Below are positions 1-64,000 of a DNA stretch of 64,000 nt, piece by piece. The position numbers were made by a program, and so were the translations under genes. The stretch lies in the IMG/VR virus record IMGVR_UViG_3300036399_001297, positions 19,005-83,004 of that record. One strand, 5' to 3'. This DNA is from a virus. Under the pieces are notes generated by a model. The model did no database searches and had not been told where the DNA came from. It was given only the letters and a program-made list of their open reading frames with translations. Each line of letters starts with the position of its first letter. Within the stretch, counting starts at the first letter, position 1.

Positions 1-1
1 A

Positions 2-121
2 TATTTTCACCACCAACATAAATATATTCCGGATCATGATGAGATAAAATCTATATCAAAAGACGAATTAATTGTTTTTATGGGAGATTTGCAACAAAAT
101 TATGCTACATATGGAAAATGA
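2..121 (+). CDS. C-terminal end of an upstream gene (partial)
   Basis: An open frame enters from the left edge and runs 39 codons to TGA at 119-121, ending in QQNYATYGK. It overlaps the likely ATG of the next gene (111) by 11 bases, the close coupling seen throughout the glycosyltransferase run. The fragment is too short to name. By position it may be another glycosyltransferase, but nothing in its residues proves that. Confidence 0.5.
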   Translation, partial: YFHHQHKYIPDHDEIKSISKDELIVFMGDLQQNYATYGK

Positions 122-965
122 AAAAATTGGGTGTGCTTTAATAACCTGTGATAGACCCGATTTTTATAAAAAATCGTTAAATTCTTTATTGGATGCGGCT
201 CAAGATAAAAATATAGAATATGTTGTAATAAATGATGGATTAGATAAGCTTCCCCTTTATCCTGTTAATTTTATCGAAACTGGTGGTAAAAAAGGCGTTG
301 CTGTTGCTAAAAATCTAGGGTTAAAATTTTTGATTGATACCGGATGCACACATTTATTTTTAATGGAGGACGACATTGAGATAGTTGATAATAATGTATT
401 TTCTGAATATATAAAAACCTCAAAAAAGACCGGAATAAAACATTTAAATTTTGGATTGCACGGAAACCATAATAGAGATTCTTTCGGGAATCCTACTATT
501 ATAAAATCTATTAATTATGGAAATAATACTATTATAGATTTATACCCAAATATTTTAGGAGCATTTAGTTACTATCATAAATCAGTAATAGAAAAAATTG
601 GTTTTATAGATGAAGAATATTATTTAAGTATGGAACATGTAGATCATACATATAAAGCATCTTTAAATAACTATACAAGCCCTTGGAGATATTTTGCGGA
701 TATTCATAGATCGCATGAATATCTTATAGATATTGTACCAGACCATCAACAAAGTAAAATTAGAAACGAATCAAATTTTCAAGAAATTTTTAAAAAAGGA
801 TTAGATCTTTTTATAAAAAAGAATGGTTTCAGCGTTGTACAAGGATACGGACCCAAAGAAAATTTTGTAGATGAAAAAACCTGTAGAGAAAAACTTAAAG
901 AAATTTATCACATGACAAATATTTTACCTACAGCAGAATCTACCAAATTATCAACCCAAGCATAG
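111..965 (+). CDS. GT-A glycosyltransferase (family 2-like)
   Basis: Putative nucleotide-sugar glycosyltransferase. The N-terminus has the GT2-type opening strand (KIGCALITCDRPDFY), then VVINDG, a GVAVAKNLGL helix and the acidic metal-binding motif LMEDDIEI. It is a paralogue of the N-terminal half of the 3641-5101 protein, which has the same order of motifs (IITFNRPDYY, VINDG, LGVAISKN, VEDDV). I chose ATG 111 because it aligns with that paralogue; ATG 102 and TTG 72 are also in frame. The last 58 bases run into the end of the antisense gene 908-1786, so its native C-terminus may have been replaced. Substrate and acceptor cannot be read from the sequence. Confidence 0.8.
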   Translation: MENEKIGCALITCDRPDFYKKSLNSLLDAAQDKNIEYVVINDGLDKLPLYPVNFIETGGKKGVAVAKNLGLKFLIDTGCTHLFLMEDDIEIVDNNVFSEYIKTSKKTGIKHLNFGLHGNHNRDSFGNPTIIKSINYGNNTIIDLYPNILGAFSYYHKSVIEKIGFIDEEYYLSMEHVDHTYKASLNNYTSPWRYFADIHRSHEYLIDIVPDHQQSKIRNESNFQEIFKKGLDLFIKKNGFSVVQGYGPKENFVDEKTCREKLKEIYHMTNILPTAESTKLSTQA

Positions 966-1786
966 ACTTCGGTTTCAAAATAGGAAATAATATCATCTAT
1001 TTCTTCTTGAAGTTCTGGTGTTATTTGTACAGAATACGGACCTTGAGGAGTTCCCCAAGTAAAATATGTAGGCAAAACTTTAGGAAATTCTCTATTAAAA
1101 ACAATTTTTCCGGTTATTATATATTGAGCTATTACTTCATTTGTAAACTCATAAACATTTCTTAATTTTCTATCTCTTGCTGATTTAAAAGTACCTAGAG
1201 CATGAGCAACTTGTCTTTGAATTTCTCTTATATTTCTTATTTTTTTAAAATCGGGTTCATAACTAGAAACTTTTAAATTTCTTTTATAAATTTTTTCGGA
1301 AACACTATTGATCATTTTTTGAAGCATATTATCAAGTTGAATATATTCGTAACTATTACCATTAATATCACCAGATCTTCTTAGAGCATGACCGAATCGA
1401 TGCGCTAATGTCCACGCAGTAGTAGGTACTTTTTCGGCTCCTTTATTATTAGTAAAAAAAATTGTAATATTATTTTCATTAATAGGAATATCTAATTTTA
1501 ATTTATCTCTAATAAAATAAGGATCTACTTCGCCAACTTCGGTATATTTCCATCCTTCTTTTGTAGAAACCATATAGATATCAAAATCCTGTCTGGTTTT
1601 AGCCCAAAGTTTTTTTATTTTTTCTACACCAGCATTACTAGTTAATATACCACGACTTGCCTTATCGTATCCTCTTTTTTTAGAAGTCGGTTCCCATTCA
1701 CCAACTAAATTAAAACTATCTATCGGTGCCTCTTTTAATAAATTAGAATATATGTTTTCTAAAAAAATTTGATCATTATCTCTCAT
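908..1786 (-). CDS. Phage protein with HRxGH motif and capsid-targeting-like N-terminus
   Basis: A 292-residue protein of unknown function. Residues 1-19 form a likely amphipathic helix ending LLKE/A, resembling T4 capsid-targeting sequences cut by the gp21 protease after (L/I)xE. In the middle, WTLAHRFGHALRR looks like a metal-binding HExxH motif whose Glu is replaced by Arg, so a hydrolytic zinc peptidase role is doubtful. Downstream of it lie YEFTNEVIAQYIITGK and a Pro/Gly/Thr segment. The ATG at 1786 overlaps the stop of the upstream minus-strand gene by 4 bases, so the pair is translationally coupled. It converges on the glycosyltransferase with a 58-base overlap. Confidence 0.75.
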   Translation of the reverse strand: MRDNDQIFLENIYSNLLKEAPIDSFNLVGEWEPTSKKRGYDKASRGILTSNAGVEKIKKLWAKTRQDFDIYMVSTKEGWKYTEVGEVDPYFIRDKLKLDIPINENNITIFFTNNKGAEKVPTTAWTLAHRFGHALRRSGDINGNSYEYIQLDNMLQKMINSVSEKIYKRNLKVSSYEPDFKKIRNIREIQRQVAHALGTFKSARDRKLRNVYEFTNEVIAQYIITGKIVFNREFPKVLPTYFTWGTPQGPYSVQITPELQEEIDDIISYFETEVYAWVDNLVDSAVGKIFVM

Positions 1787-2055
1787 TTTTTCTTTTTTCT
1801 TTTTTTAGGAACACAGTTAGGAACCATTCTTTTTCCCTTTTTCTTCATTCCTTGCTGCTCATATCCTTCCCAACAAGCTTCTAATATCATATTAAAATCT
1901 AAATATGATTCTGTCTGAGATTCGTTTTCACTAGATGATATAGCACCGATTTGAGCTACTGCTTTCTTTTTAGTACCATGCGTACCAAAACATTTATTTC
2001 CTGCTTTTTTACAAACTTTATATTTATTACCGGATTTTTTTATAGTGTAGGGCAT
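1783..2055 (-). CDS. Small basic Cys-containing protein, possibly packaged with DNA
   Basis: About 90 residues, very rich in Lys (ends PKKRKKKK). It starts PYTIKKSGNKYKVCKKAG, a basic Cys-containing module found in phages and giant viruses, followed by a middle helix (LDFNMILEACWEGYEQQG) with an ILE/A site and the segment KGKRMVPNCVPKK. I chose ATG 2055 rather than 2076 because it clears the stop of the upstream gene and lies behind a TAAGTA element. A DNA-binding or virion role is inferred from charge only. Function is not known. Confidence 0.65.
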   Translation of the reverse strand: MPYTIKKSGNKYKVCKKAGNKCFGTHGTKKKAVAQIGAISSSENESQTESYLDFNMILEACWEGYEQQGMKKKGKRMVPNCVPKKRKKKK

Positions 2056-2060
2056 ATTAT

Positions 2061-2066
2061 TACTTA
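2061..2066 (-). promoter_or_regulatory. Late-promoter-like TAAGTA element
   Basis: Minus-strand AATAAGTAATAATATG: the TAAGTA core ends 5 bases before the ATG at 2055. It matches the recurrent element seen before many other genes here. Confidence 0.45.
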
Positions 2067-2069
2067 TTA

Positions 2070-3569
2070 CTAACAATTAGCATTATCGTATGTACAAGAT
2101 CCATCGTCACACATATAGTTAACATTTGGATTATAATTAGATGAACAATAGTCTGTACATCCTCTTACTTCTGGTAAACATGAACCATCATCAAATTGAG
2201 CCGAATAACTATAATTCGAAGAACATGGATTTGTACAACCAAAATATTCAGGACAATTTGCATAATCGTAATTACAAGACCCATCATCACATAAAACAGA
2301 TGGGTTATAGTTAGATGAACAATAATCATTTAAACAACCCTTACTTTCAGCATTACACGATCCGTCATCTATTACCGCAGTATAATCATAATTCGATGAA
2401 CATGGATTTGTACATCCATATGTTATTAGAGTTCCGATTGCGTTTTGATATTCTATTGGATATCCGCCATATTGATCGGTGCAATTTGAACAAGTTCTAC
2501 TTTGTTGAAAGTATTGTCCTTGCGGAACAGTGGAAGGATCAGGTGTCCAAGATGTCCAATTTGGTGTTGTAATACCAACAGCAGATTTAGTTTGATTCGT
2601 AAAACAACCTCCCAAGTCACTTCTAGATTGTGTGAAAATTGTATTAAAGCAATAGTTAGTCGGTTCTGGTGTCCAATTTGACCAATTAGGAGTTGTACAA
2701 GGTTCTGAATACTCATAGGTTCTTATAACACCGCTTTCACATTTAACGCCTGCCCAAGATACACTTCCAACTTCAGGTGGACATGTACCACAATTCTGCG
2801 AACTTGCGTATCTTCCGTATTCATCATAATTCCATATATATTCTCCTAATTGAATAAATTCACAATTCGTTTCTCTGCCATAACCATATCTTAAATTTGG
2901 TTGTATCGTACATGTGAAATTTAATATACAATCACCTCCGGTATTACAATATGGATCATAATAACTAAGAATACTACCACTACCGAAACCACTGCAATCA
3001 TCTGGACCGCAACTTCCAGTATGATATGCAGAATCTGGTGGATACTCAATTTTCATTTCTCTTGTTTTGTAATAAGTACCGTTAGATAAAAATTTACAGC
3101 TTGTATTTACTATAGGTGCTGGCGGCGTCCATTCGGGTAAAACTATTAAAGTAGGCGTAGGATTAGGTGTATTAGTAGGTGTTCCTGTTGGTGTATTAGT
3201 AGGTGTTCCTGTTGGTGTATTAGTAGGCGTCTCTGTCGGAGTATTAGTAGGTGTCTCTGTCGGAGTATTTGTTGGTATAGGTGTATTAGTAGGTGTTCCT
3301 GTAGGTGTTATAGTGGGATTATTAGTAGGTAAAGGTGTATTAGTAGGTGTTCCGGTAGGAGTGCTAGTAGGAACCAGAGACGGTACAGGCGTGGGTGTAG
3401 GAGGAACTGGTGTAGAAGTAGGTCTAGGTGTGGGGGTAGGTGTATACAAATAGTCAGTATCACAACACGTAATTGTTTTACCATCAAGACATTCAAAAAC
3501 CATATGTGGAATTTTTCCATAATCCACAGATTTAAAACGACCTCCAGCTAAATTTATTTTATTATACAC
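2070..3569 (-). CDS. Thr/Pro-repeat, Cys-rich surface protein (putative adhesin or fibre)
   Basis: A 499-residue modular protein. After about 45 residues comes a long Thr/Pro stalk ([12 protein letters not shown] units, about residues 42-142). Next are two thrombospondin-1-like stretches ([10 protein letters not shown] and [10 protein letters not shown], each followed by spaced Cys). The C-terminus has four Cys repeats of the type [15 protein letters not shown], known from Bacteroidota surface proteins. There is no obvious signal peptide, so a virion-displayed host-binding protein fits best, by inference. The start is GTG at 3569, behind an ATAAGTAT element. The repeats make length variation likely. 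Confidence 0.75.
3151..3447 (-). repeat. Thr/Pro-coding tandem repeat
   Basis: Degenerate units of about 24 bases (core GTATTAGTAGGTGTTCCTGT as read on the plus strand) encode TNTPTGTP-like octads in the 2070-3569 protein. Several adjacent units are identical in DNA, suggesting recent slippage or unequal recombination. Confidence 0.85.
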
Positions 3570-3574
3570 TTTGA

Positions 3575-3582
3575 ATACTTAT
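3575..3582 (-). promoter_or_regulatory. Late-promoter-like ATAAGTAT element
   Basis: Minus-strand AATAAGTATTCAAAGTG places the element 5 bases before the GTG start of the Thr/Pro-repeat protein, supporting that unusual start codon. Confidence 0.45.
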
Positions 3583-3632
3583 TTTTTTTTACAAAAAATA
3601 TTGATATTTATTGTTTTTGTAATAATATATAA

Positions 3633-3640
3633 TATAAATT
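3633..3640 (+). promoter_or_regulatory. TATAAATT late-promoter-like element
   Basis: TATAAATT abuts the ATG at 3641 directly, the same arrangement as before the tail sheath gene on the minus strand. It may drive the glycosyltransferase cassette. An overlapping TATAAT at 3628-3633 could be a host-type -10 box, but no convincing -35 was found. Confidence 0.4.
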
Positions 3641-5101
3641 ATGCCAAAAATTGGAGTAGCTATTATAACCTTTAACAGACCCGACTATTATAAACAAGTA
3701 TTAGAAAAGATACCAAAAAATAAAATAGATCATTTAATTGTTATAAATGATGGTAAAAATGTATATGTTGAAAATAATGATGCTGATTGTGTTATAAAAA
3801 ATAATACTCAATTAGGGGTAGCCATTTCAAAAAATAAAGCTCTAAAAATTTTAATAGAAAAATACGAGTGTGATTATATCTTTATAGTCGAAGATGATGT
3901 TTTAATTTTAGATGAAAACGTTTTTGATATTTATATTGATACTGCAAATATTTTTGGGGTGCATCATTTAAATTTTGAAAAGGTTGCAGGAAATGATAAG
4001 ACTTTAAAATATTCGTATGAATCACCGTCAGGACATTCTATTGGTTTTTATCACAACCCTCAAGGAGCATTTTCATTTTTCAATAGCAATATAATTAAAA
4101 AGTTAGGATACTTTGATGAAAATTATACTAATGCATTTGAACATATTGATTTAGAATATAATTTAGCTAAAAATAAAGTAGCACCACCCTTTTGGTATTT
4201 TCCTGATGTTTTACATTCCGACAAACTTTTAACTACCATTGAAGGAAGTGATGAAAATTCTACTATAACAAATAAAGAAAAATACAGAGAAAATTGGGAT
4301 AAATCAGCCGAATATTTTGTAAAGAAACATGGATTTTTTACAAATACGATTCAAGAAATAGATAAAAAACTTCTACCGATGTTTTTAATACATCTTGAAA
4401 AAAATTATAGCAGAAAAAAACTATACAATAAGAATAAAAAGTTAGCAATCATAATTCCTTACAGAGACAGAAAATTAGCATTGGATACTATTATACCAAA
4501 ACTGTCCGAATATGTGTCAAAACAAGTTGAAAATTTTGAAATGTTTGTTGTAGAACAAGACAATAATAATCCTTTTAATAAAGGACTATTAAACAATCTC
4601 GGATTTTTAATAAATCCTGATTTTGATTATTATTGTTTTCATGATGTTGATTTGATACCAGAATTTTCGGATTATTCTTATCCCGAAAAACCAACACATT
4701 TAAGTTCTCATTGTAGTCAATTTAATTATATTAATATTCCAGATAAAATAATGGGAGGAGTTATAACTTTTCAAAAAGAACATTTTATAAAAGTAAACGG
4801 ATATCCTAACAATTTTGAAGGATGGGGGAAAGAAGATGATTGCTTATATTTGAGATGTGAAAAAAATAATTTAAATCCGTATAAACATCCATTCGGCCGA
4901 TATTTTTCAGTACCTCATCAACATAGATTAACAAATGAAATTGAAAATGAATTACATCTAAAAAACGGTAAAAAGTTTAAAGAAGAATCCGAAGGATTAT
5001 CTAACGGAGATATCAATGGGTTATCAACCATTGACATTAATAAATTTTTACTTAATATTAAGAAGGAAAATTTATATACACATATAAAAATTAAATTATA
5101 A
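3641..5101 (+). CDS. Two-domain glycosyltransferase: GT2-like fused to GT7 galactosyltransferase-like
   Basis: A 486-residue fusion. Residues 1 to about 250 form a GT-A domain paralogous to the 111-965 protein (IITFNRPDYY, VEDDVLI). From about residue 265 a second GT-A domain has the hallmarks of the beta-1,4-galactosyltransferase (GT7) family: AIIIPYRDR, the DxD-type FHDVDLIPE, GGVITF, NGYPNNF and the diagnostic EGWGKEDD. The donor is probably a UDP-hexose, as in GT7, but this is inferred. A linker with KNYSRKKLYNKNKK separates the domains. It starts the downstream cassette, with gaps of only 1-2 bases between genes. Confidence 0.85.
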   Translation: MPKIGVAIITFNRPDYYKQVLEKIPKNKIDHLIVINDGKNVYVENNDADCVIKNNTQLGVAISKNKALKILIEKYECDYIFIVEDDVLILDENVFDIYIDTANIFGVHHLNFEKVAGNDKTLKYSYESPSGHSIGFYHNPQGAFSFFNSNIIKKLGYFDENYTNAFEHIDLEYNLAKNKVAPPFWYFPDVLHSDKLLTTIEGSDENSTITNKEKYRENWDKSAEYFVKKHGFFTNTIQEIDKKLLPMFLIHLEKNYSRKKLYNKNKKLAIIIPYRDRKLALDTIIPKLSEYVSKQVENFEMFVVEQDNNNPFNKGLLNNLGFLINPDFDYYCFHDVDLIPEFSDYSYPEKPTHLSSHCSQFNYINIPDKIMGGVITFQKEHFIKVNGYPNNFEGWGKEDDCLYLRCEKNNLNPYKHPFGRYFSVPHQHRLTNEIENELHLKNGKKFKEESEGLSNGDINGLSTIDINKFLLNIKKENLYTHIKIKL

Positions 5102-5103
5102 TC

Positions 5104-5643
5104 ATGAATAAAAAATTATCAATTTTGATGTGCGGTTTGAAAGACAGAGAGCCGCTATTAATGAACTTGGCTAAAATTTTGAAAACTCAAGGTGATGGGC
5201 GTATAGAAATATTAGCAAATATAGACGCAGGAGAATCCTCTATTGGAAAAAAAAGAAATGAACTTTTATATTCTGCAAAAGGAGAATATGTTTGTTTCGT
5301 TGATGACGATGATATGATATCACCATATTACATATCAAAAATATTAAATGGTATAGAAACAAATCCTGACTGTGTAGGTATTAAAGGTGTGATAGTACAA
5401 CGAAATATACAACCAAGAATATTTATACATTCGGTACAATATAAGGATTGGTACGAAGAAAATAAAATATATTATAGGTGTCCAAATCATTTAAACCCAA
5501 TAAAAAGAGAAATAGCCAAACAAGTAGGATTTCCTGATGTATCCTATCATGAAGATCAAAATTTTTCATTAAGAGTTAAAGACCTTTTAAAAACCGAATC
5601 GTTTATAGACGAACCACTTTATTTTTATTATCCATCAAAATAA
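5104..5643 (+). CDS. GT-A glycosyltransferase, short (family 2-like)
   Basis: A 179-residue single-domain enzyme. The features are LSILMCGLKDRE at the N-terminus, GKKRNELLYSAKGEYV and the metal-binding run FVDDDDMISPYY. The C-terminal SYHEDQNFSLRV supplies the usual acidic catalytic region. It resembles the C-terminal domain of the next gene (SIGYKRDSLVKTAKGKYL, FVDDDDDIS), so the two likely arose by duplication. The next gene follows after 1 base. Confidence 0.8.
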   Translation: MNKKLSILMCGLKDREPLLMNLAKILKTQGDGRIEILANIDAGESSIGKKRNELLYSAKGEYVCFVDDDDMISPYYISKILNGIETNPDCVGIKGVIVQRNIQPRIFIHSVQYKDWYEENKIYYRCPNHLNPIKREIAKQVGFPDVSYHEDQNFSLRVKDLLKTESFIDEPLYFYYPSK

Positions 5644-5644
5644 T

Positions 5645-6910
5645 ATGCAGACAGATCATAAACTTTTAATCAAATTTCCCACCAGAAACAGACCAGAAAA
5701 ATTTTTTTCGGTTCTTGATGAATATATAAAAAAGGCAAATAATTTAAACAAAATTGCTTTCCTGATTACTCTTGATAATGACGATCAATCTATGAAAAAA
5801 AATATCCATAGATTGGAAGAGTATAAAAAAATATGTAAATTAGTATATTTTTTCGGTGACAGCAAAACGAAAATACAAGCTTGTAACGCAGACATAAATA
5901 AGGTTTCTGGTTGGGATATTATTTTATTGGCCTCTGATGATATGATTCCGATTATAAATGGATACGATGATATTATTAGAAAAGATATGAATGATTTTTT
6001 TGGGGATATGGACGGAGTTTTGTGGTATAATGATGGCGGACAAAATCGAATCAATACCCTTTCTATATTAGGAAAAAAATACTACGAGAGATTTGGTTAT
6101 ATTTATCATCCAGATTATATTAGCCTTTGGTGCGATAACGAATTCACCGAAGTATCGGAACGTTTAAATAAAGTATATAAATCCGATAAAATTATTATAG
6201 AACATAAACATCCAGCATACCAAAAAACAAATTATGATGAATTGTATGTAAGAAACGAATCATACTTTAGCATAGATAAAGAAATATACGAAAGAAGAAA
6301 CGCTAAAAATTTTGATTTAGATGAAAAAGATTATCCTATAAGTTTATCGATTTTGACTCCGTCCGTACCAGAAAGGATAGAATCGCATCTAATTCCTCTT
6401 TTAAATAAAATTAAAGGTCAAATCGGAGATTTGCCAATAGAACATTTAGTTTTAATAGATAATAAAAAAAGAAGCATTGGTTATAAAAGAGATAGTTTGG
6501 TGAAAACCGCTAAAGGAAAATATTTGGCGTTTGTTGATGACGATGATGATATATCAGAAGATTATGTTTCTGAATTATATGACGCAATATCAAAAACTAA
6601 TGTAGATGTGATAACATTTGACCAATATTGTTATGTCAACGATAATGGAGTTAGTGTTATAAATTTTTCATTGAATCATAAAGAAAATGAAAATTACCGC
6701 CCAAACTCTAATATAAAAAGAATGCCTTTCCATGTGTGCGCTTGGAGAAGTAAAATAGCCCAAAAATATGATTTTGTCGATTTAAATTACTCCGAAGATT
6801 GGTATTGGTGTGAGCAACTTTTAAAAGAAACAAAAACAGAATTTCATATAGATAAAATTTTACACTCATATATCTATAGTGATAAAGTTACAACAACACC
6901 TCATAGATAA
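5645..6910 (+). CDS. Two-domain GT-A glycosyltransferase
   Basis: A 421-residue protein with two GT-A-like halves. The N-terminal half opens KFPTRNRPEKFF, continues LITLDNDDQSM and has LLASDDMIP. The C-terminal half (from about residue 235) opens SLSILTPSVPER and carries KRDSLVKTAKGKYL and FVDDDDDISEDY, close to the whole 5104-5643 protein. NYSEDWYWCEQLL supplies the late acidic motif. It is followed with no gap by the gene at 6911. Such tandem enzymes usually build a short defined glycan; whether the target is virion protein, DNA or host surface is unknown. Confidence 0.8.
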   Translation: MQTDHKLLIKFPTRNRPEKFFSVLDEYIKKANNLNKIAFLITLDNDDQSMKKNIHRLEEYKKICKLVYFFGDSKTKIQACNADINKVSGWDIILLASDDMIPIINGYDDIIRKDMNDFFGDMDGVLWYNDGGQNRINTLSILGKKYYERFGYIYHPDYISLWCDNEFTEVSERLNKVYKSDKIIIEHKHPAYQKTNYDELYVRNESYFSIDKEIYERRNAKNFDLDEKDYPISLSILTPSVPERIESHLIPLLNKIKGQIGDLPIEHLVLIDNKKRSIGYKRDSLVKTAKGKYLAFVDDDDDISEDYVSELYDAISKTNVDVITFDQYCYVNDNGVSVINFSLNHKENENYRPNSNIKRMPFHVCAWRSKIAQKYDFVDLNYSEDWYWCEQLLKETKTEFHIDKILHSYIYSDKVTTTPHR

Positions 6911-7600
6911 ATGAAAAAAATGATAACTTTTTGTCTTTTTGGTGATAAAAAGATCTTTCAAGAGGGGGCAATTAAAAACATAAAATTGTCTCAAGAAATA
7001 TATCCAGATTGGATATTAAAATTTTATGTATTCAAAGAAGATTTTAATTTTTCATCAAGACTCGAAAACTATAAAAATGTAGAAGTTGAAAAAATTGATA
7101 AAGATGGAGGGTTTTATTCGACTATTTATAGATTTTTACCATTAAGCGATCCGAGTATTAATTATTTTATATCAAGAGATTGCGATTCTCGTATATCTTA
7201 TAGGGAGAAACTTGCGGTAGATGAATGGATAAATTCAAATAAATGTTTTCATATAATGAAAGATCATCCTTTTCATATAACACCGGAATATCCTATTTTA
7301 GCTGGTATGTTTGGATCAAAGGGAGGCATTTTTCCTGATATTAAAAACTATATGAAAAATATATGTAAAAATTTTGAGGATCAAAAAGGAATAGATCAAA
7401 AGTTTTTATACCATTTATATCATGATTATGTAAAAAATGATTATATATTGCATCATTCTGAAAACTTTCCTACACCTAGAGACTTTAAAAAAGATAAAAT
7501 ATTTTTTGTGGGTCAAGCCTTTGATGAGAATGATAATTTTCACGCCAACTGGAAAGTTGATTTAGAAAAATTAGGTATAAATATAAATAACTATCAATGA
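6911..7600 (+). CDS. Putative glycosyltransferase with DxD motif
   Basis: A 229-residue protein. The key stretch is YFISRDCDSRISYREKLA, a DxD-type motif followed by the Arg-rich segment typical of a family of viral and bacterial putative glycosyltransferases, then AVDEWINS, HIMKDHPFH and LAGMFGSKGG. It starts right at the stop of the preceding gene, and its TGA overlaps the next ATG. Donor and acceptor are unknown. Confidence 0.7.
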   Translation: MKKMITFCLFGDKKIFQEGAIKNIKLSQEIYPDWILKFYVFKEDFNFSSRLENYKNVEVEKIDKDGGFYSTIYRFLPLSDPSINYFISRDCDSRISYREKLAVDEWINSNKCFHIMKDHPFHITPEYPILAGMFGSKGGIFPDIKNYMKNICKNFEDQKGIDQKFLYHLYHDYVKNDYILHHSENFPTPRDFKKDKIFFVGQAFDENDNFHANWKVDLEKLGININNYQ

Positions 7601-8271
7601 TTTATATATATCATCATTTAGGTCTAGGGGATCATATAATATGTAATGGTTTGGTCAGATCGTTAATAAAAAATAATTTAGAATATACTTTGTTCGTTAG
7701 ACCCCAATATTTAAATAGTGTTAAATATATGTATAAGGATTTAACAAATTTATCATTTAAAGAAGGATGTGATAACAGTATAAATAATTTTTTATATAGT
7801 ATAGATGTTCACAATCAAATTAGAATAGGATTTATACAAGCACCAGAAAATTATTCTTGGGATGAATATTTTTATATCCAAAAAAACATATCATTCATAA
7901 ATAGATGGGAAATGTTTAAAATAGATAGAGATTTTTATAAAGAAGATGAACTGTTTAATAAATTAAATCCAGAAAATTCTAAATTTGCTTTGATACATAA
8001 TGCTGGTAGTGATGGTAATGATCGTATAGATTATTCTAAAATAGATCCAACCTTAAAAATTATTAAAGTTTCTCCCGAACACACAGATAACATTTTTAGT
8101 TATTTAGGATTGGTTTATAGAGCAGAAGAGATACATTGCGTAGAATCTTGTTTTAATGTGTTAGTTGATTCTCTAGACGTTAATACTAAATTATTTTATC
8201 ACAAAAATCATAATAGAAGAAGTGTAGAAAAAAATCAACATAAACTTAAAAAACAATGGATTATAGTATAA
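7597..8271 (+). CDS. Putative GT-B-type glycosyltransferase fragment-like protein
   Basis: A 224-residue protein opening IYHHLGLGDHIICNGLVR. This GLGDHI motif is found at the N-terminus of heptosyltransferase-like (GT9/GT-B) proteins and of related phage and giant-virus proteins. The C-terminal half has KISPEHT-like KVSPEHTDN, GLVYRAEEIHCVES and DSLDV, matching the nucleotide-binding half of GT-B enzymes. It is shorter than full GT9 enzymes, so it may be a minimal or divergent form. It overlaps both neighbours (ATGA at its start, 16 bases at its end). Confidence 0.6.
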   Translation: MIYIYHHLGLGDHIICNGLVRSLIKNNLEYTLFVRPQYLNSVKYMYKDLTNLSFKEGCDNSINNFLYSIDVHNQIRIGFIQAPENYSWDEYFYIQKNISFINRWEMFKIDRDFYKEDELFNKLNPENSKFALIHNAGSDGNDRIDYSKIDPTLKIIKVSPEHTDNIFSYLGLVYRAEEIHCVESCFNVLVDSLDVNTKLFYHKNHNRRSVEKNQHKLKKQWIIV

Positions 8272-8906
8272 AAAATTTTGAAGAATATTATGATGTATTA
8301 CCAAACGGATTAATACATCAAAAAAAAATTATAAATGAAATTAAAAAATATGATTTTGAATATGTAAATGATCGATACAATTTGTATGGCGATCAATGCG
8401 ATATGATGTCTTATTTAAGGTATGGTTTTTTAATGGGTGCTATAAAAGAAATACCAAAATCTATATTGGATGTTGGGTATGGTAATGGAAGTTTTTTAAA
8501 AATATGTAAAAATTCAATTAAAACTTGTTATGGTAATGATATTTCGGGGTATCCCTTACCTAAAAATGTTTATTTCGTGGATGATATAACAAAAGATTAT
8601 TACGATGTTATTAGTTTTTTCGATGTTTTAGAGCATTTTGGTGATATAAATATAATAAAAAAATTAAATTGTAAATATATTTATATAAGTGTTCCAGAGT
8701 GTCATTTTATTAACAAAGAATGGTTTTGGAATTGGAAGCATCGTAGACCAGACGAACATTTATGGCACTTCAATATTGATTCTATAACGTCTTTTTTTAA
8801 AACAAATGGTTTCGATTTAGTTTCATCATCAAACGTGGAAGATATCATCAGAAAACCTTCCGACGAAACATCAAATATTTTATCTTGTGTTTTCCAAAAA
8901 AAATAA
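8256..8906 (+). CDS. SAM-dependent methyltransferase (class I)
   Basis: A 216-residue Rossmann-fold methyltransferase. Motif I is ILDVGYGNGSFL, followed by an acidic residue in YGNDISGYPL and the post-motif FFDVLEHFGD, as in small-molecule and sugar methyltransferases with a DVLEH segment. Two HLWHFN/RRPDEH segments with His may shape the active site. Its place at the end of the glycosyltransferase cassette suggests methylation of a sugar or glycan cap, which is inference. It overlaps the preceding gene by 16 bases. Confidence 0.8.
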   Translation: MDYSIKNFEEYYDVLPNGLIHQKKIINEIKKYDFEYVNDRYNLYGDQCDMMSYLRYGFLMGAIKEIPKSILDVGYGNGSFLKICKNSIKTCYGNDISGYPLPKNVYFVDDITKDYYDVISFFDVLEHFGDINIIKKLNCKYIYISVPECHFINKEWFWNWKHRRPDEHLWHFNIDSITSFFKTNGFDLVSSSNVEDIIRKPSDETSNILSCVFQKK

Positions 8907-8919
8907 TATAATATTTTAA

Positions 8920-10719
8920 ATGAAAAATATTATATTTGAAACTTTAAAATTTCAAAACTTTCTATCGGTTGGGAATTCGCCAATCGAAATTAATTTTACT
9001 CAAGGTATTAATATAATAACCGGAGAAAATCTAGACAATATAGGTAGTAGAAATGGCATAGGAAAAACTACTATATTAAATGCTTTATATTGGAATATTT
9101 TTGGAGAGACTATCAACGATCTTAAAAAAACAAGAATACAAAATAATAAAAGTAAAGATGAATGTTTTAGTGTTTTAAATTTTAGTGCCGAAAAAGACCT
9201 TTTTAAGATCAAAAGAGTTTTAGAGCCAGCATCAATAAAAATTTTTAAAAACGATGAAGATATAACATTATCTACTATCGAAAAAAACAATGAATATATA
9301 TGTGATGTATTGGGGGTAAATCAAGATGTATTTAAAAATTCTGTTATATTATCGTCAGATAACACCATACCTTTTATGGCGCAAAAGAAAATAGAAAAGA
9401 GAAAGTTTATAGAAGGCGTCATGAATTTAAATATTTTCAGCGAAATGCTTTTAAAAATAAGAAAGGATTACAATGACACTAAAAAAATTTCTGATACAAA
9501 AACCGTTCTTTTTACCAGCGAGCAAAAAAATCTAGATAATTTAAAAAAACAAAAAATAAACAACGAAATTCTTAAAAATGAAAAAATTGAATCGTTATTA
9601 AATAGAATCGAAGACAATAAGAAAGAAATTAAAAATATACAGAATAATGATTTTGATGTAACAAATACCATTAAAAACCTACAAGAAGAGTTGTATAATA
9701 AAGAAGAAAAAATAAACGACATCGAAACAAAAGATTTTATAAAAATAAATGAAAAGTTAAAAGATTTTGAAATTTCTTTAAATGTAAAGAAATCAAAAAT
9801 AATAGATTTGAATAAAGAATTAGACAATCTTAAAAAAGCAACAGGTGTTTGCCCTAGCTGTAAAAGACCTTACTCGGAAGATAAATGTTCAAGCGAAGAT
9901 AGAATAAATGAAATAACAACAGAACTTGATAACCTAAAGAAAGACTTTAACGATATTTCCGATGAAGACGAAACATTAAAACTTAAATTAAACAAAATAA
10001 AAGAGATATTACAACAATCAAAAATTAAAAACGTTCAAATAAAAAAAGAAATAGAAAGACTTAAAAATTTAGATAATCAGATTAAAATTATAGAAACTAA
10101 AAACGAAGAGATATTAAAAAATATAGAAGCACTAAAGGATGAAAAAGACAATACTGATATATTAATAGAAAATTTAACAACCGAAATAAAAACAATACAA
10201 GAAGAAATAAAAACCTTATACAAAGAACTCGACATCCTAGAAAACGCTAAATTGATAGTTTCAGAAGACGGTGTTAAAACTATAATCATAAAGAAAATTT
10301 TAAAATTTTTAAATGAAAGATTGAACTTTTATCTTTTAACACTAGAAGCACCATGTTCATGTTATTTTGACGATACATTCGATACGACCATAAAAACATT
10401 AAACGGTAAAGATATGGATTATTGGAATTTATCTGGTGGAGAAAGAAAAAGAGTTGATGCTGCTGTAATTTTTACATTTCAAGATTTATTAAAAATGCAA
10501 ACTGGTATAAATTTTAACATCAGTATATATGATGAATGGGCTGATAGCGCATTAGATGAAAAAGGACTGGTAAAATTTTTGGAAATTTTAAGAAATAAAG
10601 TTAATAAAGAAAACGAATCAATATATATAATATCTCACAATCCAAATATTTCCAATATGGACATAGATAATATAATATTCCTACAAAAGAAAAACGGTAT
10701 TACTTCTATTAAAGTATAG
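8920..10719 (+). CDS. 46: Recombination endonuclease subunit gp46 (Rad50/SbcC-like ATPase)
   Basis: ATPase subunit of the gp46/gp47 nuclease that resects DNA ends for phage recombination-dependent replication. The Walker A is NGIGKTT (about residues 46-52), the coiled-coil arms are rich in Lys/Glu/Asn, and a zinc hook CPSCKRPYSEDKC lies near the middle. The ABC signature is LSGGERKRVD and Walker B is IYDEWADSALDE, with ISHNP as the switch His. At 599 residues it is slightly longer than the T4 protein (560). The nuclease partner gp47 is not in this window. Confidence 0.93.
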   Translation: MKNIIFETLKFQNFLSVGNSPIEINFTQGINIITGENLDNIGSRNGIGKTTILNALYWNIFGETINDLKKTRIQNNKSKDECFSVLNFSAEKDLFKIKRVLEPASIKIFKNDEDITLSTIEKNNEYICDVLGVNQDVFKNSVILSSDNTIPFMAQKKIEKRKFIEGVMNLNIFSEMLLKIRKDYNDTKKISDTKTVLFTSEQKNLDNLKKQKINNEILKNEKIESLLNRIEDNKKEIKNIQNNDFDVTNTIKNLQEELYNKEEKINDIETKDFIKINEKLKDFEISLNVKKSKIIDLNKELDNLKKATGVCPSCKRPYSEDKCSSEDRINEITTELDNLKKDFNDISDEDETLKLKLNKIKEILQQSKIKNVQIKKEIERLKNLDNQIKIIETKNEEILKNIEALKDEKDNTDILIENLTTEIKTIQEEIKTLYKELDILENAKLIVSEDGVKTIIIKKILKFLNERLNFYLLTLEAPCSCYFDDTFDTTIKTLNGKDMDYWNLSGGERKRVDAAVIFTFQDLLKMQTGINFNISIYDEWADSALDEKGLVKFLEILRNKVNKENESIYIISHNPNISNMDIDNIIFLQKKNGITSIKV

Positions 10720-10728
10720 TTGTAATTT

Positions 10729-10754
10729 GTTAAAAATATGTAATTATAGTATAC
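10729..10754 (+). promoter_or_regulatory. 26-base putative promoter element, shared with nrdB
   Basis: The element starts GTTAAAAATATGTAAT and ends TATAGTATAC, immediately before ATG 10755. A nearly identical element starts at 56489 before nrdB, differing at only about two positions. Such a match in unrelated intergenic DNA suggests a promoter or operator class. Confidence 0.5.
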
Positions 10755-12062
10755 ATGGCAATTTCACTTAGAGAAAACGATAGTAATATTAATAATAAAG
10801 TTGTATATCAATATAACATTATAAAATCAGGATTTCCTAATGCTCCTGTTGGAATGCCAACAGGATCTCCAAGCTATTCTTATGTGGCGGCAAGTCCTAT
10901 AAAAGTACCAGAACCACCTCCAATAGAAATGCCAGAAGCAAATTTACCTAGAGCATTAAATTATTATGCTGATTACGGTGGCTGTGGATATTGGCGCATG
11001 ATTTGGCCAGAATACCTTATTAATGGGTATAATAAAGGTATTATATCGGGAATGACTCAAATGATACTTGATATGCGTTTTTATAGTTCATTAAAAGCCG
11101 TTAGAATGCAAAGACAAGCCACCGATTCTCAGGTTGCATTTGTAGAAGAATTACAAAAAGTCAAAAAACAAATGGGATTCCGTTTGATCTATGAAATTGA
11201 TGATATAGCACTAAGAGATGATATTCCTCTTTATAATAGATGCAGAGATGCTTTTACAGACCAAAAGATTGTAGATAATATCATGAAAGTTATGGGATCG
11301 GTTGACGAAATAACCGTAACATGTAAATTCATGAAAGATTACTACCAAGATAAAACTGGTAATAAAAATATTACAGTTTTACCTAACTATGCTCCAAAAT
11401 TCTGGCTGGATAAATATTACGATAGAAAAAAATTAGAAAATAATTTTGATAAAAATAAGAAAAGACCTAGAATACTATATGCTGGATCAGGAACTCATAT
11501 TGACGTTCTAAATAGAACAGGCGGCAAGGATGATTTTGGTCATATTGTTGAGTCTATTATAAAGGCTAGAAAGAAATTTAAATTTGTATTTAAAGGATGT
11601 TATCCAGTAGCATTGAAACCATTCATCAATTCAGGTGAAATGGAATTTCACAATTGGTCGCCTTTATTTGAACTACCGAAAGGATTAGAAGAATTGGGCT
11701 GTAATGCAGTATATGCGCCTTTGGTTGATAATATTTTTAACAAGTCTAAATCTAATATTAAAATGATTGAATCCGGTGCTATCGGCCTACCCGGTGCATT
11801 CCAAGATCTTTGTACCTACGAAGAAGCACCGTTTAGATTTAAAACCGGAGATGAATTAATAGATCAACTATCTACGATAACAAAAGATTTTGATTCTTAT
11901 ATCAAGCATTCTACCAATGCTAGAAAATATGTTGAAACGATGTGGCTTGAAGATCATATCAACGAATATGAAGCCGTATATTTCACAGAATATGGCAGCA
12001 AAGAGAGAAATAAAAATGCTCCTAGATTGATAGAACTTAACCCCGAACAAAAAATAAATTGA
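10755..12062 (+). CDS. GT-B glycosyltransferase-like protein
   Basis: A 435-residue protein with a low-complexity Pro-rich N-terminus (about residues 25-65) followed by a GT-B-like body. YADYGGCGYWRMIWP opens the first Rossmann domain. RLIYEIDDIALRDD and TVTCKFMKDYY come next, as in family 1/4 enzymes. The second domain has ILYAGSGTHIDVLN, KGCYPVALKPF, NAVYAPLVDNIFN and KSNIKMIESGAIGLPG, the last two resembling the donor-binding Glu region. Similar proteins occur in other T4-like phages. It is separated from the main cassette by gp46, so it may act on a different target. Confidence 0.7.
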   Translation: MAISLRENDSNINNKVVYQYNIIKSGFPNAPVGMPTGSPSYSYVAASPIKVPEPPPIEMPEANLPRALNYYADYGGCGYWRMIWPEYLINGYNKGIISGMTQMILDMRFYSSLKAVRMQRQATDSQVAFVEELQKVKKQMGFRLIYEIDDIALRDDIPLYNRCRDAFTDQKIVDNIMKVMGSVDEITVTCKFMKDYYQDKTGNKNITVLPNYAPKFWLDKYYDRKKLENNFDKNKKRPRILYAGSGTHIDVLNRTGGKDDFGHIVESIIKARKKFKFVFKGCYPVALKPFINSGEMEFHNWSPLFELPKGLEELGCNAVYAPLVDNIFNKSKSNIKMIESGAIGLPGAFQDLCTYEEAPFRFKTGDELIDQLSTITKDFDSYIKHSTNARKYVETMWLEDHINEYEAVYFTEYGSKERNKNAPRLIELNPEQKIN

Positions 12063-12086
12063 CGGTCATAAAAAATATTGTATACT
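12059..12086 (+). promoter_or_regulatory. sigma70-like promoter of gene 43
   Basis: TTGACG (12059-12064), 16 bases, TATACT (12081-12086), then 6 bases to ATG 12093. A start about 7 bases downstream of the -10 box would fall on the ATG itself, giving a leaderless message. The spacing is the same as for uvsX. Confidence 0.5.
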
Positions 12087-12092
12087 ATTTCG

Positions 12093-14654
12093 ATGGGGTT
12101 TCGCAATATTTTTTATAACAATAAAACAAATTCTATTCATCTGTGGACGTGGGATGAAAACGGAAATCGGACAGAATTCGATCAAACCGTAGAACCTTAT
12201 TTTTTTATAGAATCTAATGATGCTAATGACGGTGTTTCTATTTTTAAATCAAATCTAAAAAAGATAAAATTTGAAAATAATTATGATAGAAAGAATTACT
12301 TGGAATCATCGCCAATTAAAAAAATATATCACAATCTACCAATAGAACAGCAATATCTATTAGATACATTCAAAACTGGTATTAAAGATGAACACCCCTT
12401 AAAAATTTTCTATCTTGATATCGAAACTTATGCAACCAATAGAAAATTTTCCACACCAGAAGAAGCATCAGATCCCATAAATCTCATAACTATATATGAT
12501 AGTTTGTCTAAAAAATTTTATACATGGGGATTAAAACATTCTTATTATACAAAGGATGATGATGTTATATACACAAAATGCGATTCTGAAAAAGAATTAT
12601 TAGTTTTATTTTTAAAATTTTGGCGGTCAGATTATCCAGATGTGGTTACTGGATGGAACTCTCATGGGTATGATATTCCTTATATTATAAACAGAATCGA
12701 AAAAGTGTTGGGTGAGGATAAAAATAAAAAACTTTCTCCTGTAAATAAAATATGGCTTAAACCCAAAGCATCCGTAAATCTAAAAGGACAAGCAAAAGAT
12801 AGGTGGATAATATATGGAATATCCCATCTAGACTATATGGACGTTTATCAAACCTTTGCTTTAGGGGATAGAGAATCGTATTCTTTGAATTATATTTCCG
12901 AATACGAATTAAAGGAACAGAAAGTGGCCTTTAATTCCGTATCATTGTCAGATTTAGCCGATACAGATTGGCATACCTTCGTAGATTATAATATCCAAGA
13001 CGTAAAACTTCTTATTAAACTTGAAGAAAAGTTAAAATATTTAAAATTAGTTAAAAATTTAGCATACAAAGGATTTATTCCATTCGAAAGAGCGATGGCA
13101 AAGGTGCAACTAATTACAGGAGCAGTAGCATTTCAAGCTCTCAAAGATGGTATGTATATACCAACATACAATATACAAAACGAAAAGGGAAAGTTTGAAG
13201 GCGGGTATGTCAAAGAACCCGTACCCGGTCTGTATGAAAATATCGTAACATATGACGCTAATTCTTTGTATCCGAATACAATTATAACCTTAAACATATC
13301 ACCCGAAACTAAAGTGGGTAAAATTACAAAAATAGAAAATAATAATTACCATTTATTACTTTCAAATAATAAAGAGGTTGTTATATCAAAAGAAAAATAC
13401 GATAAATTAATAACAAAAGAAAACCTAGCTGTATCTAAATCCAATGTACTATATACTCAAAAATTTAAAGGAGTAATACCAAAATTTGTAGACAATCTTT
13501 ATGATCTTAGAGTAAAAGCTAAAAAAGAACAAGGTAAATACGAAAAATTGTATTCAAAAGAAACCGATATAAATTTAAAAGCAAAATACGAAGAACTTAT
13601 TACCGATAATAAAACGTTATCGGAAGTTTATAAAGTGGTCTTAAATTCTTGTTACGGTGTATTCAGTCAAAAATATTCACCTTTATTTGATCTAGACCAT
13701 GCCGAATCCATAACTTTAACAGGACAATCTGCGGTTAAACAAGGCGCTCAAATAATGTTTGATAAATTTATATCAGAAGGAATCGATTGTAAATTTGATG
13801 ATATAATTAGATATTCTGACACTGACAGTATATTTATAGAATTTACAAAAATACTGAAAGATAGAAATATAAATCTAGCAAAAAATAATTTGATCGAAAA
13901 AGATTCAAACACCTTGATAGAAAATTTTGGAGATTATCTAAACGCAGAAATACAAGAATGGGCTAAAAAAGAATTAAATTCATTAGACCCTCGATATGTT
14001 TTCAAAAGAGAAAAAATATGTGATATTGCGGTTCTACAAAAGAAAAAATTTTACATATTACATATTTTGGATAGTGAAGGGATTGCTAAAAATGAATTTC
14101 TATATAAAGGAATCGAAGTAGCCAAATCTATCATGTCAAAAGAAGTTAAAAGTCTTATAAAAAATAGTATAGAAACAGCAATTCTTTCTAAGAATAAAGA
14201 AACATCGATGAGAATTTTCAATGAAAGTTTTGAAAAATTTCTGAATTTCAACGAAGAATTACTATCGGTTAGAAAAAAAGTTAACGATTATGATAAAGGA
14301 GAAAGGGGATATGTTGATGGTAAATACGCACTAGGTACACCAAATCATACTAAGGCCGCTATAAATTATAACGAACTTCTCAAAAAATTAGAAATTGATA
14401 ACAAATATTTAAAAATTGGAAACGGCCAAAAATTTAAATTTTTCTATTGCGAAAGAAATAAATATGGATATTCAAATATGGGATTTTTTACAGATTATCC
14501 AGAAGAATTTAAGACTTATATAAAACCAGATTATAAATTAATGTTTGAAAAAACTATAGCTCCTGTTATCGGAAGAGTTTATTCTATTATCGGATGGCCA
14601 AAACCTAAAGTTGGATTCGATTATCATACAAACCTATTAGACCTCTTCTCTTAG
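12093..14654 (+). CDS. 43: Family B DNA polymerase gp43
   Basis: Replicative DNA polymerase with proofreading exonuclease. Exo I is YLDIETYA, Exo II is GWNSHGYDIPYI and Exo III is VDYNIQDVKLL. Polymerase motif A is DANSLYPNTI, motif B KVVLNSCYG and motif C YSDTDSIFIEF, so all catalytic acids are present. The C-terminus TNLLDLFS resembles the sliding-clamp-binding tail of T4 gp43. I use ATG 12093 (MGFRNIFYNN), because FYNN matches the start strand of T4-like polymerases; an in-frame TTG at 12078 would add five residues. Its length of about 853 residues is close to T4 (898). The last 18 bases overlap a small convergent gene. Confidence 0.95.
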   Translation: MGFRNIFYNNKTNSIHLWTWDENGNRTEFDQTVEPYFFIESNDANDGVSIFKSNLKKIKFENNYDRKNYLESSPIKKIYHNLPIEQQYLLDTFKTGIKDEHPLKIFYLDIETYATNRKFSTPEEASDPINLITIYDSLSKKFYTWGLKHSYYTKDDDVIYTKCDSEKELLVLFLKFWRSDYPDVVTGWNSHGYDIPYIINRIEKVLGEDKNKKLSPVNKIWLKPKASVNLKGQAKDRWIIYGISHLDYMDVYQTFALGDRESYSLNYISEYELKEQKVAFNSVSLSDLADTDWHTFVDYNIQDVKLLIKLEEKLKYLKLVKNLAYKGFIPFERAMAKVQLITGAVAFQALKDGMYIPTYNIQNEKGKFEGGYVKEPVPGLYENIVTYDANSLYPNTIITLNISPETKVGKITKIENNNYHLLLSNNKEVVISKEKYDKLITKENLAVSKSNVLYTQKFKGVIPKFVDNLYDLRVKAKKEQGKYEKLYSKETDINLKAKYEELITDNKTLSEVYKVVLNSCYGVFSQKYSPLFDLDHAESITLTGQSAVKQGAQIMFDKFISEGIDCKFDDIIRYSDTDSIFIEFTKILKDRNINLAKNNLIEKDSNTLIENFGDYLNAEIQEWAKKELNSLDPRYVFKREKICDIAVLQKKKFYILHILDSEGIAKNEFLYKGIEVAKSIMSKEVKSLIKNSIETAILSKNKETSMRIFNESFEKFLNFNEELLSVRKKVNDYDKGERGYVDGKYALGTPNHTKAAINYNELLKKLEIDNKYLKIGNGQKFKFFYCERNKYGYSNMGFFTDYPEEFKTYIKPDYKLMFEKTIAPVIGRVYSIIGWPKPKVGFDYHTNLLDLFS

Positions 14655-14861
14655 TTTTTTTAAAAATTCTTTAGCCCAATTACTTACACGTTTTTGGTAT
14701 TCATCTTGAAAATTATCTATGCGATCTATCAATTCTTGGTATGAATCAGTTTCTATTATTTCATCTTCCAATTTAAGATGAGTTCCGTAAAACTTATCAG
14801 TTTCGGGTTGAACCCAAATTTTAAAATTTTTATAATTTTTATTTAAAAGTCTCCAGTTCAT
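14637..14861 (-). CDS. Small conserved-looking hypothetical protein
   Basis: A 74-residue protein read against gene 43 and overlapping its last 18 bases. It starts NWRLLNKNYKNFKIWVQ, has an acidic centre and ends in a charged helix (NWAKEFLKKLREEV). No family is recognised. It fills an otherwise empty 263-base space and has normal composition, which is the main reason to call it. Confidence 0.5.
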   Translation of the reverse strand: MNWRLLNKNYKNFKIWVQPETDKFYGTHLKLEDEIIETDSYQELIDRIDNFQDEYQKRVSNWAKEFLKKLREEV

Positions 14862-14917
14862 AAATAATTTTTGATTTGTACTTGAATTATTTATCCAATG
14901 TGTTAAATTAATAATGT

Positions 14918-15316
14918 ATGGAAAACACTACAGAAACAGAAACAGAAACAAAAACAAAACTTATAACATTCCTCGATCCTATTGGCAGAACCATCTTAGG
15001 TGAACAAGAACAATGTGAAACACAATTTGCGGTAAAAAACCCCGTAATTCTTCATGTCGTATCTGATAATCAAGGTCGCATGTCTGTTCAACTATTGCCT
15101 CTATTCTTTAGAGAATTTTTGGCCGATAAATCTGAAGATGTTATTTTTTATTACAACTGTTCTAATATTACAAAAACAAATCTAGAAAGTTTGGATTTCA
15201 GACTTCAGGCTCAATATAATCAACTCTTTAATAAGAGCAATGTGTTCGTTCCTCCTAGTGCTGAAACGGTAAATACCGGAAAATCAGAAAAGGTGGTAAA
15301 TTTATTCGAAGAATAG
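14918..15316 (+). CDS. Hypothetical phage protein, possibly Sm-like fold
   Basis: A 132-residue protein. After a Thr/Glu-rich N-terminus, the core has LITFLDPIGRTILGE, a later VKNPVILHV strand, LPLFFREF and VIFYYNCSNIT. This order of a Gly-containing hairpin, an NPV strand and a late aromatic helix resembles a widespread T4-like phage family proposed to have an Sm/LSm-type barrel. That similarity is from memory and tentative. A strong terminator lies 22 bases after its stop. Confidence 0.6.
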   Translation: MENTTETETETKTKLITFLDPIGRTILGEQEQCETQFAVKNPVILHVVSDNQGRMSVQLLPLFFREFLADKSEDVIFYYNCSNITKTNLESLDFRLQAQYNQLFNKSNVFVPPSAETVNTGKSEKVVNLFEE

Positions 15317-15337
15317 TTTATATAAAAACTACAAAAG

Positions 15338-15372
15338 AAATCCCGAAATGTTTTGACATTTCGGGATTTTTT
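15338..15372 (+). terminator. Rho-independent terminator before uvsX
   Basis: A 13-base-pair stem (15338-15350 with 15357-15369) has loop TTTTGA and runs into TTTTTT. The core arms are ATCCCGAAATG and CATTTCGGGAT. It ends the 14918-15316 transcript. The -35 box of the uvsX promoter (TTGACA, 15353-15358) is inside the loop and right arm. Confidence 0.85.
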
Positions 15373-15380
15373 GTTATTAT
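15353..15380 (+). promoter_or_regulatory. sigma70-like promoter of uvsX
   Basis: TTGACA (15353-15358), 16 bases, TATTAT (15375-15380), then 6 bases to ATG 15387. The -35 box overlaps the terminator hairpin, so termination and initiation share the same DNA. The expected transcription start falls at the ATG. Confidence 0.55.
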
Positions 15381-15386
15381 ATCCAT

Positions 15387-16238
15387 ATGGCTAAAACTAA
15401 AAAAGAAAACCTAGAAAACGAACCCCTCGCTGACATTGACGATGCTTTTAAAATCCTAGATGATTTAAATCCAGACGCAGCATTTCTAAATGAGAATACC
15501 CTTTCCACAGTTAAGGAATGGATAGACACTGGTTGTATGGCTTTAAACGCTATAATTTCGGGTTCGTTGTATGGCGGTATACCTATGGGTAGAATTACAG
15601 GATTTGCTGGACCCCAAGCATGTGGAAAAACTTTAATGGTTAATAAAATAATGGCTCATGCTCAAAAGAAGGGTATGAGAGTAGCTTATTTTGATACTGA
15701 AAATGCTCTTGATCCTGATACAGCATCAAATTTAGGATGCGATCCATCAAAAATTAAACATTGTCCAACAGAGGTAATCGAAGAATGTAGAAATCAAATT
15801 GTAAAATTTTTGAAAAGCATCATCGATAATAATCTACAGGGAAAAGTTTTGTTGGTTATAGATTCTTTGGGAAATCTTATATCCTCTAGAGAAGCAAAAG
15901 TAATCGAAGACGGAAAAGATTCGGCAGATATGGGTGCGAGGGCTGTTGCGTGTTTATGTCCAAATACACTTATACACACCATAGACGGAGTTAAAAAGTT
16001 ATCCGATTTAAAAATAGGAGATTTTGTTTTGACTCATTTAGGTAGATATAAAATGATAACAAATAAGTGGGAAACAAACCATAAAGAATATATTAAAATA
16101 AAAACAAAAAATTCTTATATTTTATTATCAATAAATCATAAACTTTTAGTAAAAAGAAATTCAAAACTATCATATATAGAGGCCCAAAATATTAAACCTA
16201 CTGATAAATTATTAAAGTTTAACGAGCAAAATCATTAA
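15387..16238 (+). CDS. uvsX: UvsX recombinase, N-extein plus N-terminal split intein half
   Basis: First part of a fractured RecA-family strand-exchange gene. Residues 1-188 are the UvsX N-extein, with Walker A GPQACGKT and Walker B VLLVIDSLGN, ending at DMGARAVA. From Cys189 the frame becomes an intein N-half (CLCPNTLIHTIDG, IGDFVLTH, block-B-like INHKLLV) and stops after 95 intein residues. The C-half and remaining UvsX lie at 17366-18037, beyond an endonuclease ORF. Joined exteins give about 365 residues, near T4 UvsX (391). Activity therefore requires trans-splicing, which is inferred. Confidence 0.93.
   Translation: MAKTKKENLENEPLADIDDAFKILDDLNPDAAFLNENTLSTVKEWIDTGCMALNAIISGSLYGGIPMGRITGFAGPQACGKTLMVNKIMAHAQKKGMRVAYFDTENALDPDTASNLGCDPSKIKHCPTEVIEECRNQIVKFLKSIIDNNLQGKVLLVIDSLGNLISSREAKVIEDGKDSADMGARAVACLCPNTLIHTIDGVKKLSDLKIGDFVLTHLGRYKMITNKWETNHKEYIKIKTKNSYILLSINHKLLVKRNSKLSYIEAQNIKPTDKLLKFNEQNH
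15951..16235 (+). other. Intein N-half (IntN) of split UvsX intein
   Basis: It begins at Cys189 (TGT 15951) with CLCPNT, matching block A (C1, L2, T6). Block-B-like SINHKLL follows about 65 residues later. The length of 95 residues and the break after block B fit the canonical split site where endonuclease domains normally sit. Confidence 0.9.
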
Positions 16239-16254
16239 AATGTAGAGCAAAATA

Positions 16255-16262
16255 CATAAGTA
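16255..16262 (+). promoter_or_regulatory. Late-promoter-like CATAAGTA before the uvsX-inserted endonuclease
   Basis: CATAAGTA ends 7 bases before ATG 16270, giving the inserted endonuclease ORF its own late-type element independent of uvsX. Confidence 0.45.
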
Positions 16263-16269
16263 TGAATAT

Positions 16270-17376
16270 ATGGAAAATATATTCATAAATTATTTTAAAA
16301 AGAATAAAATAAAATTATCAGAAAAATCATGGAATAATTTAACTCTTATAAAAAATATAAGAGTTGAAAAATTTTTATCAATACCTAAAAACGAAACTAG
16401 ATATAAATGGTTTTGTGATTATGACGGAACATCAACAGCTTTAAATTTTGTAAGAAAAAATAGCAAAAAAATAATGATAGAAAAACTTTGTTATATATGT
16501 GAAAGTAGTTTAGGTGAACAAACTTTATCAAAACAATTTTCTTTTATATATTCAAGTAATAACGAAAATCTCAAACCATCATCACATTTAAATAAAATGT
16601 GTTTTAATTGCGCCACAAGAGAAAATTCTAAAAACGGATTAGAGAAAAGAAAAAAAACATGCTTAGATAAATACGGCATAGAATATAAAATTTTAGATTC
16701 TGACGTAATTAAAAATAGAAAAAAAATTTTAACCGATAGATACGGTGAAAACTATAAAGAATTTTTTTGGGAAAAAGCAAAAAACACTTATATAAGAAAA
16801 CTTGGCGTTTCTCATAATACAAAAATTCCAGAAGTTCTGGAAAAAATGGTAAAAAATAGATTAGAAACATTAAAAACCTTATCTCCGGAAAAATGGAAAG
16901 AATGGTCTGATAATAAAATAAAGGCATATAACAAAGAAGGATCTAGTGGATTATTTGGCAGAAATGATTTTGATGGAAATAGTAAGATAGCTAAGGATTT
17001 TATATCTAAACTTATAAATGTATTAAATCTGCAAGAGAACGAATATATTACAGAAAAACCACATTCGAAATATAATATTGATCTTTATATAAAAGATTTG
17101 GTTATAGTAGAATTTTATGGTGATTTTTGGCACGCAAATCCAGAAATATATAAACCAGATGACATTATAGGTGTAAGTTACAACACAATTACCGCGAAAG
17201 AGAAATGGGAAAAAGACGCTTACCGAATAGAAAAATTAAAAAACGAATTAAATCTTCCGGTTATAATTGTATGGGAAAAATCATATAAAGAAAATAAAGA
17301 TAAAATAATACTTGATATAATCAAAAATATTAATATAATAAAAACCAACAAAGAAATTAAAACATATGTTTATTGA
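16270..17376 (+). CDS. Vsr-like (EDxHD-type) homing endonuclease inside uvsX
   Basis: A 368-residue free-standing endonuclease ORF lies between the two halves of the split uvsX intein. Two CxxC pairs (CYICESS and CFNCATRE, about residues 75 and 114) suggest a zinc-binding module, followed by repeats with LDKYG and LTDRYGENY of the DNA-binding type. The C-terminal catalytic region reads NIDLYIKD, VEFYGDFWHANPEIY, WEKDAYRIEKL and VIIVWEKSY. This is the pattern of the very-short-patch-repair-like homing endonucleases described with fractured split-intein genes. It ends 11 bases inside the next ORF. It may mobilise into intein-free uvsX alleles. Confidence 0.82.
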   Translation: MENIFINYFKKNKIKLSEKSWNNLTLIKNIRVEKFLSIPKNETRYKWFCDYDGTSTALNFVRKNSKKIMIEKLCYICESSLGEQTLSKQFSFIYSSNNENLKPSSHLNKMCFNCATRENSKNGLEKRKKTCLDKYGIEYKILDSDVIKNRKKILTDRYGENYKEFFWEKAKNTYIRKLGVSHNTKIPEVLEKMVKNRLETLKTLSPEKWKEWSDNKIKAYNKEGSSGLFGRNDFDGNSKIAKDFISKLINVLNLQENEYITEKPHSKYNIDLYIKDLVIVEFYGDFWHANPEIYKPDDIIGVSYNTITAKEKWEKDAYRIEKLKNELNLPVIIVWEKSYKENKDKIILDIIKNINIIKTNKEIKTYVY

Positions 17377-17503
17377 AAATAATTACGAAGAAATTGATAT
17401 ACTAGAAATCACAAAAATAGAAGAAGAAAAAACTTTAATAGACATTTCTGTTGAAGAAGATGAGACATTTTGTATTACTGATGAAAGAATTATAAGTCAT
17501 AAT
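17366..17503 (+). other. Intein C-half (IntC) of split UvsX intein
   Basis: 46 codons from ATG 17366 encode the C-half, with block F TLIDISVEEDETFCI and block G RIISHN. The scissile His-Asn is followed by Cys +1 (TGT 17504), the standard chemistry for trans-splicing. Confidence 0.9.
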
Positions 17504-18037
17504 TGTAAGTCTATGCTTAGAGCGATTACACATACAGCAGCAAAGGCTAATTGTCCTGTTGTTTTCACTAATCATATTTACGACAATCCTGGTGCGATGT
17601 ATCCAACCTTGATTAAAAACCAATCGGGTGGTTCTGGTCCTCTGTATATGAGTTCGGTACTGGTTCAGATGTCTACAAAGCAGGAACGAGTCGGAAAATC
17701 TGATAATAAAAATTCAAATGATGATGTCACACCTTTATCCAAAGATGTTAACGGATTAACAATGAGAGCATTGACTACAAAAAATAGATTCGTTCCTCCA
17801 TTTTTGGAATGTGAAATGTATCTAAATTTTAGAACCGGACTTTCTAAATATTCAGGATTATTGGAAATGGCAGAAGGTTACGGTGTAATAGCAAAACAAG
17901 GTCATAGATACGCTCTTGGAGAAGAAGTTTTAGGGTTTTATAAAGATTGGAGAGAAGATGAAATCGTCTGGAATAAGATCTTACCAAAACTTGAAGAGAA
18001 ATTGCAAACCGAATTGAAGTTTAAAAAAGAAGATTAA
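17366..18037 (+). CDS. uvsX: UvsX recombinase, C-terminal split intein half plus C-extein
   Basis: Second part of fractured uvsX. After the 46-residue IntC ending SHN, the C-extein starts CKSMLRAITHTAAK and continues through VVFTNHIYDNPGAM, the GGSGPLYMSS loop and KYSGLLEMAEGYG to the C-terminus. These match the strand-exchange core of T4 UvsX (INHTYET, GGGTGPMYSAD, YSGLLDMALE). It has no detectable promoter, overlaps the endonuclease stop by 11 bases and probably depends on coupled translation. It is followed closely by helicase gene 41. Confidence 0.93.
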   Translation: MFIENNYEEIDILEITKIEEEKTLIDISVEEDETFCITDERIISHNCKSMLRAITHTAAKANCPVVFTNHIYDNPGAMYPTLIKNQSGGSGPLYMSSVLVQMSTKQERVGKSDNKNSNDDVTPLSKDVNGLTMRALTTKNRFVPPFLECEMYLNFRTGLSKYSGLLEMAEGYGVIAKQGHRYALGEEVLGFYKDWREDEIVWNKILPKLEEKLQTELKFKKED

Positions 18038-18043
18038 TCATTA

Positions 18044-19435
18044 ATGCAACCAGCATCTCTATCTTTCGATAAGAAATTATTTGAGAAAGTTTTTATATAT
18101 AATTGTCTAAAGGATTCTTTATATTTAGAGACTGTAATTGATCACACTAAACCATCATTCTTTCAAAACGAAAATATTAGAACGGTTTATAGCGTTATAC
18201 ATTCGTATTTCTGTTTACATAAAAAAATACCAAATTCAACAGAATTAAATCTTCATGTTACGGATGATGATACTAGAAAATCTTTAAAAGATGTGATTTT
18301 GTCGTTTAAAGATATTGATAAAACCTATGATAAAGATGTTTTATTAAATATAACCGAAAAATTTTTAAAGGAAAAAACAGTACTTCAAACTGTTCAGAAA
18401 ACATCAGTAGAAATACAATCGGGAGATTTCGATACTTCTAAAATTTTTAAAGAATTTGAGAAGGCTTGCAATATATCTTTAGTACATGATCACGGTATAG
18501 ATTATTTAGAAAATATAGATAAACATTGTGAAGATTTGTTAAAAACCTTTGAAACTATATCAACCGGATGGTCTTGGTTGGATGATAAATTAGGCGGCGG
18601 TTTTATGAAAAACGGAAAATCTTTATATCTGTTTTTCGGTCAAACTAATGTTGGAAAATCTATTTTTTTGGGAAATATAGCAACAAATGTACTAGAGCAA
18701 AATAAAACTGTTGTGTTAATTTCGATGGAAATGTCGGAAGAAGTATATGCAAAAAGAATCAGTGCTTGTATTTCTGACATACCGATGAGTGATTTAAAAG
18801 AAGAAATCCCAAGTTTAAAAACATATCTAAATGACTATAAAAATAATCACGAAAAATCAAAATTGATCATTAAAGAATTTCCACCTAAAAGTGTCACTCC
18901 TACACATATTAAAACTTATATACATAGATTGGTGAGAAAAGGAATTAAACCAGAATTAATAGTAATCGACTACCTATCTCTTATTTCAGCCGGAACAAAA
19001 GGATTAAATAGTTACGAATCGCAAAAAGAAGTAGCCGAACAAATAAGAAGTCTTTCTTATGAATTCGAATGCAGTATAGTCACAGCAGTACAAACAAATC
19101 GATCTGGTTATGGAGACAACCAACCCGAATTGGAATCTACATCAGAATCAATGGGAATTGCTCATACGGTAGATGCTCAAATATCTATATGGACAAGTGA
19201 AGAGGATAAAGATTTACATGTAATCCATATGGGGGTAGTCAAAAACCGATTTGGACCTAGAGATTGTCAAACTATTTTAGAAATAGATTACCCAACATTA
19301 AAATTAAAGGAGCCAGATGATGTAATTGATGATCTAGCGGTAAAAACTAGACCGATCAAAAAAAATATTGAGTCTTCTGATAATTTAAAAATTAAAAGTA
19401 CATTAGATATTATACAGAGTTTAGACAATGATTGA
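18044..19435 (+). CDS. 41: Replicative DNA helicase gp41 (DnaB-like)
   Basis: Hexameric 5'-3' helicase of the phage replisome. The N-terminal about 150 residues are helical. Then comes STGWSWLDDKLGGG, Walker A FFGQTNVGKSIF, VVLISMEMSEE, Walker B ELIVIDYLSLI and the sensor-like VTAVQTNRSG. Late DAQISIW and VVKNRFGPRD carry the arginine-finger region. Its 463 residues are close to the T4 protein (475). It starts 6 bases after uvsX stops, making a recombination-replication operon. No intein is present here, although gp41 is a known split-intein host in metagenomic phages. Confidence 0.93.
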   Translation: MQPASLSFDKKLFEKVFIYNCLKDSLYLETVIDHTKPSFFQNENIRTVYSVIHSYFCLHKKIPNSTELNLHVTDDDTRKSLKDVILSFKDIDKTYDKDVLLNITEKFLKEKTVLQTVQKTSVEIQSGDFDTSKIFKEFEKACNISLVHDHGIDYLENIDKHCEDLLKTFETISTGWSWLDDKLGGGFMKNGKSLYLFFGQTNVGKSIFLGNIATNVLEQNKTVVLISMEMSEEVYAKRISACISDIPMSDLKEEIPSLKTYLNDYKNNHEKSKLIIKEFPPKSVTPTHIKTYIHRLVRKGIKPELIVIDYLSLISAGTKGLNSYESQKEVAEQIRSLSYEFECSIVTAVQTNRSGYGDNQPELESTSESMGIAHTVDAQISIWTSEEDKDLHVIHMGVVKNRFGPRDCQTILEIDYPTLKLKEPDDVIDDLAVKTRPIKKNIESSDNLKIKSTLDIIQSLDND

Positions 19436-19471
19436 AAAATTCTATGTTTTATATAAATATATAAAACATAA

Positions 19472-20362
19472 ATGGATAATTGCTTTCACATATTTAATCA
19501 TAAAGATCTAGACGGTGTTTTGAGTCTTTTGGTATTTAAATGGTTTTACCCCGAAGCCACTATTACCTATAAAGCCGTAACAAATTTAAACGTCGAGGTA
19601 CAAATAGAAGAACACTTAAAAAATATTATCAATCCTCATAATATATACGTGTTAGATTTAGCATTACGCGAATCATTCAAACCTTTTGATTTGCCGTTTG
19701 TAACTTTTATAGATCATCATAAAAGATCTAATGAATTTAAAGATATTTTTACAAATTCTAAAATACTACTAAAGGAATATAGCTCAAATGTAAAATTGAC
19801 CTATAAAATTTTAGAAAAAATTAAATCGATTACATTAACAAATGAGCAAAAAAAATTAATATTATTAGGAGATGATTTCGATTCAGGTGAAAATAAATTC
19901 GAAGAATCGTATGATTTAAATATATTATTTTGGGCTTTTTATAAAAATAACATTGGAAATTTTTTAAAAAAGTATAATAATGGGTTTTTTGGAATTTCTG
20001 AAAAAGAGAAAAAAATAATTTTAGAATGTAAAATGCAAGCGATTGGATTTTTGCGCGAACTTCCTATATTTAAAGGTTCCATAAACATCGAAGGGCAAAA
20101 CAAAACTGTTATATGCAGTCACGGAGAAACCATAAATACTCTAACATTGGATTATATGCTAAAAAAATATGAAACAGATTTATTGTTTTTTATAAATACT
20201 AAGACCGAAAAAGTTAATTTAAAACAAAAAAAATCAGAAAACAATATAGATTTAGCCAAATTTGCAACTAAATATTGCAATGGAAACGGTCATAATCTAT
20301 CAGCTGGTGGTAATATGACAGATATTTTTATGGAGTTGACAAAAAATTTTAAAGCTATATGA
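19472..20362 (+). CDS. DHH-family phosphoesterase
   Basis: A 296-residue member of the DHH superfamily (nanoRNase/RecJ-like phosphodiesterases needing Mn2+). The motifs are FNHKDLDGVL, VLDLALRES, the namesake FIDHHKRSN, LLGDDFDSGE and a C-terminal DHHA1-like GNGHNLSAGGNM. The substrate is unknown: short RNA, single-stranded DNA ends or signalling nucleotides are all possible. Its place between helicase and single-strand binding genes argues for nucleic-acid work. Its TGA overlaps the ATG of the next gene. Confidence 0.8.
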   Translation: MDNCFHIFNHKDLDGVLSLLVFKWFYPEATITYKAVTNLNVEVQIEEHLKNIINPHNIYVLDLALRESFKPFDLPFVTFIDHHKRSNEFKDIFTNSKILLKEYSSNVKLTYKILEKIKSITLTNEQKKLILLGDDFDSGENKFEESYDLNILFWAFYKNNIGNFLKKYNNGFFGISEKEKKIILECKMQAIGFLRELPIFKGSINIEGQNKTVICSHGETINTLTLDYMLKKYETDLLFFINTKTEKVNLKQKKSENNIDLAKFATKYCNGNGHNLSAGGNMTDIFMELTKNFKAI

Positions 20363-20664
20363 TAATAACATCATCGCAACAAATACAAGATCTATTAAAC
20401 CCATCTGAACAGTTGAACCTCTTAGAATTTGAAATGATTACTATGATGTTTGCCTCATACATATGCATAATCAAAAACAAAAAATTAAACTATTTAAATT
20501 TTTTAAAAATTTTAGTGGAAGATAAAAAAATACAACAAATATATTGTAAAGCATTAGGAGAAGAAAGTTTTCAAAATGTAGTTAAAACGTATTTAAATTC
20601 TACGCCTAATGTATATAAAAAAATATTCAGATCTAAATTCAATAAAAATATAAAATGCAATTAA
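20359..20664 (+). CDS. Hypothetical protein at the gp33 position
   Basis: A 101-residue, mostly helical protein (NPSEQLNLLEFEMITMMF, later GEESFQNVVKTYL). No family is recognised. In T4 the order is 33-59-32, so by position it could replace gp33, the late-transcription coactivator. It lacks the hydrophobic clamp-binding C-terminus of T4 gp33 and ends FNKNIKCN instead, so the assignment is not supported by residues. It overlaps the next gene by 10 bases. Confidence 0.6.
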   Translation: MIITSSQQIQDLLNPSEQLNLLEFEMITMMFASYICIIKNKKLNYLNFLKILVEDKKIQQIYCKALGEESFQNVVKTYLNSTPNVYKKIFRSKFNKNIKCN

Positions 20665-21299
20665 CCGAAAAAGAAAAAAATATATACAACTGTTTTTTAA
20701 AACATTTCAGAAACGGAGAACCATTTAAACCTAGAAAAAATTTTAATGATATTTCAATATCAGTGATAACTGATATTAAAAAAGTATCTAGATTGTTAGA
20801 AAAATTCAATTATATAAATTGGGATGAATTTTTTGGATCAGTTAGACGTTTAAATCCAGACGAAAAATGCCCTAACTTAAATTTTTTTACAACAAGACCA
20901 GCTATAAAATGTTATAATCTTTTTAAAAAACAGCAAGAAAATAGAAATCCTGAATTACAGATAGACGACATCCGAAAGAGTATGCACCATATCGGAATGT
21001 TTTGCTTAAAAAATAAAATAAATTTAAATGATTACATAAAACACAAAACTAGTTTAATGTACTCTTGGATAAAAGATTATCAGGAACATAAAATAAATCT
21101 ATATTGTATATTAGATTTAGGAGATGTTTCTGGTCAATTGAGTAAATTATCAGAAGACGAAAAAGAACTATATGCTAATGAAATATTTAAAGCCATATCA
21201 ACCGCAAAAATGAGATATAACACAAATCAAACTATCAAAACCTACGTAAAAGAATCACACAAAAAAATAGAAACTTTTTTAAAAAAACACTTGCAATAA
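20655..21299 (+). CDS. Putative helicase loader at the gp59 position
   Basis: A 214-residue, Lys-rich helical protein. The N-terminus (LTEKEKNIYNCFLKHFRNG, then VSRLLEKFNYINWDEFF) looks like a small winged-helix module. The rest is helical and ends FLKKHLQ. T4 gp59 is 217 residues, helical, and sits directly before gene 32, exactly as here. I do not see clear residue identity, so the call rests on position and size. Confidence 0.5.
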   Translation: MQLTEKEKNIYNCFLKHFRNGEPFKPRKNFNDISISVITDIKKVSRLLEKFNYINWDEFFGSVRRLNPDEKCPNLNFFTTRPAIKCYNLFKKQQENRNPELQIDDIRKSMHHIGMFCLKNKINLNDYIKHKTSLMYSWIKDYQEHKINLYCILDLGDVSGQLSKLSEDEKELYANEIFKAISTAKMRYNTNQTIKTYVKESHKKIETFLKKHLQ

Positions 21300-21344
21300 A
21301 ATATAAATAATGCTAACCTATAAAAGAATTAAAAAATTCAAATC

Positions 21345-22193
21345 ATGAAATACAACACATCACTATTCGAATCTATCAAAGATTCATTGAACAAAAAGCA
21401 AACAAATACAGATAGCGGTTTCAAGGATTTCCTTAAACTTGAAAAGGATAATACTTACATCGTAAGATTATTGCCTAACGTAGAAAATTTCGAAAAAACA
21501 TTTCTACATTACTATTCACATATTTGGAAATCCAATAAGGACGGTTCGATTGTTAACGTATTCTGCCCTAATTCCTATAACGAAAGATGCCCCGTCGATG
21601 AATATCGCTCAAAGATTTGGAAATCTGGTTCAGAAGAAGAAAAGGAAAGCATTAAACCTTTGAAGAGAAACGAAAATTGGTTGGTGAATGTATACGTAAT
21701 CAAAGATCCTACAAATCCAGAGAATCAAGGAAAAGTTAAAATCTTGAGATACGGTAAACAACTTGATAAGATTATTATGAACGCAATTCAAGGAGATGAA
21801 TCTGATGAATTTGGTGCTAGAATTTTTGATCTGTCAGAAAACGGTTGTAACCTAAAAATCAAAGTAGAATCAAACGAAGGTGGTTATGCTACCTATGTGG
21901 CATCTCGTTTCCAGTCACCAACAGAAATTTCTGATCTTGAAAATCCAGATGGTGTTTACGAGTCTATAAAAAATCTTGAGGATATTTTCAAGCATCAATC
22001 ATACGAAGATATTCAAAATGTTTTGAATTCTCATTGGTTCAATAAAGAAGTAACCACTCAAAAACAAGATACACGGTCTACTATTGAAGACGATATTGAT
22101 GACGATGTGGTTGTATCCAAAAAAGAAACCGAAAAGGCTTCTTCCACCGATAAGGCAGATATTGATCTCGATGATCTTTTGAAGAATTTGTAA
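21345..22193 (+). CDS. 32: Single-stranded DNA-binding protein gp32
   Basis: Coats single-stranded DNA in replication, recombination and repair. The core has RLLPNVENFEKTF, VFCPNSYNERCPVDEY, NWLVNVYVIKDPTNPENQG and LRYGKQLDKII, matching the T4 OB-fold region (VVKDPAAPENEG, RFGKKIWDKI). The acidic tail ends DIDLDDLLKNL, almost the T4 tail that recruits partner proteins. The T4 zinc site (C..CPVC) is altered here: CPVD replaces the last Cys, so zinc binding may be lost. At 282 residues it is near T4 (301). Confidence 0.93.
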   Translation: MKYNTSLFESIKDSLNKKQTNTDSGFKDFLKLEKDNTYIVRLLPNVENFEKTFLHYYSHIWKSNKDGSIVNVFCPNSYNERCPVDEYRSKIWKSGSEEEKESIKPLKRNENWLVNVYVIKDPTNPENQGKVKILRYGKQLDKIIMNAIQGDESDEFGARIFDLSENGCNLKIKVESNEGGYATYVASRFQSPTEISDLENPDGVYESIKNLEDIFKHQSYEDIQNVLNSHWFNKEVTTQKQDTRSTIEDDIDDDVVVSKKETEKASSTDKADIDLDDLLKNL

Positions 22194-22197
22194 TCGT

Positions 22198-22830
22198 ATG
22201 AATAATGATCCATATGAAAATTTAGAAGTTGCAAAGCTGGCCGCTATTATGAGCGGCCAGCTACGCCGAATAGATAAAGAAACTGAATCTTCTACGCCAG
22301 CAAATAGAATAGATTTGCGAAAATTTCAACAGCAAGTGGTAAATTCCGCAAATCCTAATTCTGCTAGAAATGTTGACTTCAATTATTATCAAAATCCAGA
22401 TGAGGCTAGAATGATGGAGTATTTAAATAATGAAGCTTTGAATAAGGTTCCAGAATTAATTCCCGCTCCAAATTATATCCCACCTCAAACTGTTCATGTA
22501 CCGCCTGAAAATATTACGCCAATTGTTCAGTCTATTCCTGAACCAGAGCCTATACAACAAGTCAAAATAACAGAAAATCAGGTCAATTATATTCCCAATG
22601 AAGAGTTAATTGTTTATATTAAAAGCATTGACAATTCGTTAAAAGACTTGTGTTCTTTTTTGATTACTTCTGACTTTAAAAAAAACAAAAAAAATCAAAC
22701 ATTAAAAAAAACGAAAATAAAAACGACATCAACAGCCGACTATTTGATTCCAACGATCTCAAAGGAGAGGGAACTGGAATTGTTGAGAGAGAAAAACCTA
22801 TATATGAAAGACATACAGAATGTCGAATAG
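22198..22830 (+). CDS. Hypothetical protein after gp32, Pro-rich linker
   Basis: A 210-residue protein that starts 4 bases after gp32. It has a short helical N-terminus (ENLEVAKLAAIMSGQLRR), a Pro-rich middle (ELIPAPNYIPPQTVHVPPE) and a Lys-rich C-terminal part. No family is recognised. The first codons contain a perfect 11-base-pair hairpin (22235-22262) of unusual GC content, which may control its own translation or the gp32 message. It overlaps the clamp gene by 11 bases. Confidence 0.65.
   Translation: MNNDPYENLEVAKLAAIMSGQLRRIDKETESSTPANRIDLRKFQQQVVNSANPNSARNVDFNYYQNPDEARMMEYLNNEALNKVPELIPAPNYIPPQTVHVPPENITPIVQSIPEPEPIQQVKITENQVNYIPNEELIVYIKSIDNSLKDLCSFLITSDFKKNKKNQTLKKTKIKTTSTADYLIPTISKERELELLREKNLYMKDIQNVE
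22235..22262 (+). promoter_or_regulatory. GC-rich perfect hairpin at the 5' end of the post-gp32 gene
   Basis: AGCTGGCCGCT (22235-22245), loop ATTATG, AGCGGCCAGCT (22252-22262). No T-run follows, so it is not a standard terminator. It begins 37 bases after the ATG at 22198. Confidence 0.6.
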
Positions 22831-23572
22831 AAAAATCTCCTTATCTAAGGAACATTTGGAAAAAATTCTCAAGCCCATTAATAAAATTACTGAATCGTGC
22901 GTATTAAAAGGAAAAGCAGATCAACTTCATACCATTTGTTCCACAGAAGATAAATCAGTAATATTATATGCAAAATTAAAAATTTCAAATGTTTTAGATG
23001 ATGACTTAAAATTAAATCTTATAGGTATTAAAAAACTAATATCTGGATTAAATTCTTTAGGAAATTCGGGAGATTTTACATTATCATTTCACGATAATTA
23101 TATAAAATGCGAAATAGATGATAATGGTAAAAAAACACATTTAAAATATCATTTAGTAGATGATAATATCATTAAAGAATTTCCTTTAAAAATAGAAAAA
23201 ATAACAGCACTATCGTTTAATACGGAATTTGATTTGTCAGCAGATAATGCAAAAAAAATTCTCGCCGCTTCTTCATTTGCTACAGAAGCTCAAAAAGTTT
23301 ATTTTTCTTTGACTGATGGTGTTATAAATGCTGAAATAACCGATAAAACTGTCCCAAATATAGATAGCATGTTAATTCCTATCACAAATACTTGGAACGG
23401 AGAAGAACTTATTTCAGATTTTCCCATAAGTTTAGAAATATTTAAAAATCTAGTGTCTTTAAAAAATAACATTAGAGTTAAAATAAATAACGAGTGTAAA
23501 GTTGCAATTTTTCATATTATCGAAGATGGAGTATTGGAGTTGAAATACATAGTATCAGCACTAATTAAATAG
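22820..23572 (+). CDS. 45: Sliding clamp gp45-like
   Basis: Putative processivity clamp for gp43. A 250-residue beta-rich protein with two-fold domain character: ISLSKEHLEKILKPINKI and NLIGIKKLISGLNSLG in the first half, FDLSADNAKKILAASSF and VYFSLTDGVINAEI in the second, and ISLEIFKNL near the end. These match the helix-strand rhythm of T4 gp45 (228 residues: LSKDTTALLKNFATI, DLNGFLGILSLV). The hydrophobic tail LDLFS of gp43 supplies a plausible partner. Clamp-loader genes 44 and 62 were not found here. Confidence 0.78.
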   Translation: MSNRKISLSKEHLEKILKPINKITESCVLKGKADQLHTICSTEDKSVILYAKLKISNVLDDDLKLNLIGIKKLISGLNSLGNSGDFTLSFHDNYIKCEIDDNGKKTHLKYHLVDDNIIKEFPLKIEKITALSFNTEFDLSADNAKKILAASSFATEAQKVYFSLTDGVINAEITDKTVPNIDSMLIPITNTWNGEELISDFPISLEIFKNLVSLKNNIRVKINNECKVAIFHIIEDGVLELKYIVSALIK

Positions 23573-23576
23573 TGTT

Positions 23577-23891
23577 ATGGCTAAAAATAAAGTTACAAAT
23601 TGCTCATATTTCATAAAAAGAATGAGAGATTCTGGTTATGTGTGTGATAAACTTCCTATTGATTATAATACAACAGATCCTCGTTCTTGGACTGTTATAC
23701 TAGATCCGTATCAAACCAATGTTTTAATTACTTGTTTTAACAATCATAATGAATTGGATGAAGAGTATTTTGAATTACACGATGGCGGTCAATACATAAC
23801 AGAACATTTTAAAATTAAAACAAGTTCTATTGAAGTTATTATAGAATACCTAATTAAATTTGGAATCAATAATAAATCAATAAAATATTAA
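23577..23891 (+). CDS. Hypothetical protein
   Basis: A 104-residue protein starting 4 bases after the clamp gene. It opens KNKVTNCSYFIKRMRDSG, has WTVILDPYQTNVLITCF and ELHDGGQYI. No family is recognised. The mixed alpha/beta pattern and the replication-operon position, plus conservation-like normal composition, support a real gene. Confidence 0.6.
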   Translation: MAKNKVTNCSYFIKRMRDSGYVCDKLPIDYNTTDPRSWTVILDPYQTNVLITCFNNHNELDEEYFELHDGGQYITEHFKIKTSSIEVIIEYLIKFGINNKSIKY

Positions 23892-23903
23892 AAATACTTC
23901 AAT

Positions 23904-24275
23904 ATGACTAAAAAATCATCAAAAAATAAATCGACGGAAATAGCAAAAGAATCAAAGACTCCTAGTTTATCTTCCGCCAATATACAAGATATAGAAGAAA
24001 AAATTTTAACCGCGATCAATAACCAAGAATTGCAAAGAGGTATTGAAAAATGGATAAGAAATAATGAACAAAAACAAAAAGAAAATAATAGAGATTTAGG
24101 TCTATTGAGTGGTATTATCGGTGAGTATCTTGATTCTTACATACTGTTTGGTTATAATTTAGAAGGAGAACGTGTAATAATACAAAGCCAATCTTCCCCC
24201 AAAGATCGTGACGCTTTAATGGAATTTTTAAAAATAGTTTTTTTGAAACATCATCAAGGAGATATAAATGAGTGA
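23904..24275 (+). CDS. Hypothetical protein
   Basis: A 123-residue protein. The N-terminal 30 residues are Lys/Ser-rich and probably disordered. The rest is helical (QELQRGIEKWIRNNEQ) with GLLSGIIGEYLDSYILFG and a late DRDALMEFLKIVFL. No family is recognised. It overlaps the next ATG by 8 bases. Confidence 0.6.
   Translation: MTKKSSKNKSTEIAKESKTPSLSSANIQDIEEKILTAINNQELQRGIEKWIRNNEQKQKENNRDLGLLSGIIGEYLDSYILFGYNLEGERVIIQSQSSPKDRDALMEFLKIVFLKHHQGDINE
24256..24261 (+). promoter_or_regulatory. Shine-Dalgarno site AAGGAG
   Basis: AAGGAG lies 6 bases before ATG 24268. It is the only strong Shine-Dalgarno match noticed in the window and fixes the start of the 24268-25248 gene. Confidence 0.6.
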
Positions 24276-25248
24276 TAAAGACCCTATCTGTACTACAGAT
24301 GATTTTATTTCATCAACAAATAAATTACCAAATTCTAACACCTCAAAATTTCAAGATCCTTCTTGTTTAACCGGAGGAGGAATCTTAGACAAAGATAATT
24401 TATTTAGTTTTATTCATCCTCTAACATCACCATTCACAAATATAAACGATATAAAACCGTTTTTGTGTGAAGTAATGAGGGTTGCTGGCTTAGATCCTTC
24501 TATAATTGATAATATAGATCCGGTTTTAAACGAAGATCCTGAAAGCTCATTACAAGAATATCAAAATCAATTATTAAATTTTGATGCACTAAAATGTACA
24601 GGCGATCCTAGATTAAGCATGGGCGATTATCTAGAAAAAATGATGGGTGAATATATGCCTATCGCAGCAGAACAAGTTGAAAAAATAAGATCAGGTCAAG
24701 GATTGGAAAACCCATTAACTTCCGAATTCTTGGAAAGAAAGGCGATAGAATATGTTGAAAGTGTTTTTTCAGAAAAAACAAAAAGATTTACCGACTATAT
24801 TATTTCTATTTCTACCCCATTGCTATCAGACGAAAAAATTAAAGCTATAGAAAAAGCAAAACAAGATCCAAGGTTTAATCTAAAAAATGATGATGGTAGT
24901 TTTAAAATCAATCCTTTTCCGGTCACTTATGCTGGTTGGGAAAGATATACTGTTGGTCATGAAATCGGAGAAACGGTTCCTCTCTGTAATAATCTGGATA
25001 ATTTCGTTTACATGTTCTATGTAAAAATAGAAAACTTTACCGAAACATCTGATGCAAGAACCGGAGCAATGATAGAAAAAAAATCAAACCATCCTGTACC
25101 AGAAAGAAAATATTTTAGGTATTATGTAGACCAAAGAGAAGTGGTTGCTAAAAATTTAAATACTCCTTTAAACATTACAAAGGAAAGAGGATTTGAAAAT
25201 GGAGATCACCTAATGGCTATGGGTACATATAGTATACCTGATTATTAA
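24268..25248 (+). CDS. Hypothetical protein, possibly structural
   Basis: A 326-residue protein. The N-terminal 50 residues are Ser/Asn/Pro-rich with three Cys. The body has DYLEKMMGEYMPIAAEQVEK, a helix up to about residue 210, then YAGWERYTVGHEIGE and NFVYMFYVKIENF. A late segment with FRYYVDQREVVAKNL precedes the end. I do not recognise it. It is the last plus-strand gene before the hub genes and ends at a two-way terminator, so a virion role is possible. Confidence 0.6.
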   Translation: MSDKDPICTTDDFISSTNKLPNSNTSKFQDPSCLTGGGILDKDNLFSFIHPLTSPFTNINDIKPFLCEVMRVAGLDPSIIDNIDPVLNEDPESSLQEYQNQLLNFDALKCTGDPRLSMGDYLEKMMGEYMPIAAEQVEKIRSGQGLENPLTSEFLERKAIEYVESVFSEKTKRFTDYIISISTPLLSDEKIKAIEKAKQDPRFNLKNDDGSFKINPFPVTYAGWERYTVGHEIGETVPLCNNLDNFVYMFYVKIENFTETSDARTGAMIEKKSNHPVPERKYFRYYVDQREVVAKNLNTPLNITKERGFENGDHLMAMGTYSIPDY

Positions 25249-25262
25249 TATGTTTTTATATT

Positions 25263-25300
25263 AAAAAAGCCGAAGAATTTTATAGTTCTTCGGCTTTTTT
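25263..25300. terminator. Two-way rho-independent terminator
   Basis: A 15-base-pair stem (25263-25277 with 25286-25300), arms AAAAAAGCCGAAGAA and TTCTTCGGCTTTTTT, loop of 8. A-run and T-run on opposite sides let it work for both convergent transcripts: the plus-strand operon ending at 25248 and the minus-strand spike gene ending at 25306. Confidence 0.9.
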
Positions 25301-25305
25301 ATTTA

Positions 25306-28300
25306 TTATAAACAATCTTCGCTTATTGAAAATCTTACCAAATCTCTTGGTTTTATTTCACCGTTTGCATCATATTCCCATTTTTGACTATTCGGGTTGA
25401 AATCGTATACAATATCTAGACCATTTCCGGTAATACTATTATTTATTGTAATTATATTTCCCGATAAATCTGTTGTTGTAGTAATAAATCCGCCAGAAAG
25501 CCCACTTAAAATTGTGTTATTGGTTGTTATAGTAACACCCTTAAAATATCCTTGTGGGGTTATTTTACCATAATTTAAATTGTTTATAGGAACACCATAT
25601 CTAGAATTTCTTGCGTTCCTTCTTCTAGAAGCATTTGAACCAGTACTAAACCCAAATCCGCCGCCACCACAACCAGCTAACGAATGCGGACCACCAACAG
25701 GATCGTCTCCCTGTGCTGGTGCTGGATTAGGAGCTTCTGAACTAGGATCATCAGCCATATTCACCCACGCAGCATTATCAGCGGCTCTGGTCATTTGAGG
25801 AGCATCAAATTGATGAGAATGGTCATCAGGAACCTTAGATGAATTAGATGTAAAATTAAAAACCACACCAGCACCATACCCAACAAAATATCCAGTAGGA
25901 ACAGGATGAATACCTATCATCAATAATATTCTATCGTATACTTCTTGGAATATAGTTAGTAATCCTTTAGGGGTAAGCATCAACATTTTTAAAGGATTGT
26001 CACGAACCAATACGTTTTTAATCTTATCAAAAATATTAATACCAGCCGCACCACCTGTATAATATGTTGTTGCGTTTGAGGTTGATTTTGGTGAAGAGTT
26101 GGAGGTAGTTTCAGATCTCATTGTTTTAACCTTGAGATGTTTTACCGATAAAGCACCGTCTAATGTGATAGAACCTTTAACTCCTAAATTTCCTGATACT
26201 GATAGATTTCCGTTCACCCCAACGCTTGGAGCAGTCAGACCTATACCTTTTGCTCCGGTTATATGAACTAAATCGCCGTTTACATTTGTAACGTTTTTAG
26301 ATGTTAAAACTACTGGACCGTCTGTAGAATTTAAATCCAAAAATCCGCCTGTGATAGATATTTTACCGTTTGATTCCATTGAGATACCCGGTGATCCGGC
26401 TATCATTTTAATATCATTTGCGGATCTAAAAAATAAATCTCCAGCAGATGTTTTGTTTGGAATTATATACACAACAGTTGGAACCTTTTCTCCGGTTAGA
26501 TGTAATGGATTTGCTTTAGCCCCTGTACCTTTTTTCATACCAGTTGGTATACAACCACAATCGTCTTTTAATTCTTTTGAACATTTTGCATTGTTCATAT
26601 GTTCACCGCCAGCATCAATACCATAAGAACCTAATACGGTTTGTACATTTGATCCCGCCTTAAAATTCTTTGCGCTTTCGTTTATTTCATTTTGTTTTTG
26701 TGAAAAAGTTTCGGCTGCTTTTTTACTAGCATTTTCCATAGCACTTGCATAAGATTTAACCTTTCCTTTATCACACATACCGCACCCCTCACCACCCGAT
26801 ACGGCCAATGCACTAATTTCGTTTAACATTGGTATAACTATAAAGTTTATTAAAAATTTAGTTACACCCCAATTCCAACAATCCCAAGGTAAAATATTAG
26901 AATATTTTCGTATGGTTCTTAATATTTTTGTAACAAAGTCTGATCTATCATCTGCTAATTTTTGATCACATACAGGACAACTAACATCTTCTCCCCCTTG
27001 AGCTATATCGTTTGCTTGTTGATTTGCTATTTGCTCTACTAGTGCTTGTTCTTTTTTTAACTGATCTGATGCTGCTTTTTGATCTTTTTGAGAGACTCCA
27101 GATGTTACTTCAAGATCACCAACAATTTTAACTTTTCCGTTTGGTGCTGTTATTACTACATCTCCTGACGAACCACCATCAATAAGAGTTCCTTCTTCAT
27201 TACCCTTAATAGAACCACCACTATTACCGGGAGTTTGCAATTCAAATGTCGGACCATTAAGGCGAAGTCCCGCATCCTCAAGATTATTTATGTCAACAAA
27301 TGATTTGCAATAAGGTATCGCACTTCGAGTTCCAGACACCTCAACTCCACTTCTCATACCACCGCCAGCTTGATTGTTAGAATCAACCCATTTATATTCG
27401 GATGTTGAGTCTTCTGTTAAACTTGGCATATTATCTAACGATATTGAATCTTGCGGTAATTCAATTGAATCGTCTATTTGTTTTGCTAATAATACTAATC
27501 CAGCCGCAGGAGAAGATGCTCCTATAGCATATCTTATAGAATCTGGTTCGTATGCAGCAGCAAAATAAACAGGTCTTTGCACATCTCCACCATAGAAGAA
27601 TGCCCATAATTTAGCTCCCATTCTAGGAAAAGAAAAAACTCCATGAGGTCTACCACTATATCCAGCAAAAGCAGATGCGGGGGAAGGAGCATCGTCAACA
27701 GGTTCTGGGATAGGAGAAGGCAATGAATTGTCGGTTGCTGCTACTTGCACAGGTTTAAAATTTGGATCAACCTTAGTAGAAAACCAATTAGAATGTTGTG
27801 ACCATTCATTCGGTCTTCTCATTGGACCAAAATAAGAAGACATACCTCTCCATCCTTGATAATTTTTCTGCCCTGATTCCGCCCTTCCTGCTATATATCC
27901 TGATCCATTTTGACCTCCTTTACTTGTAGGTAAAACCCATGTTTTTGCTACATTAATATAAGCATCCGCCACTTTATTTGGATCTAATACATCCGACCTA
28001 GTTTTCAAACCGTACTGACCAGCTTTAAATTGTCCAGGTCCATAAGATTCTCCACCATCACCCACGGCATAAATATTATGAGTCGATTCTTGTTGTTGCA
28101 GCATCGTAAAATATCTAGCATAAGAAGCAGGAGATCCATCTATACCGAAATCTTTTCCGTCAAGAGGTATATAACCATTTAATGATGAATTTGCAATTTT
28201 TTGTTGCATCACATTATAAAAATTAACAGGATCTATATTTCCTTTTTTATCAACCGATATATTACCAATATTTCCCTGTATAGATTGAAAAGTTTGATCC

Positions 28301-28701
28301 GGTAATTCCACGTCTGATGAATCACCGTTTTTAGTAGACCAAGCGGGAGGATCGGGGGGATTTAGATCTGGCGTTTGAACATCAGGGTTAATTGTTTCTT
28401 GAAAACCTAATGCGGTTTGATTTGTAACGGGATTATAAAATGCACTTGTTCCACCTCCTGCTATTGGTGCAGCACATTCAGACCAAGGAAGAACTGTTCG
28501 CAAATCTTGTATTATATCAGGTGTTAATACACTTGGATCAATATGCCCAAAACTTAAATCTTTTATATTTTTATTTATTTTTTTATAAAGTGTGTTCGAT
28601 ACACCGGGAAAAAATATCTGACATCTTCCTCTATTTTCCGGATCACTTTCTGCTCCTGTTATTACTAGTCCTAAATAATTTCCGTATAATTTTTTTTTCA
28701 T
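25306..28701 (-). CDS. 5: Baseplate central spike with lytic domain (gp5-like)
   Basis: An 1131-residue spike protein. The first OB-fold strands appear at residues 8-35 (GLVITGAESD, GRCQIFFPGV) and 71-80 (LPWSECAAPI). The remaining strands (GVFSFPRMGAKLWAFF, GGDVQRPVYF) are near 354-380. A transglycosylase/lysozyme-like domain lies between, at about 160-310 (FTMLQQQESTHN with candidate Glu205, SYGPGQF), so it seems inserted into the OB fold. A Cys-rich region (CPVCDQKL, CGMCDK, CGC) and beta-helix-like strands (VVITAPNGKVKIVG, SITLDGALSV) follow. It punctures the envelope and cuts peptidoglycan. T4 gp5 has 575 residues. Confidence 0.85.
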   Translation of the reverse strand: MKKKLYGNYLGLVITGAESDPENRGRCQIFFPGVSNTLYKKINKNIKDLSFGHIDPSVLTPDIIQDLRTVLPWSECAAPIAGGGTSAFYNPVTNQTALGFQETINPDVQTPDLNPPDPPAWSTKNGDSSDVELPDQTFQSIQGNIGNISVDKKGNIDPVNFYNVMQQKIANSSLNGYIPLDGKDFGIDGSPASYARYFTMLQQQESTHNIYAVGDGGESYGPGQFKAGQYGLKTRSDVLDPNKVADAYINVAKTWVLPTSKGGQNGSGYIAGRAESGQKNYQGWRGMSSYFGPMRRPNEWSQHSNWFSTKVDPNFKPVQVAATDNSLPSPIPEPVDDAPSPASAFAGYSGRPHGVFSFPRMGAKLWAFFYGGDVQRPVYFAAAYEPDSIRYAIGASSPAAGLVLLAKQIDDSIELPQDSISLDNMPSLTEDSTSEYKWVDSNNQAGGGMRSGVEVSGTRSAIPYCKSFVDINNLEDAGLRLNGPTFELQTPGNSGGSIKGNEEGTLIDGGSSGDVVITAPNGKVKIVGDLEVTSGVSQKDQKAASDQLKKEQALVEQIANQQANDIAQGGEDVSCPVCDQKLADDRSDFVTKILRTIRKYSNILPWDCWNWGVTKFLINFIVIPMLNEISALAVSGGEGCGMCDKGKVKSYASAMENASKKAAETFSQKQNEINESAKNFKAGSNVQTVLGSYGIDAGGEHMNNAKCSKELKDDCGCIPTGMKKGTGAKANPLHLTGEKVPTVVYIIPNKTSAGDLFFRSANDIKMIAGSPGISMESNGKISITGGFLDLNSTDGPVVLTSKNVTNVNGDLVHITGAKGIGLTAPSVGVNGNLSVSGNLGVKGSITLDGALSVKHLKVKTMRSETTSNSSPKSTSNATTYYTGGAAGINIFDKIKNVLVRDNPLKMLMLTPKGLLTIFQEVYDRILLMIGIHPVPTGYFVGYGAGVVFNFTSNSSKVPDDHSHQFDAPQMTRAADNAAWVNMADDPSSEAPNPAPAQGDDPVGGPHSLAGCGGGGFGFSTGSNASRRRNARNSRYGVPINNLNYGKITPQGYFKGVTITTNNTILSGLSGGFITTTTDLSGNIITINNSITGNGLDIVYDFNPNSQKWEYDANGEIKPRDLVRFSISEDCL

Positions 28702-30047
28702 TATTTTTTAACTGGTTCTGCTTTTGGTGCAAAACGGATATCAACTTTTGATAATTGTCCTTTAATCGCTGTTCCGGTTTTGTTTAATTCTTGACCTGTA
28801 ACATTAATAAAATTTTTAATACTCATTTCTAAAGGATTTACCGGATTGTTATTATCATCTACAAATCTACCGTCAGCAGTTTGATGTATATTTGGACCCA
28901 TAGAAGCAGGTTCAGGAACAGATTGACCCAAACCACCAGCAATACCATCTACTCTTCCCACAAAATAGTCTGCCGCTCTTAATGCTGGATATTTACCACC
29001 GTATTTACTGACGAGAGCACCATAAAAATTTCCTTGTAAAGCACTCATAACATAACCATATCCATAATTGTTTAACTGGTCTGTTAAGAAACCATTAGGA
29101 TCTGATCCAACCTGATCTACTAAATCTATTATTTTTTGTATATCGGCTGGAATAAACCCCTTTAATGTTGAAAACGGATTTCTAACTAAATTTGATGCAG
29201 CATTTATATAACTTTGAAAAGTATTTAAATATTGGAAAAAAGATCCCTTACCACCAAACATTGACGCAAAAAATCCAACATCATCTAAAAGGGTTTGAAT
29301 TGCTTCTAAAATTAAACAAATCAAATCTAATGGGATAATTTGCTCGATTATACTAACCAACATTTTTTGAATTTTTGTAACAATACCATTTATATAAGCA
29401 TAGAATTGTTGGATAGCTCGCATTGCTCCTTTATAGATATTAAAAACAATACTTTGAAAAGCTTTCATAACACCTCTTATAGCACCAACAACTCTTTGTA
29501 ATGATCCAGCACCCATAGGAGGCATAGATAGATAAGCTCTACTTTTAATTAATACACAATATTTTTCTACGGTTTCTGTAAATTTTGGATGTATTTTATT
29601 TAGTGCTTGTTCTACTAATGTAGGTGTATTTCGCTTAGATGCCTTTACAGGACTTTCTTGTAACATTTGAGACAAAGAAGCCATTAATCCTTCCGAACCC
29701 GTGTCTTCTAAAGCACCAGATAAACCAGCAGGAGTTTTTTTAAACGCAGCAAATTTTCCATTTTTAGCATTAGTCCATCGAATAAGCCTTTGATATAAAG
29801 ATTTTTTAATCGTAACCTTTCTTAATTTTGTAGCATCTCGATATTCTACAACTGTACTAAAACTATCTACTCCCTTTACTAACATAAAAAGATATGCTTT
29901 ATACATCCACATACGATCTCCGGTTAAACTTTGTAGATTAGCCAATGCTTTTCTACCTTCTTCGGAATTCAATAAATTGCTTTCTTTTTCCAAAGCATTT
30001 ATACCATTAATTTCTTTATATCTCCATCTTGATGTTGCATCCGCCAT
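28701..30047 (-). CDS. Putative baseplate structural protein
   Basis: A 448-residue protein whose stop overlaps the spike start by one base (TAATG), so the two are co-translated. The N-terminal half is helical (GRKALANLQSLTGDRMWMY). The centre has long hydrophobic helices around VVGAIRGVMKAFQSIVFNIY and IIEQIIPLDLICLILEAI that could insert into membrane or pack inside the hub. The C-terminal part is Gly/Asn-rich. No family is recognised. Its neighbour argues for a hub or spike-associated role. A GATAAATA element lies upstream. Confidence 0.65.
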   Translation of the reverse strand: MADATSRWRYKEINGINALEKESNLLNSEEGRKALANLQSLTGDRMWMYKAYLFMLVKGVDSFSTVVEYRDATKLRKVTIKKSLYQRLIRWTNAKNGKFAAFKKTPAGLSGALEDTGSEGLMASLSQMLQESPVKASKRNTPTLVEQALNKIHPKFTETVEKYCVLIKSRAYLSMPPMGAGSLQRVVGAIRGVMKAFQSIVFNIYKGAMRAIQQFYAYINGIVTKIQKMLVSIIEQIIPLDLICLILEAIQTLLDDVGFFASMFGGKGSFFQYLNTFQSYINAASNLVRNPFSTLKGFIPADIQKIIDLVDQVGSDPNGFLTDQLNNYGYGYVMSALQGNFYGALVSKYGGKYPALRAADYFVGRVDGIAGGLGQSVPEPASMGPNIHQTADGRFVDDNNNPVNPLEMSIKNFINVTGQELNKTGTAIKGQLSKVDIRFAPKAEPVKK

Positions 30048-30062
30048 AATAATCTGTTAAAA

Positions 30063-30070
30063 TATTTATC
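30063..30070 (-). promoter_or_regulatory. GATAAATA late-promoter-like element
   Basis: Minus-strand GATAAATATTTTAACAG lies 15 bases before ATG 30047, in the 25-base divergent space shared with the dNMP kinase. Confidence 0.45.
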
Positions 30071-30072
30071 CA

Positions 30073-30678
30073 ATGAGTCAAAATATTAAAGGGTTGATAG
30101 GAATAGCCGGAAATGCTTTTGTAGGAAAGGATTCTTTTTGTAAAGCACTAATTAAAGCATTTGATAAAAAATTTAAGATTAAAGCCGTAAGACGTTCTTT
30201 GGCTGGTGATACGATAAGAAAAAATTTAAAAGAGATTTCTAAAACTCAATTTAATATAGATATAGAAAATCCTACAATAGAAGAAAAAAAATTAATAAGA
30301 CCCTTTATGGTAGAATACGGATTATTAATGAGAAAAATATCAGAAGGTAGGTATTTTATAGAGCAATTTAAAGACTCTGGATATATAGATATTATAACCG
30401 ATATTAGATATACCGAATATCCTAAAGACGAGTTGTACTGGTTAAGAAACGAAAAAAACGGATTTCTTTTATTTTTAGAACGAGATGATATAGAACCCGC
30501 GAATAGTCACGAAGAAAAACACAATAAAATTTTAAGGGTAGAATCAAATTTATATATGAAAATACCAACATTTAAAGAAGATATGGAAAAAAATTTATAT
30601 GTATATGCAGAACGTGTTGTCGAAAAATATATAACTAAATATTTACCATTTTCCGACTGGACAACTTTCGGCCTTTAA
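30073..30678 (+). CDS. Deoxynucleoside monophosphate kinase (gp1-like)
   Basis: Phosphorylates dNMPs to dNDPs for phage DNA synthesis. A 201-residue P-loop kinase: Walker A GIAGNAFVGKDSF, LAGDTIRKNLKE, VEYGLLMRKISEGRYF, IITDIRYTEYP as the Walker-B-like strand, and FLERDDIEPANSHEEKHN as the lid region. The layout follows the dNMP kinase family of T4 gene 1. It is the only plus-strand gene inside the minus-strand late block, and its 3' end overlaps the convergent zinc-ribbon gene by 36 bases. Confidence 0.78.
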   Translation: MSQNIKGLIGIAGNAFVGKDSFCKALIKAFDKKFKIKAVRRSLAGDTIRKNLKEISKTQFNIDIENPTIEEKKLIRPFMVEYGLLMRKISEGRYFIEQFKDSGYIDIITDIRYTEYPKDELYWLRNEKNGFLLFLERDDIEPANSHEEKHNKILRVESNLYMKIPTFKEDMEKNLYVYAERVVEKYITKYLPFSDWTTFGL

Positions 30679-30963
30679 ATATGTTTTAACTGCCATATAA
30701 CATCCACATTTTGAACATCTTTCTTGTTCTTTGATATAAAACTCACAAGAATTGCATATAGACAATCTTCTATTTTTTTCGTCATCCGAAACATTTAAAG
30801 GATTTCCGTCCACTACACTTTGTACATTTCTAACTACGCTTTGCCCCACGTTTTGAACCATTTGTTTAAACGGTGGGAGAGTTTGTTTTTGTATACTTTG
30901 ACCGGAAAGCTCTCTGATTTTTGAGGCTTGTTGTATTTTTCGTTTTAATTCATCTCTATCCAT
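30643..30963 (-). CDS. Zinc-ribbon protein common in T4-like phages
   Basis: A 106-residue protein starting MDRDELKRKIQQ; I use ATG 30963 because the longer frame runs far into the upstream gene. The C-terminal domain reads RRLSICNSCEFYI, RCSKCGCYMAVKTYL and CPVGKW, giving at least five Cys that fit a zinc ribbon seen in many T4-like genomes next to structural genes. Function is unknown. It overlaps the hub gene stop closely and the kinase end by 36 bases. Confidence 0.75.
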   Translation of the reverse strand: MDRDELKRKIQQASKIRELSGQSIQKQTLPPFKQMVQNVGQSVVRNVQSVVDGNPLNVSDDEKNRRLSICNSCEFYIKEQERCSKCGCYMAVKTYLKAESCPVGKW

Positions 30964-30967
30964 AATA

Positions 30968-32671
30968 TTAAAATTTTGTATCTTCTTTTTCCCATATCTT
31001 AGAATGAGCATCAACTTTGGTACTAACAACATTTGAAAAATATGAATTTTGTTTAAATGTATGTACAACTTTAATTATCATCCATTGTCCTAAAAATCTA
31101 TCGCTAAAAGGGTCAGAATCTCCATCACCGGAAATAGAATCTACGAAAATAAATCTTCCCGGTGCTCGTATGGTTAAACCTCTAACCGTAAAAGACAGTG
31201 CTTCATTTAAAAATAAAGCATCTTTAAGCATTTGATTTCTAGCATAAAAAGAAAAAAAATTGTTACTGTTAAATTGATCATCAGTATTAAAATGATTTGA
31301 TAAAAAAACATTATTTATAGCAACGGATTGTTTTTTTGTTTGGTTTAAATTTAACAAAATTTGTGCTCTATCTCGTTTTTCTACAAAATTATAAAGACCA
31401 GCTTCTGCGAGATTTTCCATTTTACTCACAACACTTTCTGCTGTATTATCACCGAACACAATATGAAACTTTCCGGTTCTAAAATCATAAGTGTGAACCG
31501 GACTATTAACTATTTTTTTATCATCCGACGAAACCATAGGAGAATACTGATAGGAAATAATTTTGTTTCCGGTTCCTGAAATAAAGTTAAATATATCATT
31601 ACCATTATCCGCCCATGCTCTTGGAACATAAGGTTTATTTTTATCGCCTATTCTATCACCCGAATCAACCTCATTTAAAAATAATCTTTCGACTTGTTCT
31701 TCTTTAGATTTATAAAACATTTCTCTTAAAGATATAAGTCTCCATTCTTTTTCTTTTTGAACTCTAGAAATCCTTAGAAAAACCGGACCTTCTTCATCGG
31801 TTCCAGCATAAGGTATCATATATTCCAAATCATCCAAGGCATTAGAAATAGCAGGAGATGTGTAAAATATATTATTTCTTGTATCACCAGCAACCCAATT
31901 TCCACCAGTAACATTAAGATCCGCGCAATCGCTTAATTTTTTGGTTGGATCTTTTATACTTCCCCCTTCATAAAATCCTATTTTGATATCTGATTCATCA
32001 GGATTTTTTCCGGCAGTATCTAAAATAGAACGAATGGCAATATTAGCCGGAATCATTCTAGTATTATCAGTAGGCAATTGTGTACTATTAGGATCATTTA
32101 AAAATCCTTTTCCTATAGTTTTAAGAGAATATTCCATACCCTCTTTTGCTGTTGACCATTCTAGATTTTTTTCCGATAAAATCTGATATCTTTCATCACA
32201 AAAATATAATTTTCTTCTTTTTACTTTATTTTCTTTAGTATCTATATCTTCTATATCATATATAACACAATCAAAAGACATCTGCCATTTTTGTTTAAAT
32301 TCATCAGACGTTTTATTAATAGTGCCATCCCATAAAGATACTTTACTATCATCTTTAACTATGGGTAATATATTTATACTCATTTTATTTCTACCATCTG
32401 TTCTAAAAATAAATGGAGCCTTATCGTTATTTTCTTTAGACTTTCTTTCAAAAGTTTCAAAATCATTATTCAATATTAAATATCCCCTGACTGCCCAATC
32501 CATCAAACTTTCTTCTATACATAATGTATCGATAAAAAAGAAACGTACCGGAAGAGGTTCGGTATCCGGTAATTGATTATATAAATATATTTCAATATAA
32601 TATTGTTGATCTCCTATTTGATGTAGAAATCCTTTATCTTTAAAAAAATTATTTGATGAAACATCTATCAT
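30968..32671 (-). CDS. 27: Baseplate hub protein (gp27-like)
   Basis: A 567-residue protein; ATG 32671 overlaps the upstream TGA (ATGA). The beta-rich body includes FFFIDTLCIEESLMDW, YDIEDIDTKENKV and ISYQYSP. The C-terminal quarter has LTIRAPGRFIFVDS, RFLGQWMIIKVVHTF and YFSNVVSTKVDA, the usual end of gp27/gpD-type hub proteins. It probably forms the trimeric ring that joins the gp5 spike to the tail tube. T4 gp27 is shorter (391 residues). The assignment rests on the C-terminal pattern and context. Confidence 0.68.
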   Translation of the reverse strand: MIDVSSNNFFKDKGFLHQIGDQQYYIEIYLYNQLPDTEPLPVRFFFIDTLCIEESLMDWAVRGYLILNNDFETFERKSKENNDKAPFIFRTDGRNKMSINILPIVKDDSKVSLWDGTINKTSDEFKQKWQMSFDCVIYDIEDIDTKENKVKRRKLYFCDERYQILSEKNLEWSTAKEGMEYSLKTIGKGFLNDPNSTQLPTDNTRMIPANIAIRSILDTAGKNPDESDIKIGFYEGGSIKDPTKKLSDCADLNVTGGNWVAGDTRNNIFYTSPAISNALDDLEYMIPYAGTDEEGPVFLRISRVQKEKEWRLISLREMFYKSKEEQVERLFLNEVDSGDRIGDKNKPYVPRAWADNGNDIFNFISGTGNKIISYQYSPMVSSDDKKIVNSPVHTYDFRTGKFHIVFGDNTAESVVSKMENLAEAGLYNFVEKRDRAQILLNLNQTKKQSVAINNVFLSNHFNTDDQFNSNNFFSFYARNQMLKDALFLNEALSFTVRGLTIRAPGRFIFVDSISGDGDSDPFSDRFLGQWMIIKVVHTFKQNSYFSNVVSTKVDAHSKIWEKEDTKF

Positions 32672-33282
32672 AAAACAGTATTGCAAGTAGAGTCATCAAC
32701 ATCTTTTAATAGATTTGCATGAACCTGATTGAATGAAAAAGAAACATTACATATAATTTCTGTTGGATCTTGATGAGATAATTTTACATCTGATAATGAT
32801 GTCGGAAAAGCATGAGTGTATTTAAACCCTATTATTCTATTGTTAAATTCATCTAAAGCGTATGTTGTAACGGTTGTAACAAAATCATACATTGTATTTT
32901 GGACCGCATTAGGACCAGCGGAATCGTCCTTTGTTTTATAATTGAAAACTGGAATACCGGATTTTTGATCATTGAATAAATTTATCCATTTCCACAAAAT
33001 CCAATAATTTTTCCAACCATTATCAATAACAAAAGGAACACTCAATCCAGTATATGCAGGTCTTGATATAGATGAAGCCTTTAAAACCTGTCCACCAAAA
33101 GGAACATCTATCGCAGGAACACTAACAGTAGGAACAGGAGATCCGTAACAAGTATATTGGACCGTATCGGGATGAAAATCGCTTTTTAAAAGATTATCGT
33201 ATTTACCTTTGAAATATTTAGGTAAATCTAAAACCAATAAAAATTTATCATTCCTTGCTCTATTTAATACAGCCTGATTCAT
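32668..33282 (-). CDS. Tail tube-like baseplate protein
   Basis: A 204-residue protein with a tube-fold look: early LLVLDLPKYFKG, VSVPAIDVPFGGQVLKASS, WILWKWINLF, TVTTYALDEFNNRIIGF and late ICNVSFSFNQVHANLL. This strand order and the KYTHAFPTSLSDVKLS segment (polar-to-buried switch with F-P) are typical of gp19-related tube and tube-initiator proteins. Lying next to the hub gene, it may form the first ring between hub and tube. Its exact T4 counterpart is not clear. Confidence 0.6.
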   Translation of the reverse strand: MNQAVLNRARNDKFLLVLDLPKYFKGKYDNLLKSDFHPDTVQYTCYGSPVPTVSVPAIDVPFGGQVLKASSISRPAYTGLSVPFVIDNGWKNYWILWKWINLFNDQKSGIPVFNYKTKDDSAGPNAVQNTMYDFVTTVTTYALDEFNNRIIGFKYTHAFPTSLSDVKLSHQDPTEIICNVSFSFNQVHANLLKDVDDSTCNTVL

Positions 33283-33300
33283 AAAAATACTTAATATGAT

Positions 33301-34983
33301 TTAAAAAAATACCAGAGGATTATAACCGTCTTCGTTTTTTAATTCTTGTTCCTTTTTATCATTAGATCTCCAAATTATTTCTGGACTATGAGATTTGTAT
33401 TCATATTCGTATCTATTTTTTGTAATATTAGGTTCCCATTTAAGTAATTCCGATTGAAATCCTAATCCTTCTGATATAACAGCCGGATCTTCTTTTATTT
33501 TACCTTCGGGTAAATAGGCTAGGGGAGCATTATAAGATATTTCTTTTTTTGTGGTATTAACCGTACCAAATATAATAGGACTCTTTTTAATAAGATCGGA
33601 ATTATCGATAAAAGGAGTCATAAATAATGGTCTTCCTTGATCATCGGTTTGTTTAACATTAAAATATTTTTGTGCTAATGTTGGTTCTAGGATAAATAAA
33701 GCCCATACTAATGACCAAACTCTATCATCTCTATCACTTTCATTTTTTTTAGAAAATGTGTAATTAGGCAGTTGTACAAATTCTGCTATTTCTATTAAAG
33801 TATCGAGATCAAATATTTTAACAGCTTTTAAACTATCTACCCAATAACGGAAATTTGTCATACTCCGATATCTAGTATTCGTATGATTGTATATACCCAA
33901 TCTATTTTCATTATTGTAGTGCTGAGACATCCCCTCAAATTTATAAGTAACCACTGATTCATAATTGTGGGTTCTGGCAACAACATCTAAAACCTGTTGA
34001 CCGTAATTATTGTTTTCGATTAGTATAGGAGGTCTACCCCAATCATTTGCGATACCGATAAGACGTGTACCGAAATGATACGGTGTTATAGTATTGGATG
34101 CAAATATAGCCACCTGTTCTATATTGGTTAAATCTGAAACATCTAAAACTTGAGCTACTGTATTAGTTCTTCCTATCCCCTCACCAACGTCCACCCCTAT
34201 AATATAATGACTTGTTGGTTTTGGTTGTCTATAAATTTTATAAGAACCTTCGTCTGTTGCTAAAATAGGCTCTTTACATAATTTTTTAAGTTCTTCTAAA
34301 TGTTCGGCTGATATAACAGATTTGCCTAACGTATGAAAAGTATTTTCGTGTTCTTGTTGAAATGTATGTAGTGATCCTAATGAAGCTATTTCACTTTTCT
34401 TCCATTCTTCATTACGGTCATCATTTTCACTCCAATGCACTTTTTCCAGTTTCCATCCACTGTCAGGTTTTTGAGCTTCTAAATATAATTGATAAAATTT
34501 ATTTTCTTTATCGGCTCCGTTAGGTGTAGATATTCCAACAATCTGACTTTTTTTAGAAGACGTTATAGTAGGTATAACAGATTTCCATAATTCCTCCATC
34601 AAATCATTTTGTATATGTGCCATTTCATCAATTATGAGGCATTGATGTGATAATATATTATTAGAAATATATTTATGATTATCTACAACTTCTAAAAATT
34701 CATAAACAGGATCATTATTTTCATATTCCTCTTTTTTTATTAAAGAAATATTATTCCAAAAAATATCACCGATTTTAGAATTTTTAGCATATTTCCATTT
34801 TTTTGATGAAATCATAATTTTATGTTTAGGTGTACAGTTTAAAATTTCACCATTAGAAAAGTATAATTTTAACTTTTTATTATTTTTTCCAACAATTAAT
34901 CCTTTAAAATCTTTAAATCCCTCATCGGTTAAAATTTCAAAATCATTATTTTTATAAATTTTGTAATCAGATAAATCGGCCAT
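33301..34983 (-). CDS. 17: Terminase large subunit, intein C-half plus C-extein (nuclease part)
   Basis: Last part of fractured terL. From ATG 34983 the first 114 residues are an intein C-half ending ILSHQ. The C-extein then starts CLIIDEMAHI, the Walker B, and continues with GISTPNGADKENKFYQLY, FQQEHENTFHTLG and the RNase-H-like nuclease: YIIGVDVGEGIG, ILIENNNYGQQVLD and ESDRDDRVWSLVWALFI, with its acidic catalytic residues. The 446-residue extein plus the upstream pieces gives about 635 residues (T4 gp17 has 610). A GTG at 35013 is an alternative start but overlaps the endonuclease gene. Confidence 0.93.
   Translation of the reverse strand: MADLSDYKIYKNNDFEILTDEGFKDFKGLIVGKNNKKLKLYFSNGEILNCTPKHKIMISSKKWKYAKNSKIGDIFWNNISLIKKEEYENNDPVYEFLEVVDNHKYISNNILSHQCLIIDEMAHIQNDLMEELWKSVIPTITSSKKSQIVGISTPNGADKENKFYQLYLEAQKPDSGWKLEKVHWSENDDRNEEWKKSEIASLGSLHTFQQEHENTFHTLGKSVISAEHLEELKKLCKEPILATDEGSYKIYRQPKPTSHYIIGVDVGEGIGRTNTVAQVLDVSDLTNIEQVAIFASNTITPYHFGTRLIGIANDWGRPPILIENNNYGQQVLDVVARTHNYESVVTYKFEGMSQHYNNENRLGIYNHTNTRYRSMTNFRYWVDSLKAVKIFDLDTLIEIAEFVQLPNYTFSKKNESDRDDRVWSLVWALFILEPTLAQKYFNVKQTDDQGRPLFMTPFIDNSDLIKKSPIIFGTVNTTKKEISYNAPLAYLPEGKIKEDPAVISEGLGFQSELLKWEPNITKNRYEYEYKSHSPEIIWRSNDKKEQELKNEDGYNPLVFF
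34642..34983 (-). other. Intein C-half (IntC) of atypically split TerL intein
   Basis: This 114-residue half contains block B (LNCTPKHKIMI), which is in the N-half of ordinary split inteins, then block F (VYEFLEVVDNHKYI) and block G (NILSHQ). The terminal residue is Gln instead of Asn, followed by Cys +1 (34641-34639). The layout resembles the AceL-TerL class. Confidence 0.88.
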
Positions 34984-34984
34984 T

Positions 34985-35851
34985 TTATTTTTTTCTATGT
35001 TTTTTTCCACCACTTTTTATCCATCCAGTTGGAATATCTTGAGAAATAGGATGTCTTTTAATCTTATTTGTAGTCGTATCACATATAAAAATATATTTTT
35101 CTATACATTTTTTACCAGTGCCTTTTACCCATCCATCAGGTATAGTTATATCCGGATTATGTCGTTTACAAACATTAGCGACTGAGTTATATATATAAAT
35201 AGAACCTTTACCTGATATTTTTGATATATTTTCTTTATTATTTTCGCGTGATTTTAAAATACCATCCCTAATATTTTTTTTAGCTTCTTCGGATCTTTTC
35301 ATACCCCTGTGTTTTTCGGCCATTTTTTTAATTTTTTCGGGATTTTTATTGATTTTTATCATACGTTCTTTATGTTTTTCCGGATTTTCTTTTATCCATT
35401 TTTTAATACCAATTCCTTTTCTTTTATTTATTTCTGGATTATCAAAAACTTTTTCTCTCATCATTTTTTTATAGTCTTCAGATTTCCATTTTTTTTTAAA
35501 TCTTGTAGATATCTTTTTTATTGCCTTTGATGACCACGCACAAGGCCCATAGCCACCTTCTTTAATGTTATACGTATCATTTCTTTCTATAAATTCTAAT
35601 GTTACTAATTTTCTTTCGGCGTGAAGTGCTTCTTGATACGTATTATAAAAATTCAATATTGTTTTTTTAAAATTTTCTATTCCATATTTTTTTATGGATC
35701 TTTTTAAATTAAGACCAGACCCCATATAACCATCATCTATATTATCTGTCCTATGAACTCCTATATAAATTTTACCGTTTTTAATATTTTCAATTTCATA
35801 TAAATAATTGTATTTTCTATTTATTTTCGGATCGTTTAAATGTTTCTTCAT
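34985..35851 (-). CDS. GIY-YIG homing endonuclease inside terL
   Basis: A 288-residue free-standing endonuclease between the halves of the split TerL intein. The N-terminal catalytic domain has YLYEIENIKNGKIYIGVHR, followed by YMGSGLNLKRSIKKYG. The centre is a run of Lys-rich NUMOD3-like DNA-binding segments (NPEKIKKMAEKHRGMKRSEE). The C-terminus has two repeats ending in IPDGWVKGTGKK and IPTGWIKSGGKK. Its stop is 1 base before the IntC ATG. It has its own TATAAGTA element. It probably cuts intein-free terL alleles and drives spread of the locus, which is inferred. Confidence 0.88.
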   Translation of the reverse strand: MKKHLNDPKINRKYNYLYEIENIKNGKIYIGVHRTDNIDDGYMGSGLNLKRSIKKYGIENFKKTILNFYNTYQEALHAERKLVTLEFIERNDTYNIKEGGYGPCAWSSKAIKKISTRFKKKWKSEDYKKMMREKVFDNPEINKRKGIGIKKWIKENPEKHKERMIKINKNPEKIKKMAEKHRGMKRSEEAKKNIRDGILKSRENNKENISKISGKGSIYIYNSVANVCKRHNPDITIPDGWVKGTGKKCIEKYIFICDTTTNKIKRHPISQDIPTGWIKSGGKKHRKK

Positions 35852-35857
35852 TAGAAA

Positions 35858-35865
35858 TACTTATA
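35858..35865 (-). promoter_or_regulatory. TATAAGTA late-promoter-like element before the terL-inserted endonuclease
   Basis: Minus-strand TATAAGTATTTCTAATG: the element ends 6 bases before ATG 35851. Confidence 0.5.
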
Positions 35866-35898
35866 CACGATGATTTATTATAGATGAATTTGCTTATA

Positions 35899-37638
35899 TC
35901 AATCATTTAAAACTATAAAATGAGGCGGTTCTTCTTGATTATTTTTTAACAATTCTTCTAGATCTTTTAAATTGATTTTAAATATTTCTTCTGTTTTTTT
36001 ATCTTTTAATGTTACAATTGTGTCACCAGTAACACAATTTATAGATTGACCTCTAACAGCAGAAGCAGAAGTAGAAGAAACTATAATACTTGACCCATTA
36101 CTAAGATCGAATCCGTTTTTTCTATTAGATTTTACAGCTGGTTTTAAATATACAGGCAATTCTTCAAAAGCCATTTTTATTCTAGAAAAAATTTCCATGG
36201 CAGTATCAGCTTTGTTAGCCAGTATAGCAACTTTTTTATATTCATGAAAGCATACTAACCATAAAGCATACATGGAAACAATTGTGCTATTGTGAGTAGG
36301 TATTAAACCTTTTCCACATAGATATAAAGAATCTGGACTATCTACGGTGATACATCTAACAGGAACACTTTCTACTTCTTTAATATCTTTTATATAAAAA
36401 TATTGATTTCTTTTAGATGTTGACAAATAAGTTTTTACAAATCTAGAACATTTAAAATCCGAACAAGTAACACATTCTCTTGGTTTAAAATATAGAATAC
36501 CACATTTTGTATATTCTTTATCTTTAATTTTAGGTATTTTTTCATTATATTTTACCTTATATCCTAAACTTTCTATCAATTCTTTTACTTGTAAAATTAA
36601 AGGTATATTAGTATTATAAAAAATAGCACTTCCGTTTTTTTCAATATATCCATCAGAATCCATTAAACCTTTTAAAAGCTCCATTCTTTGATGTTTGGAT
36701 GCTTTTAAAAATATATCGGGTATATGTTTATTTTTAAATAAATTGTTAGTTCTTAAATGATAGTATAAAGAATTTTTTTTATCTTCGTTAGTTAATTTTA
36801 CAAGAAAATTGTCTTTTTTATATTCTTTAACGTTTATTATTTTATAAAAATCTAATTCTTTTATCTTTTTTAAAATAGAATCTATATCTCTTATTCCTAT
36901 AGTTATTCTAGAATCATTCGAATGTCCATCTCCTAACCACAAACCTAAAATATATGGATTTATAGGTAAATTCTTGTTATCATTATATAAACCATCTACA
37001 CACGAAATTATACGATGATTTGGTTCTCCGCTTAATGTCGTTAAAGTTTTTAAAATTTCTTCTGTTGTTTTTGAACAACCTTTACTTTTTTTAGTTTTTC
37101 TATCATTTCTAGTTTCAGTAAACCAAAGATGTTCAGCATCAGCGATTATTTTTTCACCGTTATCAAATAATATTTCGTAACATTTTCTATTGTGTAATAT
37201 ATCATGCGCTTTTGTTACGTTGTAGATGTTTCCGTCAGAACCATATATTTTATCTCCGGTTTTTAAATCTCCCATTTTTAAAAATCCATTTGGAGTTGGT
37301 ATAGGAGTTTCAATAGAAAGAGCTTTCCCCATCTGTCTCGAAGCACATACCAATAATCTTCTTTCGTCCTTTAAACTTTTTAATATTCTTTTTTGATATT
37401 TTCTAAGTTTAATTTTTATTTTACCTTCATCTAAATTTACAATATGAAAATGTCTTTCCGCAAAATGTAAAATACTTTTAGCACATGTTCTATTTTCTTC
37501 GAACATCTCTTCGGTAAAGATTATTTTTGCGTTCTTGTTTAGAAGATTTTCATTTCCTTTATAATATCCACCATCGACAAGAATATTATCTTTATCAATT
37601 TCAGGAACATCAGGAATAGGTGCTTTTTTTCTTGGCAT
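35899..37638 (-). CDS. 17: Terminase large subunit, N-extein with contiguous intein plus second IntN
   Basis: First part of fractured terL, 579 residues. Residues 1-105 are extein ending LVCASRQMGK. Residues 106-450 are a contiguous intein with a LAGLIDADG endonuclease domain. Residues 451-534 resume the ATPase: STIVSMYALW, VAILANKADTAMEIF, DLSNGSSIIVSS and AVRGQSIN. Residues 535-579 are the N-half of a second, split intein (CVTGDTIVTL). Removing the first intein restores the Walker A SRQMGKST, comparable to T4 SRQLGKTT. The packaging ATPase therefore needs one cis- and one trans-splicing event. It starts 2 bases after gp53. Confidence 0.93.
   Translation of the reverse strand: MPRKKAPIPDVPEIDKDNILVDGGYYKGNENLLNKNAKIIFTEEMFEENRTCAKSILHFAERHFHIVNLDEGKIKIKLRKYQKRILKSLKDERRLLVCASRQMGKALSIETPIPTPNGFLKMGDLKTGDKIYGSDGNIYNVTKAHDILHNRKCYEILFDNGEKIIADAEHLWFTETRNDRKTKKSKGCSKTTEEILKTLTTLSGEPNHRIISCVDGLYNDNKNLPINPYILGLWLGDGHSNDSRITIGIRDIDSILKKIKELDFYKIINVKEYKKDNFLVKLTNEDKKNSLYYHLRTNNLFKNKHIPDIFLKASKHQRMELLKGLMDSDGYIEKNGSAIFYNTNIPLILQVKELIESLGYKVKYNEKIPKIKDKEYTKCGILYFKPRECVTCSDFKCSRFVKTYLSTSKRNQYFYIKDIKEVESVPVRCITVDSPDSLYLCGKGLIPTHNSTIVSMYALWLVCFHEYKKVAILANKADTAMEIFSRIKMAFEELPVYLKPAVKSNRKNGFDLSNGSSIIVSSTSASAVRGQSINCVTGDTIVTLKDKKTEEIFKINLKDLEELLKNNQEEPPHFIVLND
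35902..36036 (-). other. Intein N-half (IntN) of atypically split TerL intein
   Basis: 45 residues from Cys535 (CVTGDTIVTLKD, block A) to the stop. It lacks block B, which is found in the C-half, so the split lies unusually early in the intein. The insertion point follows AVRGQSIN, directly before Walker B. Confidence 0.88.
36289..37323 (-). other. Contiguous LAGLIDADG intein in the TerL Walker A motif
   Basis: 345 residues from Ala106 (ALSIETPIPTPNGF, an Ala-start block A) to Asn450 (GLIPTHN), followed by Ser +1. The inner endonuclease has both LAGLIDADG helices: YILGLWLGDGHSND and LLKGLMDSDGYIEKNG. Extein joining gives ...QMGK/STIV..., so the intein interrupts the P-loop Lys-Ser bond. Confidence 0.92.
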
Positions 37639-37639
37639 T

Positions 37640-37999
37640 TTATCTATTTAATTGTTTCTTTAATTCATTCAATACCATATAAACATAATCGGATTTCAAT
37701 ATTCTTAATGTTGTTCCATTTTCGGGAAATTCGACAGGATTTGATATTTGATTATATTCACAAACCAACCACCATAGATCAGTAGTATTATAAAATTTAT
37801 AAGAAATATAAGGCCATGTATCACCTTCTTTTGTTTGATATTGTTGATCTATTGTATTATCATTTGCCGGATAAACGGTAATATTTTTTAAAATATTATA
37901 AAATGTTGTTTTTGTTTCGTCATCATTATAAACATTAAAAAAATTTTCAAATCTATATACCGAAAGATTTTTTATAGGATTTTGTATGCTGTCATTCAT
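37640..37999 (-). CDS. 53: Baseplate wedge protein gp53
   Basis: A 119-residue wedge subunit. It has LSVYRFENFFNVYND at the start and the LysM-like core QTKEGDTWPYISYKFYNTT followed by DLWWLVCEYNQISNPVEF, the signature of gp53 and related phage wedge proteins. T4 gp53 is longer (196 residues), so this is a compact version. A CAATAAATAAT stretch precedes ATG 37999. Confidence 0.85.
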   Translation of the reverse strand: MNDSIQNPIKNLSVYRFENFFNVYNDDETKTTFYNILKNITVYPANDNTIDQQYQTKEGDTWPYISYKFYNTTDLWWLVCEYNQISNPVEFPENGTTLRILKSDYVYMVLNELKKQLNR

Positions 38000-38004
38000 A
38001 TTAT

Positions 38005-39090
38005 TTATTGTAGCTTGGGATTATATACGCCTCTCGCAAAAGCTCCGTTAGCACTACCGTCAGATTCTTTTTTATTTTCAACTAAAAAATCTTTAATATT
38101 TCCTAAAACCTCGTCAACACCCTTACCTTCTTCTATAACATCTATTTTGCTGCCCCCCATAGTACCTTCAAATACATTAGAACTTTGACTGAGTAAAGAT
38201 TGGAATGTTATCGATACACTATATCCTTCTGGTATTAATATATTACCGTATTCCTTTAAAACTCTAGTGGTTCCTATACTTTTAATATCTAATTTAGAAA
38301 TAAAAGCAACAGGCATATAAATACCCCCTTGATACACATTTTCGACTTTATATAGTTTTGGTGGCACATAACTCATAAAGGTTGTACGAGTTTTTAAATT
38401 TTGAAATGTTAATAATGTAATCAAACTATAATTTTTATAAGCTGATGCGGTATCGATTGTATTATATAATGGAAAACTTATGGTAAGTGTTTCTGCGCCA
38501 GATCCACTAAATTTTCTAACTTCTTCGGCTCCTACGCCAGTAAAAAGATTAGATACTATATTTTTACCCAACACTGCATCCTGAGCGCCTTTTATAAGAC
38601 CTCCTGCGATTGGTATATATTGAAGAGGATTTATTGCTCCAGCTACACCATCACCAAGCTCTATTAAACCTTCGGTAACACCTTTCATTGTAGTATCTGC
38701 TTCTTTATCCCATCTGTTAGAAACAGATCGTAAACTATCATTATTTTTTATTAGATGTGGAAATACATAATTAAATCCGGTTGGATTACCACTATACATT
38801 GTTAAATAGGGGTCCATACTTTTATCAGTTGCAAATAATTCATTTTTTAATTGCATGGCTCTTTGAATATTTGTAATAGTTTGCCCCCATGTTAATTCAT
38901 ATTCCTTAACCATTACACTAGGAACCTCATCAGTATCCCCACTAATTTTCCAAGGAAATGACCTCAAAACATTAATTAGAGAAGAACCCCCGTTTGGTTT
39001 AGCCTTAGAATATGTAACATTTCCTATAAACGGTATAGCTATAGTAACTTCATCTATATGAAAAAGATCAAAATTGTTTATAAATGCCAT
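38005..39090 (-). CDS. Baseplate tail tube cap or initiator (gp48/gp54-like)
   Basis: A 361-residue protein, nearly the size of T4 gp48 (364). It opens NFDLFHIDEVTIAIPFIGNV and has YELTWGQTITNIQRAMQL, NVYQGGIYMPVAFISKLDIK and PEGYSVSITFQSLL, a tube-fold pattern. The central Gly-rich helix (AGAINPLQYIPIAGGLIKG) may be an insertion. Lying between gp53 and the tape measure, as T4 genes 48 and 54 lie near 29, it probably caps the baseplate and nucleates the tube. Confidence 0.65.
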   Translation of the reverse strand: MAFINNFDLFHIDEVTIAIPFIGNVTYSKAKPNGGSSLINVLRSFPWKISGDTDEVPSVMVKEYELTWGQTITNIQRAMQLKNELFATDKSMDPYLTMYSGNPTGFNYVFPHLIKNNDSLRSVSNRWDKEADTTMKGVTEGLIELGDGVAGAINPLQYIPIAGGLIKGAQDAVLGKNIVSNLFTGVGAEEVRKFSGSGAETLTISFPLYNTIDTASAYKNYSLITLLTFQNLKTRTTFMSYVPPKLYKVENVYQGGIYMPVAFISKLDIKSIGTTRVLKEYGNILIPEGYSVSITFQSLLSQSSNVFEGTMGGSKIDVIEEGKGVDEVLGNIKDFLVENKKESDGSANGAFARGVYNPKLQ

Positions 39091-39093
39091 ATT

Positions 39094-41910
39094 TTAAGCT
39101 ATCCTTTCTGTTGTAGAAGATCTCCACCAATCACTTCTAAGATCAAAAATAGGATCTCTTTTTCCGGTAGTATAACCACCGTAGTCGGAAGATTGATTAT
39201 TACTTGAATTAGATACTGAAATATTATTTACTGGTGTATTGATATAAGATCCTCCATTTGAATTATCCTTTAATTCTCTCAATCCGGCTAATAATATATT
39301 TGTAAATTCTCCTAATTGTTTATTGATGTTTTCTTCTATTATACCACCACGTTTTAGGGCATAAACATCATCATCTTGATTTAAATATGTTCTTGTATTA
39401 TTTTGAGGATTATAATAATATTTTCCTTCAGAAATATTAGAAATGTCAGAAAAAGAATTATTAGAAGAATCAAAAAAGTCATCAGCTTTCTTTTCTTCGA
39501 TTTGTGCGTTTTCATCAAATTGTGCTTCTAATTGTTTTTGTTTTAATATTCTATATTCTTTAAGGTTTGAATTTGCAATATCTAAAGCTTGTTTTAATTC
39601 TCTTTCTTGATGACCTTTTAGATTATTTGCTGGTTCCAGCATAGCATCCGATATTCTTTCGTCTCTTGATTTTTTATCCAAAAATGGAATTGAAGGCCCA
39701 ATTCTATTTGACAAAACAGATTTTAATTCTTGTTCTAATTTTTCTTTTTCCGCTTGAGCGTCATCTATATTTTTTTGAATCTCATCTAAATTTTTTTGAC
39801 TAAATATATTTGGTTTTTTACTACCTTTAACTTGTTCCAATCTTTGTCTAGCTTGTTTTTGGGCATCCGATACAACCTCTTGATTTAATTGTTCAGTTAC
39901 ACTTAATGCGTTTTCATCTATTTTTAGATCACCTGTATTATCATCATAAGTAATACCTAACCAGTTTGCTACTGATTTTCTCATACCCCCAACTTTTGGT
40001 ATAAAACTACACATCCATCTAAACATACTTTTTTTCAATTCATCGTTAAATTTATCCCAAGAAAAAGATTCAGAACCATCCCCACCAAATGTTCCAGAAT
40101 TAACCATAGCCTGTAATATAGCCGGAAATGGACCAAGAAAAGGTGTTTCGGTTAAATAGTCTAATGCTTCCTTCCAATTACCTTGACCTAAAGCATAAAA
40201 ACCTTTACCCCATTTAATTAATCCTCCGACCAAAGGAATTTCTTGAATAAACTCGACCATCTTACCAAGAAAATCAATTTTCATACCTTGTTTTTCTTCC
40301 ATTGTTTTTGCATCACCTGTATTAAATTCTAACATACCATTTAATACATCTAACCCTAAACTTAAAAATATTCCATAACCGGGTATCAAATTAGCCAGAC
40401 CAGAAACAATATTGAATCCCATGCTAACATAATCACCACTATCATAATCTTGTTTTGCAAAATAAAAGCTAAATAAACTACCGACAAAAGGAATTGCTTT
40501 TAACAGTGTTTTTGATAAGCCACCAAAGAGTTTAGCGCCGATTTTAGGAAAAAACGAAGCTAATTTACCAGCACCTTCCCCAAAAGCCTCTCCACCAACT
40601 TTTCCAAATATACTACCAATACTTTTTTCTATAATATCTCCAATGGTTTCAAAAACCTGTCCTTGCATTTTTAAACCAAAGCCAACCCCACCAACACCAC
40701 CCAAAGTAAGCCATTTTTCCATACCGTCCCATATCTTTGAAAATTTTCCTAAAATATCATCAAAAGATTTTATTTTTATTCCTAATTTATCTTCTAACCA
40801 AGGTTTAAACATATTATCCCATAAAGGACCAATAGCAGACATTAATAATCCACCCGCTAAAAGAATACCGCCGATTTTATATAATAAATTAGACCAAAAA
40901 CCTCCTTCTTCTTGAATTTTATCGGTAAGATTAGTATCACCCACTAATTCTTCTTTTTTGTCAGATATATTAAATCCTATAAAAATATCTTTGAGATAAT
41001 TTATTGTTTTTTCAGATAAAGAAACTTCTGGAATTTCGTCACCAATCTTTTTTTGTTCTGCTCCTATTTTACCAGATACATTATCATTTTTTACTAAATC
41101 CGGTAAATAATCAGCCATTACCTTATCAAATATAGAAAAATAAGTCGATGTAAAAGATTTTATACTAAACATCGAGTCATTTATTTTTTCTAGCAATGTT
41201 TTATTTGAGGCTGTTTCTTCTATTAAGACTGTTATATTATTAGTTAATTCTTCAGAAAAATCATTTACTGTAAAATTTTTATTATCTTCTGTTAAAGTTT
41301 TATCTTCTACAGGTTCTATTTGTTTTGTTATTTCTGATGCCTTTTTATCTTCTACAGGTTCTATTTGTTTTGTTATTTCTTCTGAAATATCCTCAACCAT
41401 AGGAATACTTCTAGCTTTTAATTTAGATGTTTTTCTTTTTTGGGATAAGGGTTCTACACTTTCCTTTAAATCTTCTGAATTTAAATTATTTTCTATATCT
41501 GAAATCTTTTTTTGTATTTTATCATTTAGATTTGTAAAATTTATATCAGGTAAAATTTTTTTAAAATCATAATAATATAAACTTTGTCCCAATTTATCAT
41601 AAAAATTTTCCATTTTTGAAAAAAACGGATTTATGATATCGTCCAATCTTTTGTCTATATTCCTATTTTTTTTATAATTTTCTATATCAATGATATCTGA
41701 AGATTTTTTAATATATGAATTGTTATTACTATTTTCTGATATTTTATCTTCTATTTTTTTATAAAAAGATTTATATTGATCAAAAAGTGGATTTATAACT
41801 TCTTTTTGAAATTGATCACGAATAAGATACAATTGGTTTTCATCAAACAGTATATTAGATATATCTGTATTGTTGTTACCAAAAATATTATTAAAATCAA
41901 AATCAGCCAT
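39094..41910 (-). CDS. Tape measure protein (gp29-like)
   Basis: A 938-residue protein setting tail length. The N-terminal half is charged and helical, with tandem units SEITKQIEPVEDK near residues 175-210. The centre has long hydrophobic stretches (GGILLAGGLLMSAIGPLW, IVSGLANLIPGYGIFLSLG) that could cross the inner membrane on ejection. The C-terminal part is coiled coil (EKEKLEQELKSVL). Size, composition and position between tube and baseplate genes are typical of tape measures. T4 gp29 has 590 residues, so a longer tail is expected. Confidence 0.78.
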   Translation of the reverse strand: MADFDFNNIFGNNNTDISNILFDENQLYLIRDQFQKEVINPLFDQYKSFYKKIEDKISENSNNNSYIKKSSDIIDIENYKKNRNIDKRLDDIINPFFSKMENFYDKLGQSLYYYDFKKILPDINFTNLNDKIQKKISDIENNLNSEDLKESVEPLSQKRKTSKLKARSIPMVEDISEEITKQIEPVEDKKASEITKQIEPVEDKTLTEDNKNFTVNDFSEELTNNITVLIEETASNKTLLEKINDSMFSIKSFTSTYFSIFDKVMADYLPDLVKNDNVSGKIGAEQKKIGDEIPEVSLSEKTINYLKDIFIGFNISDKKEELVGDTNLTDKIQEEGGFWSNLLYKIGGILLAGGLLMSAIGPLWDNMFKPWLEDKLGIKIKSFDDILGKFSKIWDGMEKWLTLGGVGGVGFGLKMQGQVFETIGDIIEKSIGSIFGKVGGEAFGEGAGKLASFFPKIGAKLFGGLSKTLLKAIPFVGSLFSFYFAKQDYDSGDYVSMGFNIVSGLANLIPGYGIFLSLGLDVLNGMLEFNTGDAKTMEEKQGMKIDFLGKMVEFIQEIPLVGGLIKWGKGFYALGQGNWKEALDYLTETPFLGPFPAILQAMVNSGTFGGDGSESFSWDKFNDELKKSMFRWMCSFIPKVGGMRKSVANWLGITYDDNTGDLKIDENALSVTEQLNQEVVSDAQKQARQRLEQVKGSKKPNIFSQKNLDEIQKNIDDAQAEKEKLEQELKSVLSNRIGPSIPFLDKKSRDERISDAMLEPANNLKGHQERELKQALDIANSNLKEYRILKQKQLEAQFDENAQIEEKKADDFFDSSNNSFSDISNISEGKYYYNPQNNTRTYLNQDDDVYALKRGGIIEENINKQLGEFTNILLAGLRELKDNSNGGSYINTPVNNISVSNSSNNQSSDYGGYTTGKRDPIFDLRSDWWRSSTTERIA

Positions 41911-41916
41911 TTTAAA

Positions 41917-41924
41917 TATTTATG
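41917..41924 (-). promoter_or_regulatory. CATAAATA late-promoter-like element
   Basis: Minus-strand CATAAATATTTAAAATG: element ends 6 bases before the tape measure ATG at 41910. Confidence 0.5.
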
Positions 41925-41936
41925 GCTAGAAAGTAG

Positions 41937-42716
41937 TTAACCGATAAAAAATAAAGGATCTATTTTTATTGTATATGATTCGTTTTCTTTTTGAAAAGTT
42001 AAAAAAGCATCAACGGTTTTTTTCCATTCTGACACAACATTTAAAATTTCTTGTATTAGACTAGCTGGCATTTTTTCTACCAGTCTGATTCTTTGTTTAA
42101 AGGTTAAAGGCAACATATCAATATGTTGGTCGTTAATTTTTAATTTTTTAATAGATTTTGCTAATTCTCCTATAAAAGCATTAGATATAACTTCTTGTAT
42201 ATCGTCGGTATTTTTAATATCTTCTGCTTTTTTATTATCCTTTAAGATTGTTTCATCATAATCTTTTTCTTCTAAAATATAACTAGGATAAATTGTTATA
42301 AATATATTATTATGAGATAATACAGTTTCTTTTGGGTGTGTATAATTCTTTTTAAATTCTGCTATTACCGGAGAAATATCAACATCAATTTTATCATCTT
42401 TTTGTTGTATTTTGATAATATTAGATACCTTTTCACGTAATTGTAAACATATCAATATTTTATCTAATATAGTAAATTCCGAAATATCTTCAGACGAATT
42501 ATTTTTAATTATTTCATATAAAGCACTGTTAAATTTTTTACTATAAATACTGCTATCCATAGAACCTGTTAAAATATCTTTTTGTTGTAATGCTGTAATT
42601 TCGTTGAATTTTACAGTTTTATTTTTTGAAGGAATCCAAACTTCAAAAGAATAACTATCAGCGATTTGGGTTAATTCTATTAGGGCTTTATTAAAATCTA
42701 AAATATCTTCTTCCAT
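41937..42716 (-). CDS. Putative baseplate hub assembly protein (gp26-like)
   Basis: A 259-residue helical protein. Its early FEVWIPSKNKTVKFNEITALQQ resembles the opening beta hairpin (PS.GK..KF..LT..E) of gp26-type hub chaperones and tail assembly chaperones. It continues ILDKILICLQLREKVS and later MLPLTFKQRIRLVEKMP. It sits directly upstream of the tape measure, where tail assembly chaperones usually lie. Frameshift coupling was not seen. The preceding gene looks like a distant relative. Confidence 0.55.
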   Translation of the reverse strand: MEEDILDFNKALIELTQIADSYSFEVWIPSKNKTVKFNEITALQQKDILTGSMDSSIYSKKFNSALYEIIKNNSSEDISEFTILDKILICLQLREKVSNIIKIQQKDDKIDVDISPVIAEFKKNYTHPKETVLSHNNIFITIYPSYILEEKDYDETILKDNKKAEDIKNTDDIQEVISNAFIGELAKSIKKLKINDQHIDMLPLTFKQRIRLVEKMPASLIQEILNVVSEWKKTVDAFLTFQKENESYTIKIDPLFFIG

Positions 42717-42722
42717 ATTTAT

Positions 42723-42730
42723 TATTTATA
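42723..42730 (-). promoter_or_regulatory. TATAAATA late promoter
   Basis: Exact T4 late consensus on the minus strand (TATAAATAATAAATATG), ending 6 bases before ATG 42716. Confidence 0.6.
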
Positions 42731-42751
42731 TCTATATTATGTTAAATCAAC

Positions 42752-43609
42752 CTATTCCATAGGAAATGGATTTTTGCTTTTACTTTCTTTTTCCTGCATA
42801 TAAAAATTTAAATACATTCTTCTTTCAGCGGGAGAGGTTTTCATCAAATATTCTGGATTCATATCAGACAATAAATATATTTCTCTATGGATACTCTCTA
42901 TGTCGTATAAAGATAATATTTTAATTATTTCTAAATAAGAACTATTATATATGTTTATTTTAAAATTTTTAAAATATTCTATATTGAATATGTTGATTTT
43001 ATCCAAAGTATCAAATATATTTAATAAGTTTTGTTTAATTTTAAAAACTAAAGACAATGGCAATTTATTATATAACACCTCTCTTTGATCATATGATAAA
43101 TTGGAAAAATTTATATTATTTATTTTTTTAATAAACAGATAGAAAGAATTCATAATATCTGCTGTATTTTTTTTGATATTAATTATTGTATTAAAATCTT
43201 TTAAATAAGGAAATCCTAACACTATATTATAATTTGAATCTGTTATTTTTAATAAATTTGTATCTATATTATCATATATGTTTTTTAGGATATCATTTAG
43301 ATTTAAATTTATTTTGGCTTTTACATTATTAATCTCGGTCATCAATTCCAATTTAGGACCAGTAGAAATAGTTCTACTTTTGATAATATAAAATATAAAT
43401 TCTATTAAATCTATATTTTCAAAATCTTTTTTATTTTTAATAGAAGATAGACAAACTTCTTTTAAAAAATTAAAATACTGCGAGCTATCATTAAACGTTA
43501 AACGAGATTTTGAAAGATATAACTGATCTTTTGTTGTTATTTCTTTAAAATTTGTTTTTATATTTGAATATGGAAATTCTAAGAAATAATCGTAATATAC
43601 ATTATCCAT
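42752..43609 (-). CDS. Putative tail/hub assembly protein
   Basis: A 285-residue, very Asn/Ile/Lys-rich helical protein. It has FKEITTKDQLYLSKS and DLIEFIFYIIKSRTIS, echoing the layout of the neighbouring gp26-like protein (FNEITALQQKDIL, DKILICLQLRE), then GFPYLKDFNTII, SNLSYDQREVLYNKLP and MKTSPAERRMYLNFYM. It may be a tail assembly chaperone-like factor, as suggested by its place between tube and tape measure genes. No firm family match. Confidence 0.55.
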   Translation of the reverse strand: MDNVYYDYFLEFPYSNIKTNFKEITTKDQLYLSKSRLTFNDSSQYFNFLKEVCLSSIKNKKDFENIDLIEFIFYIIKSRTISTGPKLELMTEINNVKAKINLNLNDILKNIYDNIDTNLLKITDSNYNIVLGFPYLKDFNTIINIKKNTADIMNSFYLFIKKINNINFSNLSYDQREVLYNKLPLSLVFKIKQNLLNIFDTLDKINIFNIEYFKNFKINIYNSSYLEIIKILSLYDIESIHREIYLLSDMNPEYLMKTSPAERRMYLNFYMQEKESKSKNPFPME

Positions 43610-43617
43610 CTTTTATG

Positions 43618-44364
43618 TTATCCTCCTAACCCCTGAAGAAAGCTTAATAACCCGTTACTGTTAGATTTTTTATCTACATGATTAGCAGTATCACCTTCGG
43701 ATACTGAGTATTTATCATAAACAAAGTTTACCTTTTGTACTTTTAATGCATCTGGTTGGTGACTGTATGTTTCTTGTCCTATATTTATAGGAACAACATT
43801 TTTATAAGAAAATATTTTTCTAGGGACCATTGATGTAAATGAACCAGTTTTAGCATAGAAAAACACATCAACTTGCCCACATTTTACGTTTTTACGAGAA
43901 TCGCTTCCTCTCGCAACTAAACCATAATAAGAAGCTAATATCAACCAAGGTCTTATAAAGAAATCTACAAATGATGCATTGGTTTCTAAAAAATCTATGG
44001 TTAAATTATCATAAGAGGCTCTAGTATCACTTGTAGCTGGAGCCATAAATCCACCGTAGGAAAGACCCCTGTTTTGAGCCGCAAGCGATTCTCTTGGTGT
44101 GTTTACTTGTTTAGCAAATGCACACCCCATCATACTATCCAAAGAATACTGAAACGTTTCGCTAATTAATCTGTTACGAGTCTTATTGGAATATTTCCAA
44201 TCCTGCCCATATTCCATTCTGTTTAAAGCATTTTGAAAATTCTGAGATAACAAAGGAAGACTATCGAAATGAAATAAAACAAGCCACTGTGACGGTAAAA
44301 CAGGATTTCCCGCCCATGTTCCTAAAACTTCACTCAAATAATATTCATACGAGCTAGATGCCAT
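43618..44364 (-). CDS. Tail tube-related structural protein
   Basis: A 248-residue beta-rich protein. SQWLVLFHFDSLP at the start, NLTIDFLETNASFVDFFIRPW in the centre, then VDVFFYAKTG, KIFSYKNVVPINIGQETY and VQKVNFVYDKYSV follow the pattern of gp19-like tube and baseplate tube proteins. It directly follows the tube gene and carries its own TATAAATA. It might be a tube terminator or a junction protein; which one cannot be told from sequence. Confidence 0.6.
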   Translation of the reverse strand: MASSSYEYYLSEVLGTWAGNPVLPSQWLVLFHFDSLPLLSQNFQNALNRMEYGQDWKYSNKTRNRLISETFQYSLDSMMGCAFAKQVNTPRESLAAQNRGLSYGGFMAPATSDTRASYDNLTIDFLETNASFVDFFIRPWLILASYYGLVARGSDSRKNVKCGQVDVFFYAKTGSFTSMVPRKIFSYKNVVPINIGQETYSHQPDALKVQKVNFVYDKYSVSEGDTANHVDKKSNSNGLLSFLQGLGG

Positions 44365-44369
44365 ATAAA

Positions 44370-44377
44370 TATTTATA
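44370..44377 (-). promoter_or_regulatory. TATAAATA late promoter
   Basis: Minus-strand TATAAATATTTATATG: the exact consensus ends 5 bases before ATG 44364. Confidence 0.6.
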
Positions 44378-44393
44378 CGAAACAGCTAATTTA

Positions 44394-44969
44394 TTATCTG
44401 GATATTCTCCAATATTGATACGCTAAATTAACTTGTTGTGTAACAATTTCTCCGGATTGTGTTATATCTAAATTTATGGCTCCTAATGATCGGCAATATG
44501 CTCCATAAAGAGTATAAGTTCTTCCTTGAAGTACTCCGCCGTTTTTGTCCACAAGACTCATTACAATTTGATTATCGGCTGATTTATTTGGAATATTATA
44601 AGCACCGGAAGAGGTTTGATCGTTGAATACTAAATGAGTCCAATCTTCAAATTTTCTTCTGATGGAATAATTTTGAGGCATTCTAAACGTAACTTGCCAA
44701 TTGTCAGATCCAGTATATTTGGCCGTACCGGGAACATTGAATTGTAATCCCATAAAAGGAGTCGGAATATTTGTGATTTCACGACCGGGTAATGTGGTTG
44801 TGGTTACATACAACAATTCATCTTGAGAAAATTTAGTTCCCCCTAAATTTACAATACGAAATAGATTCGTACGCGCAAAATCATTAGTGGAAATAGTGTC
44901 ATAAAAATTCTCAATACCTAATGTAGTAAAGAGTCCTGTTGCTATGTTATTTAAAGTTTCGTTTGCCAT
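44394..44969 (-). CDS. 19: Tail tube protein gp19
   Basis: Forms the rigid inner tube of the contractile tail. 191 residues (T4 gp19 has 163). ARTNLFRIVNLGG, TTTLPGREITNIPTPFMGLQFNVPG split by a Pro-rich loop, WQVTFRMPQNYSIRRKFEDW, and the ending AINLDITQSGEIVTQQVNLAYQYW are typical of T4-like tube proteins. It lies downstream of the sheath gene, as in T4 (18-19). Confidence 0.9.
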   Translation of the reverse strand: MANETLNNIATGLFTTLGIENFYDTISTNDFARTNLFRIVNLGGTKFSQDELLYVTTTTLPGREITNIPTPFMGLQFNVPGTAKYTGSDNWQVTFRMPQNYSIRRKFEDWTHLVFNDQTSSGAYNIPNKSADNQIVMSLVDKNGGVLQGRTYTLYGAYCRSLGAINLDITQSGEIVTQQVNLAYQYWRISR

Positions 44970-44974
44970 ATAAA

Positions 44975-44982
44975 TATTTATC
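44975..44982 (-). promoter_or_regulatory. GATAAATA late-promoter-like element
   Basis: Minus-strand GATAAATATTTATATG: one base off the T4 consensus, ending 5 bases before the tube ATG at 44969. Confidence 0.55.
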
Positions 44983-44985
44983 TTT

Positions 44986-47424
44986 TTATCCGATTATTTC
45001 TTGAAAATCTACACCAGTTCTAGTAGCAATAAAATCCGCTAAAATATATTCGGCAGTTCTTACTGGTTGGATATAGATAGAAACTTTCATTTCATTATTA
45101 TCTATAATATCAGGAGTATTGTTTCTTTCGTCACATATAATCTGATAGTTATAGATACCATCATTAACCTTTGCTTGATCGAAAACTGGTGTAATAGCAC
45201 CAACTAAACGAGTTCTGGTTGAAATAGAGTTAGGTTCAAACAAGAAGAATTTCAATACACTTTGAGTAGATTTTTCTAAATATAAGAATAATCTTCTTAC
45301 GTTAATTCTGTCAAATGCGGATGGTTTTTTGTATAGTGTTTTTTGACCGTATACTACAAACCCGTCAGCAGGGAAAAATGCAATCGGATTAACGCTTATT
45401 TTATATAACAAATCTCTTTGTTTTTGAGTTGTGACAACACCAATGTCGGTTACACCCGCTAAAGTACCTCTATTAAATCCGGCTGGAGCACTCCATTGGA
45501 AATTAATTCTATCGCTTGCTACCATATTACCAGCAACAAAACCAGATGGAGGAACCCAAACCTGAGTATCAGATGCAGCATCATTGGTTTTTAACCAGTT
45601 ACCATAAACAGCAGCATAAGAGGTTTCAATACCAGCAAATAAATTTTTAAGAGGCCAGTATATATTATTAGAGAAAATAAAATCTCTTCTTTTGGTTATC
45701 TTATAATCTTTTCCGGTAACATAAACATAACGTAATCCGTCAGCTAAGAAGATATGATCTTTTCTGGTTTGTTGAGCAAAAGAAACAAATTGATTTGCAA
45801 CAGAAACATAATCATCTCTTACTCCAGCAACTATACTATTATCATTTGTATATAATACATTAATATCAACAGGATAGGTATCATCAAAAACATCTTCGGT
45901 TGGATATTTTTCCTTACGAGCTTTAGCGCCTGTCCAGATTGTACCAAGTCCTGCTTCGGTGATAATATCCAATCCGATATCATCGTTAATTTCAAGATTT
46001 CTTAAAACTCTTTGTAATTTTGATGGAATGTTTCCGATTTTTTTAGAATCTTTATTACTTTCGGAATTATAAACCCCAATAGAATAAGCATGTTTAGCGG
46101 GATTAGAAACTCTTACAGTCTTAGAAGGTTTACCGCTTGCATTAAGCCATTTTCCGGATCTAGCTAAATATGGATTAACCATTACTCTAACATTAGCAGA
46201 ACTATTGTTTATTACGTCTTCAATGAAAAATGTTTTTGGTTTTCCGCCATTAGGATCATTTTGGGTTCTTCTTTGATACAAAGATCCACTATATCCTTCT
46301 GCTAAATTATAATCTAGGGTTACGGTATCTTTATTATATATAGAAGAACGAATTTTAAACAACCCGAACACCAAGCTATCGGTATAATCTTGACCTGAAA
46401 AATCAAATTGTGTAGGTAAATTTTCCAATGCTTCTGACATACTTCCGGTTCCATAACTTCCCGATAAAGATGTAACTCTGAAAGAAAATCTAGATGAAGG
46501 CACAGTTGATTCTAATTGATATTGATCAGAAACAATTTGATTAAATGCTTTTACTGATCCAATTGAATCAAAATCAGTGGAAGGATTTATATTAGAATTA
46601 TCAGCTATTGCTAAATAGTATCCTTCAAATAAATCATTTAAAGTTGTTTTTGCTGTATTAATTACAACTATACCGGACTTTTTAAGATCGTTAAAACTAG
46701 AAATCGTATCGTTAATGGTTTTATCTTCCGCCCATTCTTCATCGTCGTTCCAATTATTACTATCCACAAGAGTAGAATTGTATTCTGGAGCCTCTTGCCA
46801 GTCTATACCACCTTCTAAAACGGATTGATATTGTTCTTGTGTTAATAAAACAGAATATGGGGTTTTAATACCGACAAATTCAGAATCATCATATGATACA
46901 GAAGTAGACGTAAAATTAGCAGATGTTACAACTGATACCAATGTATTTTCAAAACAAGCAATAGTTGTATTTGTAGTATCAACATAATATTTTGAGTATT
47001 CTTTAGTATAAGTTCCTAAAAATACAGGAACACCAGCGCTTAAAGCGATTTGGCCGTTAGTGGTACTTAAGTTGGCTATTAATGTACTGATTTGTGTTTC
47101 TACGGGATAAACGGTAGCACTATAATTATTAGAAAACCCTACACCGTCATCACTTCCATAAGGCAAACGAGAAACTAAAAGATTTCCGTTGTTATTTAAA
47201 ACTTGTCTAGCGGAATGATATAAATATCTTTCAGCTGGATTACTTGGTTGCCCGAAAACGTCTTCAAATTCTGTAACAGATCCGATACTGATTATTTCAT
47301 CGGTCGGTCCTTGAGGAGTAAAACCAGTCATAAATACGTTGGTTTCTCCAGCTGGACGAGCTATTACACTCAAATCAATTTCATTTATTTGTACGCCGGG
47401 TGAAGCTATAGTTCTTGTTGCCAT
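44986..47424 (-). CDS. 18: Contractile tail sheath protein gp18
   Basis: An 812-residue sheath subunit (T4 gp18 has 659). It starts with the family hallmark ASPGVQINEIDLS, then TNVFMTGFTPQGP and VTEFEDVFGQP. The C-terminal domain has INFQWSAPAGFNRG, VNPIAFFPADGFVVYGQKTL, FDRINVRRLFLYLEKS and the last strands VSIYIQPVRTAEYI, which link neighbouring subunits. The extra length lies in the central surface domains. The first gene of the late tail block, it is preceded by TATAAATT and GGTAAGTA elements. Confidence 0.95.
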   Translation of the reverse strand: MATRTIASPGVQINEIDLSVIARPAGETNVFMTGFTPQGPTDEIISIGSVTEFEDVFGQPSNPAERYLYHSARQVLNNNGNLLVSRLPYGSDDGVGFSNNYSATVYPVETQISTLIANLSTTNGQIALSAGVPVFLGTYTKEYSKYYVDTTNTTIACFENTLVSVVTSANFTSTSVSYDDSEFVGIKTPYSVLLTQEQYQSVLEGGIDWQEAPEYNSTLVDSNNWNDDEEWAEDKTINDTISSFNDLKKSGIVVINTAKTTLNDLFEGYYLAIADNSNINPSTDFDSIGSVKAFNQIVSDQYQLESTVPSSRFSFRVTSLSGSYGTGSMSEALENLPTQFDFSGQDYTDSLVFGLFKIRSSIYNKDTVTLDYNLAEGYSGSLYQRRTQNDPNGGKPKTFFIEDVINNSSANVRVMVNPYLARSGKWLNASGKPSKTVRVSNPAKHAYSIGVYNSESNKDSKKIGNIPSKLQRVLRNLEINDDIGLDIITEAGLGTIWTGAKARKEKYPTEDVFDDTYPVDINVLYTNDNSIVAGVRDDYVSVANQFVSFAQQTRKDHIFLADGLRYVYVTGKDYKITKRRDFIFSNNIYWPLKNLFAGIETSYAAVYGNWLKTNDAASDTQVWVPPSGFVAGNMVASDRINFQWSAPAGFNRGTLAGVTDIGVVTTQKQRDLLYKISVNPIAFFPADGFVVYGQKTLYKKPSAFDRINVRRLFLYLEKSTQSVLKFFLFEPNSISTRTRLVGAITPVFDQAKVNDGIYNYQIICDERNNTPDIIDNNEMKVSIYIQPVRTAEYILADFIATRTGVDFQEIIG

Positions 47425-47445
47425 AATTTATATAAATTACTTACC
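47425..47445 (-). promoter_or_regulatory. Composite GGTAAGTA plus TATAAATT element before the sheath gene
   Basis: Minus-strand GGTAAGTAATT is followed by TATATAAATT and then ATG with no gap. The same composite (GGTAAGTAATT then CTATAAATTT) precedes the 51922-52908 gene. Confidence 0.55.
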
Positions 47446-47491
47446 ATTTCCAATTACCATTTTTATTAAATATATAAAAATGATACAATAT

Positions 47492-47499
47492 GATAAGTA
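47492..47499 (+). promoter_or_regulatory. GATAAGTA late-promoter-like element
   Basis: GATAAGTAATTTTAAATATG: the element ends 9 bases before ATG 47509. Confidence 0.45.
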
Positions 47500-47508
47500 A
47501 TTTTAAAT

Positions 47509-47790
47509 ATGTCAAAATTTAATGATACCGTAAGAGAGATTTTAGAAGAATCTGGAAAATGCACAGGTCCAACTAAAAAAACATCATCAACATCTAAAGG
47601 TAAAAAATGGATGCAATGTGTTAAAAATCCTAAAGGTAAGGGATATAAGAGAGTACATTTCGGCCAAAAAGGTGTAAAAGCTACTGGCAAATCTGGTAAT
47701 ACAAAACGAAAAAAATCATTTCGCGCCAGGCATAAATGCTCCACCGCAAAACCAGGCACGGCCAAATACCTAAGTTGTAAAAACTGGTGA
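47509..47790 (+). CDS. Small basic Cys protein with capsid-targeting-like N-terminus
   Basis: A 93-residue protein, strongly basic. Residues 1-14 (FNDTVREILEE) form a short helix with an ILE cleavage-like site. The rest is Lys/Gly/Ser-rich with Cys at CTGPTKK, MQCVKNPKGKGYKRVHFG, HKCSTAKPG and LSCKNW, like a family of small phage and giant-virus proteins of unknown function (DUF5872-like, from memory). A DNA-binding or packaged virion protein is plausible from charge. Confidence 0.65.
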   Translation: MSKFNDTVREILEESGKCTGPTKKTSSTSKGKKWMQCVKNPKGKGYKRVHFGQKGVKATGKSGNTKRKKSFRARHKCSTAKPGTAKYLSCKNW

Positions 47791-48666
47791 TTATAAAGTA
47801 TTTATATTAATTTTTTGTTCTTCTATATAATATCCTTTTATTTTATACGGCATTCCGTTTTTTCTTTTTTTATTAAAAGTATTTCTTAATCCTCTATAAT
47901 CAATATTTCGTTCTCTGCAAAAAACTACAAGTTTATTGACTTTTATTTTTTCATTTTCTGGAGTCACGACAATATATGAATATGCTGTTTTTTGAATTTT
48001 TTGGCTATTTTTTTCTCTAAAACTTTTAAGTCTTTCTATTTCTAATTGTTTTTTATAATGATTGTTATAGTTTAAATTGTATTTTTTTATCCATTTTGAT
48101 ATTGTATTTCTATCAAGATTTATTTCGCTGGCAATATCTTTTATTAATACATTTTCGTTTAATTTTTTTTGTATATGTTCTATTTTTTCTTTATTTTTTA
48201 AATACAATGTTTTTTTTGTACTTTCTGTTTGTTTTTTTCTCATATCTTTATAAAAATCTTCTCCATATATTTTTTTGATTTCTTCTACGCTTAAAGGTTG
48301 ATTTCCACCATTCAATAAATTACATAAAGTTCCTTTTCCTTCAATTCTTTTACCATATAAATTTATTAATTCCAATTCTTTTTCTAAAGCTTCTTTTTCA
48401 GTCAAACTATCAACTAATATTTTTTCAGTAAAATCAGAATTTTTATTAAAAATAGATTTCAATTTACAATATAAAAAATAATTTGTTATTTTTCCTAATT
48501 TATAATTTTTTCTGTGATGTTTATATCTTTTATCGGTTCCTTTTCCTATATAAAAACATATATCATTTTCATCAAATAACCCATACACATAGTATTTTTT
48601 TCCATATAAATATTTACCAATCTTTACACGCAATAATTTATTTTTAAAACTTGTAGAAAATACCAT
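47791..48666 (-). CDS. Free-standing GIY-YIG homing endonuclease
   Basis: A 291-residue endonuclease not inside another gene. The catalytic domain reads YYVYGLFDENDICFYIGKG with TDKRYKHHRKNYK, then LEKELELINLYG and LCNLLNGGNQPLS as the usual GIY-YIG continuation. The C-terminal part has an HTH-like segment (IKDIASEINLDRNTISKWIK) and a DNA-binding tail. Its stop abuts the end of the plus-strand basic gene exactly, with no spacer, as expected for an insertion. It lies within 400 bases of the sheath gene. Confidence 0.88.
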   Translation of the reverse strand: MVFSTSFKNKLLRVKIGKYLYGKKYYVYGLFDENDICFYIGKGTDKRYKHHRKNYKLGKITNYFLYCKLKSIFNKNSDFTEKILVDSLTEKEALEKELELINLYGKRIEGKGTLCNLLNGGNQPLSVEEIKKIYGEDFYKDMRKKQTESTKKTLYLKNKEKIEHIQKKLNENVLIKDIASEINLDRNTISKWIKKYNLNYNNHYKKQLEIERLKSFREKNSQKIQKTAYSYIVVTPENEKIKVNKLVVFCRERNIDYRGLRNTFNKKRKNGMPYKIKGYYIEEQKININTL

Positions 48667-48670
48667 TAAG

Positions 48671-48684
48671 TATAAGTATAAATA
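48671..48684 (+). promoter_or_regulatory. Overlapping TATAAGTA and TATAAATA elements
   Basis: TATAAGTATAAATA contains both late-element versions, ending 5 bases before ATG 48690. It lies in the 23-base divergent space with the endonuclease gene. Confidence 0.55.
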
Positions 48685-48689
48685 AACCT

Positions 48690-49052
48690 ATGAACAAATT
48701 TGAAAAAATATATAAAGAAGCTGTAACAAATGTAATGGCAACCGGAAACAACCAAACAACAACAAATCCTGATGCATTTAAATCTTCACTGTTAACAGAT
48801 TTAAAAATTAATCCGCAAGATTTTCAAAAAATTAAACAAAAGTTGCAACAAAATTTACCCAATGTCCAAAACATAGATCAACTTTTTAGACTTTTAGCGA
48901 ATACTGATGAAGAAAACGCTACAACCAAAACAACAAATAAACCAGAAGACCAACAAAATAAAGGTCAAACTGGTGGTCAAAACCCAACTTTAGATATGGT
49001 ACAAAAACAACAAGCCCCGACATCAAACGCAGCTACACGACCATTGGTATAA
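48690..49052 (+). CDS. Hypothetical Gln/Asn/Thr-rich protein, possibly virion-internal
   Basis: A 120-residue protein of low complexity. It starts NKFEKIYKEAVTNVMATG, similar to the N-terminal helices of T4 internal head proteins. Then come DFQKIKQKLQQNLPNVQ and a disordered Gln/Thr/Asn tail. No family is recognised. Its composition and the late promoter suggest a structural or packaged protein. Confidence 0.6.
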   Translation: MNKFEKIYKEAVTNVMATGNNQTTTNPDAFKSSLLTDLKINPQDFQKIKQKLQQNLPNVQNIDQLFRLLANTDEENATTKTTNKPEDQQNKGQTGGQNPTLDMVQKQQAPTSNAATRPLV

Positions 49053-49063
49053 ATTCCTTTTAA

Positions 49064-49843
49064 ATGGCAAAAAAAATCAATCCAGCGAAAGAGGTGAAAA
49101 AAGATACTTCACCTAAAATTTTTCAACGCGATAAAATAAACTTTGATATTAATATTAAAGAACGCGATGATCTAACCGAAAAACAAAAAAAAATAATCGA
49201 AACCGCTCTACATAAAGATACTAGATGTATTTTTATTGATGGTTTATACGGAACCGGAAAAACAATTTTAGCAGTTTTATCAGCACTAAAATTGCTAAAC
49301 CAAAGAAAGGTTTCCGAAATTATTTATGTTAGAAATCCGGTAGAAGCAACAACAACCGGAAAAATCGGATTTCTAAAAGGCGATACAGGTGAAAAAATGG
49401 CTCCCTATATCGGACCTCTTTATGATAAATTAGAAGAACTATTATCAGAGGCAGATTCAAAAAGACTTCAAACCGATAATAGAGTATTTGGTATGCCTAT
49501 CGGGTTTGTTAGAGGTAGAAGTTGGAATTCTAGAGTTATCATAGTTGACGAAGCAAGCTCTATGAGTTGGGACGATTTATTTTTGATATTGTCTAGATGC
49601 GGTGAATATACAAGAATATTTTTTGTTGGTGATAGCGCAAATCAAAATGATATCGGACATAAAGCAGGTTTCAGAAAAATGTTTGATTTGTTTAGTGATG
49701 ATGAAAGCAAAGAAAACGGAATACATACATTTGAATTAAAAGATTATGACGATATTAAAAGATCTAAATTGTTACAATTTGTAATGATTAAGACGGGTTT
49801 AATAAAAAATACTAATGAAAATGTATTAGATAAAGATAAGTAA
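49064..49843 (+). CDS. phoH: PhoH-like ATPase
   Basis: A 259-residue P-loop ATPase of the PhoH family, common in marine and T4-like phages. Walker A is DGLYGTGKTILA, followed by YVRNPVEA, GFLKGDTGEKMAPYIGPLYD, GFVRGRSW, Walker B VIIVDEASSMSW and the sensor FFVGDSANQND. The biological role in phages is not settled; it may relate to RNA handling or phosphate stress. It starts 11 bases after the previous gene and leads a small operon. Confidence 0.9.
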   Translation: MAKKINPAKEVKKDTSPKIFQRDKINFDINIKERDDLTEKQKKIIETALHKDTRCIFIDGLYGTGKTILAVLSALKLLNQRKVSEIIYVRNPVEATTTGKIGFLKGDTGEKMAPYIGPLYDKLEELLSEADSKRLQTDNRVFGMPIGFVRGRSWNSRVIIVDEASSMSWDDLFLILSRCGEYTRIFFVGDSANQNDIGHKAGFRKMFDLFSDDESKENGIHTFELKDYDDIKRSKLLQFVMIKTGLIKNTNENVLDKDK

Positions 49844-49847
49844 TTTT

Positions 49848-50036
49848 ATGTTAGGCACAAAATACGATTATCAACCATTAAACAATAAGCCAATGGGATG
49901 CACTTTTTGCGGTGCTCACATACCAAGAGCAAAAATAGTTGAAAGAAAAGATGTTAAAACTAAAGAACTTATAAAAGAATGTCATTGGGTTTGTGGTCGT
50001 TGTAATAATGTTTCTCGCATCGGTAAATTAGTTTAA
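49848..50036 (+). CDS. Small zinc-ribbon protein
   Basis: 62 residues with GCTFCGAHIPRAKI and WVCGRCNNVSRIGK, two CxxC pairs 35 residues apart that can bind one zinc. It starts 4 bases after phoH. Such mini-ribbons often bind nucleic acid or RNA polymerase, but the role here is unknown. Confidence 0.7.
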   Translation: MLGTKYDYQPLNNKPMGCTFCGAHIPRAKIVERKDVKTKELIKECHWVCGRCNNVSRIGKLV

Positions 50037-50037
50037 T

Positions 50038-50496
50038 ATGGTGAAACCGAAATTACTAAAGGAGTTAAATTCTACATGGAATCCTTCGCAATATTCGGCA
50101 TCAAGCACACCGCCTAGAAAAGATTTCGTACCCTTTAATAAAAGAGATCAGGCTGGTTATGGAAAACAAAACAATGTTGATTTTCCACAGTCTTCTCCGG
50201 TTCCTCCCAATCCAGCATCTTTACCATTTCCTTTAGAAAATGTGGTAGAAGATTTTGCAGACAGCTATGTATATCTAATGGCAGGATTAAAAAAAATAGC
50301 AATATGCTGTAAAAATAATAAAGCTTTAAAAGAAAAACAAAGAAAAGAACTAATGCAATTTTACGCTTATGGTAAAAAAGCATTAAATGTTATATCTAAA
50401 ATAGGAATGAAAATTCAAGATTCTGCTAATATGGGCAGTCAACCAACACCAGACGCAACGGTTCCTATTGCCAAAAAAGCAATCAAAAGAAATTGA
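50038..50496 (+). CDS. Hypothetical protein
   Basis: A 152-residue protein beginning 1 base after the zinc-ribbon gene. The N-terminal 70 residues are Pro/Ser/Asn-rich and probably disordered (SSPVPPNPASLPFP). The C-terminal half is helical: ENVVEDFADSYVYLMAGLKK and LKEKQRKELMQFYAYGKKAL. No family recognised. Confidence 0.6.
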   Translation: MVKPKLLKELNSTWNPSQYSASSTPPRKDFVPFNKRDQAGYGKQNNVDFPQSSPVPPNPASLPFPLENVVEDFADSYVYLMAGLKKIAICCKNNKALKEKQRKELMQFYAYGKKALNVISKIGMKIQDSANMGSQPTPDATVPIAKKAIKRN

Positions 50497-50529
50497 CTTT
50501 TTTTATGATATGTGATAAAGTATTACTTT

Positions 50530-50961
50530 ATGACATTATCAAATAATTTGAAATCTTTCATTACATCAACAACCATTTTAATTGGCATTTCTTTGTTGGG
50601 GGGAATTGCTGGCTTTTTAGCGGGGAAATCATTTGCGGTTACATTTTTATTTATATTTGTAGCTCAGTTTATTCTATTTACTTTTATAGGAAATATAATA
50701 AAAAATATTAATTTTAAACAAATGATAGAAAAACAATTAGAAAAACTAGAAGGTCTTTCAACAATTTTAGAATGTGCTTATTGTAAAAAACAAAACTTAA
50801 TGATTTTCAATACTAATGATACAGAAAGAATCGAATTTGTATGTGAGCATTGTAAAAATAAAAATCTAGTTAATATACAATTTATCGTTTCTCAAATATC
50901 AGAACCATTAGAAATTCCTAAAGTTTTAGGCGTACCTTCAGATAACGCAGAAACTCCTTGA
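50530..50961 (+). CDS. Membrane protein with zinc-ribbon domain
   Basis: A 143-residue protein from ATG 50530; an in-frame GTG at 50512 is possible. Two transmembrane helices (TTILIGISLLGGIAGFLAG and FAVTFLFIFVAQFILFTFIG) are followed by a short coiled coil (KQMIEKQLEKLEG) and a ribbon ECAYCKKQNLMIF..FVCEHCKNKN. Function unknown. The layout would place the ribbon in the cytoplasm if both helices form a hairpin. Confidence 0.7.
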   Translation: MTLSNNLKSFITSTTILIGISLLGGIAGFLAGKSFAVTFLFIFVAQFILFTFIGNIIKNINFKQMIEKQLEKLEGLSTILECAYCKKQNLMIFNTNDTERIEFVCEHCKNKNLVNIQFIVSQISEPLEIPKVLGVPSDNAETP

Positions 50962-50986
50962 CACAATCATACAAATAATATAATAT
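50958..50986 (+). promoter_or_regulatory. sigma70-like promoter
   Basis: TTGACA (50958-50963), 17 bases, TAATAT (50981-50986; an overlapping TATAAT is at 50979-50984), 12 bases before ATG 50999. It overlaps the end of the upstream gene. Confidence 0.5.
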
Positions 50987-50998
50987 TCTAATCTCAAT

Positions 50999-51292
50999 AT
51001 GACAACAGATAACAAATTCAAAAAAGATTTAAAAAATCTTAAGTGGTGGGATAACGCTAATAAAAAGACAGAAGAATTGTCTAGATGGATAGCCTTATAC
51101 GAAGCTGTAAATATAATCGCAGATAAAGCAGAAGATATGGGGAAGGATTTTAATAAACTTCAAATAAATCCTTTAAAGGTAAGAGAATATATGGATTCTA
51201 CCGTAGATATTTATCATAAAAAATTGCTAAATCAATTATACGGTATTAATGTGGTTTACGCCGATTCGGAAGAAGACTCCGATATTTTTTAA
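50999..51292 (+). CDS. Hypothetical helical protein
   Basis: A 97-residue protein. It has KFKKDLKNLKWWDNANKKTE, SRWIALYEAVNIIADKAED and an acidic tail SEEDSDIF. No family recognised. It has its own sigma70-like promoter. It overlaps the convergent neck gene by 4 bases. Confidence 0.6.
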   Translation: MTTDNKFKKDLKNLKWWDNANKKTEELSRWIALYEAVNIIADKAEDMGKDFNKLQINPLKVREYMDSTVDIYHKKLLNQLYGINVVYADSEEDSDIF

Positions 51293-51921
51293 TATTCTCC
51301 GTATACATTAGTATTATCACAAGGATTTTCTAATTCGTAATCAAAGTTATTATTTTTTGATTGTTCTTCTATCTTATCATTATCATCTATTGGGTTATTT
51401 CCAACACCAGATCCAAATGAATTTGTTTCAAAGCTAAAATCAACACGTTTAGCTTTAAAAAACCAAACATAGTGACCACCTAAAGCATTGATTTCAAATT
51501 CATCGCGGACTTCGGTTAATTCATAAACCGTAGCACCTCTTTTTGGGAAATTAAGTCGATCCGAACCGTATTCAGATAATCTTATTATATCTCCAGCTTT
51601 AGGTTCCGATGAAATCCCAAAATTGCAGGTAAAATGGGAGGGATGTATAACACCGTTTAAATCGGCATCAGCAACGATACCGAATTTAGAAAGCATAAAA
51701 GCATCGCTATTTAAAACTAATTGTACTAATAATTTTTTAGCATCAGAATATCCAGAAGATTGATCTTCACCATAAAGAGGATTCATATCAGATATTTCCG
51801 AAAGATTTGATTTAAATTCAATCTCCTGTCCATATATTTCTATTTGTTCTTTCCACAATTCTGAAATATATTGACGCTCGTTTGAATTTTGTTCTTTATT
51901 TAAATATCTGAGAGTTTCCAT
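51289..51921 (-). CDS. 14: Neck protein (gp14-like)
   Basis: A 210-residue head completion or neck protein. QYISELWKEQIEIYGQEIEF opens the domain, then PLYGEDQSSGYSDAK, DAFMLSKFGIVADADLNG and PKAGDIIRLSEYGSD, FPKRGATVYELTEVRDEF and ALGGHYVWFFKAKRVDFS. This order (IYG early, SKFGI, kpGD.i, yel..V, W..k...f..E) is that of T4 gp14 (256 residues). It follows the 51922 gene with no gap. It probably sits at the portal exit to close the head and join the tail. Confidence 0.72.
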   Translation of the reverse strand: METLRYLNKEQNSNERQYISELWKEQIEIYGQEIEFKSNLSEISDMNPLYGEDQSSGYSDAKKLLVQLVLNSDAFMLSKFGIVADADLNGVIHPSHFTCNFGISSEPKAGDIIRLSEYGSDRLNFPKRGATVYELTEVRDEFEINALGGHYVWFFKAKRVDFSFETNSFGSGVGNNPIDDNDKIEEQSKNNNFDYELENPCDNTNVYGEY

Positions 51922-52908
51922 TTATCTATGACTTAATTGCCATCCCCCATTAACCAAAGGAGTCAGTATCATACCAGTCTTTCCTTTAGGACTTTTAACA
52001 CGTCTATCGTTCCAATCTATAGGTTCAGGTAAAAAACTATCTATTTCTGCCATATCTTTAGTTGTTAAAATGACCGGACTTTTTTCGGCTCTATTCATAA
52101 CATCCGCTTGATACGGATTTTGTTTATCAGTACGAACAGCAGAACCCATCTTCAAACTTTGTCTGTTCTCTTGACCCTTTCCCATTGTTCTAGAGAGACT
52201 TTGAGAATGTGGATCGTGTTTGGAGGTATAGTCTTGAAACTGGGTTAGTTGTTCTTTCATTATACCGTAAACGGGATTTAAGGTTTTTTTGATATCTTTA
52301 AATGCATTCAATATTGCTTTTTTATCCCAAGGCTTTAAAGATCTTTGAAAATCTTTATAATCTGGTTTATAAGCAGCACCTCCAAATATTTCAAATTTTA
52401 AATTTGGATCGTCGTTCCACCAACCAGAACGAATGCCTTTATCAAAAATAAAATCTTTATATAAATCAAAAGCAAATTTAATTATGAATTTATTATATCC
52501 CTTTTCCCTTTGATTGGTTAAATCTATTAAAAATTGTTTTTGGTTTATATCAGAACCAGATTTCTTTTTTAATTTTGAAGATTTAGGAGAGTCGTCAGTT
52601 TTTCCCAAAATAGGATCAACTAATTTTTTAATATCTTTATATACAGTAGCAACATCAGCGTTCCAATTTACAGCACTATTATTAGCTTCTTCCTCGGTTT
52701 TTTTAGCTGCTAGATATTCAAAAAATTTAGAATCTGGTTGTGTGATGTTTCTGTTATTAAAATAAAGCCCGAATGCCGTTTCTATAACATCCATATTTTT
52801 ATATTTTTCATAAATAATAACCAAGGCTCTTATTATTTGACCCCATAAATCACTAGCTTGTTTTGCTTCTTCTAAACAACTTTCCAATATAACCTTTAAA
52901 TCCATCAT
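51922..52908 (-). CDS. Hypothetical late protein
   Basis: A 328-residue protein. The start MMDLKVILESCLEEAKQ is another short helix with an ILE site. Then SDLWGQIIRALVIIYEKYKN, a Lys/Ser linker (SSKLKKKSGSD), FIIKFAFDLYKDFIFDKGIR and a C-terminal TGMILTPLVNGGWQL. No family recognised. It precedes the neck gene, so a head or neck role (as for gp13) is possible but unproven. A composite late element lies upstream. Confidence 0.6.
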   Translation of the reverse strand: MMDLKVILESCLEEAKQASDLWGQIIRALVIIYEKYKNMDVIETAFGLYFNNRNITQPDSKFFEYLAAKKTEEEANNSAVNWNADVATVYKDIKKLVDPILGKTDDSPKSSKLKKKSGSDINQKQFLIDLTNQREKGYNKFIIKFAFDLYKDFIFDKGIRSGWWNDDPNLKFEIFGGAAYKPDYKDFQRSLKPWDKKAILNAFKDIKKTLNPVYGIMKEQLTQFQDYTSKHDPHSQSLSRTMGKGQENRQSLKMGSAVRTDKQNPYQADVMNRAEKSPVILTTKDMAEIDSFLPEPIDWNDRRVKSPKGKTGMILTPLVNGGWQLSHR

Positions 52909-52909
52909 A

Positions 52910-52929
52910 AATTTATAGAATTACTTACC
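52910..52929 (-). promoter_or_regulatory. Composite GGTAAGTA plus TATAAATT element
   Basis: Minus-strand GGTAAGTAATTCTATAAATT is followed by T and ATG 52908. It is nearly the same as the element before the sheath gene. Confidence 0.55.
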
Positions 52930-52933
52930 AATA

Positions 52934-52972
52934 AAAAAGGGTAACTCTATTAAAAGTTACCCTTTTTATTTT
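52934..52972 (-). terminator. Rho-independent terminator after the acidic core-like gene
   Basis: A 13-base-pair stem (52934-52946 with 52955-52967), arms AAAAAGGGTAACT and AGTTACCCTTTTT, loop of 8. On the minus strand it follows the stop at 52988 by 15 bases and is followed by more T residues. Confidence 0.85.
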
Positions 52973-52987
52973 TGTTTTTAATTTATT

Positions 52988-54049
52988 TTATTGTTCGAAT
53001 AAACTTTTACCAGCTTTAACAGCACCAGAAACTGTATGGCTACTTGCTTTGGTTAAGTTATGTCCAGCAGTAGGAGAAAGTTTCTTTAATACTCCATCAA
53101 ATCCTGATCCGGTTGATGGGGTTTGAGCTTTACTTTTTACTGCTTTTGGCTTATTTTCAGAAACTTCGGCTTTTTTATTTTGAAGCTTTTTGATATTTCC
53201 AGAAAATGGTTTGAGGTTTACACCTTTTTTTAAACCTTTAACTTTAACAGATTCTTGTTTCACCGATTCATCATCATCATCGTATTTAGAAGCTTTTTTG
53301 AGTTTATCTGTTTTTGATTTTTTCTTTGCTAGTCTTTCTTTACGAGAATCTCTTTGGTCTTTACGAGCAGATGCTTCTTTCCAAGATTCTTCTTTGACTA
53401 CATCTTCTTCCTCTTCTTCGTCTTCTTCCTCTTCTTCGTCTTCTTCGGAACCTTCTTCATCAGAATCATCATCCAAATCTTCGATATCATCAGCTTCATC
53501 TTCGTCTTCATCGCTAACGATTTTTTCGAGTTCGGAAAGAACGTCTTTTAAATTTGCTAAAACTTCTTTGAGATCAACTTCTCCACCGGAAAAGTCTTCT
53601 TCTCCCATATCGTCATCACCAAGATCGTCATCACCCATATCATCGAGGTCACTGAGATCATTGAGATCACCAAGATCATCACCACCAAAATCATCATTTT
53701 CTTCTTCACCAAAAGATGGTTCTACGCCGTTATCGTTTGAGAATGAAAAATTATTTTCGCCTAAGATTTTGCTGTATAAAACATCAAATGGGTTGTTAAA
53801 ACTAGATTTGTCTAATTTCTTTGTTGATTCTTTTGTTCCGGTATCATCATCTGAATTATGATCACATTCTTCTGGAGAATCGAGATCAACGTTTTCGTCA
53901 GATTCATTTCCTGTTTTAAATTCACCCAATGCTGATTTACCAGTTGGTACAGCGCCTTTAACCTCATGACTAGGGGCTTTAGTGGTGGTTTCTTCGATTG
54001 TTCCTTCGGAAAGGACTTCCATATATGATTTAATCAATTCGTCTTGCAT
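52988..54049 (-). CDS. Acidic putative prohead core/scaffold protein
   Basis: A 353-residue protein with a long Asp/Glu run (residues about 115-225) and a basic C-terminal third. The start MQDELIKSYMEVLSEG is a capsid-targeting-like helix with an LSE/G site, and a second such helix (NPFDVLYSKILGE) lies near residue 92. The motif SHEVKGAVPTGKSALGEF (about 27-44) recurs at the very end as SHTVSGAVKAGKSLFEQ. Such features fit prohead core proteins of the gp67/gp68 type processed by the head protease. This is inference; no direct match is claimed. Confidence 0.6.
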   Translation of the reverse strand: MQDELIKSYMEVLSEGTIEETTTKAPSHEVKGAVPTGKSALGEFKTGNESDENVDLDSPEECDHNSDDDTGTKESTKKLDKSSFNNPFDVLYSKILGENNFSFSNDNGVEPSFGEEENDDFGGDDLGDLNDLSDLDDMGDDDLGDDDMGEEDFSGGEVDLKEVLANLKDVLSELEKIVSDEDEDEADDIEDLDDDSDEEGSEEDEEEEEDEEEEEDVVKEESWKEASARKDQRDSRKERLAKKKSKTDKLKKASKYDDDDESVKQESVKVKGLKKGVNLKPFSGNIKKLQNKKAEVSENKPKAVKSKAQTPSTGSGFDGVLKKLSPTAGHNLTKASSHTVSGAVKAGKSLFEQ

Positions 54050-54061
54050 AATTGTTACAAG

Positions 54062-54069
54062 TACTTACC
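54062..54069 (-). promoter_or_regulatory. GGTAAGTA element
   Basis: Minus-strand GGTAAGTACTTGTAACAATT precedes ATG 54049 with 12 bases between the GGTAAGTA core and the ATG. Third instance of the GGTAAGTA version. Confidence 0.45.
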
Positions 54070-54078
54070 TTGGACGAG

Positions 54079-54909
54079 TTACATTTCTACATTTTTTTCT
54101 TCAATTTCTAATATTAATTCGGCTTCTTTTCTAAAATTTGGAACTTTTATTCTTTCAAAACCCTCATCAGAAAACCATACAATATAAGAATCTCCTATAG
54201 AAAATGGGGTATTTCTCTCTAAGATTAATTTATACAACCAAATTTGTAAAGCGTATTTGTTATACTCACAGTCATCCAAATGATTAAATGGTGATAATAA
54301 TTTATTTTTATATTTGCTGGTTCTATTAATTTTTTTATTGGTTTTATAATCGAAAATAACCAGTTCATTTGTTTTTTTATTATATGAAAGATTATCCATT
54401 GTGCCTACTAATTTTGTTTTATGATCTCCAACAACAAATTCAGATTTAATCAAATGATGATCTTCTTTATACCAATCATAAAAGTATAAAAAATTCTTTA
54501 ACATTTTTGCTATTTCCAAATAATATTTTTCGATTGAATTGTCAGAATAAAAATTTGAATGTTCTTTAAAGAAAATATCTATAGCGTCTCTGTCTATAGA
54601 ATATTTTTTTCGCATTAAAAAATTTTCAATATATAAATGAAATTCGGTTCCTTTATGGTTAGCATAATCTCTTTGAAATTTCCATTTATCCAAAACATCC
54701 TCAATAGAAATACCTTCTCTTTTTGAAACAGCCGTAGCTATAGCTGTTTCTGGAAATTCTTTTTGATACTTATGAAGTAATTTTGTAACAGAATATTTCG
54801 CTGGCTCGCCATCTATTTTATACGTGTGATCTTTTTCAGAGAATTGAATATCTTTAAACGGAATTTCTAATTCTATCAGTGATGTAAAATTTGGAGTAAT
54901 TTTTTCCAT
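54079..54909 (-). CDS. PD-(D/E)XK superfamily nuclease
   Basis: A 276-residue nuclease of the RecB/Cas4-like superfamily. Core motifs: NHKGTEFHLYIE with the helix His, KSEFVVGD, VGTMDNL as the metal-binding Asp, LVIFDYKTNKK as the (D/E)xK strand, and YALQIWLYKLIL as the QxxxY helix. Thus all catalytic elements appear intact. A DNA end-processing exonuclease role is likely. Its ATG overlaps the TAA of the AAA+ gene by one base, so the two products may act together. Confidence 0.82.
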   Translation of the reverse strand: MEKITPNFTSLIELEIPFKDIQFSEKDHTYKIDGEPAKYSVTKLLHKYQKEFPETAIATAVSKREGISIEDVLDKWKFQRDYANHKGTEFHLYIENFLMRKKYSIDRDAIDIFFKEHSNFYSDNSIEKYYLEIAKMLKNFLYFYDWYKEDHHLIKSEFVVGDHKTKLVGTMDNLSYNKKTNELVIFDYKTNKKINRTSKYKNKLLSPFNHLDDCEYNKYALQIWLYKLILERNTPFSIGDSYIVWFSDEGFERIKVPNFRKEAELILEIEEKNVEM

Positions 54910-56087
54910 TAGAATCCGATCCTTTTTTCTTGAACGACTTCTTTATAGAATTTAACTTCACTCTCAAGATTATAAACATCAGCTAGTGCCATAGGAGATT
55001 TAATTTTTTCATCAATCAATTTCTCCGGATATTTTAAACTCTCGGCCAATTTTTTAGAATCTTCAATCGAAAGGAAATCAAATTTATATTCCACTTTGAG
55101 TCTACCTTTTCTCTTTAGGGCTGGATCAATTTCTTTAGTGTCACAATTATAGGTAATAATAACCGCAATATTTAGAATATCACTAAGAATACCATCAGAT
55201 AGATTCAATAAAGCCGAAACAGCAGATGTATCTAAAGAATCGCCATGACGTTTCATTATCAACTTTTCAGCATCTTCTAAAACAATAATAGAATTTGATT
55301 TTTGTATCAACATCTGCAAACAAGCTGGATCGGAAGTAAATGTTTCCAGCATTGTTGTAGGAATATAGATAAAATCTTTTTGAATATGATTCGTAAGACT
55401 CTTAATAAAAGTAGACTTTCCAGTACCACTAGGACCATGAAACATATAAAGACCCGATGATTCTTTGTTTATTCTATCTTTTATTGTATCTAAAACACCA
55501 ACAAAAGATTTTCCATAGTTTAGTTCAAAATCAATATCTTTATGATTTTTTATTTTTAGTGGTTCAAATGCATAATCACCATATTGATTTTTTATAAAAA
55601 GATGAATTTTAGAATCTTCTGAGTTATGTATAAATTTTTTAAAATCTTCTACCGGAAAAACACATCCGGCTGGTCCGCAAAAAGATAAATTATAAACATT
55701 GTTAGAATTATTTTCTTTTATACTAGCATCGTCCCAAAAATGACTATCCGAATCATCTTGGTATTTCTTTATAATTTTTACAAAAATATCTTTATATTCG
55801 AAAAAGAATGTTCCCCCTCGAAATTCCTTAAAATCCCTACATACATTTTTTAATTTTCCATTACAACTAAAGGAAACCAATTTAGAATTTTCAAATAAAA
55901 AATTAAAAATTTCTTTATCGAATAGTTCATCTGCATAAAAATGAACCGGACATTTACCATAAGTATGTGATATATAATAATTAACCGGAAAATCGGATGT
56001 ATTGTTTGGGGAATACATGTTCATTCCTTCCGCAAAATAATATACGTTGTTAGGTTTGGTTTCTTTTTTTCTCATTTCGACTATCAT
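54909..56087 (-). CDS. AAA+ ATPase
   Basis: A 392-residue protein. The N-terminal about 200 residues are unlike known domains and include FRGGTFFFEYKDIFVK. The AAA+ core has Walker A HGPSGTGKSTFIK, Walker B SIIVLEDAEKLI, NLSDGILSDILNIAVIITYN as the sensor-1 region and ALKRKGRLKVEY with the arginine-finger-like Arg pair. It resembles BCS1/FtsH-type single AAA modules rather than clamp loaders. Target unknown. Coupled to the nuclease gene downstream. Confidence 0.8.
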   Translation of the reverse strand: MIVEMRKKETKPNNVYYFAEGMNMYSPNNTSDFPVNYYISHTYGKCPVHFYADELFDKEIFNFLFENSKLVSFSCNGKLKNVCRDFKEFRGGTFFFEYKDIFVKIIKKYQDDSDSHFWDDASIKENNSNNVYNLSFCGPAGCVFPVEDFKKFIHNSEDSKIHLFIKNQYGDYAFEPLKIKNHKDIDFELNYGKSFVGVLDTIKDRINKESSGLYMFHGPSGTGKSTFIKSLTNHIQKDFIYIPTTMLETFTSDPACLQMLIQKSNSIIVLEDAEKLIMKRHGDSLDTSAVSALLNLSDGILSDILNIAVIITYNCDTKEIDPALKRKGRLKVEYKFDFLSIEDSKKLAESLKYPEKLIDEKIKSPMALADVYNLESEVKFYKEVVQEKRIGF

Positions 56088-56115
56088 GGTATCAGATTTA
56101 GTTTTTTTGTCAACC

Positions 56116-56123
56116 TATAAGTA
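56116..56123 (+). promoter_or_regulatory. TATAAGTA late-promoter-like element
   Basis: TATAAGTATATTATATG: element ends 6 bases before ATG 56130. Confidence 0.5.
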
Positions 56124-56129
56124 TATTAT

Positions 56130-56477
56130 ATGAAAAAGTTGAATTATGAAGATTGTGAGAATTTGATTAATCAATGTATAAAACTTGTAAAAAAACAAGA
56201 CTCTGATTTTTTTGTTCTAAAAAAATTAAAAGGTCGGGTTATGGGATTGTGTCATTGGGATTGGATAGAAATAGATCCCCGTAAAGAATTCCTAGAAACA
56301 TCTATACACGAATGTTTACATTATCTCAATCCAGATTGGTCCGAAACCATGGTAACATACGCAGAATCCAGAATAATGAATCAGGCAACCTACTTAAAAC
56401 TCATGGAATTTGCAAATCTTTTATCTTCAAAATTATACAAAAAGGAAAAGACCTCGAAAAGAAAACCTAAAAAATGA
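56130..56477 (+). CDS. Small metallopeptidase-like protein (HExxH)
   Basis: A 115-residue protein. SIHECLHYLNPDWSETMVTY contains the zinc-binding HExxH (HECLH), with a downstream Glu in TYAESRIM that could be the third ligand. CHWDWIEIDPRKEF precedes it, as in SprT- and minimal gluzincin-like proteins. The basic tail (KTSKRKPKK) suggests nucleic-acid contact. Substrate unknown. Confidence 0.7.
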   Translation: MKKLNYEDCENLINQCIKLVKKQDSDFFVLKKLKGRVMGLCHWDWIEIDPRKEFLETSIHECLHYLNPDWSETMVTYAESRIMNQATYLKLMEFANLLSSKLYKKEKTSKRKPKK

Positions 56478-56488
56478 TTGACCAAACG

Positions 56489-56513
56489 TTAAAAATATGT
56501 AAGTATAGAATAC
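56489..56513 (+). promoter_or_regulatory. Shared promoter-like element before nrdB
   Basis: GTTAAAAATATGTAAG then TATAGAATAC, 6 bases before ATG 56520. It matches the element at 10729-10754 almost throughout. Confidence 0.5.
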
Positions 56514-56519
56514 AACACT

Positions 56520-57494
56520 ATGATTTTCGAAGAACAAATCTCGCGCAAACCAAACAAGTATCCATGGACAGACAAATTTATCGAAAGTATGCACAACGGA
56601 TTCTGGACCGACAAAGAATTTTCATTTAAGTCTGATATTCAACAATTTAAAGTAAATCTAACCGACCAAGAAAGAGAAATCGTTATTCGCACATTATCCG
56701 CTATTGGACAAATTGAGATAGCGGTAAAAACCTTTTGGAGCAAATTAGGAGATAATCTGCCTCATCCATCATTGCAGGATTTGGGATTTGTTATGGCTAA
56801 TACGGAAGTCATCCATAACAATGCATACGAACGACTCATTTCAACCCTTGGATTAGAAGATGTATTTGAAAAGAATTTAAAACTTGATTGGATCGAAGGT
56901 AGAGTAAAATATCTTAAAAAATATACTCATCGTTATTATAAAGATTCTAAGAAACAATATGTATATGCTTTGACTCTTTTTACATTGTTTGTTGAAAATG
57001 TCTCATTATTTTCTCAATTTTATGTAATCAATTGGTTTGCTAGATTTAAGAATGTTCTTAAAGACACAGACCAACAAGTAAAGTATACACGCAACGAAGA
57101 AAATATTCACGGCATGGTTGGTGCTCAAATCATTAATACCATTAGAGAAGAATATCCAGAATTGTTTGATGATGAATTTGTAAATAAAATTATCGCAGAA
57201 GCTAAAGAAGCATATGAAGCAGAAGCAAAAATTATTGATTGGATGATAAATGGAATTAAGGAAGAAGGTCTTAGTGCTGTTATTCTTAAAGAATTTGTAA
57301 AAAATAGAATAAACGAATCGTTGAAAATGATTGGGTTTCCCCCTGCTTTTGAGATTGACAAAAATATCATTTCTTCTACGATGTGGTTTACAGAGGAATT
57401 GTTGGGAAATAATATGGTTGATTTTTTCAGTTCCAGACCCACAGAGTACTCTAAAAAATCACAATGTTTTGATGAAGATGCATTATTTGGTTAA
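56520..57494 (+). CDS. nrdB: Ribonucleotide reductase small subunit NrdB
   Basis: The 324-residue class I beta subunit that makes the radical for ribonucleotide reduction. Iron ligands and radical Tyr are visible: AIGQIEIAVKTFW (first acidic ligand), NTEVIHNNAYERL (Glu, His and the radical-type Tyr in E-x2-H-x3-Y), LFVENVSLFSQF and RNEENIHGMVG (E-x2-H). The QIE.AVKTFW form is typical of the Bacteroidota/Chlamydia-like branch rather than of T4 or E. coli. It forms an operon with the small gene, nrdA and dut. Confidence 0.95.
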   Translation: MIFEEQISRKPNKYPWTDKFIESMHNGFWTDKEFSFKSDIQQFKVNLTDQEREIVIRTLSAIGQIEIAVKTFWSKLGDNLPHPSLQDLGFVMANTEVIHNNAYERLISTLGLEDVFEKNLKLDWIEGRVKYLKKYTHRYYKDSKKQYVYALTLFTLFVENVSLFSQFYVINWFARFKNVLKDTDQQVKYTRNEENIHGMVGAQIINTIREEYPELFDDEFVNKIIAEAKEAYEAEAKIIDWMINGIKEEGLSAVILKEFVKNRINESLKMIGFPPAFEIDKNIISSTMWFTEELLGNNMVDFFSSRPTEYSKKSQCFDEDALFG

Positions 57495-57501
57495 TTAATT
57501 T

Positions 57502-57804
57502 ATGAAATTTGATAATCTTGTAAAACGTATTTTATCAGAAAAATACATACTAGTAGGGACTTGTGTTGAATATTGCGAAGATGATGGAAATAAAATATAT
57601 CAAATTGTCAGGCAAGATGATATGTCTTACGATGAAACAACGTATTATCATGATCCAGAATTAGAAATATCAAAAGAAAAATTTGAAGAATTAACAGGTA
57701 TTAATGTACCAAAAGATCACTTCACAGGATATAATAGTGATCACGGTATCGTTTTTGATTACGATCCAAAAACAGACATACACAAATTTTATAAAAATAT
57801 ATGA
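57502..57804 (+). CDS. Hypothetical protein between nrdB and nrdA
   Basis: A 100-residue acidic protein. The first 13 residues MKFDNLVKRILSE again form a helix with an LSE site. Then VGTCVEYCEDDGNKIYQIVR, an EISKEKFEELTG helix and a C-terminal Tyr/Asp/His-rich end. No family recognised. Its stop overlaps the nrdA ATG (ATGA). It could modulate the reductase or be a virion protein that merely sits here. Confidence 0.6.
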   Translation: MKFDNLVKRILSEKYILVGTCVEYCEDDGNKIYQIVRQDDMSYDETTYYHDPELEISKEKFEELTGINVPKDHFTGYNSDHGIVFDYDPKTDIHKFYKNI

Positions 57805-59465
57805 CAAACAAATACGAATGGTTAAACAAAGACTCACGAAAATTTCTCGAAAGAGGTTATTTGTTAGAGGGAGAAACAGCAGAACAACGAATCAGAGATA
57901 TCGCAGATGCATCAGAAAAATATTTAAACATAACTGGATTTGCTGATAAATTTGAAGATTATATGTCTAGAGGATTTTTTTCCTTATCAAGCCCAATCTG
58001 GTCAAATTTTGGAAGAAAAAGAGGTCTTCCTATCTCATGTTTCGGTTCTTATGTACCAGATACTATGGAAGGAATCATGGAAAAGGTTTCTGAAACTGCT
58101 GTAATGACAAAACATGGTGGTGGTACTTCTGCATATTTTGGACATCTTCGCGGAAGAGGAACACCAATTTCTTCCGGTGGAGAATCTACCGGATCTGTAC
58201 ATTTCATGGAGTTGTTTGACAAGCTAATGAATGTTGTTTCTCAAGGAAATGTTCGCAGAGGATCATTTGCGGCATATCTCCCAATTGATCATCCAGACAT
58301 TGAAGAGTTTCTAAAAATCAAATCAGAAGGTTGTGAAATTCAAGATCTATCTATTGGCGTTTGTGTTTCTGATGAATGGATGAAGAAAATGGTTGAAGGA
58401 GACAAAGATGCTCGTAAAATTTGGGGTCTTGTTATCAAGAAACGATTTGAATCTGGTTATCCATATATATTCTTCAGTGATAATGCTAACAACCAAGCAC
58501 CACAAATTTATAAAGATAAAGGATTAAAAATTAATAGTTCAAATTTGTGTAGCGAAATATTTTTGAGCAATTCGGAAGATGAATCTTTTGTTTGCGATCT
58601 TTCGTCTTTAAATTTGGAGACTTGGGAAGAATGGAGAGATACTGATGCCGTAGAAACATTGGTTTATTTCTTGGACGCTGTAATGTCTGAATTTATTGAA
58701 AAAACCGAAGGAATAAAGTTTATGGAAGCTCCAAGAAAATTTGCTATGAATCAAAGAGCATTAGGTGTTGGTGTTCTTGGTTGGCATTCTTTATTGCAAT
58801 CCAAGATGATTCCATTCGAATCCATGGAAGCCAAAATGTTAAACAATCAAATTTGGTCTTTCATTAGAAAAAAATCAGATATGGCAACCACTGCATTAGC
58901 TAGTATTTTTGGCTCTGCTCCGATCTATAATAACAATAATAAATTAGAATATTTTAGACGCAATGTTACTACGTTAGCCGTTGCTCCAACAACTTCTAGT
59001 TCTTTTATTCTTGGTCAAGTATCTCCAAGCATAGAACCTCTTAATAGTAATTACTTTGTGAAAGATCTTAGTAAAGGTAAATTTACATTTAAGAATCCTT
59101 ATCTTAAAAAACTTCTAAAGGAAAAAGGAAAAGATGATGATGATACTTGGAAGTCTATTTTGGTAAAAGGTGGAAGTGTTCAGCATTTAGATTTTCTTTC
59201 TGAAAACGAAAGGGAAGTATTTAAAACCTTTGGTGAAATATCTCAAAAAGAAATCATCATCCAAGCCGCACAACGTCAAAAGTATATCGATCAAGGCCAA
59301 AGTTTGAATATTATGATTCCGCCAAATACAAAACCAAAAGATGTAAATGAGCTTATGATTTTTGCATGGGAACAAGGAATCAAATCCCTATATTATCAAC
59401 GCAGCGCAAATCCAGCCCAAGAACTTGCTCGTTCTATTTTGAGTTGTTCTACGTGCGAATCTTGA
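57801..59465 (+). CDS. nrdA: Ribonucleotide reductase large subunit NrdA (compact)
   Basis: The 554-residue class I alpha subunit, about 200 residues shorter than T4 NrdA and lacking the N-terminal ATP-cone domain, so dATP feedback through that domain is absent. Catalytic parts are intact: PISCFG (first redox Cys), SSNLCSEIF with the thiyl-radical Cys flanked by Asn and Glu, FVCDLSSLNLE (second redox Cys), SLYYQRS for radical transfer and the terminal CSTCES for re-reduction. No intein, although nrdA is a frequent intein host. Confidence 0.95.
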   Translation: MTNKYEWLNKDSRKFLERGYLLEGETAEQRIRDIADASEKYLNITGFADKFEDYMSRGFFSLSSPIWSNFGRKRGLPISCFGSYVPDTMEGIMEKVSETAVMTKHGGGTSAYFGHLRGRGTPISSGGESTGSVHFMELFDKLMNVVSQGNVRRGSFAAYLPIDHPDIEEFLKIKSEGCEIQDLSIGVCVSDEWMKKMVEGDKDARKIWGLVIKKRFESGYPYIFFSDNANNQAPQIYKDKGLKINSSNLCSEIFLSNSEDESFVCDLSSLNLETWEEWRDTDAVETLVYFLDAVMSEFIEKTEGIKFMEAPRKFAMNQRALGVGVLGWHSLLQSKMIPFESMEAKMLNNQIWSFIRKKSDMATTALASIFGSAPIYNNNNKLEYFRRNVTTLAVAPTTSSSFILGQVSPSIEPLNSNYFVKDLSKGKFTFKNPYLKKLLKEKGKDDDDTWKSILVKGGSVQHLDFLSENEREVFKTFGEISQKEIIIQAAQRQKYIDQGQSLNIMIPPNTKPKDVNELMIFAWEQGIKSLYYQRSANPAQELARSILSCSTCES

Positions 59466-59466
59466 T

Positions 59467-59886
59467 ATGAAAATAAAATTATTAGAAACAAACGCTAAAG
59501 TTCCAGTTAGAGCTAATGATTGTGCAGCAGGATATGATTTATATTCTTCGTGTAATGCTTTGATATATCCGCAAGAAAGAATGTTAATTAAAACCGGAAT
59601 ATCTATAGAAATTCCAGAAGGATATTATGGAAGAATAGCACCTAGATCTGGTTGGGCATTAAAATATGGAATAGATACATTAGCTGGTGTTATAGATTCT
59701 GATTATAGAGGAGAAGTCGGAGTTATATTATATAATACAGATAAAGAAATACCATTTCATATCAAAATCGGAGATAGAATAGCTCAGATTATATTTGAAA
59801 AATATTATTCATTCGATATAGAAATTTCGAATGAAATTTCAAAAACTGCTAGAGGCGATGGCGGATTTGGTTCTACCGGAAAATGA
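59467..59886 (+). CDS. dut: dUTPase
   Basis: 139-residue trimeric dUTP pyrophosphatase, making dUMP and keeping uracil out of DNA. All five motifs are seen: ANDCAAGYDLYS, PRSGWALKYG, GVIDSDYRGEVGVIL, IKIGDRIAQIIF and the C-terminal RGDGGFGSTGK with the P-loop-like tail. It starts 1 base after nrdA and is the last gene of the nucleotide operon. It faces a convergent late gene 2 bases away. Confidence 0.95.
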   Translation: MKIKLLETNAKVPVRANDCAAGYDLYSSCNALIYPQERMLIKTGISIEIPEGYYGRIAPRSGWALKYGIDTLAGVIDSDYRGEVGVILYNTDKEIPFHIKIGDRIAQIIFEKYYSFDIEISNEISKTARGDGGFGSTGK

Positions 59887-59888
59887 TA

Positions 59889-60425
59889 TTAAATTCTAAT
59901 ATCGGCTCTTTCTCTGGTATCTGATGGATTTCTTTTAGCAAATTTTCCACCAGCTGATCTTTCAGGTTTATCTAAAAATCCTGCTTGTCCTAATGCACCT
60001 TTTAATGATGTAACCGAAACTTGACCAGTACCAGAAGTTTTAGCTAATTTTCTAATAACTCCTTTTAGAAATTGCGATGCTTGATCATAATTGGCTAAAC
60101 TGTTTTCTGTAACGTTTCCTACTTTTTTTAGATCATTTATAAAATCATCAATTTGGGCATAAAGTTTTTCAACATGAGATTTTACAACGCTAGAAGATCT
60201 TCCACCTTTAAATCCAGTTGAAATCTCTTTACCGACATCACCAAAACTTTTTGTTTCGGGATCAACAAAACTGTCATATCCTCTTTTAGCTCCTTTAACT
60301 ATACCCGCACCAGTTCCTTTAATCTGGTCCCATAATCCTTCTTCTACTATTTCTGGTGTTTCTTTTGTGTTTTCAAAAATTTGGGAATAAGCTTCTTCCA
60401 TTAAAGAGTGATCATTATATTTCAT
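59889..60425 (-). CDS. Putative packaged virion protein with capsid-targeting-like N-terminus
   Basis: A 178-residue protein from ATG 60425 (an earlier in-frame start at 60446 overlaps the late element). The first helix NDHSLMEEAYSQIFEN carries an IFE/N site. Then VEEGLWDQIKGTGAGIVKGAK and a helical central region (HVEKLYAQIDDFINDLKKVG), and a basic C-terminus (AGGKFAKRNPSDTRERADI). No family recognised. Gly-rich segments near residue 40 could pack against membrane or DNA. Confidence 0.6.
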   Translation of the reverse strand: MKYNDHSLMEEAYSQIFENTKETPEIVEEGLWDQIKGTGAGIVKGAKRGYDSFVDPETKSFGDVGKEISTGFKGGRSSSVVKSHVEKLYAQIDDFINDLKKVGNVTENSLANYDQASQFLKGVIRKLAKTSGTGQVSVTSLKGALGQAGFLDKPERSAGGKFAKRNPSDTRERADIRI

Positions 60426-60436
60426 ATTATAATAAA

Positions 60437-60444
60437 TACTTATC
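60437..60444 (-). promoter_or_regulatory. GATAAGTA late-promoter-like element
   Basis: Minus-strand GATAAGTATTTATTATAATATG: 11 bases lie between the element and ATG 60425. Confidence 0.5.
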
Positions 60445-60472
60445 AAATATAAAATACAAAATAATATTTATA

Positions 60473-60805
60473 TTAAATATTCCAAGAATTTTTACAATAA
60501 AAAATATAATATATTAAATAAAAATATAAAAAAATTAATGTAGCTAATCCGAAAGACCCATTAAAAGCTAAATATCCTATTATTGGGTAATATAATAGGA
60601 TATTAAATTTTAAGCTATGCTTAGGTGAAATTTCTAATATATGTTTTCTGAATTCCGAATAGTCTATTTTTATTAGAATTAAAACCAAAGAAAATAATAA
60701 AAAAGAAAATATAAAATATATCCAAGATATTATTTTTATGAAATTAAAATAAGGTAAAAAATAAATCCAAGTCCAAGATAAAAATAGATGAAACCACCTA
60801 AGCAT
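60473..60805 (-). CDS. Small multi-spanning membrane protein
   Basis: 110 residues, mostly Phe/Ile/Leu/Tyr, with three or four predicted transmembrane helices (for example IISWIYFIFSFLLFSLVLIL and FGLATLIFLYFYLIYYIFY) separated by a charged loop (KIDYSEFRKHILEISPKHS). A holin or other lysis role is possible by size and topology but nothing specific supports it. No lysis genes were found beside it. Confidence 0.6.
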   Translation of the reverse strand: MLRWFHLFLSWTWIYFLPYFNFIKIISWIYFIFSFLLFSLVLILIKIDYSEFRKHILEISPKHSLKFNILLYYPIIGYLAFNGSFGLATLIFLYFYLIYYIFYCKNSWNI

Positions 60806-60812
60806 TAATTTT

Positions 60813-61868
60813 TTACACTTTTACGGTTTTACCCAAAGTACTAATATTAGCTTTATTATCATTAACCATTACTTGTTCTATGCCGTATTGATCTGATCCC
60901 AAAGATACAATAGAAAATCCGTTTTGCCAGTTAGGAGCAGATCCATAAAGAGGGGATAGATCGCAAGCACATCCGTTTTCCCATGCATATAATTGTTTAT
61001 CTTTTCTATTTCCGATAGCAGGAATTCTTTGTGCCGTCGAACCAAATCGATGGGTATGGTTATGAATCAAAGAAACCATCCATTTATCCATATGTGCTCT
61101 AGCCGAATTTCCTCCATTTTTTCTTACAATATCACCATGAAGAACAATCAATTCCGGTGTCACTTCCACATAATCAACTAATTCTACATACTCTTGATAG
61201 TCACCCAAGAAAATATTTCCATATGATAATGTTTCTTGAATATCTGGCAAGCTAGAAAGTTCTCCGATTCTATCACTCAAATATCTAAACCATCTTCCGG
61301 TAATATCGTTTCCGCTGTGATTTGCATTAGTTTCAAAAATTTTAGCTCCGTTTGAGACACTAATTAATTCTGCTAAAAATTTATGATATTCAATTCTTTC
61401 TTCTGCCAATGAATAATTGTGTCTGATATCTTTAGGGTATCTAGAAATAGCAAACATATCTACCGTATCACCATTCAAAATAATTGTTTTGGGTGATAAT
61501 TCTCTTACCGTTTCTAGGAAAATATCAATGGTTGGTTTATGTTGAACCGGAAAATGTGTGTCGCCAATAATCAAACAATAATCTGAATTGCTCTTGGTCA
61601 ATTTATTATTTTTAGAAACATTACATTTGATAGGAGAAAGATTTTCAAGAAATTCGAAAAATTCTTCTTTTTCTATATTTGTTTGCCTAGATAAATTTTT
61701 ATTTGTATATCCAGATACATTATTTTGTTTTTCTTGTAACGGTTTATGCCTATCATAAAACCAATCTCTTGCGGTGGTTTTACCGATTTTAAGCATTTGA
61801 GCTATTACGTCGAAGGTGAGTCCTTCTTGACGAAGGCGTTTTACGGTTTCAGGGTTTTTGTTTTCCAT
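60813..61868 (-). CDS. Metallophosphoesterase with N-terminal HTH
   Basis: A 351-residue protein. I use ATG 61868 (MENKNPETVKRL); a longer frame to 61907 lacks support. Residues 5-45 form a helix-turn-helix (RQEGLTFDVIAQMLKIGKTT), like resolvase or sigma-type DNA-binding modules. The phosphoesterase has IIGDTHFP, ILNGDTVDMF, ETNANHSGND, IVLHGDIV and IHNHTHRFG, so all metal ligands are present. It is not the gp47 partner of gp46 by its motif context. An HTH joined to a phosphoesterase suggests action on DNA ends or a site-specific role, by inference. Confidence 0.8.
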   Translation of the reverse strand: MENKNPETVKRLRQEGLTFDVIAQMLKIGKTTARDWFYDRHKPLQEKQNNVSGYTNKNLSRQTNIEKEEFFEFLENLSPIKCNVSKNNKLTKSNSDYCLIIGDTHFPVQHKPTIDIFLETVRELSPKTIILNGDTVDMFAISRYPKDIRHNYSLAEERIEYHKFLAELISVSNGAKIFETNANHSGNDITGRWFRYLSDRIGELSSLPDIQETLSYGNIFLGDYQEYVELVDYVEVTPELIVLHGDIVRKNGGNSARAHMDKWMVSLIHNHTHRFGSTAQRIPAIGNRKDKQLYAWENGCACDLSPLYGSAPNWQNGFSIVSLGSDQYGIEQVMVNDNKANISTLGKTVKV

Positions 61869-61879
61869 GATTCTTTTTA

Positions 61880-61907
61880 AGATTAACAGATATAAAAAAT
61901 ATGTCAA
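61880..61907 (-). promoter_or_regulatory. sigma70-like promoter of the metallophosphoesterase gene
   Basis: Minus-strand TTGACA (61907-61902), 16 bases, TAATCT (61885-61880), then 11 bases to ATG 61868, again giving a very short leader. Confidence 0.5.
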
Positions 61908-61949
61908 CTATTTTTAATTGTTTGGACGAGTACTATAATTATTTATACA

Positions 61950-63884
61950 ATGTATATTCTCAACAACCAAGTTTCATCCGTTCCAATAAATTCAAATGTT
62001 GGATATAATAATTCTTGGATAAAGGTTTCAAATGATGCCGGAAGAGAAATGTTTGCCCAAGCAAATTATATAACAAATTTTGATGATTTGAGTATTTCGT
62101 TATCAGCATCGGATGTTAATATAGGAAACGTTCATATCGCAGATCCTGTCACAGGGTTACACGCAGATGTTGTTTCGGTGGGAATCGGTTCGGGTGCTTT
62201 ACGAGTTATTAGTCAAGACCTAGAATCAACTGAAGACGATGTTACTATAGGTGACAGATTGGGAAATTTTGCTGCCATCCACTCAACATTAAGCGCACTT
62301 AAAGTTTATAATACAAATCCTATATCTTCTGTAGATATAACAAATATTGTATCAATAAAAGCATCTACTACCCTTCCAATATCTGGATCTGTAACAATTT
62401 TAAATCCAATAACATCTTTTAATGTTTTAAATTTTCCAGCACAATTAAGTTCTGTTAGTATTACTAATCAGTTAACCGGAATAACTGTTTTAAATCCGGT
62501 TACAGCTGTTAGTATTACTAATCAGTTAACCGGAATAATTGTTTTAAATCCGGTTACGGCTGTTAGTATTACTAATCAGTTAACCGGAATAACTGTTTTA
62601 AATCCGGTTACAGCTGTTAGTATTACTAATCAGTTAACCGGAATAACTGTTTTAAATCCCGTTACTCAAATTACTACATCCCAAGAACCAACTCAACTTG
62701 ATGCATTTGGTAGGTTAAGAGTGTCTTCCCCTATGACTTTGTTTGATTCTTCACATCGTTACAGGGATAATAATTTATGGTCTACACTATCCGCAAATGG
62801 AGGTTCGGTTTCATTCAATCCATCACAGGGATTGATGGAATTAAATGTTACCAATACGGCAGGAGCAAGCGCAATAAGAGAAACAACAAAGGTATTTTCC
62901 TATCAGCCCGGTAAATCTTTGCTTGTTATGAATACATTTGTCATGGCTTCTTCTGCTACCAATTTAAGACAGAGGGTAGGATATTTTGGAGATCAGAATG
63001 GAATATATTTTCAGTTAGATGATGGCAATATTAGTTTTGTTGAAAGATCCCTTGTCACTGGTTCAGTTACAGAGACTGTAGTTTCTCGATCTAATTGGAA
63101 TGGAGATAAGCTAGATGGAACTGGTTCTTCTGGTATAGTTTTAAATATAACCAAAGCTCAAATTCTTTGGATGGATATCGAATGGCTTGGTTTGGGTACG
63201 GTTAGAGTTGGCTTTGTTATAAACGGACAGTTTATTGTTTGCCACTCATTCCATCATGCTAATATTATAGATTCAACTTATATTACTACAGCTTCTTTAC
63301 CTTTAAGATATGAAATAACAAATAAAGCAGCAACAGGTGGATCTAAAACACTAAAACAAGTATGTTCTACTGTAATTTCAGAAGGTGGTTATGAATTAAG
63401 AGGCTTACAACAAGCAGTATCTATTCCAATAACTGCACCAAGAACGTTTGCAGTAGCTGGTACGTTTTATCCAATTATTTCAATTCGATTAAAAACAACT
63501 CCAGACAGACTCGATGCAATTATTATTTTAACGGCTTTATCAATTCTTGGGGGTGGAAATGGCATAAACTATAACTGGCAGGTTAAAGCAAGCGGAGTCA
63601 CAACAGGGGGAAGTTGGGTTGATGCTGGAGTTGATAGTGCCGTTCAATACAACATTACAGGAACAAGCTATGCGGGGGGAAGAATTTTAGCAAGTGGGTT
63701 TTTAAATGCTTCGAATCAAGGTTCTCCGAATTTAGATATTCTTAAAGAAGCTTTGTTTAAGTTTCAATTAGAACGAAACAATTTAACAAAAACTCCCTTT
63801 GAATTAACTTTGGTTGCTGCATCAGATACCACTAATGGATCTGGTATGTTTGCTTCTATGGATTGGGAAGAAGTTAGTCGTTGA
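61950..63884 (+). CDS. Repeat-bearing virion structural protein
   Basis: A 644-residue protein. Residues about 169-240 hold four 18-residue tandem repeats of the type VSITNQLTGITVLNPVTA, after looser versions upstream, giving a beta-strand-per-repeat stalk. Next comes TQLDAFGRLRVSSPMTLFD, a segment recurrent in phage structural proteins, then a beta-rich globular domain (KVFSYQPGKSLLVMNTFV, IYFQLDDGNISFVERS, LWMDIEWLGLGTVRVGF). It may be a head or tail decoration or fibre protein. TATAATTATTTATACA precedes the ATG. Confidence 0.72.
   Translation: MYILNNQVSSVPINSNVGYNNSWIKVSNDAGREMFAQANYITNFDDLSISLSASDVNIGNVHIADPVTGLHADVVSVGIGSGALRVISQDLESTEDDVTIGDRLGNFAAIHSTLSALKVYNTNPISSVDITNIVSIKASTTLPISGSVTILNPITSFNVLNFPAQLSSVSITNQLTGITVLNPVTAVSITNQLTGIIVLNPVTAVSITNQLTGITVLNPVTAVSITNQLTGITVLNPVTQITTSQEPTQLDAFGRLRVSSPMTLFDSSHRYRDNNLWSTLSANGGSVSFNPSQGLMELNVTNTAGASAIRETTKVFSYQPGKSLLVMNTFVMASSATNLRQRVGYFGDQNGIYFQLDDGNISFVERSLVTGSVTETVVSRSNWNGDKLDGTGSSGIVLNITKAQILWMDIEWLGLGTVRVGFVINGQFIVCHSFHHANIIDSTYITTASLPLRYEITNKAATGGSKTLKQVCSTVISEGGYELRGLQQAVSIPITAPRTFAVAGTFYPIISIRLKTTPDRLDAIIILTALSILGGGNGINYNWQVKASGVTTGGSWVDAGVDSAVQYNITGTSYAGGRILASGFLNASNQGSPNLDILKEALFKFQLERNNLTKTPFELTLVAASDTTNGSGMFASMDWEEVSR
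62454..62669 (+). repeat. Four 54-base tandem repeats
   Basis: Units start at 62454, 62508, 62562 and 62616, each opening GTTAGTATTACTAATCAG. Units 1 and 3 look identical, 2 and 4 differ at few bases. They encode the 18-residue stalk repeat of the 61950-63884 protein. Confidence 0.9.
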
Positions 63885-63909
63885 TATATTAAAAAACTAA
63901 ATATAATAT

Positions 63910-64000
63910 ATGTTTAAATTTATTGTAGGATTTGCTGCTTTAGTTGTTGCTGGATGTGCTGCCTTTTTTTCGGTACAGGGTTTGGCTACATTATATGCTG
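63910..64000 (+). CDS. N-terminus of a phage protein with hydrophobic start (partial)
   Basis: ATG 63910 opens a frame that runs off the right edge: 30 residues, MFKFIVGFAALVVAGCAAFF then SVQGLATLYA. The hydrophobic segment with VAGC looks like a lipobox but this opening is also common in large T4-like phage proteins of unknown function whose next helices are hydrophobic. Partial, so no more can be said. Confidence 0.6.
   Translation, partial: MFKFIVGFAALVVAGCAAFFSVQGLATLYA

What the first reader, a model, noticed from the sequence alone, without database searches (positions are those of the whole stretch)
15387..18037. Fractured uvsX: split intein with a Vsr-like homing endonuclease between the halves
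Seen: UvsX N-extein (188 residues) joins at Cys189 to a 95-residue intein N-half; a separate 368-residue endonuclease ORF with the VEFYGDFWHANP...WEKDAYR...VIIVWEK pattern follows; a third ORF opens with a 46-residue intein C-half ending SHN/C and completes UvsX. Known: Dassa and co-workers described fractured genes with split inteins and a Vsr-like endonuclease in metagenomic gp41, nrdA, nrdJ and IMPDH. Inference: this extends the arrangement to the phage recombinase, which would be made only by trans-splicing.
Basis: partly seen in the sequence, partly recalled or inferred. Interest (0 to 1): 0.88.

Follow-up and report, generated by a model that had tools for sequence, protein, structure and literature searches.

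The report
Phage recombinase split by trans-splicing intein
A phage's DNA-repair recombinase gene is broken in two by a mobile element that encodes a DNA-cutting enzyme and two half-inteins able to rejoin the protein; a near-identical phage still has the unbroken gene, and a patch of foreign DNA at the insertion point shows that the element jumped in recently.

Summary
At 15387-18037, uvsX is split into an N-extein fused to a 95-residue intein N-half, a 368-residue endonuclease ORF, and a 46-residue intein C-half fused to the rest of UvsX. The three ORFs lie in three different frames. The same order recurs in L065, L066/L067 and L068. The intein residues C1, block-B His, and HN/C(+1) are invariant. 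The endonuclease C-domain folds like I-Bth0305I and Vsr.
New evidence: L003 is a 99%-identical phage with an empty site. Around the junction the window differs from L003 at 15 of 46 nt, against about 1% elsewhere, and there it matches another lineage (L007) instead. This is a co-conversion tract left by recent homing.
All 57 intein-free relatives read at the site have Leu at +1, so the element brought its own nucleophilic Cys and spliced UvsX should be L189C.
Relatives show endonuclease loss or decay (L094/L069, L132, L156) while both intein halves stay intact. Fractured uvsX also occurs at two other sites (L188/L198; Lak phage B1). The window's terL is a second fractured gene.
This is a fractured gene in the sense of Dassa et al. 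2009, with uvsX as host: a new member of a known kind. Trans-splicing itself is inferred, not shown.

The parts
15387..15950 (+). UvsX N-extein (188 aa; Walker A GPQACGKT), ends ...GARAVA
   Evidence: phrog_97 5e-36, RecA PF00154 4e-15; 99% identical to intein-free L003
15951..16235 (+). Intein N-half (95 aa, starts CLCPNTLI; block-B motif SINH); stop 16236-16238
   Evidence: Hint_2 2e-4, TIGR01445 aligned 1-83/83, gp41-1 structure hit 3e-5; C1 and H63 invariant in 6 homologues
16270..17376 (+). Homing endonuclease ORF (368 aa): CxxC...CxxC N-terminal part, KYG-type repeats (DUF7487), C-terminal EDxHD/Vsr-fold nuclease (EFYGDFWHANP)
   Evidence: PF24308 4e-6; alignment of 34 homologues with invariant D, E, GD, H, W; AF2 + Foldseek to 1cw0/3r3p; dN/dS about 0.2 against L065
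17366..17503 (+). Intein C-half (46 aa, ends IISHN); start codon overlaps the end of the endonuclease ORF by 11 nt
   Evidence: PF14890 to its C-terminus, weak; H45, N46 and C+1 invariant in 6 homologues
17504..18034 (+). UvsX C-extein (177 aa, starts CKSMLRAITH); stop 18035-18037
   Evidence: phrog_97 6e-24, TIGR02012 2e-11
15914..15950 (+). 5' part of the co-conversion tract: 11 of 37 nt differ from near-identical L003, 2 of 37 from L007
17504..17512 (+). 3' part of the co-conversion tract: 4 of 9 nt differ from L003, including the TTA(Leu) to TGT(Cys) +1 codon
15335..15380 (+). Terminator-like hairpin (15335-15372) overlapped by a promoter-like site (15353-15380, 11/12) just upstream of uvsX
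   Evidence: consensus match only

Best explanation
This is a mobile 'fractured gene' element in the phage recombinase gene uvsX. Shown: the two intein halves with intact catalytic residues, the separate EDxHD/Vsr-fold endonuclease gene between them, purifying selection on all parts, an empty site in a near-identical phage, and a 46-nt co-conversion tract around the junction. Inferred: (1) both UvsX halves are made as separate proteins; IntN and IntC associate and splice in trans (C1, block-B His, HN, C+1), giving a 365-residue UvsX with Leu189 replaced by Cys; (2) the endonuclease cuts intein-free uvsX alleles near RAV[AS]/LKSM in co-infecting phages, and recombinational repair from the intein-bearing copy installs the whole element with short donor flanks, including the +1 Cys codon; (3) once the host gene depends on splicing, the halves are kept even after the endonuclease decays.
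For: Anatomy and families. Conserved order in L065, L066/L067, L068. Invariant catalytic residues. gp41-1 intein hit. Endonuclease fold Vsr/I-Bth0305I. dN/dS against L065: intN 0.15/1.15, HEG 0.17/0.86; intC has 24 of 33 changes at third positions. Empty site in L003, 99.1% identical over 6.5 kb; 11 of 59 upstream mismatches fall in the last 37 nt (hypergeometric P=3e-12 for the last 60 nt), 4 more in the first 9 nt downstream. In the tract the window matches L007 (42/46) rather than L003 (31/46), the reverse of everywhere else. 57/57 intein-free relatives have Leu at +1. Both halves kept when the endonuclease is partly deleted (L094/L069), missing (L132) or broken by a recombinase/TnpB insertion sequence (L156). 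No group I intron.
Against: No splicing or cleavage data. IntC profile match is weak on its own (E=0.06). Block-B Thr is Ser here. The window record is one metagenomic contig, so a chimeric assembly at the junction cannot be wholly excluded without reads, though it would need two switches within 46 nt exactly flanking the element. L003 ends 250 nt after the junction.
Confidence: 0.9

Rival explanations
1. Genes-in-pieces without splicing: the UvsX halves associate non-covalently (as for Aeh1 NrdA split by mobE), and the intein pieces are vestigial tails.
For: Such split enzymes are known in phages (PMC2988022).
Against: C1, block-B His, HN and C+1 are invariant over 6 diverged loci, and the intein halves are under purifying selection comparable with the exteins; +1 Leu became Cys in every bearer at this site.
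Confidence: 0.05
2. Sequencing or assembly error, or frameshift, in a single contiguous intein with an embedded endonuclease, or a chimeric contig.
For: Single metagenomic contig; the 46-nt tract could in principle come from strain mixing.
Against: Three ORFs in three frames with overlap/gap structure repeated in L065, L066/L067 and L068 and in other frame relations; two identical contigs from different samples.
Confidence: 0.02
3. Dead uvsX: the insertion inactivated the gene, and the phage uses another recombinase.
For: The record is partial (83 kb), so a second recombinase cannot be excluded; only the two uvsX pieces match RecA in it.
Against: Both exteins are intact, 99-100% identical over the shared part to the uninterrupted L003 gene, and conserved in old bearers (62-73% identity without stops).
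Confidence: 0.03

Closest known systems
Fractured genes with split inteins and EDxHD/Vsr-like endonucleases (Dassa et al. 2009: gp41, NrdA, NrdJ, IMPDH and others)
   Same: Conserved DNA-metabolism gene broken by a split intein, free-standing Vsr-like endonuclease gene between the halves, phage setting. Same endonuclease family found here in a fractured NrdJ-like gene (L083), a topoisomerase-like gene (L157), and the split DNA polymerase of Aeromonas phage Aes508 (L127, annotated).
   Different: Host gene is uvsX; here with an empty-site sister phage, co-conversion tract and endonuclease-decay series. Paper not held, so whether uvsX is among its eight enzyme types is unchecked.
VidaL_UvsX-2 naturally split intein (Neugebauer 2017; Burton 2020; the UvsX attribution is from memory)
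   Same: Naturally split intein thought to lie in UvsX.
   Different: VidaL has an atypical 16-residue IntN (PMC13014065); here the split is at the canonical position (95 + 46).
I-Bth0305I (EDxHD homing endonuclease, PDB 3r3p)
   Same: Catalytic-domain fold (prob 1.00, TM 0.72 by target).
   Different: From memory, lies in a group I intron of a recA gene; here in a split intein, no intron found.
T4 SegA and free-standing phage endonucleases
   Same: SegA cuts uvsX, and seg endonucleases spread by homing (PMC2988022).
   Different: GIY-YIG enzyme beside, not inside, uvsX; no intein.
Fractured uvsX of Prevotella phage Lak-B1 (MK250020, unannotated)
   Same: IntN / endonuclease / IntC in uvsX (code 15).
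   Different: Other insertion site (QAMG/S, L2-loop region), +1 Ser, diverged endonuclease.

Membership tests
Class 1 intein (Hint domain) | Cys/Ser at position 1, block-B His, C-terminal His-Asn, nucleophile at +1 | tested here: met
   C1, H63, H45-N46, C+1 invariant in 6 homologues; block-B Thr is Ser
[quoted passage not shown]
   283-aa and 223-aa ORFs in different frames; N 95 + C 46
Naturally split intein | Protein trans-splicing activity | not testable with these tools
   needs expression
Fractured gene (Dassa 2009) | Conserved gene broken by a split intein with a free-standing endonuclease ORF between | tested here: met
   window, L065, L066/L067, L068
EDxHD / Vsr-like homing endonuclease | Vsr/I-Bth0305I catalytic fold with conserved acidic and His residues | tested here: met
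   Foldseek top five: Vsr, I-Bth0305I, ngo0050; invariant D, E, GD, H in 34 homologues
EDxHD / Vsr-like homing endonuclease | Cuts the intein-free allele near the insertion site | not testable with these tools
   indirect: co-conversion tract at the junction
UvsX recombinase | RecA-core domain, UvsX family profile | tested here: met
   phrog_97, PF00154, TIGR02012; PDB 9gbg UvsX
Group I intron | Intron RNA structure | tested here: not met
   no Rfam intron hit, also at relaxed threshold over 14600-18600

The most novel reading that the evidence does not exclude
The mobile unit carries its own +1 nucleophile. Homing overwrites a conserved extein Leu with Cys through a short co-converted flank, so a split intein can colonise a site that has no Cys/Ser/Thr, leaving a permanent L189C scar in the recombinase. 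Because homing in T4 depends on the recombinase, the element sits in, and must rebuild, a protein that its own mobility is likely to need.
Probability: 0.55. Interest if true: 0.6.

Novelty: new member of a known kind. Interest (0 to 1): 0.5.

Why it matters
The with/without pair of near-identical phages, the mapped co-conversion tract and the endonuclease-loss variants make the life cycle of a fractured-gene element directly testable. The candidate target site, donor-like lineage, recipient and product are all named. It also offers new candidate split inteins at the canonical split position, with native extein junctions, in a recombinase that phage homing itself is likely to use.

Tried and rejected
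Group I intron: none found. Sequence search of the whole endonuclease against the PDB gave nothing; the full-length AF2 model was poor (pLDDT 70) but already ranked Vsr first. The IntC profile against the PDB gave only a chance hit. Exact search for other copies of the window's N-junction in IMG/VR: none; the L003-type empty site occurs only in L003's own contig. Literature searches for 'split intein' with UvsX returned no paper in the held library; Dassa 2009 is not held. No contiguous intein was found at this uvsX site. The tblastn hits of ORF1 to T4-like UvsX through residue 269 looked like intein coverage but were not followed beyond Lak-B1.

Full report
What was checked. The window is part of an 83-kb viral record. 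ORF1 15387-16238 is 188 residues of UvsX plus a 95-residue intein N-half; ORF2 16270-17376 is a 368-residue endonuclease; ORF3 17366-18037 is a 46-residue intein C-half plus 177 residues of UvsX. The two UvsX pieces match phrog_97 at adjoining profile positions (1-197 and from 198). They are in three frames, and a single frameshift cannot join them.

Intein. Hint_2 and the intein_Nterm model match the N-half and the Intein_splicing model matches the end of the C-half, all below curated cut-offs. A profile of the N-halves finds the gp41-1 intein structures at 3e-5. Over six diverged loci C1, the block-B His, and HN/C(+1) are invariant.

Endonuclease. It has a CxxC...CxxC region, KYG-type repeats (DUF7487 4e-6) and a C-terminal EFYGDFWHANP domain. 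A model of that domain from 34 homologues has pLDDT 90.8; its best PDB matches are E. coli Vsr, the homing endonuclease I-Bth0305I and ngo0050, all with high Foldseek probability though modest E-values. A similar layout of repeated DNA-binding modules plus EDxHD/Vsr domain is described for other phage homing endonucleases in PMC12350094. No group I intron is present.

Relatives at the same site. The full arrangement is found in L065 (71-76% identity per part), L066 = L067 (identical over 2763 nt in two samples), and L068, whose junction is shifted by one codon (RAK/CIKSM). In the same phage type as L066, L094 and L069 overlap exactly and show an allele with most of the endonuclease deleted; the exteins and intein halves differ from L066 by 5 of 833 and 0 of 813 nt. 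L132 has the split intein with no endonuclease, and its neighbouring gp41 gene is also split by a split intein. In L156 the endonuclease remnant is interrupted by a serine recombinase/TnpB element. The intein halves stay intact in all of these.

Selection. Window against L065: dN/dS is 0.15/1.15 (intN) and 0.17/0.86 (endonuclease); in intC 24 of 33 differences are at third positions.

Empty site and homing. L003 is 99.1% identical to the window over 6.5 kb upstream but has uninterrupted uvsX (RAVA/LKSM) as far as the contig reaches. Fifteen of the 69 differences fall in the 46 nt around the junction (-37 to +9); elsewhere there is roughly 1% difference. In that tract the window matches L007 in 42 of 46 positions and L003 in 31; outside it matches L003 almost perfectly and L007 poorly. 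This reciprocal switch is what repair from a donor with L007-like flanks would leave. All 57 intein-free relatives that could be read at the site have Leu at +1, while bearers have Cys; the Cys came in with the tract. Spliced UvsX should therefore be L189C.

Other sites. Fractured uvsX also occurs with the break before SDMG (L188 without endonuclease, L198 with a related one) and in Lak-B1 with the break at QAMG/S. So the gene has been fractured at three places at least; by comparison with RecA these lie in or near the two DNA-binding loops (inference).

Mechanism. Shown: anatomy, families, conservation, empty site, tract, endonuclease loss. Inferred: trans-splicing, cleavage of empty alleles, and retention of the halves because the host protein depends on them. 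T4 intron homing depends on RecA or UvsX (PMC2988022), so the element probably sits in a gene that its own mobility needs.

Novelty. The kind is known: fractured genes of Dassa et al. 2009 (not held). From memory that abstract names eight enzyme types, and a differently split UvsX intein, VidaL, is known. I therefore file this as a new member of a known kind. The evidence for recent homing and the imported +1 Cys are the most informative parts. Limits: intein-free relatives were found with patterns from this protein, and no reads were seen.

Noticed in passing
window 33301-37638 (-): terL is a second fractured gene: ORF 37638-35899 (Terminase_6N) holds a contiguous LAGLIDADG intein at the Walker A motif (QMGK/A...HN/S) and ends in another intein N-part (RGQSIN/CVTGDT...); a GIY-YIG (SegE-like) ORF 35851-34985 follows; ORF 35013-33301 opens with the intein C-part (...NILSHQ/C) and continues as Terminase_6C. 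The second intein looks atypically split, like AceL-TerL.
   Followed up: partly
L132 4443-8078: Two adjacent genes, uvsX and the gp41/DnaB-type helicase, are each split by a split intein with no endonuclease between the halves.
   Followed up: partly
L156 2792-5020: Endonuclease remnant in fractured uvsX interrupted by a serine recombinase + TnpB (IS607-like) element.
   Followed up: partly
L126 3001-6134 (Lak-B1, code 15): Unannotated fractured uvsX at a different site with a Vsr-like endonuclease in a GenBank megaphage.
   Followed up: partly
L188 3401-5299; L198 3404-6156: Fractured uvsX at a third site (AGG/S-DMG), with (L198) and without (L188) a related endonuclease.
   Followed up: partly
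L157 2133-5756: Topoisomerase (gp39/GyrB-like) gene fractured by a split intein with a Vsr-like endonuclease between the halves.
   Followed up: no
L083 4708-8561: Ribonucleotide reductase (NrdJ-like) gene fractured with the same endonuclease family.
   Followed up: no
L068 5070-7702 against L132 4443-6176: Exteins 84-86% identical but intein halves only 49-50%, with junctions one codon apart: suggests separate acquisition.
   Followed up: partly
window 47791-48666 (-): ORF that by eye resembles a GIY-YIG endonuclease, with a weak HTH match by Pfam and no GIY-YIG profile hit, next to a tail-sheath-like gene.
   Followed up: no

Follow-up and report, generated by a model that had tools for sequence, protein, structure and literature searches.

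The locus described here raises two questions: how a phage could obtain a working packaging motor from a large terminase gene (terL) that is interrupted at both of its ATP-binding motifs, and whether the interruptions serve as a gate on packaging. The window, meaning the whole stretch of DNA analysed, comprises 64,000 nucleotides (positions 19,005 to 83,004 of IMG/VR record IMGVR_UViG_3300036399_001297).

Layout of the interrupted terminase gene

Open reading frame (ORF) analysis revealed that the minus strand of the window from 37638 to 33301 encodes a T4-type terL in pieces, arranged as follows in the direction of transcription:

37324–37638, minus strand: TerL N-extein 1, 105 aa, ending in ..CASRQMGK, the first half of Walker A (ORF, gp17 alignment)
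36289–37323, minus strand: intein 1, an uninterrupted 345-aa intein that is class 3-like and contains a LAGLIDADG endonuclease domain (profiles, alignment, model)
36037–36288, minus strand: TerL extein 2, 84 aa, ST..RGQSIN (ORF, gp17 alignment)
35902–36036, minus strand: N-terminal half (IntN, 45 aa) of split intein 2, CVTGDTIV..IVLND, then TGA (ORF, TIGR01445, homologues)
34985–35851, minus strand: free-standing gene for a SegE-like GIY-YIG homing endonuclease of 288 aa, flanked by IntN and IntC (profiles, phrog_314)
34642–34983, minus strand: C-terminal half (IntC, 114 aa) of split intein 2, MADLSD..NNILSHQ (ORF, Cat 6dsl match)
33304–34641 (stop codon 33301–33303), minus strand: TerL C-extein, 446 aa, CLIIDE of Walker B onward plus the nuclease domain (Terminase_6C, gp17, PHROG)

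Intein 1 interrupts the sequence at SRQMGK/ST and intein 2 at RGQSIN/CLIIDE. A short gap separates the TGA of IntN from the GIY-YIG ORF, and IntC has its own ATG one base past the stop codon of the endonuclease gene. The initial annotation had claimed two terL inteins, one cis-acting and one split, at the Walker A and Walker B motifs, respectively, and the ORFs and junctions are exactly as it described, as are its coordinates and extein lengths (105, 84, and 446 residues, about 635 in sum). The title of that annotation omits the GIY-YIG gene lying between the intein halves.

Once joined, the three exteins form a protein of 635 aa, and the alignment to TerL that the initial annotation had proposed as a check runs across both Walker junctions: homology to T4 gp17 is unbroken through SRQMGK-ST and RGQSIN-CLIIDE (3ezk, E 3.7e-56). 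The gp17 structures 3ezk and 3cpe match the joined exteins at E values of about 1e-55 over residues 24–426, PHROG terminase families match the exteins, and the Terminase_6C match to the C-extein lies just below the cut-off. With homology continuous over the ATPase and nuclease domains, the gene belongs to the T4-type (gp17) large terminases.

A search for a second, intact terL found none in the 83,004-base record, which is a fragment and holds only one C-terminal terL half. Family scans for intein and GIY-YIG elements in the record matched this locus alone, the gene between the intein halves being its sole GIY-YIG gene. Hidden Markov models built from relatives with the window left out recovered intein 1 at E 2e-145 and IntC at E 2e-50, compared with about 0.01 for the best of 1000 shuffled controls.

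Splicing motifs and endonucleases of the two inteins

Intein 1 carries Ala1, Trp67, Cys324, Thr343, and a C-terminal HN, with Ser at the +1 position; the Trp, Cys, Thr, and Asn are invariant in 16 aligned sequences and Ala1 is nearly so. Class 3 inteins are characterised by a triad of Trp in block B, Cys in block F, and Thr in block G (PMC5050341), and intein 1, which has this W-C-T triad and no Ser, Cys, or Thr at position 1, appears class 3-like in sequence. Its closest solved relatives are the mycobacterial DnaB inteins 6rix, 6riy, and 6bs8, of which 6rix is the best match (E 9.5e-26) and 6bs8 is a class 3 intein. An AlphaFold2 model of intein 1 (pLDDT 90.7) resembled PI-SceI over its full length (best fold match, TM 0.76), and the splicing domain of the model resembled class 3 DnaB inteins. 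Intein 1 also showed a LAGLIDADG_3 match (6.6e-8), with PF14528 over the cut-off; both LAGLIDADG motifs (LGLWLGDG and LLKGLMDSDG) are intact, and D132 and D224 are invariant. The two motifs, the catalytic acids, and the PI-SceI-like fold of the model all point to an intein-encoded LAGLIDADG homing endonuclease.

In intein 2, IntN opens with CVTGDT, and IntC contains TPKH (block B) and DNHKY (block F) and closes with NNILSHQ before Cys. C1, TPKH, and C+1 are thus all present, and the last residue is Gln where class 1 inteins have Asn. The fused IntN and IntC match TIGR01445 (3.6e-6), and the best solved relative, both by sequence (2.8e-4) and by fold, is Cat (6dsl). The anatomy is that of an atypical split intein, with a short IntN broken near block A, a near-complete Hint domain in IntC, and separate ORFs for the two halves; homologues of IntN occur in about 25 further contigs. 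Judged by its motifs, intein 2 belongs with the atypical split inteins AceL-TerL, GOS-TerL, and Cat and is probably class 1, though Gln-ended.

The ORF between the halves scored 28.8 bits against SegE_GIY-YIG and 23.3 bits against GIY-YIG, with PF19835 and PF01541 over the cut-off, and matched phrog_314 (homing endonuclease) at 2e-36. Since its domain exceeds the curated cut-off, it is assigned as a putative GIY-YIG homing endonuclease gene. Both IntC and the GIY-YIG gene are under purifying selection, as indicated by their dN/dS values (0.01 and 0.14, respectively).

We therefore propose, with a probability of roughly 0.9, that a T4-type TerL has been colonised independently by two protein-level homing elements, one at each ATP-binding motif, and that functional TerL arises after two splicing reactions. 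The first element separates the Walker A Lys from its Ser; class 3-like and equipped with a LAGLIDADG nuclease of its own, it would excise in cis via a branch at the block F Cys. The second, a probable class 1 split intein directly before Walker B (SIN/CLIIDE), would be made as a short IntN and a long IntC on separate polypeptides, with the GIY-YIG endonuclease gene between them; these would associate and splice in trans in a reaction ending with cyclisation of Gln rather than Asn. During co-infection, each nuclease would cut intein-less terL alleles so that its own element is copied.

Walker codons, being conserved, make suitable targets for homing, and an intein that excises imperfectly from them kills its host gene's function with lethal effect, which may explain the presence of two independent homing elements in one gene. 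The proposal presumes splicing by both inteins, cleavage of the empty sites by both nucleases, and a lack of activity in unspliced TerL, so that functional TerL would appear only once both reactions are done. Unless the protein is restored in some other way, the anatomy of terL predicts that the motor depends on two splicing events, one in cis and one in trans. The locus would thus offer a clear natural case of a single essential motor protein passing two chemically different splicing reactions.

Occupancy, mobility, and alternative explanations

Natural empty sites were present for both inteins among related contigs, with occupancy assigned by inspection of the junctions. Contig L004, whose C-extein is 99% identical to that of the window, keeps the split intein and the GIY-YIG gene and has an empty Walker A site (CASRQMGK-STIVSMY), and in L003 (61%) both sites are empty and TerL is one 633-aa ORF. 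Empty Walker B sites in L003, L090, and L110 read RG.SIN-[CI]L..DE. These natural empty sites validate the intein junctions.

The Walker A intein occurs alone in three contigs (L010, L012, and L015) and the Walker B split intein alone in two (L006 and L007). Contig L009 carries intein 1 followed by IntN, the endonuclease gene, and IntC, and stops just past IntC; five further IMG/VR contigs (L132, L133, L145, L147, and L148) likewise carry both inteins. Empty and occupied alleles are paired in sisters with nearly the same TerL (window/L004, L133/L134, L118/L119, and L122/L017). Across the TerL tree (126 rows), occupancy underwent a minimum of 18 changes at Walker A and 7 at Walker B. Some of the contigs entered the sample on account of their inteins, which biases the frequencies, but the numbers of changes are lower bounds. 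In a comparison of the window with L009, dS was 0.046 for intein 1 and 0.66 and 0.21 for the adjoining exteins, which suggests that intein 1 spread recently.

The precise empty alleles, the scattered distribution, the LAGLIDADG and GIY-YIG nucleases, and, for intein 1, an age younger than that of the host gene together argue for mobile elements, in agreement with the homing behaviour that the initial annotation had ascribed to both inteins. The comparison also shows how often the Walker motifs of one gene are recolonised and, since near-isogenic empty alleles exist, makes the cost, order, and mobility of the inteins testable.

The same data bear on the further suggestion of the initial annotation, that the timing of splicing gates packaging. 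Under such an explanation, the combination of cis- and trans-splicing would delay activation of the motor to late infection, and the inteins would be kept as a packaging gate. Since each insertion breaks up an ATPase motif, the protein would be expected to be inactive before splicing; slow splicing could result from the C-terminal Gln (PMC4031507), and double occupancy recurs. However, near-identical phages lack intein 1, TerL genes free of both inteins are common (67 tallied rows) and include those of other relatives, and occupancy flips repeatedly on the tree, a patchiness that leaves no part conserved in the manner of a regulatory switch. Retention is already explained by the active-looking nucleases. 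The gating suggestion is thus not borne out and we consider a timing device very unlikely; on sequence grounds the terL inteins are better described as mobile passengers than as a conserved packaging gate.

Slightly less probable still is an assembly without splicing, in which the N- and C-terminal TerL chains would associate non-covalently and IntN and IntC would be vestigial linkers. A fractured phage NrdA keeps its function, according to Friedrich 2007 as cited in PMC3322345, but the catalytic intein residues of the window (C1, TxxH, the block F D/H, Q, and C+1) are all intact, and IntC, at the dN/dS of 0.01 given above, is conserved in about 25 or more contigs.

Resolution of the fracture at the RNA level, through a group I or group II intron or a translational bypass around the GIY-YIG gene, would make intein 2 a contiguous, cis-splicing element. 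Group I introns often house GIY-YIG genes, and the terL transcript of phage ICP1 is itself spliced (PMC10448857). Nevertheless, an Rfam search for such introns returned no match over 33200–37800, even at E values up to 1; IntC homology opens at a conserved Met (MAD) in divergent members; and the IntN and IntC ORFs stay separate in members lacking the endonuclease gene. In Vibrio phage vB_VmeM-32, moreover, the terL halves are far apart and on opposite strands, so that no RNA-level event in cis can connect them. We give this explanation little credence, less than either of the preceding two. That terL is a pseudogene broken by its two interruptions, one of which fractures the ORF, is hardly credible, as every frame is open, the exteins and splicing domains are under purifying selection, and the same arrangement is found in L009 and elsewhere.

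A glutamine-terminated clade and comparison with known systems

The Walker B split-intein family was sampled in about 30 contigs, typically with an IntN of 42–47 aa and an IntC of about 114 aa starting with MAD, and IntC homology begins at this conserved Met in divergent members as well. The C-terminal residue is nearly always Gln, the exceptions being KN in L136 and HN in the remote L152–L156, and the penultimate residue is variable. In several members (L080/L081, L132, L135, L137, and L144–L148), no endonuclease gene lies between the halves, which are still separate ORFs. Gln-terminated inteins are known and splice either slowly or well (PMC4031507, PMC8175363); because a C-terminal Gln often slows step 3 of splicing (PMC4031507), the splicing efficiency of intein 2 is uncertain. 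An entire clade of Gln-ended split inteins was not found in the literature compared, which included PMC4031507 and PMC8175363.

The least familiar aspect of the locus is this whole Gln-terminated clade, whose members remain split when they have lost the endonuclease. Such persistence may reflect adapted Gln-cyclising trans-splicing together with a one-way ratchet leading from insertion of an endonuclease gene to permanent fracture, a tentative reading that we regard as possible but somewhat short of probable. Candidate splicing tools can be drawn from the clade, which also serves as a natural experiment in how splicing outlives the loss of the canonical Asn.

Both kinds of intein have known counterparts. 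Mycobacteriophage TerL1-a occupies the 'classic' P-loop insertion site, which follows the Walker A Lys and precedes the hydroxyl residue (PMC5050341), and intein 1 lies at the corresponding point. Taken as one group, the TerL1-a P-loop inteins and the class 3 inteins known from mycobacteriophages and from mycobacterial DnaB have Ala1, the W-C-T triad, a LAGLIDADG domain, and spread among phage ATPases in common with intein 1, but the latter is hosted by the gp17-like, T4-type terL of a phage that is uncultivated. Intein 2, with its short IntN (45 aa), long IntC (114 aa), probable class 1 chemistry, and Cys+1, resembles the split TerL inteins AceL-TerL (IntN/IntC 25/104 aa) and GOS-TerL (37/115 aa) and the engineered consensus atypical split intein Cat (PMC11766414), and differs from them in ending with Gln instead of Asn and in its conserved MAD.. 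start.

Fracture of a gene by a split intein whose halves flank an endonuclease gene also has a precedent. Dassa et al. (2009) reportedly described genes fractured at split inteins with a free-standing endonuclease between the halves, which is said to be of the Vsr-like EDxHD family, whereas the nuclease of the window is GIY-YIG/SegE-like. In the E. coli T4-like phages kaaroe and CE1, too, terL is broken close to Walker B by a split intein with an endonuclease-like ORF between IntN and IntC. These E. coli phage inteins, which are related at roughly 31–35% identity, were considered as same-site relatives and rejected, as they lie six residues downstream (IDE/CAF); they are also Asn-terminated.

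Cis and split inteins also occur together in the terL of the cultured T4-like Campylobacter phage CP21, although that gene reads as three inteins, one of them split; its split intein was likewise rejected as occupying the same site, a residue count placing it two residues upstream of that in the window. For the terL of IBB_35, the authors report an intein and an intron with a homing endonuclease gene (PMC3322345).

In the cultured vB_VmeM-32, as in the window, TerL has one split and one contiguous intein, located in or close to the two Walker motifs. One half reads SRQLGK/CVTGDT.. at 80624–79947 on the minus strand, and the plus strand at 1102–3216 encodes IntC..SHN/TTVT followed by a contiguous intein at VDE/C. 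The arrangement is the mirror image of that in the window, split at Walker A (GK/T) and contiguous after Walker B (VDE/C), with the halves far apart. Judged from these sequences, other IMG/VR contigs share the double arrangement, and vB_VmeM-32 has its mirror image.

Loss of the endonuclease gene from split inteins

Comparison of the terL loci related to the window (L-numbers) revealed that at L080, L081, L132, L135, L137, and L144–L148 the endonuclease gene is absent between the intein halves, while IntN and IntC are still separate ORFs; the gene fracture outlives the homing endonuclease gene (HEG) at these loci. Comparison of the IntC ends defined a clade of split TerL inteins with a C-terminal Gln (L006, L007, L080, L129–L148, and L150), in which the penultimate residue varies (HQ, NQ, RQ, SQ, KQ, and EQ), with L136 (KN) as the exception.

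At L152 (2459–2863), GIY-YIG is not encoded by a free-standing gene; its coding sequence follows IntN as an in-frame fusion. The GIY-YIG gene between the intein halves of L007 (4079–4983) is split over two frames, suggesting decay or an assembly error. On the phage contig L012, a putative TnpB-like ORF (6311–7573; judged by eye only) lies immediately downstream of the intein-bearing terL.

Variants at the Walker A site

At L084 (4242–5000), a split intein (IntN CLTFNT.., IntC ..SHN/TT; slashes mark junctions or insertion points) replaces the contiguous class 3 type at Walker A, and the Walker B site is empty. The class 3-like Walker A intein of L132 (3954–4760) has lost its LAGLIDADG domain, leaving a mini-intein that adjoins the HEG-less split intein.

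TerL of two named phages

Vibrio phage vB_VmeM-32 (KU160494.1) encodes TerL in two pieces, far apart and on opposite strands:

L166, 1448–2125, minus strand: N piece, with an SRQLGK/CVTGDT.. junction
L040, 1102–3216, plus strand: C-terminal piece, with a ..SHN/TTVT junction

On paper, a Walker A split intein with these junctions would join the two pieces. A contiguous mini-intein also follows Walker B in the C-terminal piece. In its annotation, the N piece is no more than a terminase-like hypothetical protein.

The terL of Campylobacter phage CP21 (HE815464.1; L044, 624–4910) reads as three inteins:

PRQ/SSK: mini-intein
near RGFS/CNIIVVDE: split intein with a HEG-like ORF
VVDE/CAY: mini-intein

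The region at about 3070–4125 has no annotated CDS and contains the two C-terminal intein parts.

What the first reader, a model, noticed from the sequence alone, without database searches (positions are those of the whole stretch)
34642..36036. Atypically split TerL intein (AceL-TerL-like) interrupted by a GIY-YIG endonuclease, ending in Gln
Seen: IntN is only 45 residues and has block A but not block B; IntC is 114 residues and carries block B (TPKHKI). The terminal residue is Gln (SHQ/C). Known: the AceL-TerL intein from Ace Lake metagenomes is split early in this way in the same protein. Inference: this is a relative with a different endonuclease class in the gap and a less common C-terminal residue.
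Basis: partly seen in the sequence, partly recalled or inferred. Interest (0 to 1): 0.8.

Follow-up and report, generated by a model that had tools for sequence, protein, structure and literature searches.

The report
Split Gln-ended intein breaks phage terminase
In this phage the DNA-packaging motor gene is cut in two by a selfish DNA-cutting gene, and a self-splicing protein element broken at the same point, ending in an unusual amino acid, probably welds the two protein halves back together.

Summary
On the minus strand, TerL is broken at 'SIN|CLIIDE' (Walker B) by IntN (45 aa, Cys1), a separate Seg-like GIY-YIG endonuclease ORF and IntC (114 aa, block B...SHQ|C). Gln is not an error: 48 of 56 same-site rows end in Gln, 8 in Asn (30 and 7 of 37 distinct IntC). 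Intein and endonuclease both evolve under purifying selection.
It is homologous to the AceL/GOS/Cat-TerL inteins (Cat IntC, E=1.2e-8), but those resemble inteins at another TerL site more, so 'AceL-TerL-like' holds for type, not shown for site.
Relatives show a life cycle at one break point: intact GIY-YIG, decayed, deleted with a scar, replaced by a Vsr-like nuclease, fused to IntC, and one unsplit intein. The break outlives the endonuclease.
Most surprising: two related contigs carry three split inteins in TerL, two of them flanking an 11-residue extein.
A new variant of a known kind (fractured gene with split intein). Splicing and homing were not tested.

The parts
37324..37638 (-). TerL extein 1 (105 aa, up to the Walker A Lys of SRQMGK)
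36289..37323 (-). First, contiguous TerL intein (345 aa, Ala1, LAGLIDADG, ...THN|S), class-3-like; part of the same gene, not of the split intein
   Evidence: Pfam LAGLIDADG_3 6.6e-8 and Hom_end 1.9e-5; Trp, Cys, Thr at positions fitting the WCT motif (sequence; motif described in PMC7664689 passages)
36037..36288 (-). TerL extein 2 (84 aa, ...SASAVRGQSIN)
35902..36036 (-). IntN, 45 aa, Cys1 and block A only; stop codon 35899-35901
34985..35851 (-). Free-standing Seg-like GIY-YIG homing endonuclease gene (288 aa) in the gap
   Evidence: Pfam above cut-offs; 874 phage records with relatives, among them annotated Seg-like homing endonucleases; own family HMM
34642..34983 (-). IntC, 114 aa, own ATG, block B TPKH, block F His, last residues SHQ
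33304..34641 (-). TerL extein 3 (446 aa), begins with Cys+1 and Walker B CLIIDE, carries the nuclease domain; stop 33301-33303
   Evidence: Pfam Terminase_6C 6.4e-4, below its cut-off; 1428 phage records match; 62% over the joined exteins to L079

Best explanation
It is a naturally and atypically split class 1 intein (Cys1 / Gln / Cys+1) in the large terminase, inserted just before the Walker B motif, whose gene has been opened after block A by a free-standing Seg-like GIY-YIG homing endonuclease. Two precursors are made: TerL-N with IntN, and IntC with TerL-C, the latter started at an ATG touching the end of the endonuclease gene. The fragments associate into one Hint fold, Cys1 and Cys+1 carry out the two acyl shifts, and the terminal Gln, probably activated by the invariant block F His rather than by the variable penultimate residue, cyclises to release the intein and join TerL. 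The endonuclease presumably spreads the cassette into intein-free terL alleles. Shown here: anatomy, homology, conservation of the splicing residues, purifying selection on intein and endonuclease, an empty site in a close relative, recurrence of the arrangement. Inferred: trans-splicing, Gln cyclisation, role of the block F His, homing.
For: Exact junctions against intein-free TerL L079. Of 37 distinct same-site IntC: T-x-x-H in 37, block F His in 34, Gln in 30, Asn in 7. Profile match to Cat IntC and other inteins in the PDB. Unsplit homologue L065: AlphaFold2 mean pLDDT 94.7, intein folds as best matches (Foldseek; VIA-align Z up to 19.9, rmsd 1.9 over 143 residues); the break falls in the loop (31-44) between the first helix (23-30) and strand 45-51. 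dN/dS 0.03-0.04 for the intein and 0.14 for the endonuclease, window against L002 and L003. Endonuclease stop to IntC start -23 to +8 nt in 35 of 36 loci where both are seen; the 36th (L012) has a frameshifted endonuclease. Mobility: window intein 56-58% identical to L004, L005 and L034 whose C-exteins are only 43-45% identical, while the 62% identical TerL of L079 has no intein.
Against: No splicing or cutting was measured. IntN alone finds no intein in the PDB, so its assignment rests on position, Cys1, its family and L065. Gln ends are slow in some characterised inteins (PMC4031507 passages). Some genes in this family have lost the endonuclease, so homing is not needed for persistence.
Confidence: 0.88

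Rival explanations
1. The stretch between IntN and IntC is a self-splicing (group I or II) intron carrying a GIY-YIG gene, so the intein is contiguous after RNA splicing.
For: GIY-YIG genes often sit in group I introns (established knowledge); a spliced terL next to a homing endonuclease is reported in ICP1 phages (PMC10448857 passages).
Against: No Rfam match at E<=1 in 33000-38500. IntC begins with Met-Ala-Asp in 30 of 37 distinct sequences while the unsplit L065 has no Met there. Where the endonuclease is deleted, stop and start remain with gaps of 2-74 nt, too short for such an intron.
Confidence: 0.03
2. The two halves work, or fail, without splicing: a decayed intein, or a terminase running as two subunits.
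For: Unusual last residue; separate ATPase and nuclease parts are conceivable.
Against: Intein dN/dS 0.03-0.18 in eight of the eleven pairs (0.22 in one pair with only two differences; two pairs saturated); splicing residues kept over wide divergence. The break lies directly before Walker B, and in L051/L052 an 11-residue Walker B piece stands alone between two split inteins.
Confidence: 0.05
3. Gln is a deliberate brake: it slows Gln cyclisation so that IntC-TerL-C is not cleaved before meeting IntN, making splicing late or conditional.
For: Gln in 30 of 37 distinct IntC, also in a split intein at another TerL site (L094, L095, L107). Gln to Asn sped C-cleavage 20-fold in Pab PolII (PMC4031507 passages). 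All Gln-enders keep the block F His, 4 of 7 Asn-enders do (related sequences, so p=0.0045 is not independent evidence).
Against: Asn recurs beside Gln (at least 3 changes forced by well-supported branches, 5 in all), including split rows with an endonuclease (L034, L048, L062). CIV RNR splices better with Gln than with Asn.
Confidence: 0.25
4. It is an AceL-TerL orthologue at the same insertion site, with the endonuclease exchanged.
For: Same protein, similar early split, detectable homology.
Against: Cat IntC scores higher against inteins at another TerL site. Several TerL sites carry independent split inteins.
Confidence: 0.12

Closest known systems
AceL-TerL, GOS-TerL and the engineered consensus Cat intein
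   Same: TerL host protein, short IntN with block B in IntC, Cys+1; detectable homology to Cat IntC; fragment lengths 25/104, 37/115, 30/104 against 45/114 here (PMC11766414 passages)
   Different: Gln instead of Asn at the end (Asn in AceL/GOS is recalled, not read here); distant; probably another insertion site; IntN about 8-20 residues longer
'Fractured genes' (Dassa et al. 2009)
   Same: Enzyme gene broken by a split intein with a free-standing endonuclease gene between the halves
   Different: That paper is not held here; by recall its hallmark endonuclease is Vsr-like, whereas this family's is GIY-YIG, with Vsr-like replacements in L053 and L064
Split TerL inteins of cultured T4-like phages (HY03, Yersinia TG1, PspYZU05, kaaroe)
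   Same: TerL broken by a split intein with an endonuclease between
   Different: Insertion a few residues on (IYIDE|C), Asn end; the endonuclease is TnsA/restriction-like (HY03)
GIY-YIG-linked split inteins of Vibrio phages K469, 1.255.O and VP-1
   Same: Intein break at a GIY-YIG nuclease in TerL
   Different: Other TerL site; nuclease fused to IntN; Asn end
Gln-ended contiguous inteins (Pab/Pho/Mma PolII, CIV RNR)
   Same: C-terminal Gln; block F His proposed to activate Gln cyclisation in Pho PolII (PMC8229266 passages)
   Different: Not split; other proteins
Seg-type GIY-YIG homing endonucleases of T4-like phages
   Same: Family by Pfam and tblastn
   Different: Lies between intein halves, not between genes

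Membership tests
Class 1 intein | Nucleophilic Cys/Ser at position 1 and Cys/Ser/Thr at +1 | tested here: met
   Cys1 after ...SIN and Cys+1 before LIIDE; junctions exact against L079
Class 1 intein | Block B T-x-x-H and block F His | tested here: met
   TPKH and DNH in the window; 37 of 37 and 34 of 37 distinct relatives
Class 1 intein | Last residue Asn, or a cyclisable variant such as Gln | tested here: met
   Gln, CAA; variant allowed by the literature
Class 1 intein | Hint fold | tested here: met
   Predicted for the unsplit homologue L065, not for the window's own halves
Class 1 intein | Splices | not testable with these tools
   needs protein expression
Atypically split intein | Short IntN, long IntC containing block B, separate genes | tested here: met
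   45 and 114 aa in two ORFs
AceL/GOS/Cat-TerL lineage | Sequence homology of IntC | tested here: met
   6dsl_B E=1.4e-4 alone, 1.2e-8 by profile
AceL/GOS/Cat-TerL lineage | Same TerL insertion site | tested here: inconclusive
   Scores favour another site for Cat; native AceL junction not seen
AceL/GOS/Cat-TerL lineage | C-terminal Asn (recalled for AceL and GOS) | tested here: not met
   Gln in the window; Asn in 7 of 37 distinct relatives
Fractured gene | Conserved enzyme gene broken by split intein plus free-standing endonuclease gene | tested here: met
GIY-YIG (Seg-like) homing endonuclease | GIY-YIG domain above curated score | tested here: met
   SegE_GIY-YIG 28.8/25 and GIY-YIG 23.3/22.6 bits
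GIY-YIG (Seg-like) homing endonuclease | Cuts the empty allele and homes | not testable with these tools
   needs cleavage and co-infection assays
Group I or II intron | Intron RNA fold in the gap | tested here: not met
   No Rfam match at E<=1

The most novel reading that the evidence does not exclude
The terminases of these phages are a ratchet of gene breaking. Endonucleases open inteins at one fixed point, the break outlives the endonuclease, and breaks pile up until a single enzyme is encoded as four separately translated pieces that three different split inteins must join, including an 11-residue Walker B piece with an intein half on either side. Within it, C-terminal Gln with an invariant block F His is the working standard, not a defect.
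Probability: 0.55. Interest if true: 0.85.

Novelty: new variant of a known kind. Interest (0 to 1): 0.64.

Why it matters
It gives an ordered set of natural states (unsplit, split with endonuclease, split with decayed, deleted, exchanged or fused endonuclease) at one intein site, so the question of how split inteins arise and persist can be examined with near neighbours. It offers matched Gln and Asn inteins (L004 and L034: 83% identical inteins) to ask what the last residue does in trans-splicing, and a short-fragment Gln-ended split intein as a possible tool. The three-break terminases, if functional, would be natural multi-fragment protein assembly by different split inteins.

Tried and rejected
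Intron reading: Rfam gave nothing in 33000-38500, and short-gap relatives argue against it. Sequencing error for Gln: rejected by recurrence and codon distance. Cellular relatives: genome contigs scanned with A1, 156 pattern matches, none a relative. IntN alone against the PDB: no intein. First alignment for folding (A5) misplaced the IntN rows and was not used; A6 was. NCBIfam named neither the window's IntC-TerL-C protein nor the endonuclease. Endonuclease scar test: clear in L030, L042 and L052 (0 of 500 shuffles each), suggestive in L071 (7 of 500), not significant in L008 (31 of 500), no scar in L049 (412 of 500), L035 too short to test. The Q/N count rests on 56 rows: dropped from the 59 loci were L003 and L009 (contig ends inside the junction; both read Gln), L072 (other site) and L074-L077 (no same-site TerL junction); L088 and L104 are the same contigs as L052 and L057. 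L013, holds only part of IntC and was left out (reads Gln). The automatic count of breaks (17 of 102 loci with two or more) includes those two duplicates and L017, L018 and L072, which I set aside because their first 'break' is a P-loop intein whose N part was not matched or whose ORF is broken. IntN lengths are two residues too long where the N-extein ends in CN (for example L007, L012, L065). Whether L065 is ancestral or re-joined is open: it nests among split sequences (support 96/77).
Full report
What is in the window. The window is part of an 83,004-base virus record. On the minus strand, the first ORF (37638..35899) carries TerL up to Walker A, a contiguous 345-aa intein, more TerL up to ...RGQSIN, and then IntN (45 aa) and a stop. 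A 288-aa ORF follows (35851..34985), Pfam SegE_GIY-YIG and GIY-YIG, both above the curated cut-offs. IntC starts one base after its stop, runs 114 aa to ...SHQ and is followed by Cys+1 and the rest of TerL. The three TerL pieces align end to end with the intein-free TerL of L079: 629 aligned residues, 62% identical, with the empty sites SGK|STIV and SIN|ILII. The window record holds one match each for GIY-YIG and for this IntC.

Is Gln real and is the intein alive? A single-sequence scan of IMG/VR gave 12 relatives and a profile scan 59. With L088, L104 and L110 from the later site-c scan and the window, 56 rows share this TerL site: 48 end in Gln and 8 in Asn. Among 37 distinct IntC, 30 end in Gln and 7 in Asn. 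The T-x-x-H of block B is kept in 37 of 37, the block F His in 30 of 30 Gln-enders and 4 of 7 Asn-enders, while the penultimate His is kept in only 18 of 30 and 2 of 7. These sequences are related, so the contrast is a lead, not a test. It fits the proposal for Pho PolII that the block F His activates Gln cyclisation (PMC8229266, passages). Nucleotide comparison of the window with L002 and L003 gives dN/dS 0.03-0.04 for the intein and 0.14 for the endonuclease. In a tree of 52 rows (37 different) the last-residue label needs 5 changes, 3 of them forced by well-supported branches; the direction is not determined.

Fold and break point. The family profile finds Cat IntC first among solved structures (E=1.2e-8), then gp41-1 and VidaL. 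L065 carries an unsplit homologue at the same site with no endonuclease. AlphaFold2 gives mean pLDDT 94.7, and the best structural matches are inteins (Foldseek; VIA-align Z 19.9, rmsd 1.9 over 143 residues for TliVMA). The split position of the other members falls in the loop between the first helix (23-30) and strand 45-51. The unsplit form ends THN.

Mobility. The nearest TerL outside the window's own near copies, L079 (62%), has no intein. The window's intein is 56-58% identical to those of L004, L005 and L034, whose C-exteins are only 43-45% identical to the window's. In other pairs the exteins are the better conserved part, for example L059/L066 with intein 51 and extein 80. This points to horizontal arrival.

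Life cycle at one point. Reading IntN, gap and IntC across loci: most have a full GIY-YIG gene whose stop lies -23 to +8 nt from the IntC start (35 of 36 loci; the 36th, L012, is frameshifted). L055/L056 keep only its last 36 profile positions. L008, L030, L035/L036, L042/L044/L046/L047, L052/L088 and L071 have gaps of 2 to 74 nt. In L030, L042 and L052 the gap still reads as the endonuclease's C-terminus (0 of 500 shuffles each), L071 is suggestive (7 of 500), L008 is not significant (31 of 500) and L035 is too short to test. L053 and L064 have a Vsr-like nuclease there instead, and L049/L050 a 161-aa ORF without a Pfam match. In L069 the endonuclease is fused to IntC. So the break outlasts the endonuclease in several lineages (endonuclease presence needs 9 changes on the tree).

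More breaks in the same gene. TerL in these phages carries inteins at several sites. In L051 and in L052, from different metagenomes, it is in four ORFs with three split inteins: the second ORF is IntC-a, the 11-residue extein CLVIDEMAFIE, and IntN-b. Within L051 the three IntC are 34-37% identical to one another. Between the two contigs they are 89, 65 and 60% identical, with pN well below pS for inteins b and c and for exteins 3 and 4. An automatic count lists two or more breaks in 17 of 102 loci; after removing two duplicate contigs and three doubtful ones, 12 remain, of which I read L051 and L052 fully and L053 and L057 in part.

Comparison with what is known. Split TerL inteins AceL (25/104) and GOS (37/115) and the consensus Cat (30/104) are described in PMC11766414 (passages). 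The window's intein is their relative, but Cat IntC scores higher against inteins at the QEFE|CEF site (profile 68 bits, single 43.6) and of phage HY03 (44.5) than against this family (profile 38, single 25). The layout, split intein plus free-standing endonuclease, is the 'fractured gene' arrangement of Dassa et al. 2009, known here by recall and from reference lists only. Cultured T4-like and Vibrio phages show it at other TerL sites, the latter with IntN fused to a GIY-YIG nuclease. Gln-ended contiguous inteins are known, some slow and some better with Gln (PMC4031507, passages).

Literature limits. Searches for AceL-TerL, GOS-TerL, atypically split TerL inteins, GIY-YIG with split inteins, fractured genes, C-terminal Gln inteins, several split inteins in one gene, atypical split inteins of phages and metagenomes, terminase with split intein and Gln cyclisation with split inteins showed, in their listings and in the passages I opened, no report of a Gln-ended naturally split intein family or of a naturally three-times-split terminase. 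The library is open-licence PMC only, so this is weak evidence of absence.

Verdict. A real, conserved, probably active split intein with a homing endonuclease in its break: a new variant of a known kind. Its value lies in its family: Gln as the rule, a break that outlives its cause, and relatives broken three times.

Noticed in passing
window 36289-37323 (-): Contiguous 345-aa intein at TerL Walker A with Ala1, LAGLIDADG and residues fitting the class 3 WCT motif; so one terminase carries a class-3-like contiguous intein and a class 1 split intein.
   Followed up: partly
L051 366-6246; L052 1-4250: TerL encoded in four ORFs by three split inteins; the second ORF holds only an 11-residue TerL piece between IntC-a and IntN-b.
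   Followed up: yes
L094, L095, L107 (IntC before CDEFAF/CDEFAH): Gln-ended split inteins at another TerL site, ...SHQ|CDEF, while L092 at that site ends in Asn.
   Followed up: partly
L049 980-1465; L050 same gap: A 161-aa ORF without Pfam or NCBIfam match replaces the endonuclease between IntN and IntC.
   Followed up: partly
L053 1961-3679; L064 3310-5013: Vsr-like nuclease with DUF7487 (and a Mom-family match in L064) in the same gap, an endonuclease exchange.
   Followed up: partly
L019, L024, L025 (Vibrio phages K469, 1.255.O, VP-1): IntN fused in frame to a GIY-YIG nuclease, IntC in the next ORF, at a TerL nuclease-domain site.
   Followed up: partly
L065 4875-5336: Unsplit Asn-ended intein that nests among split ones in the tree (96/77); could be a re-joined intein rather than the ancestor.
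   Followed up: partly
L079 2109-4016: Close intein-free TerL has Ile, not Cys, at +1, so the incoming cassette must bring or require the Cys.
   Followed up: no
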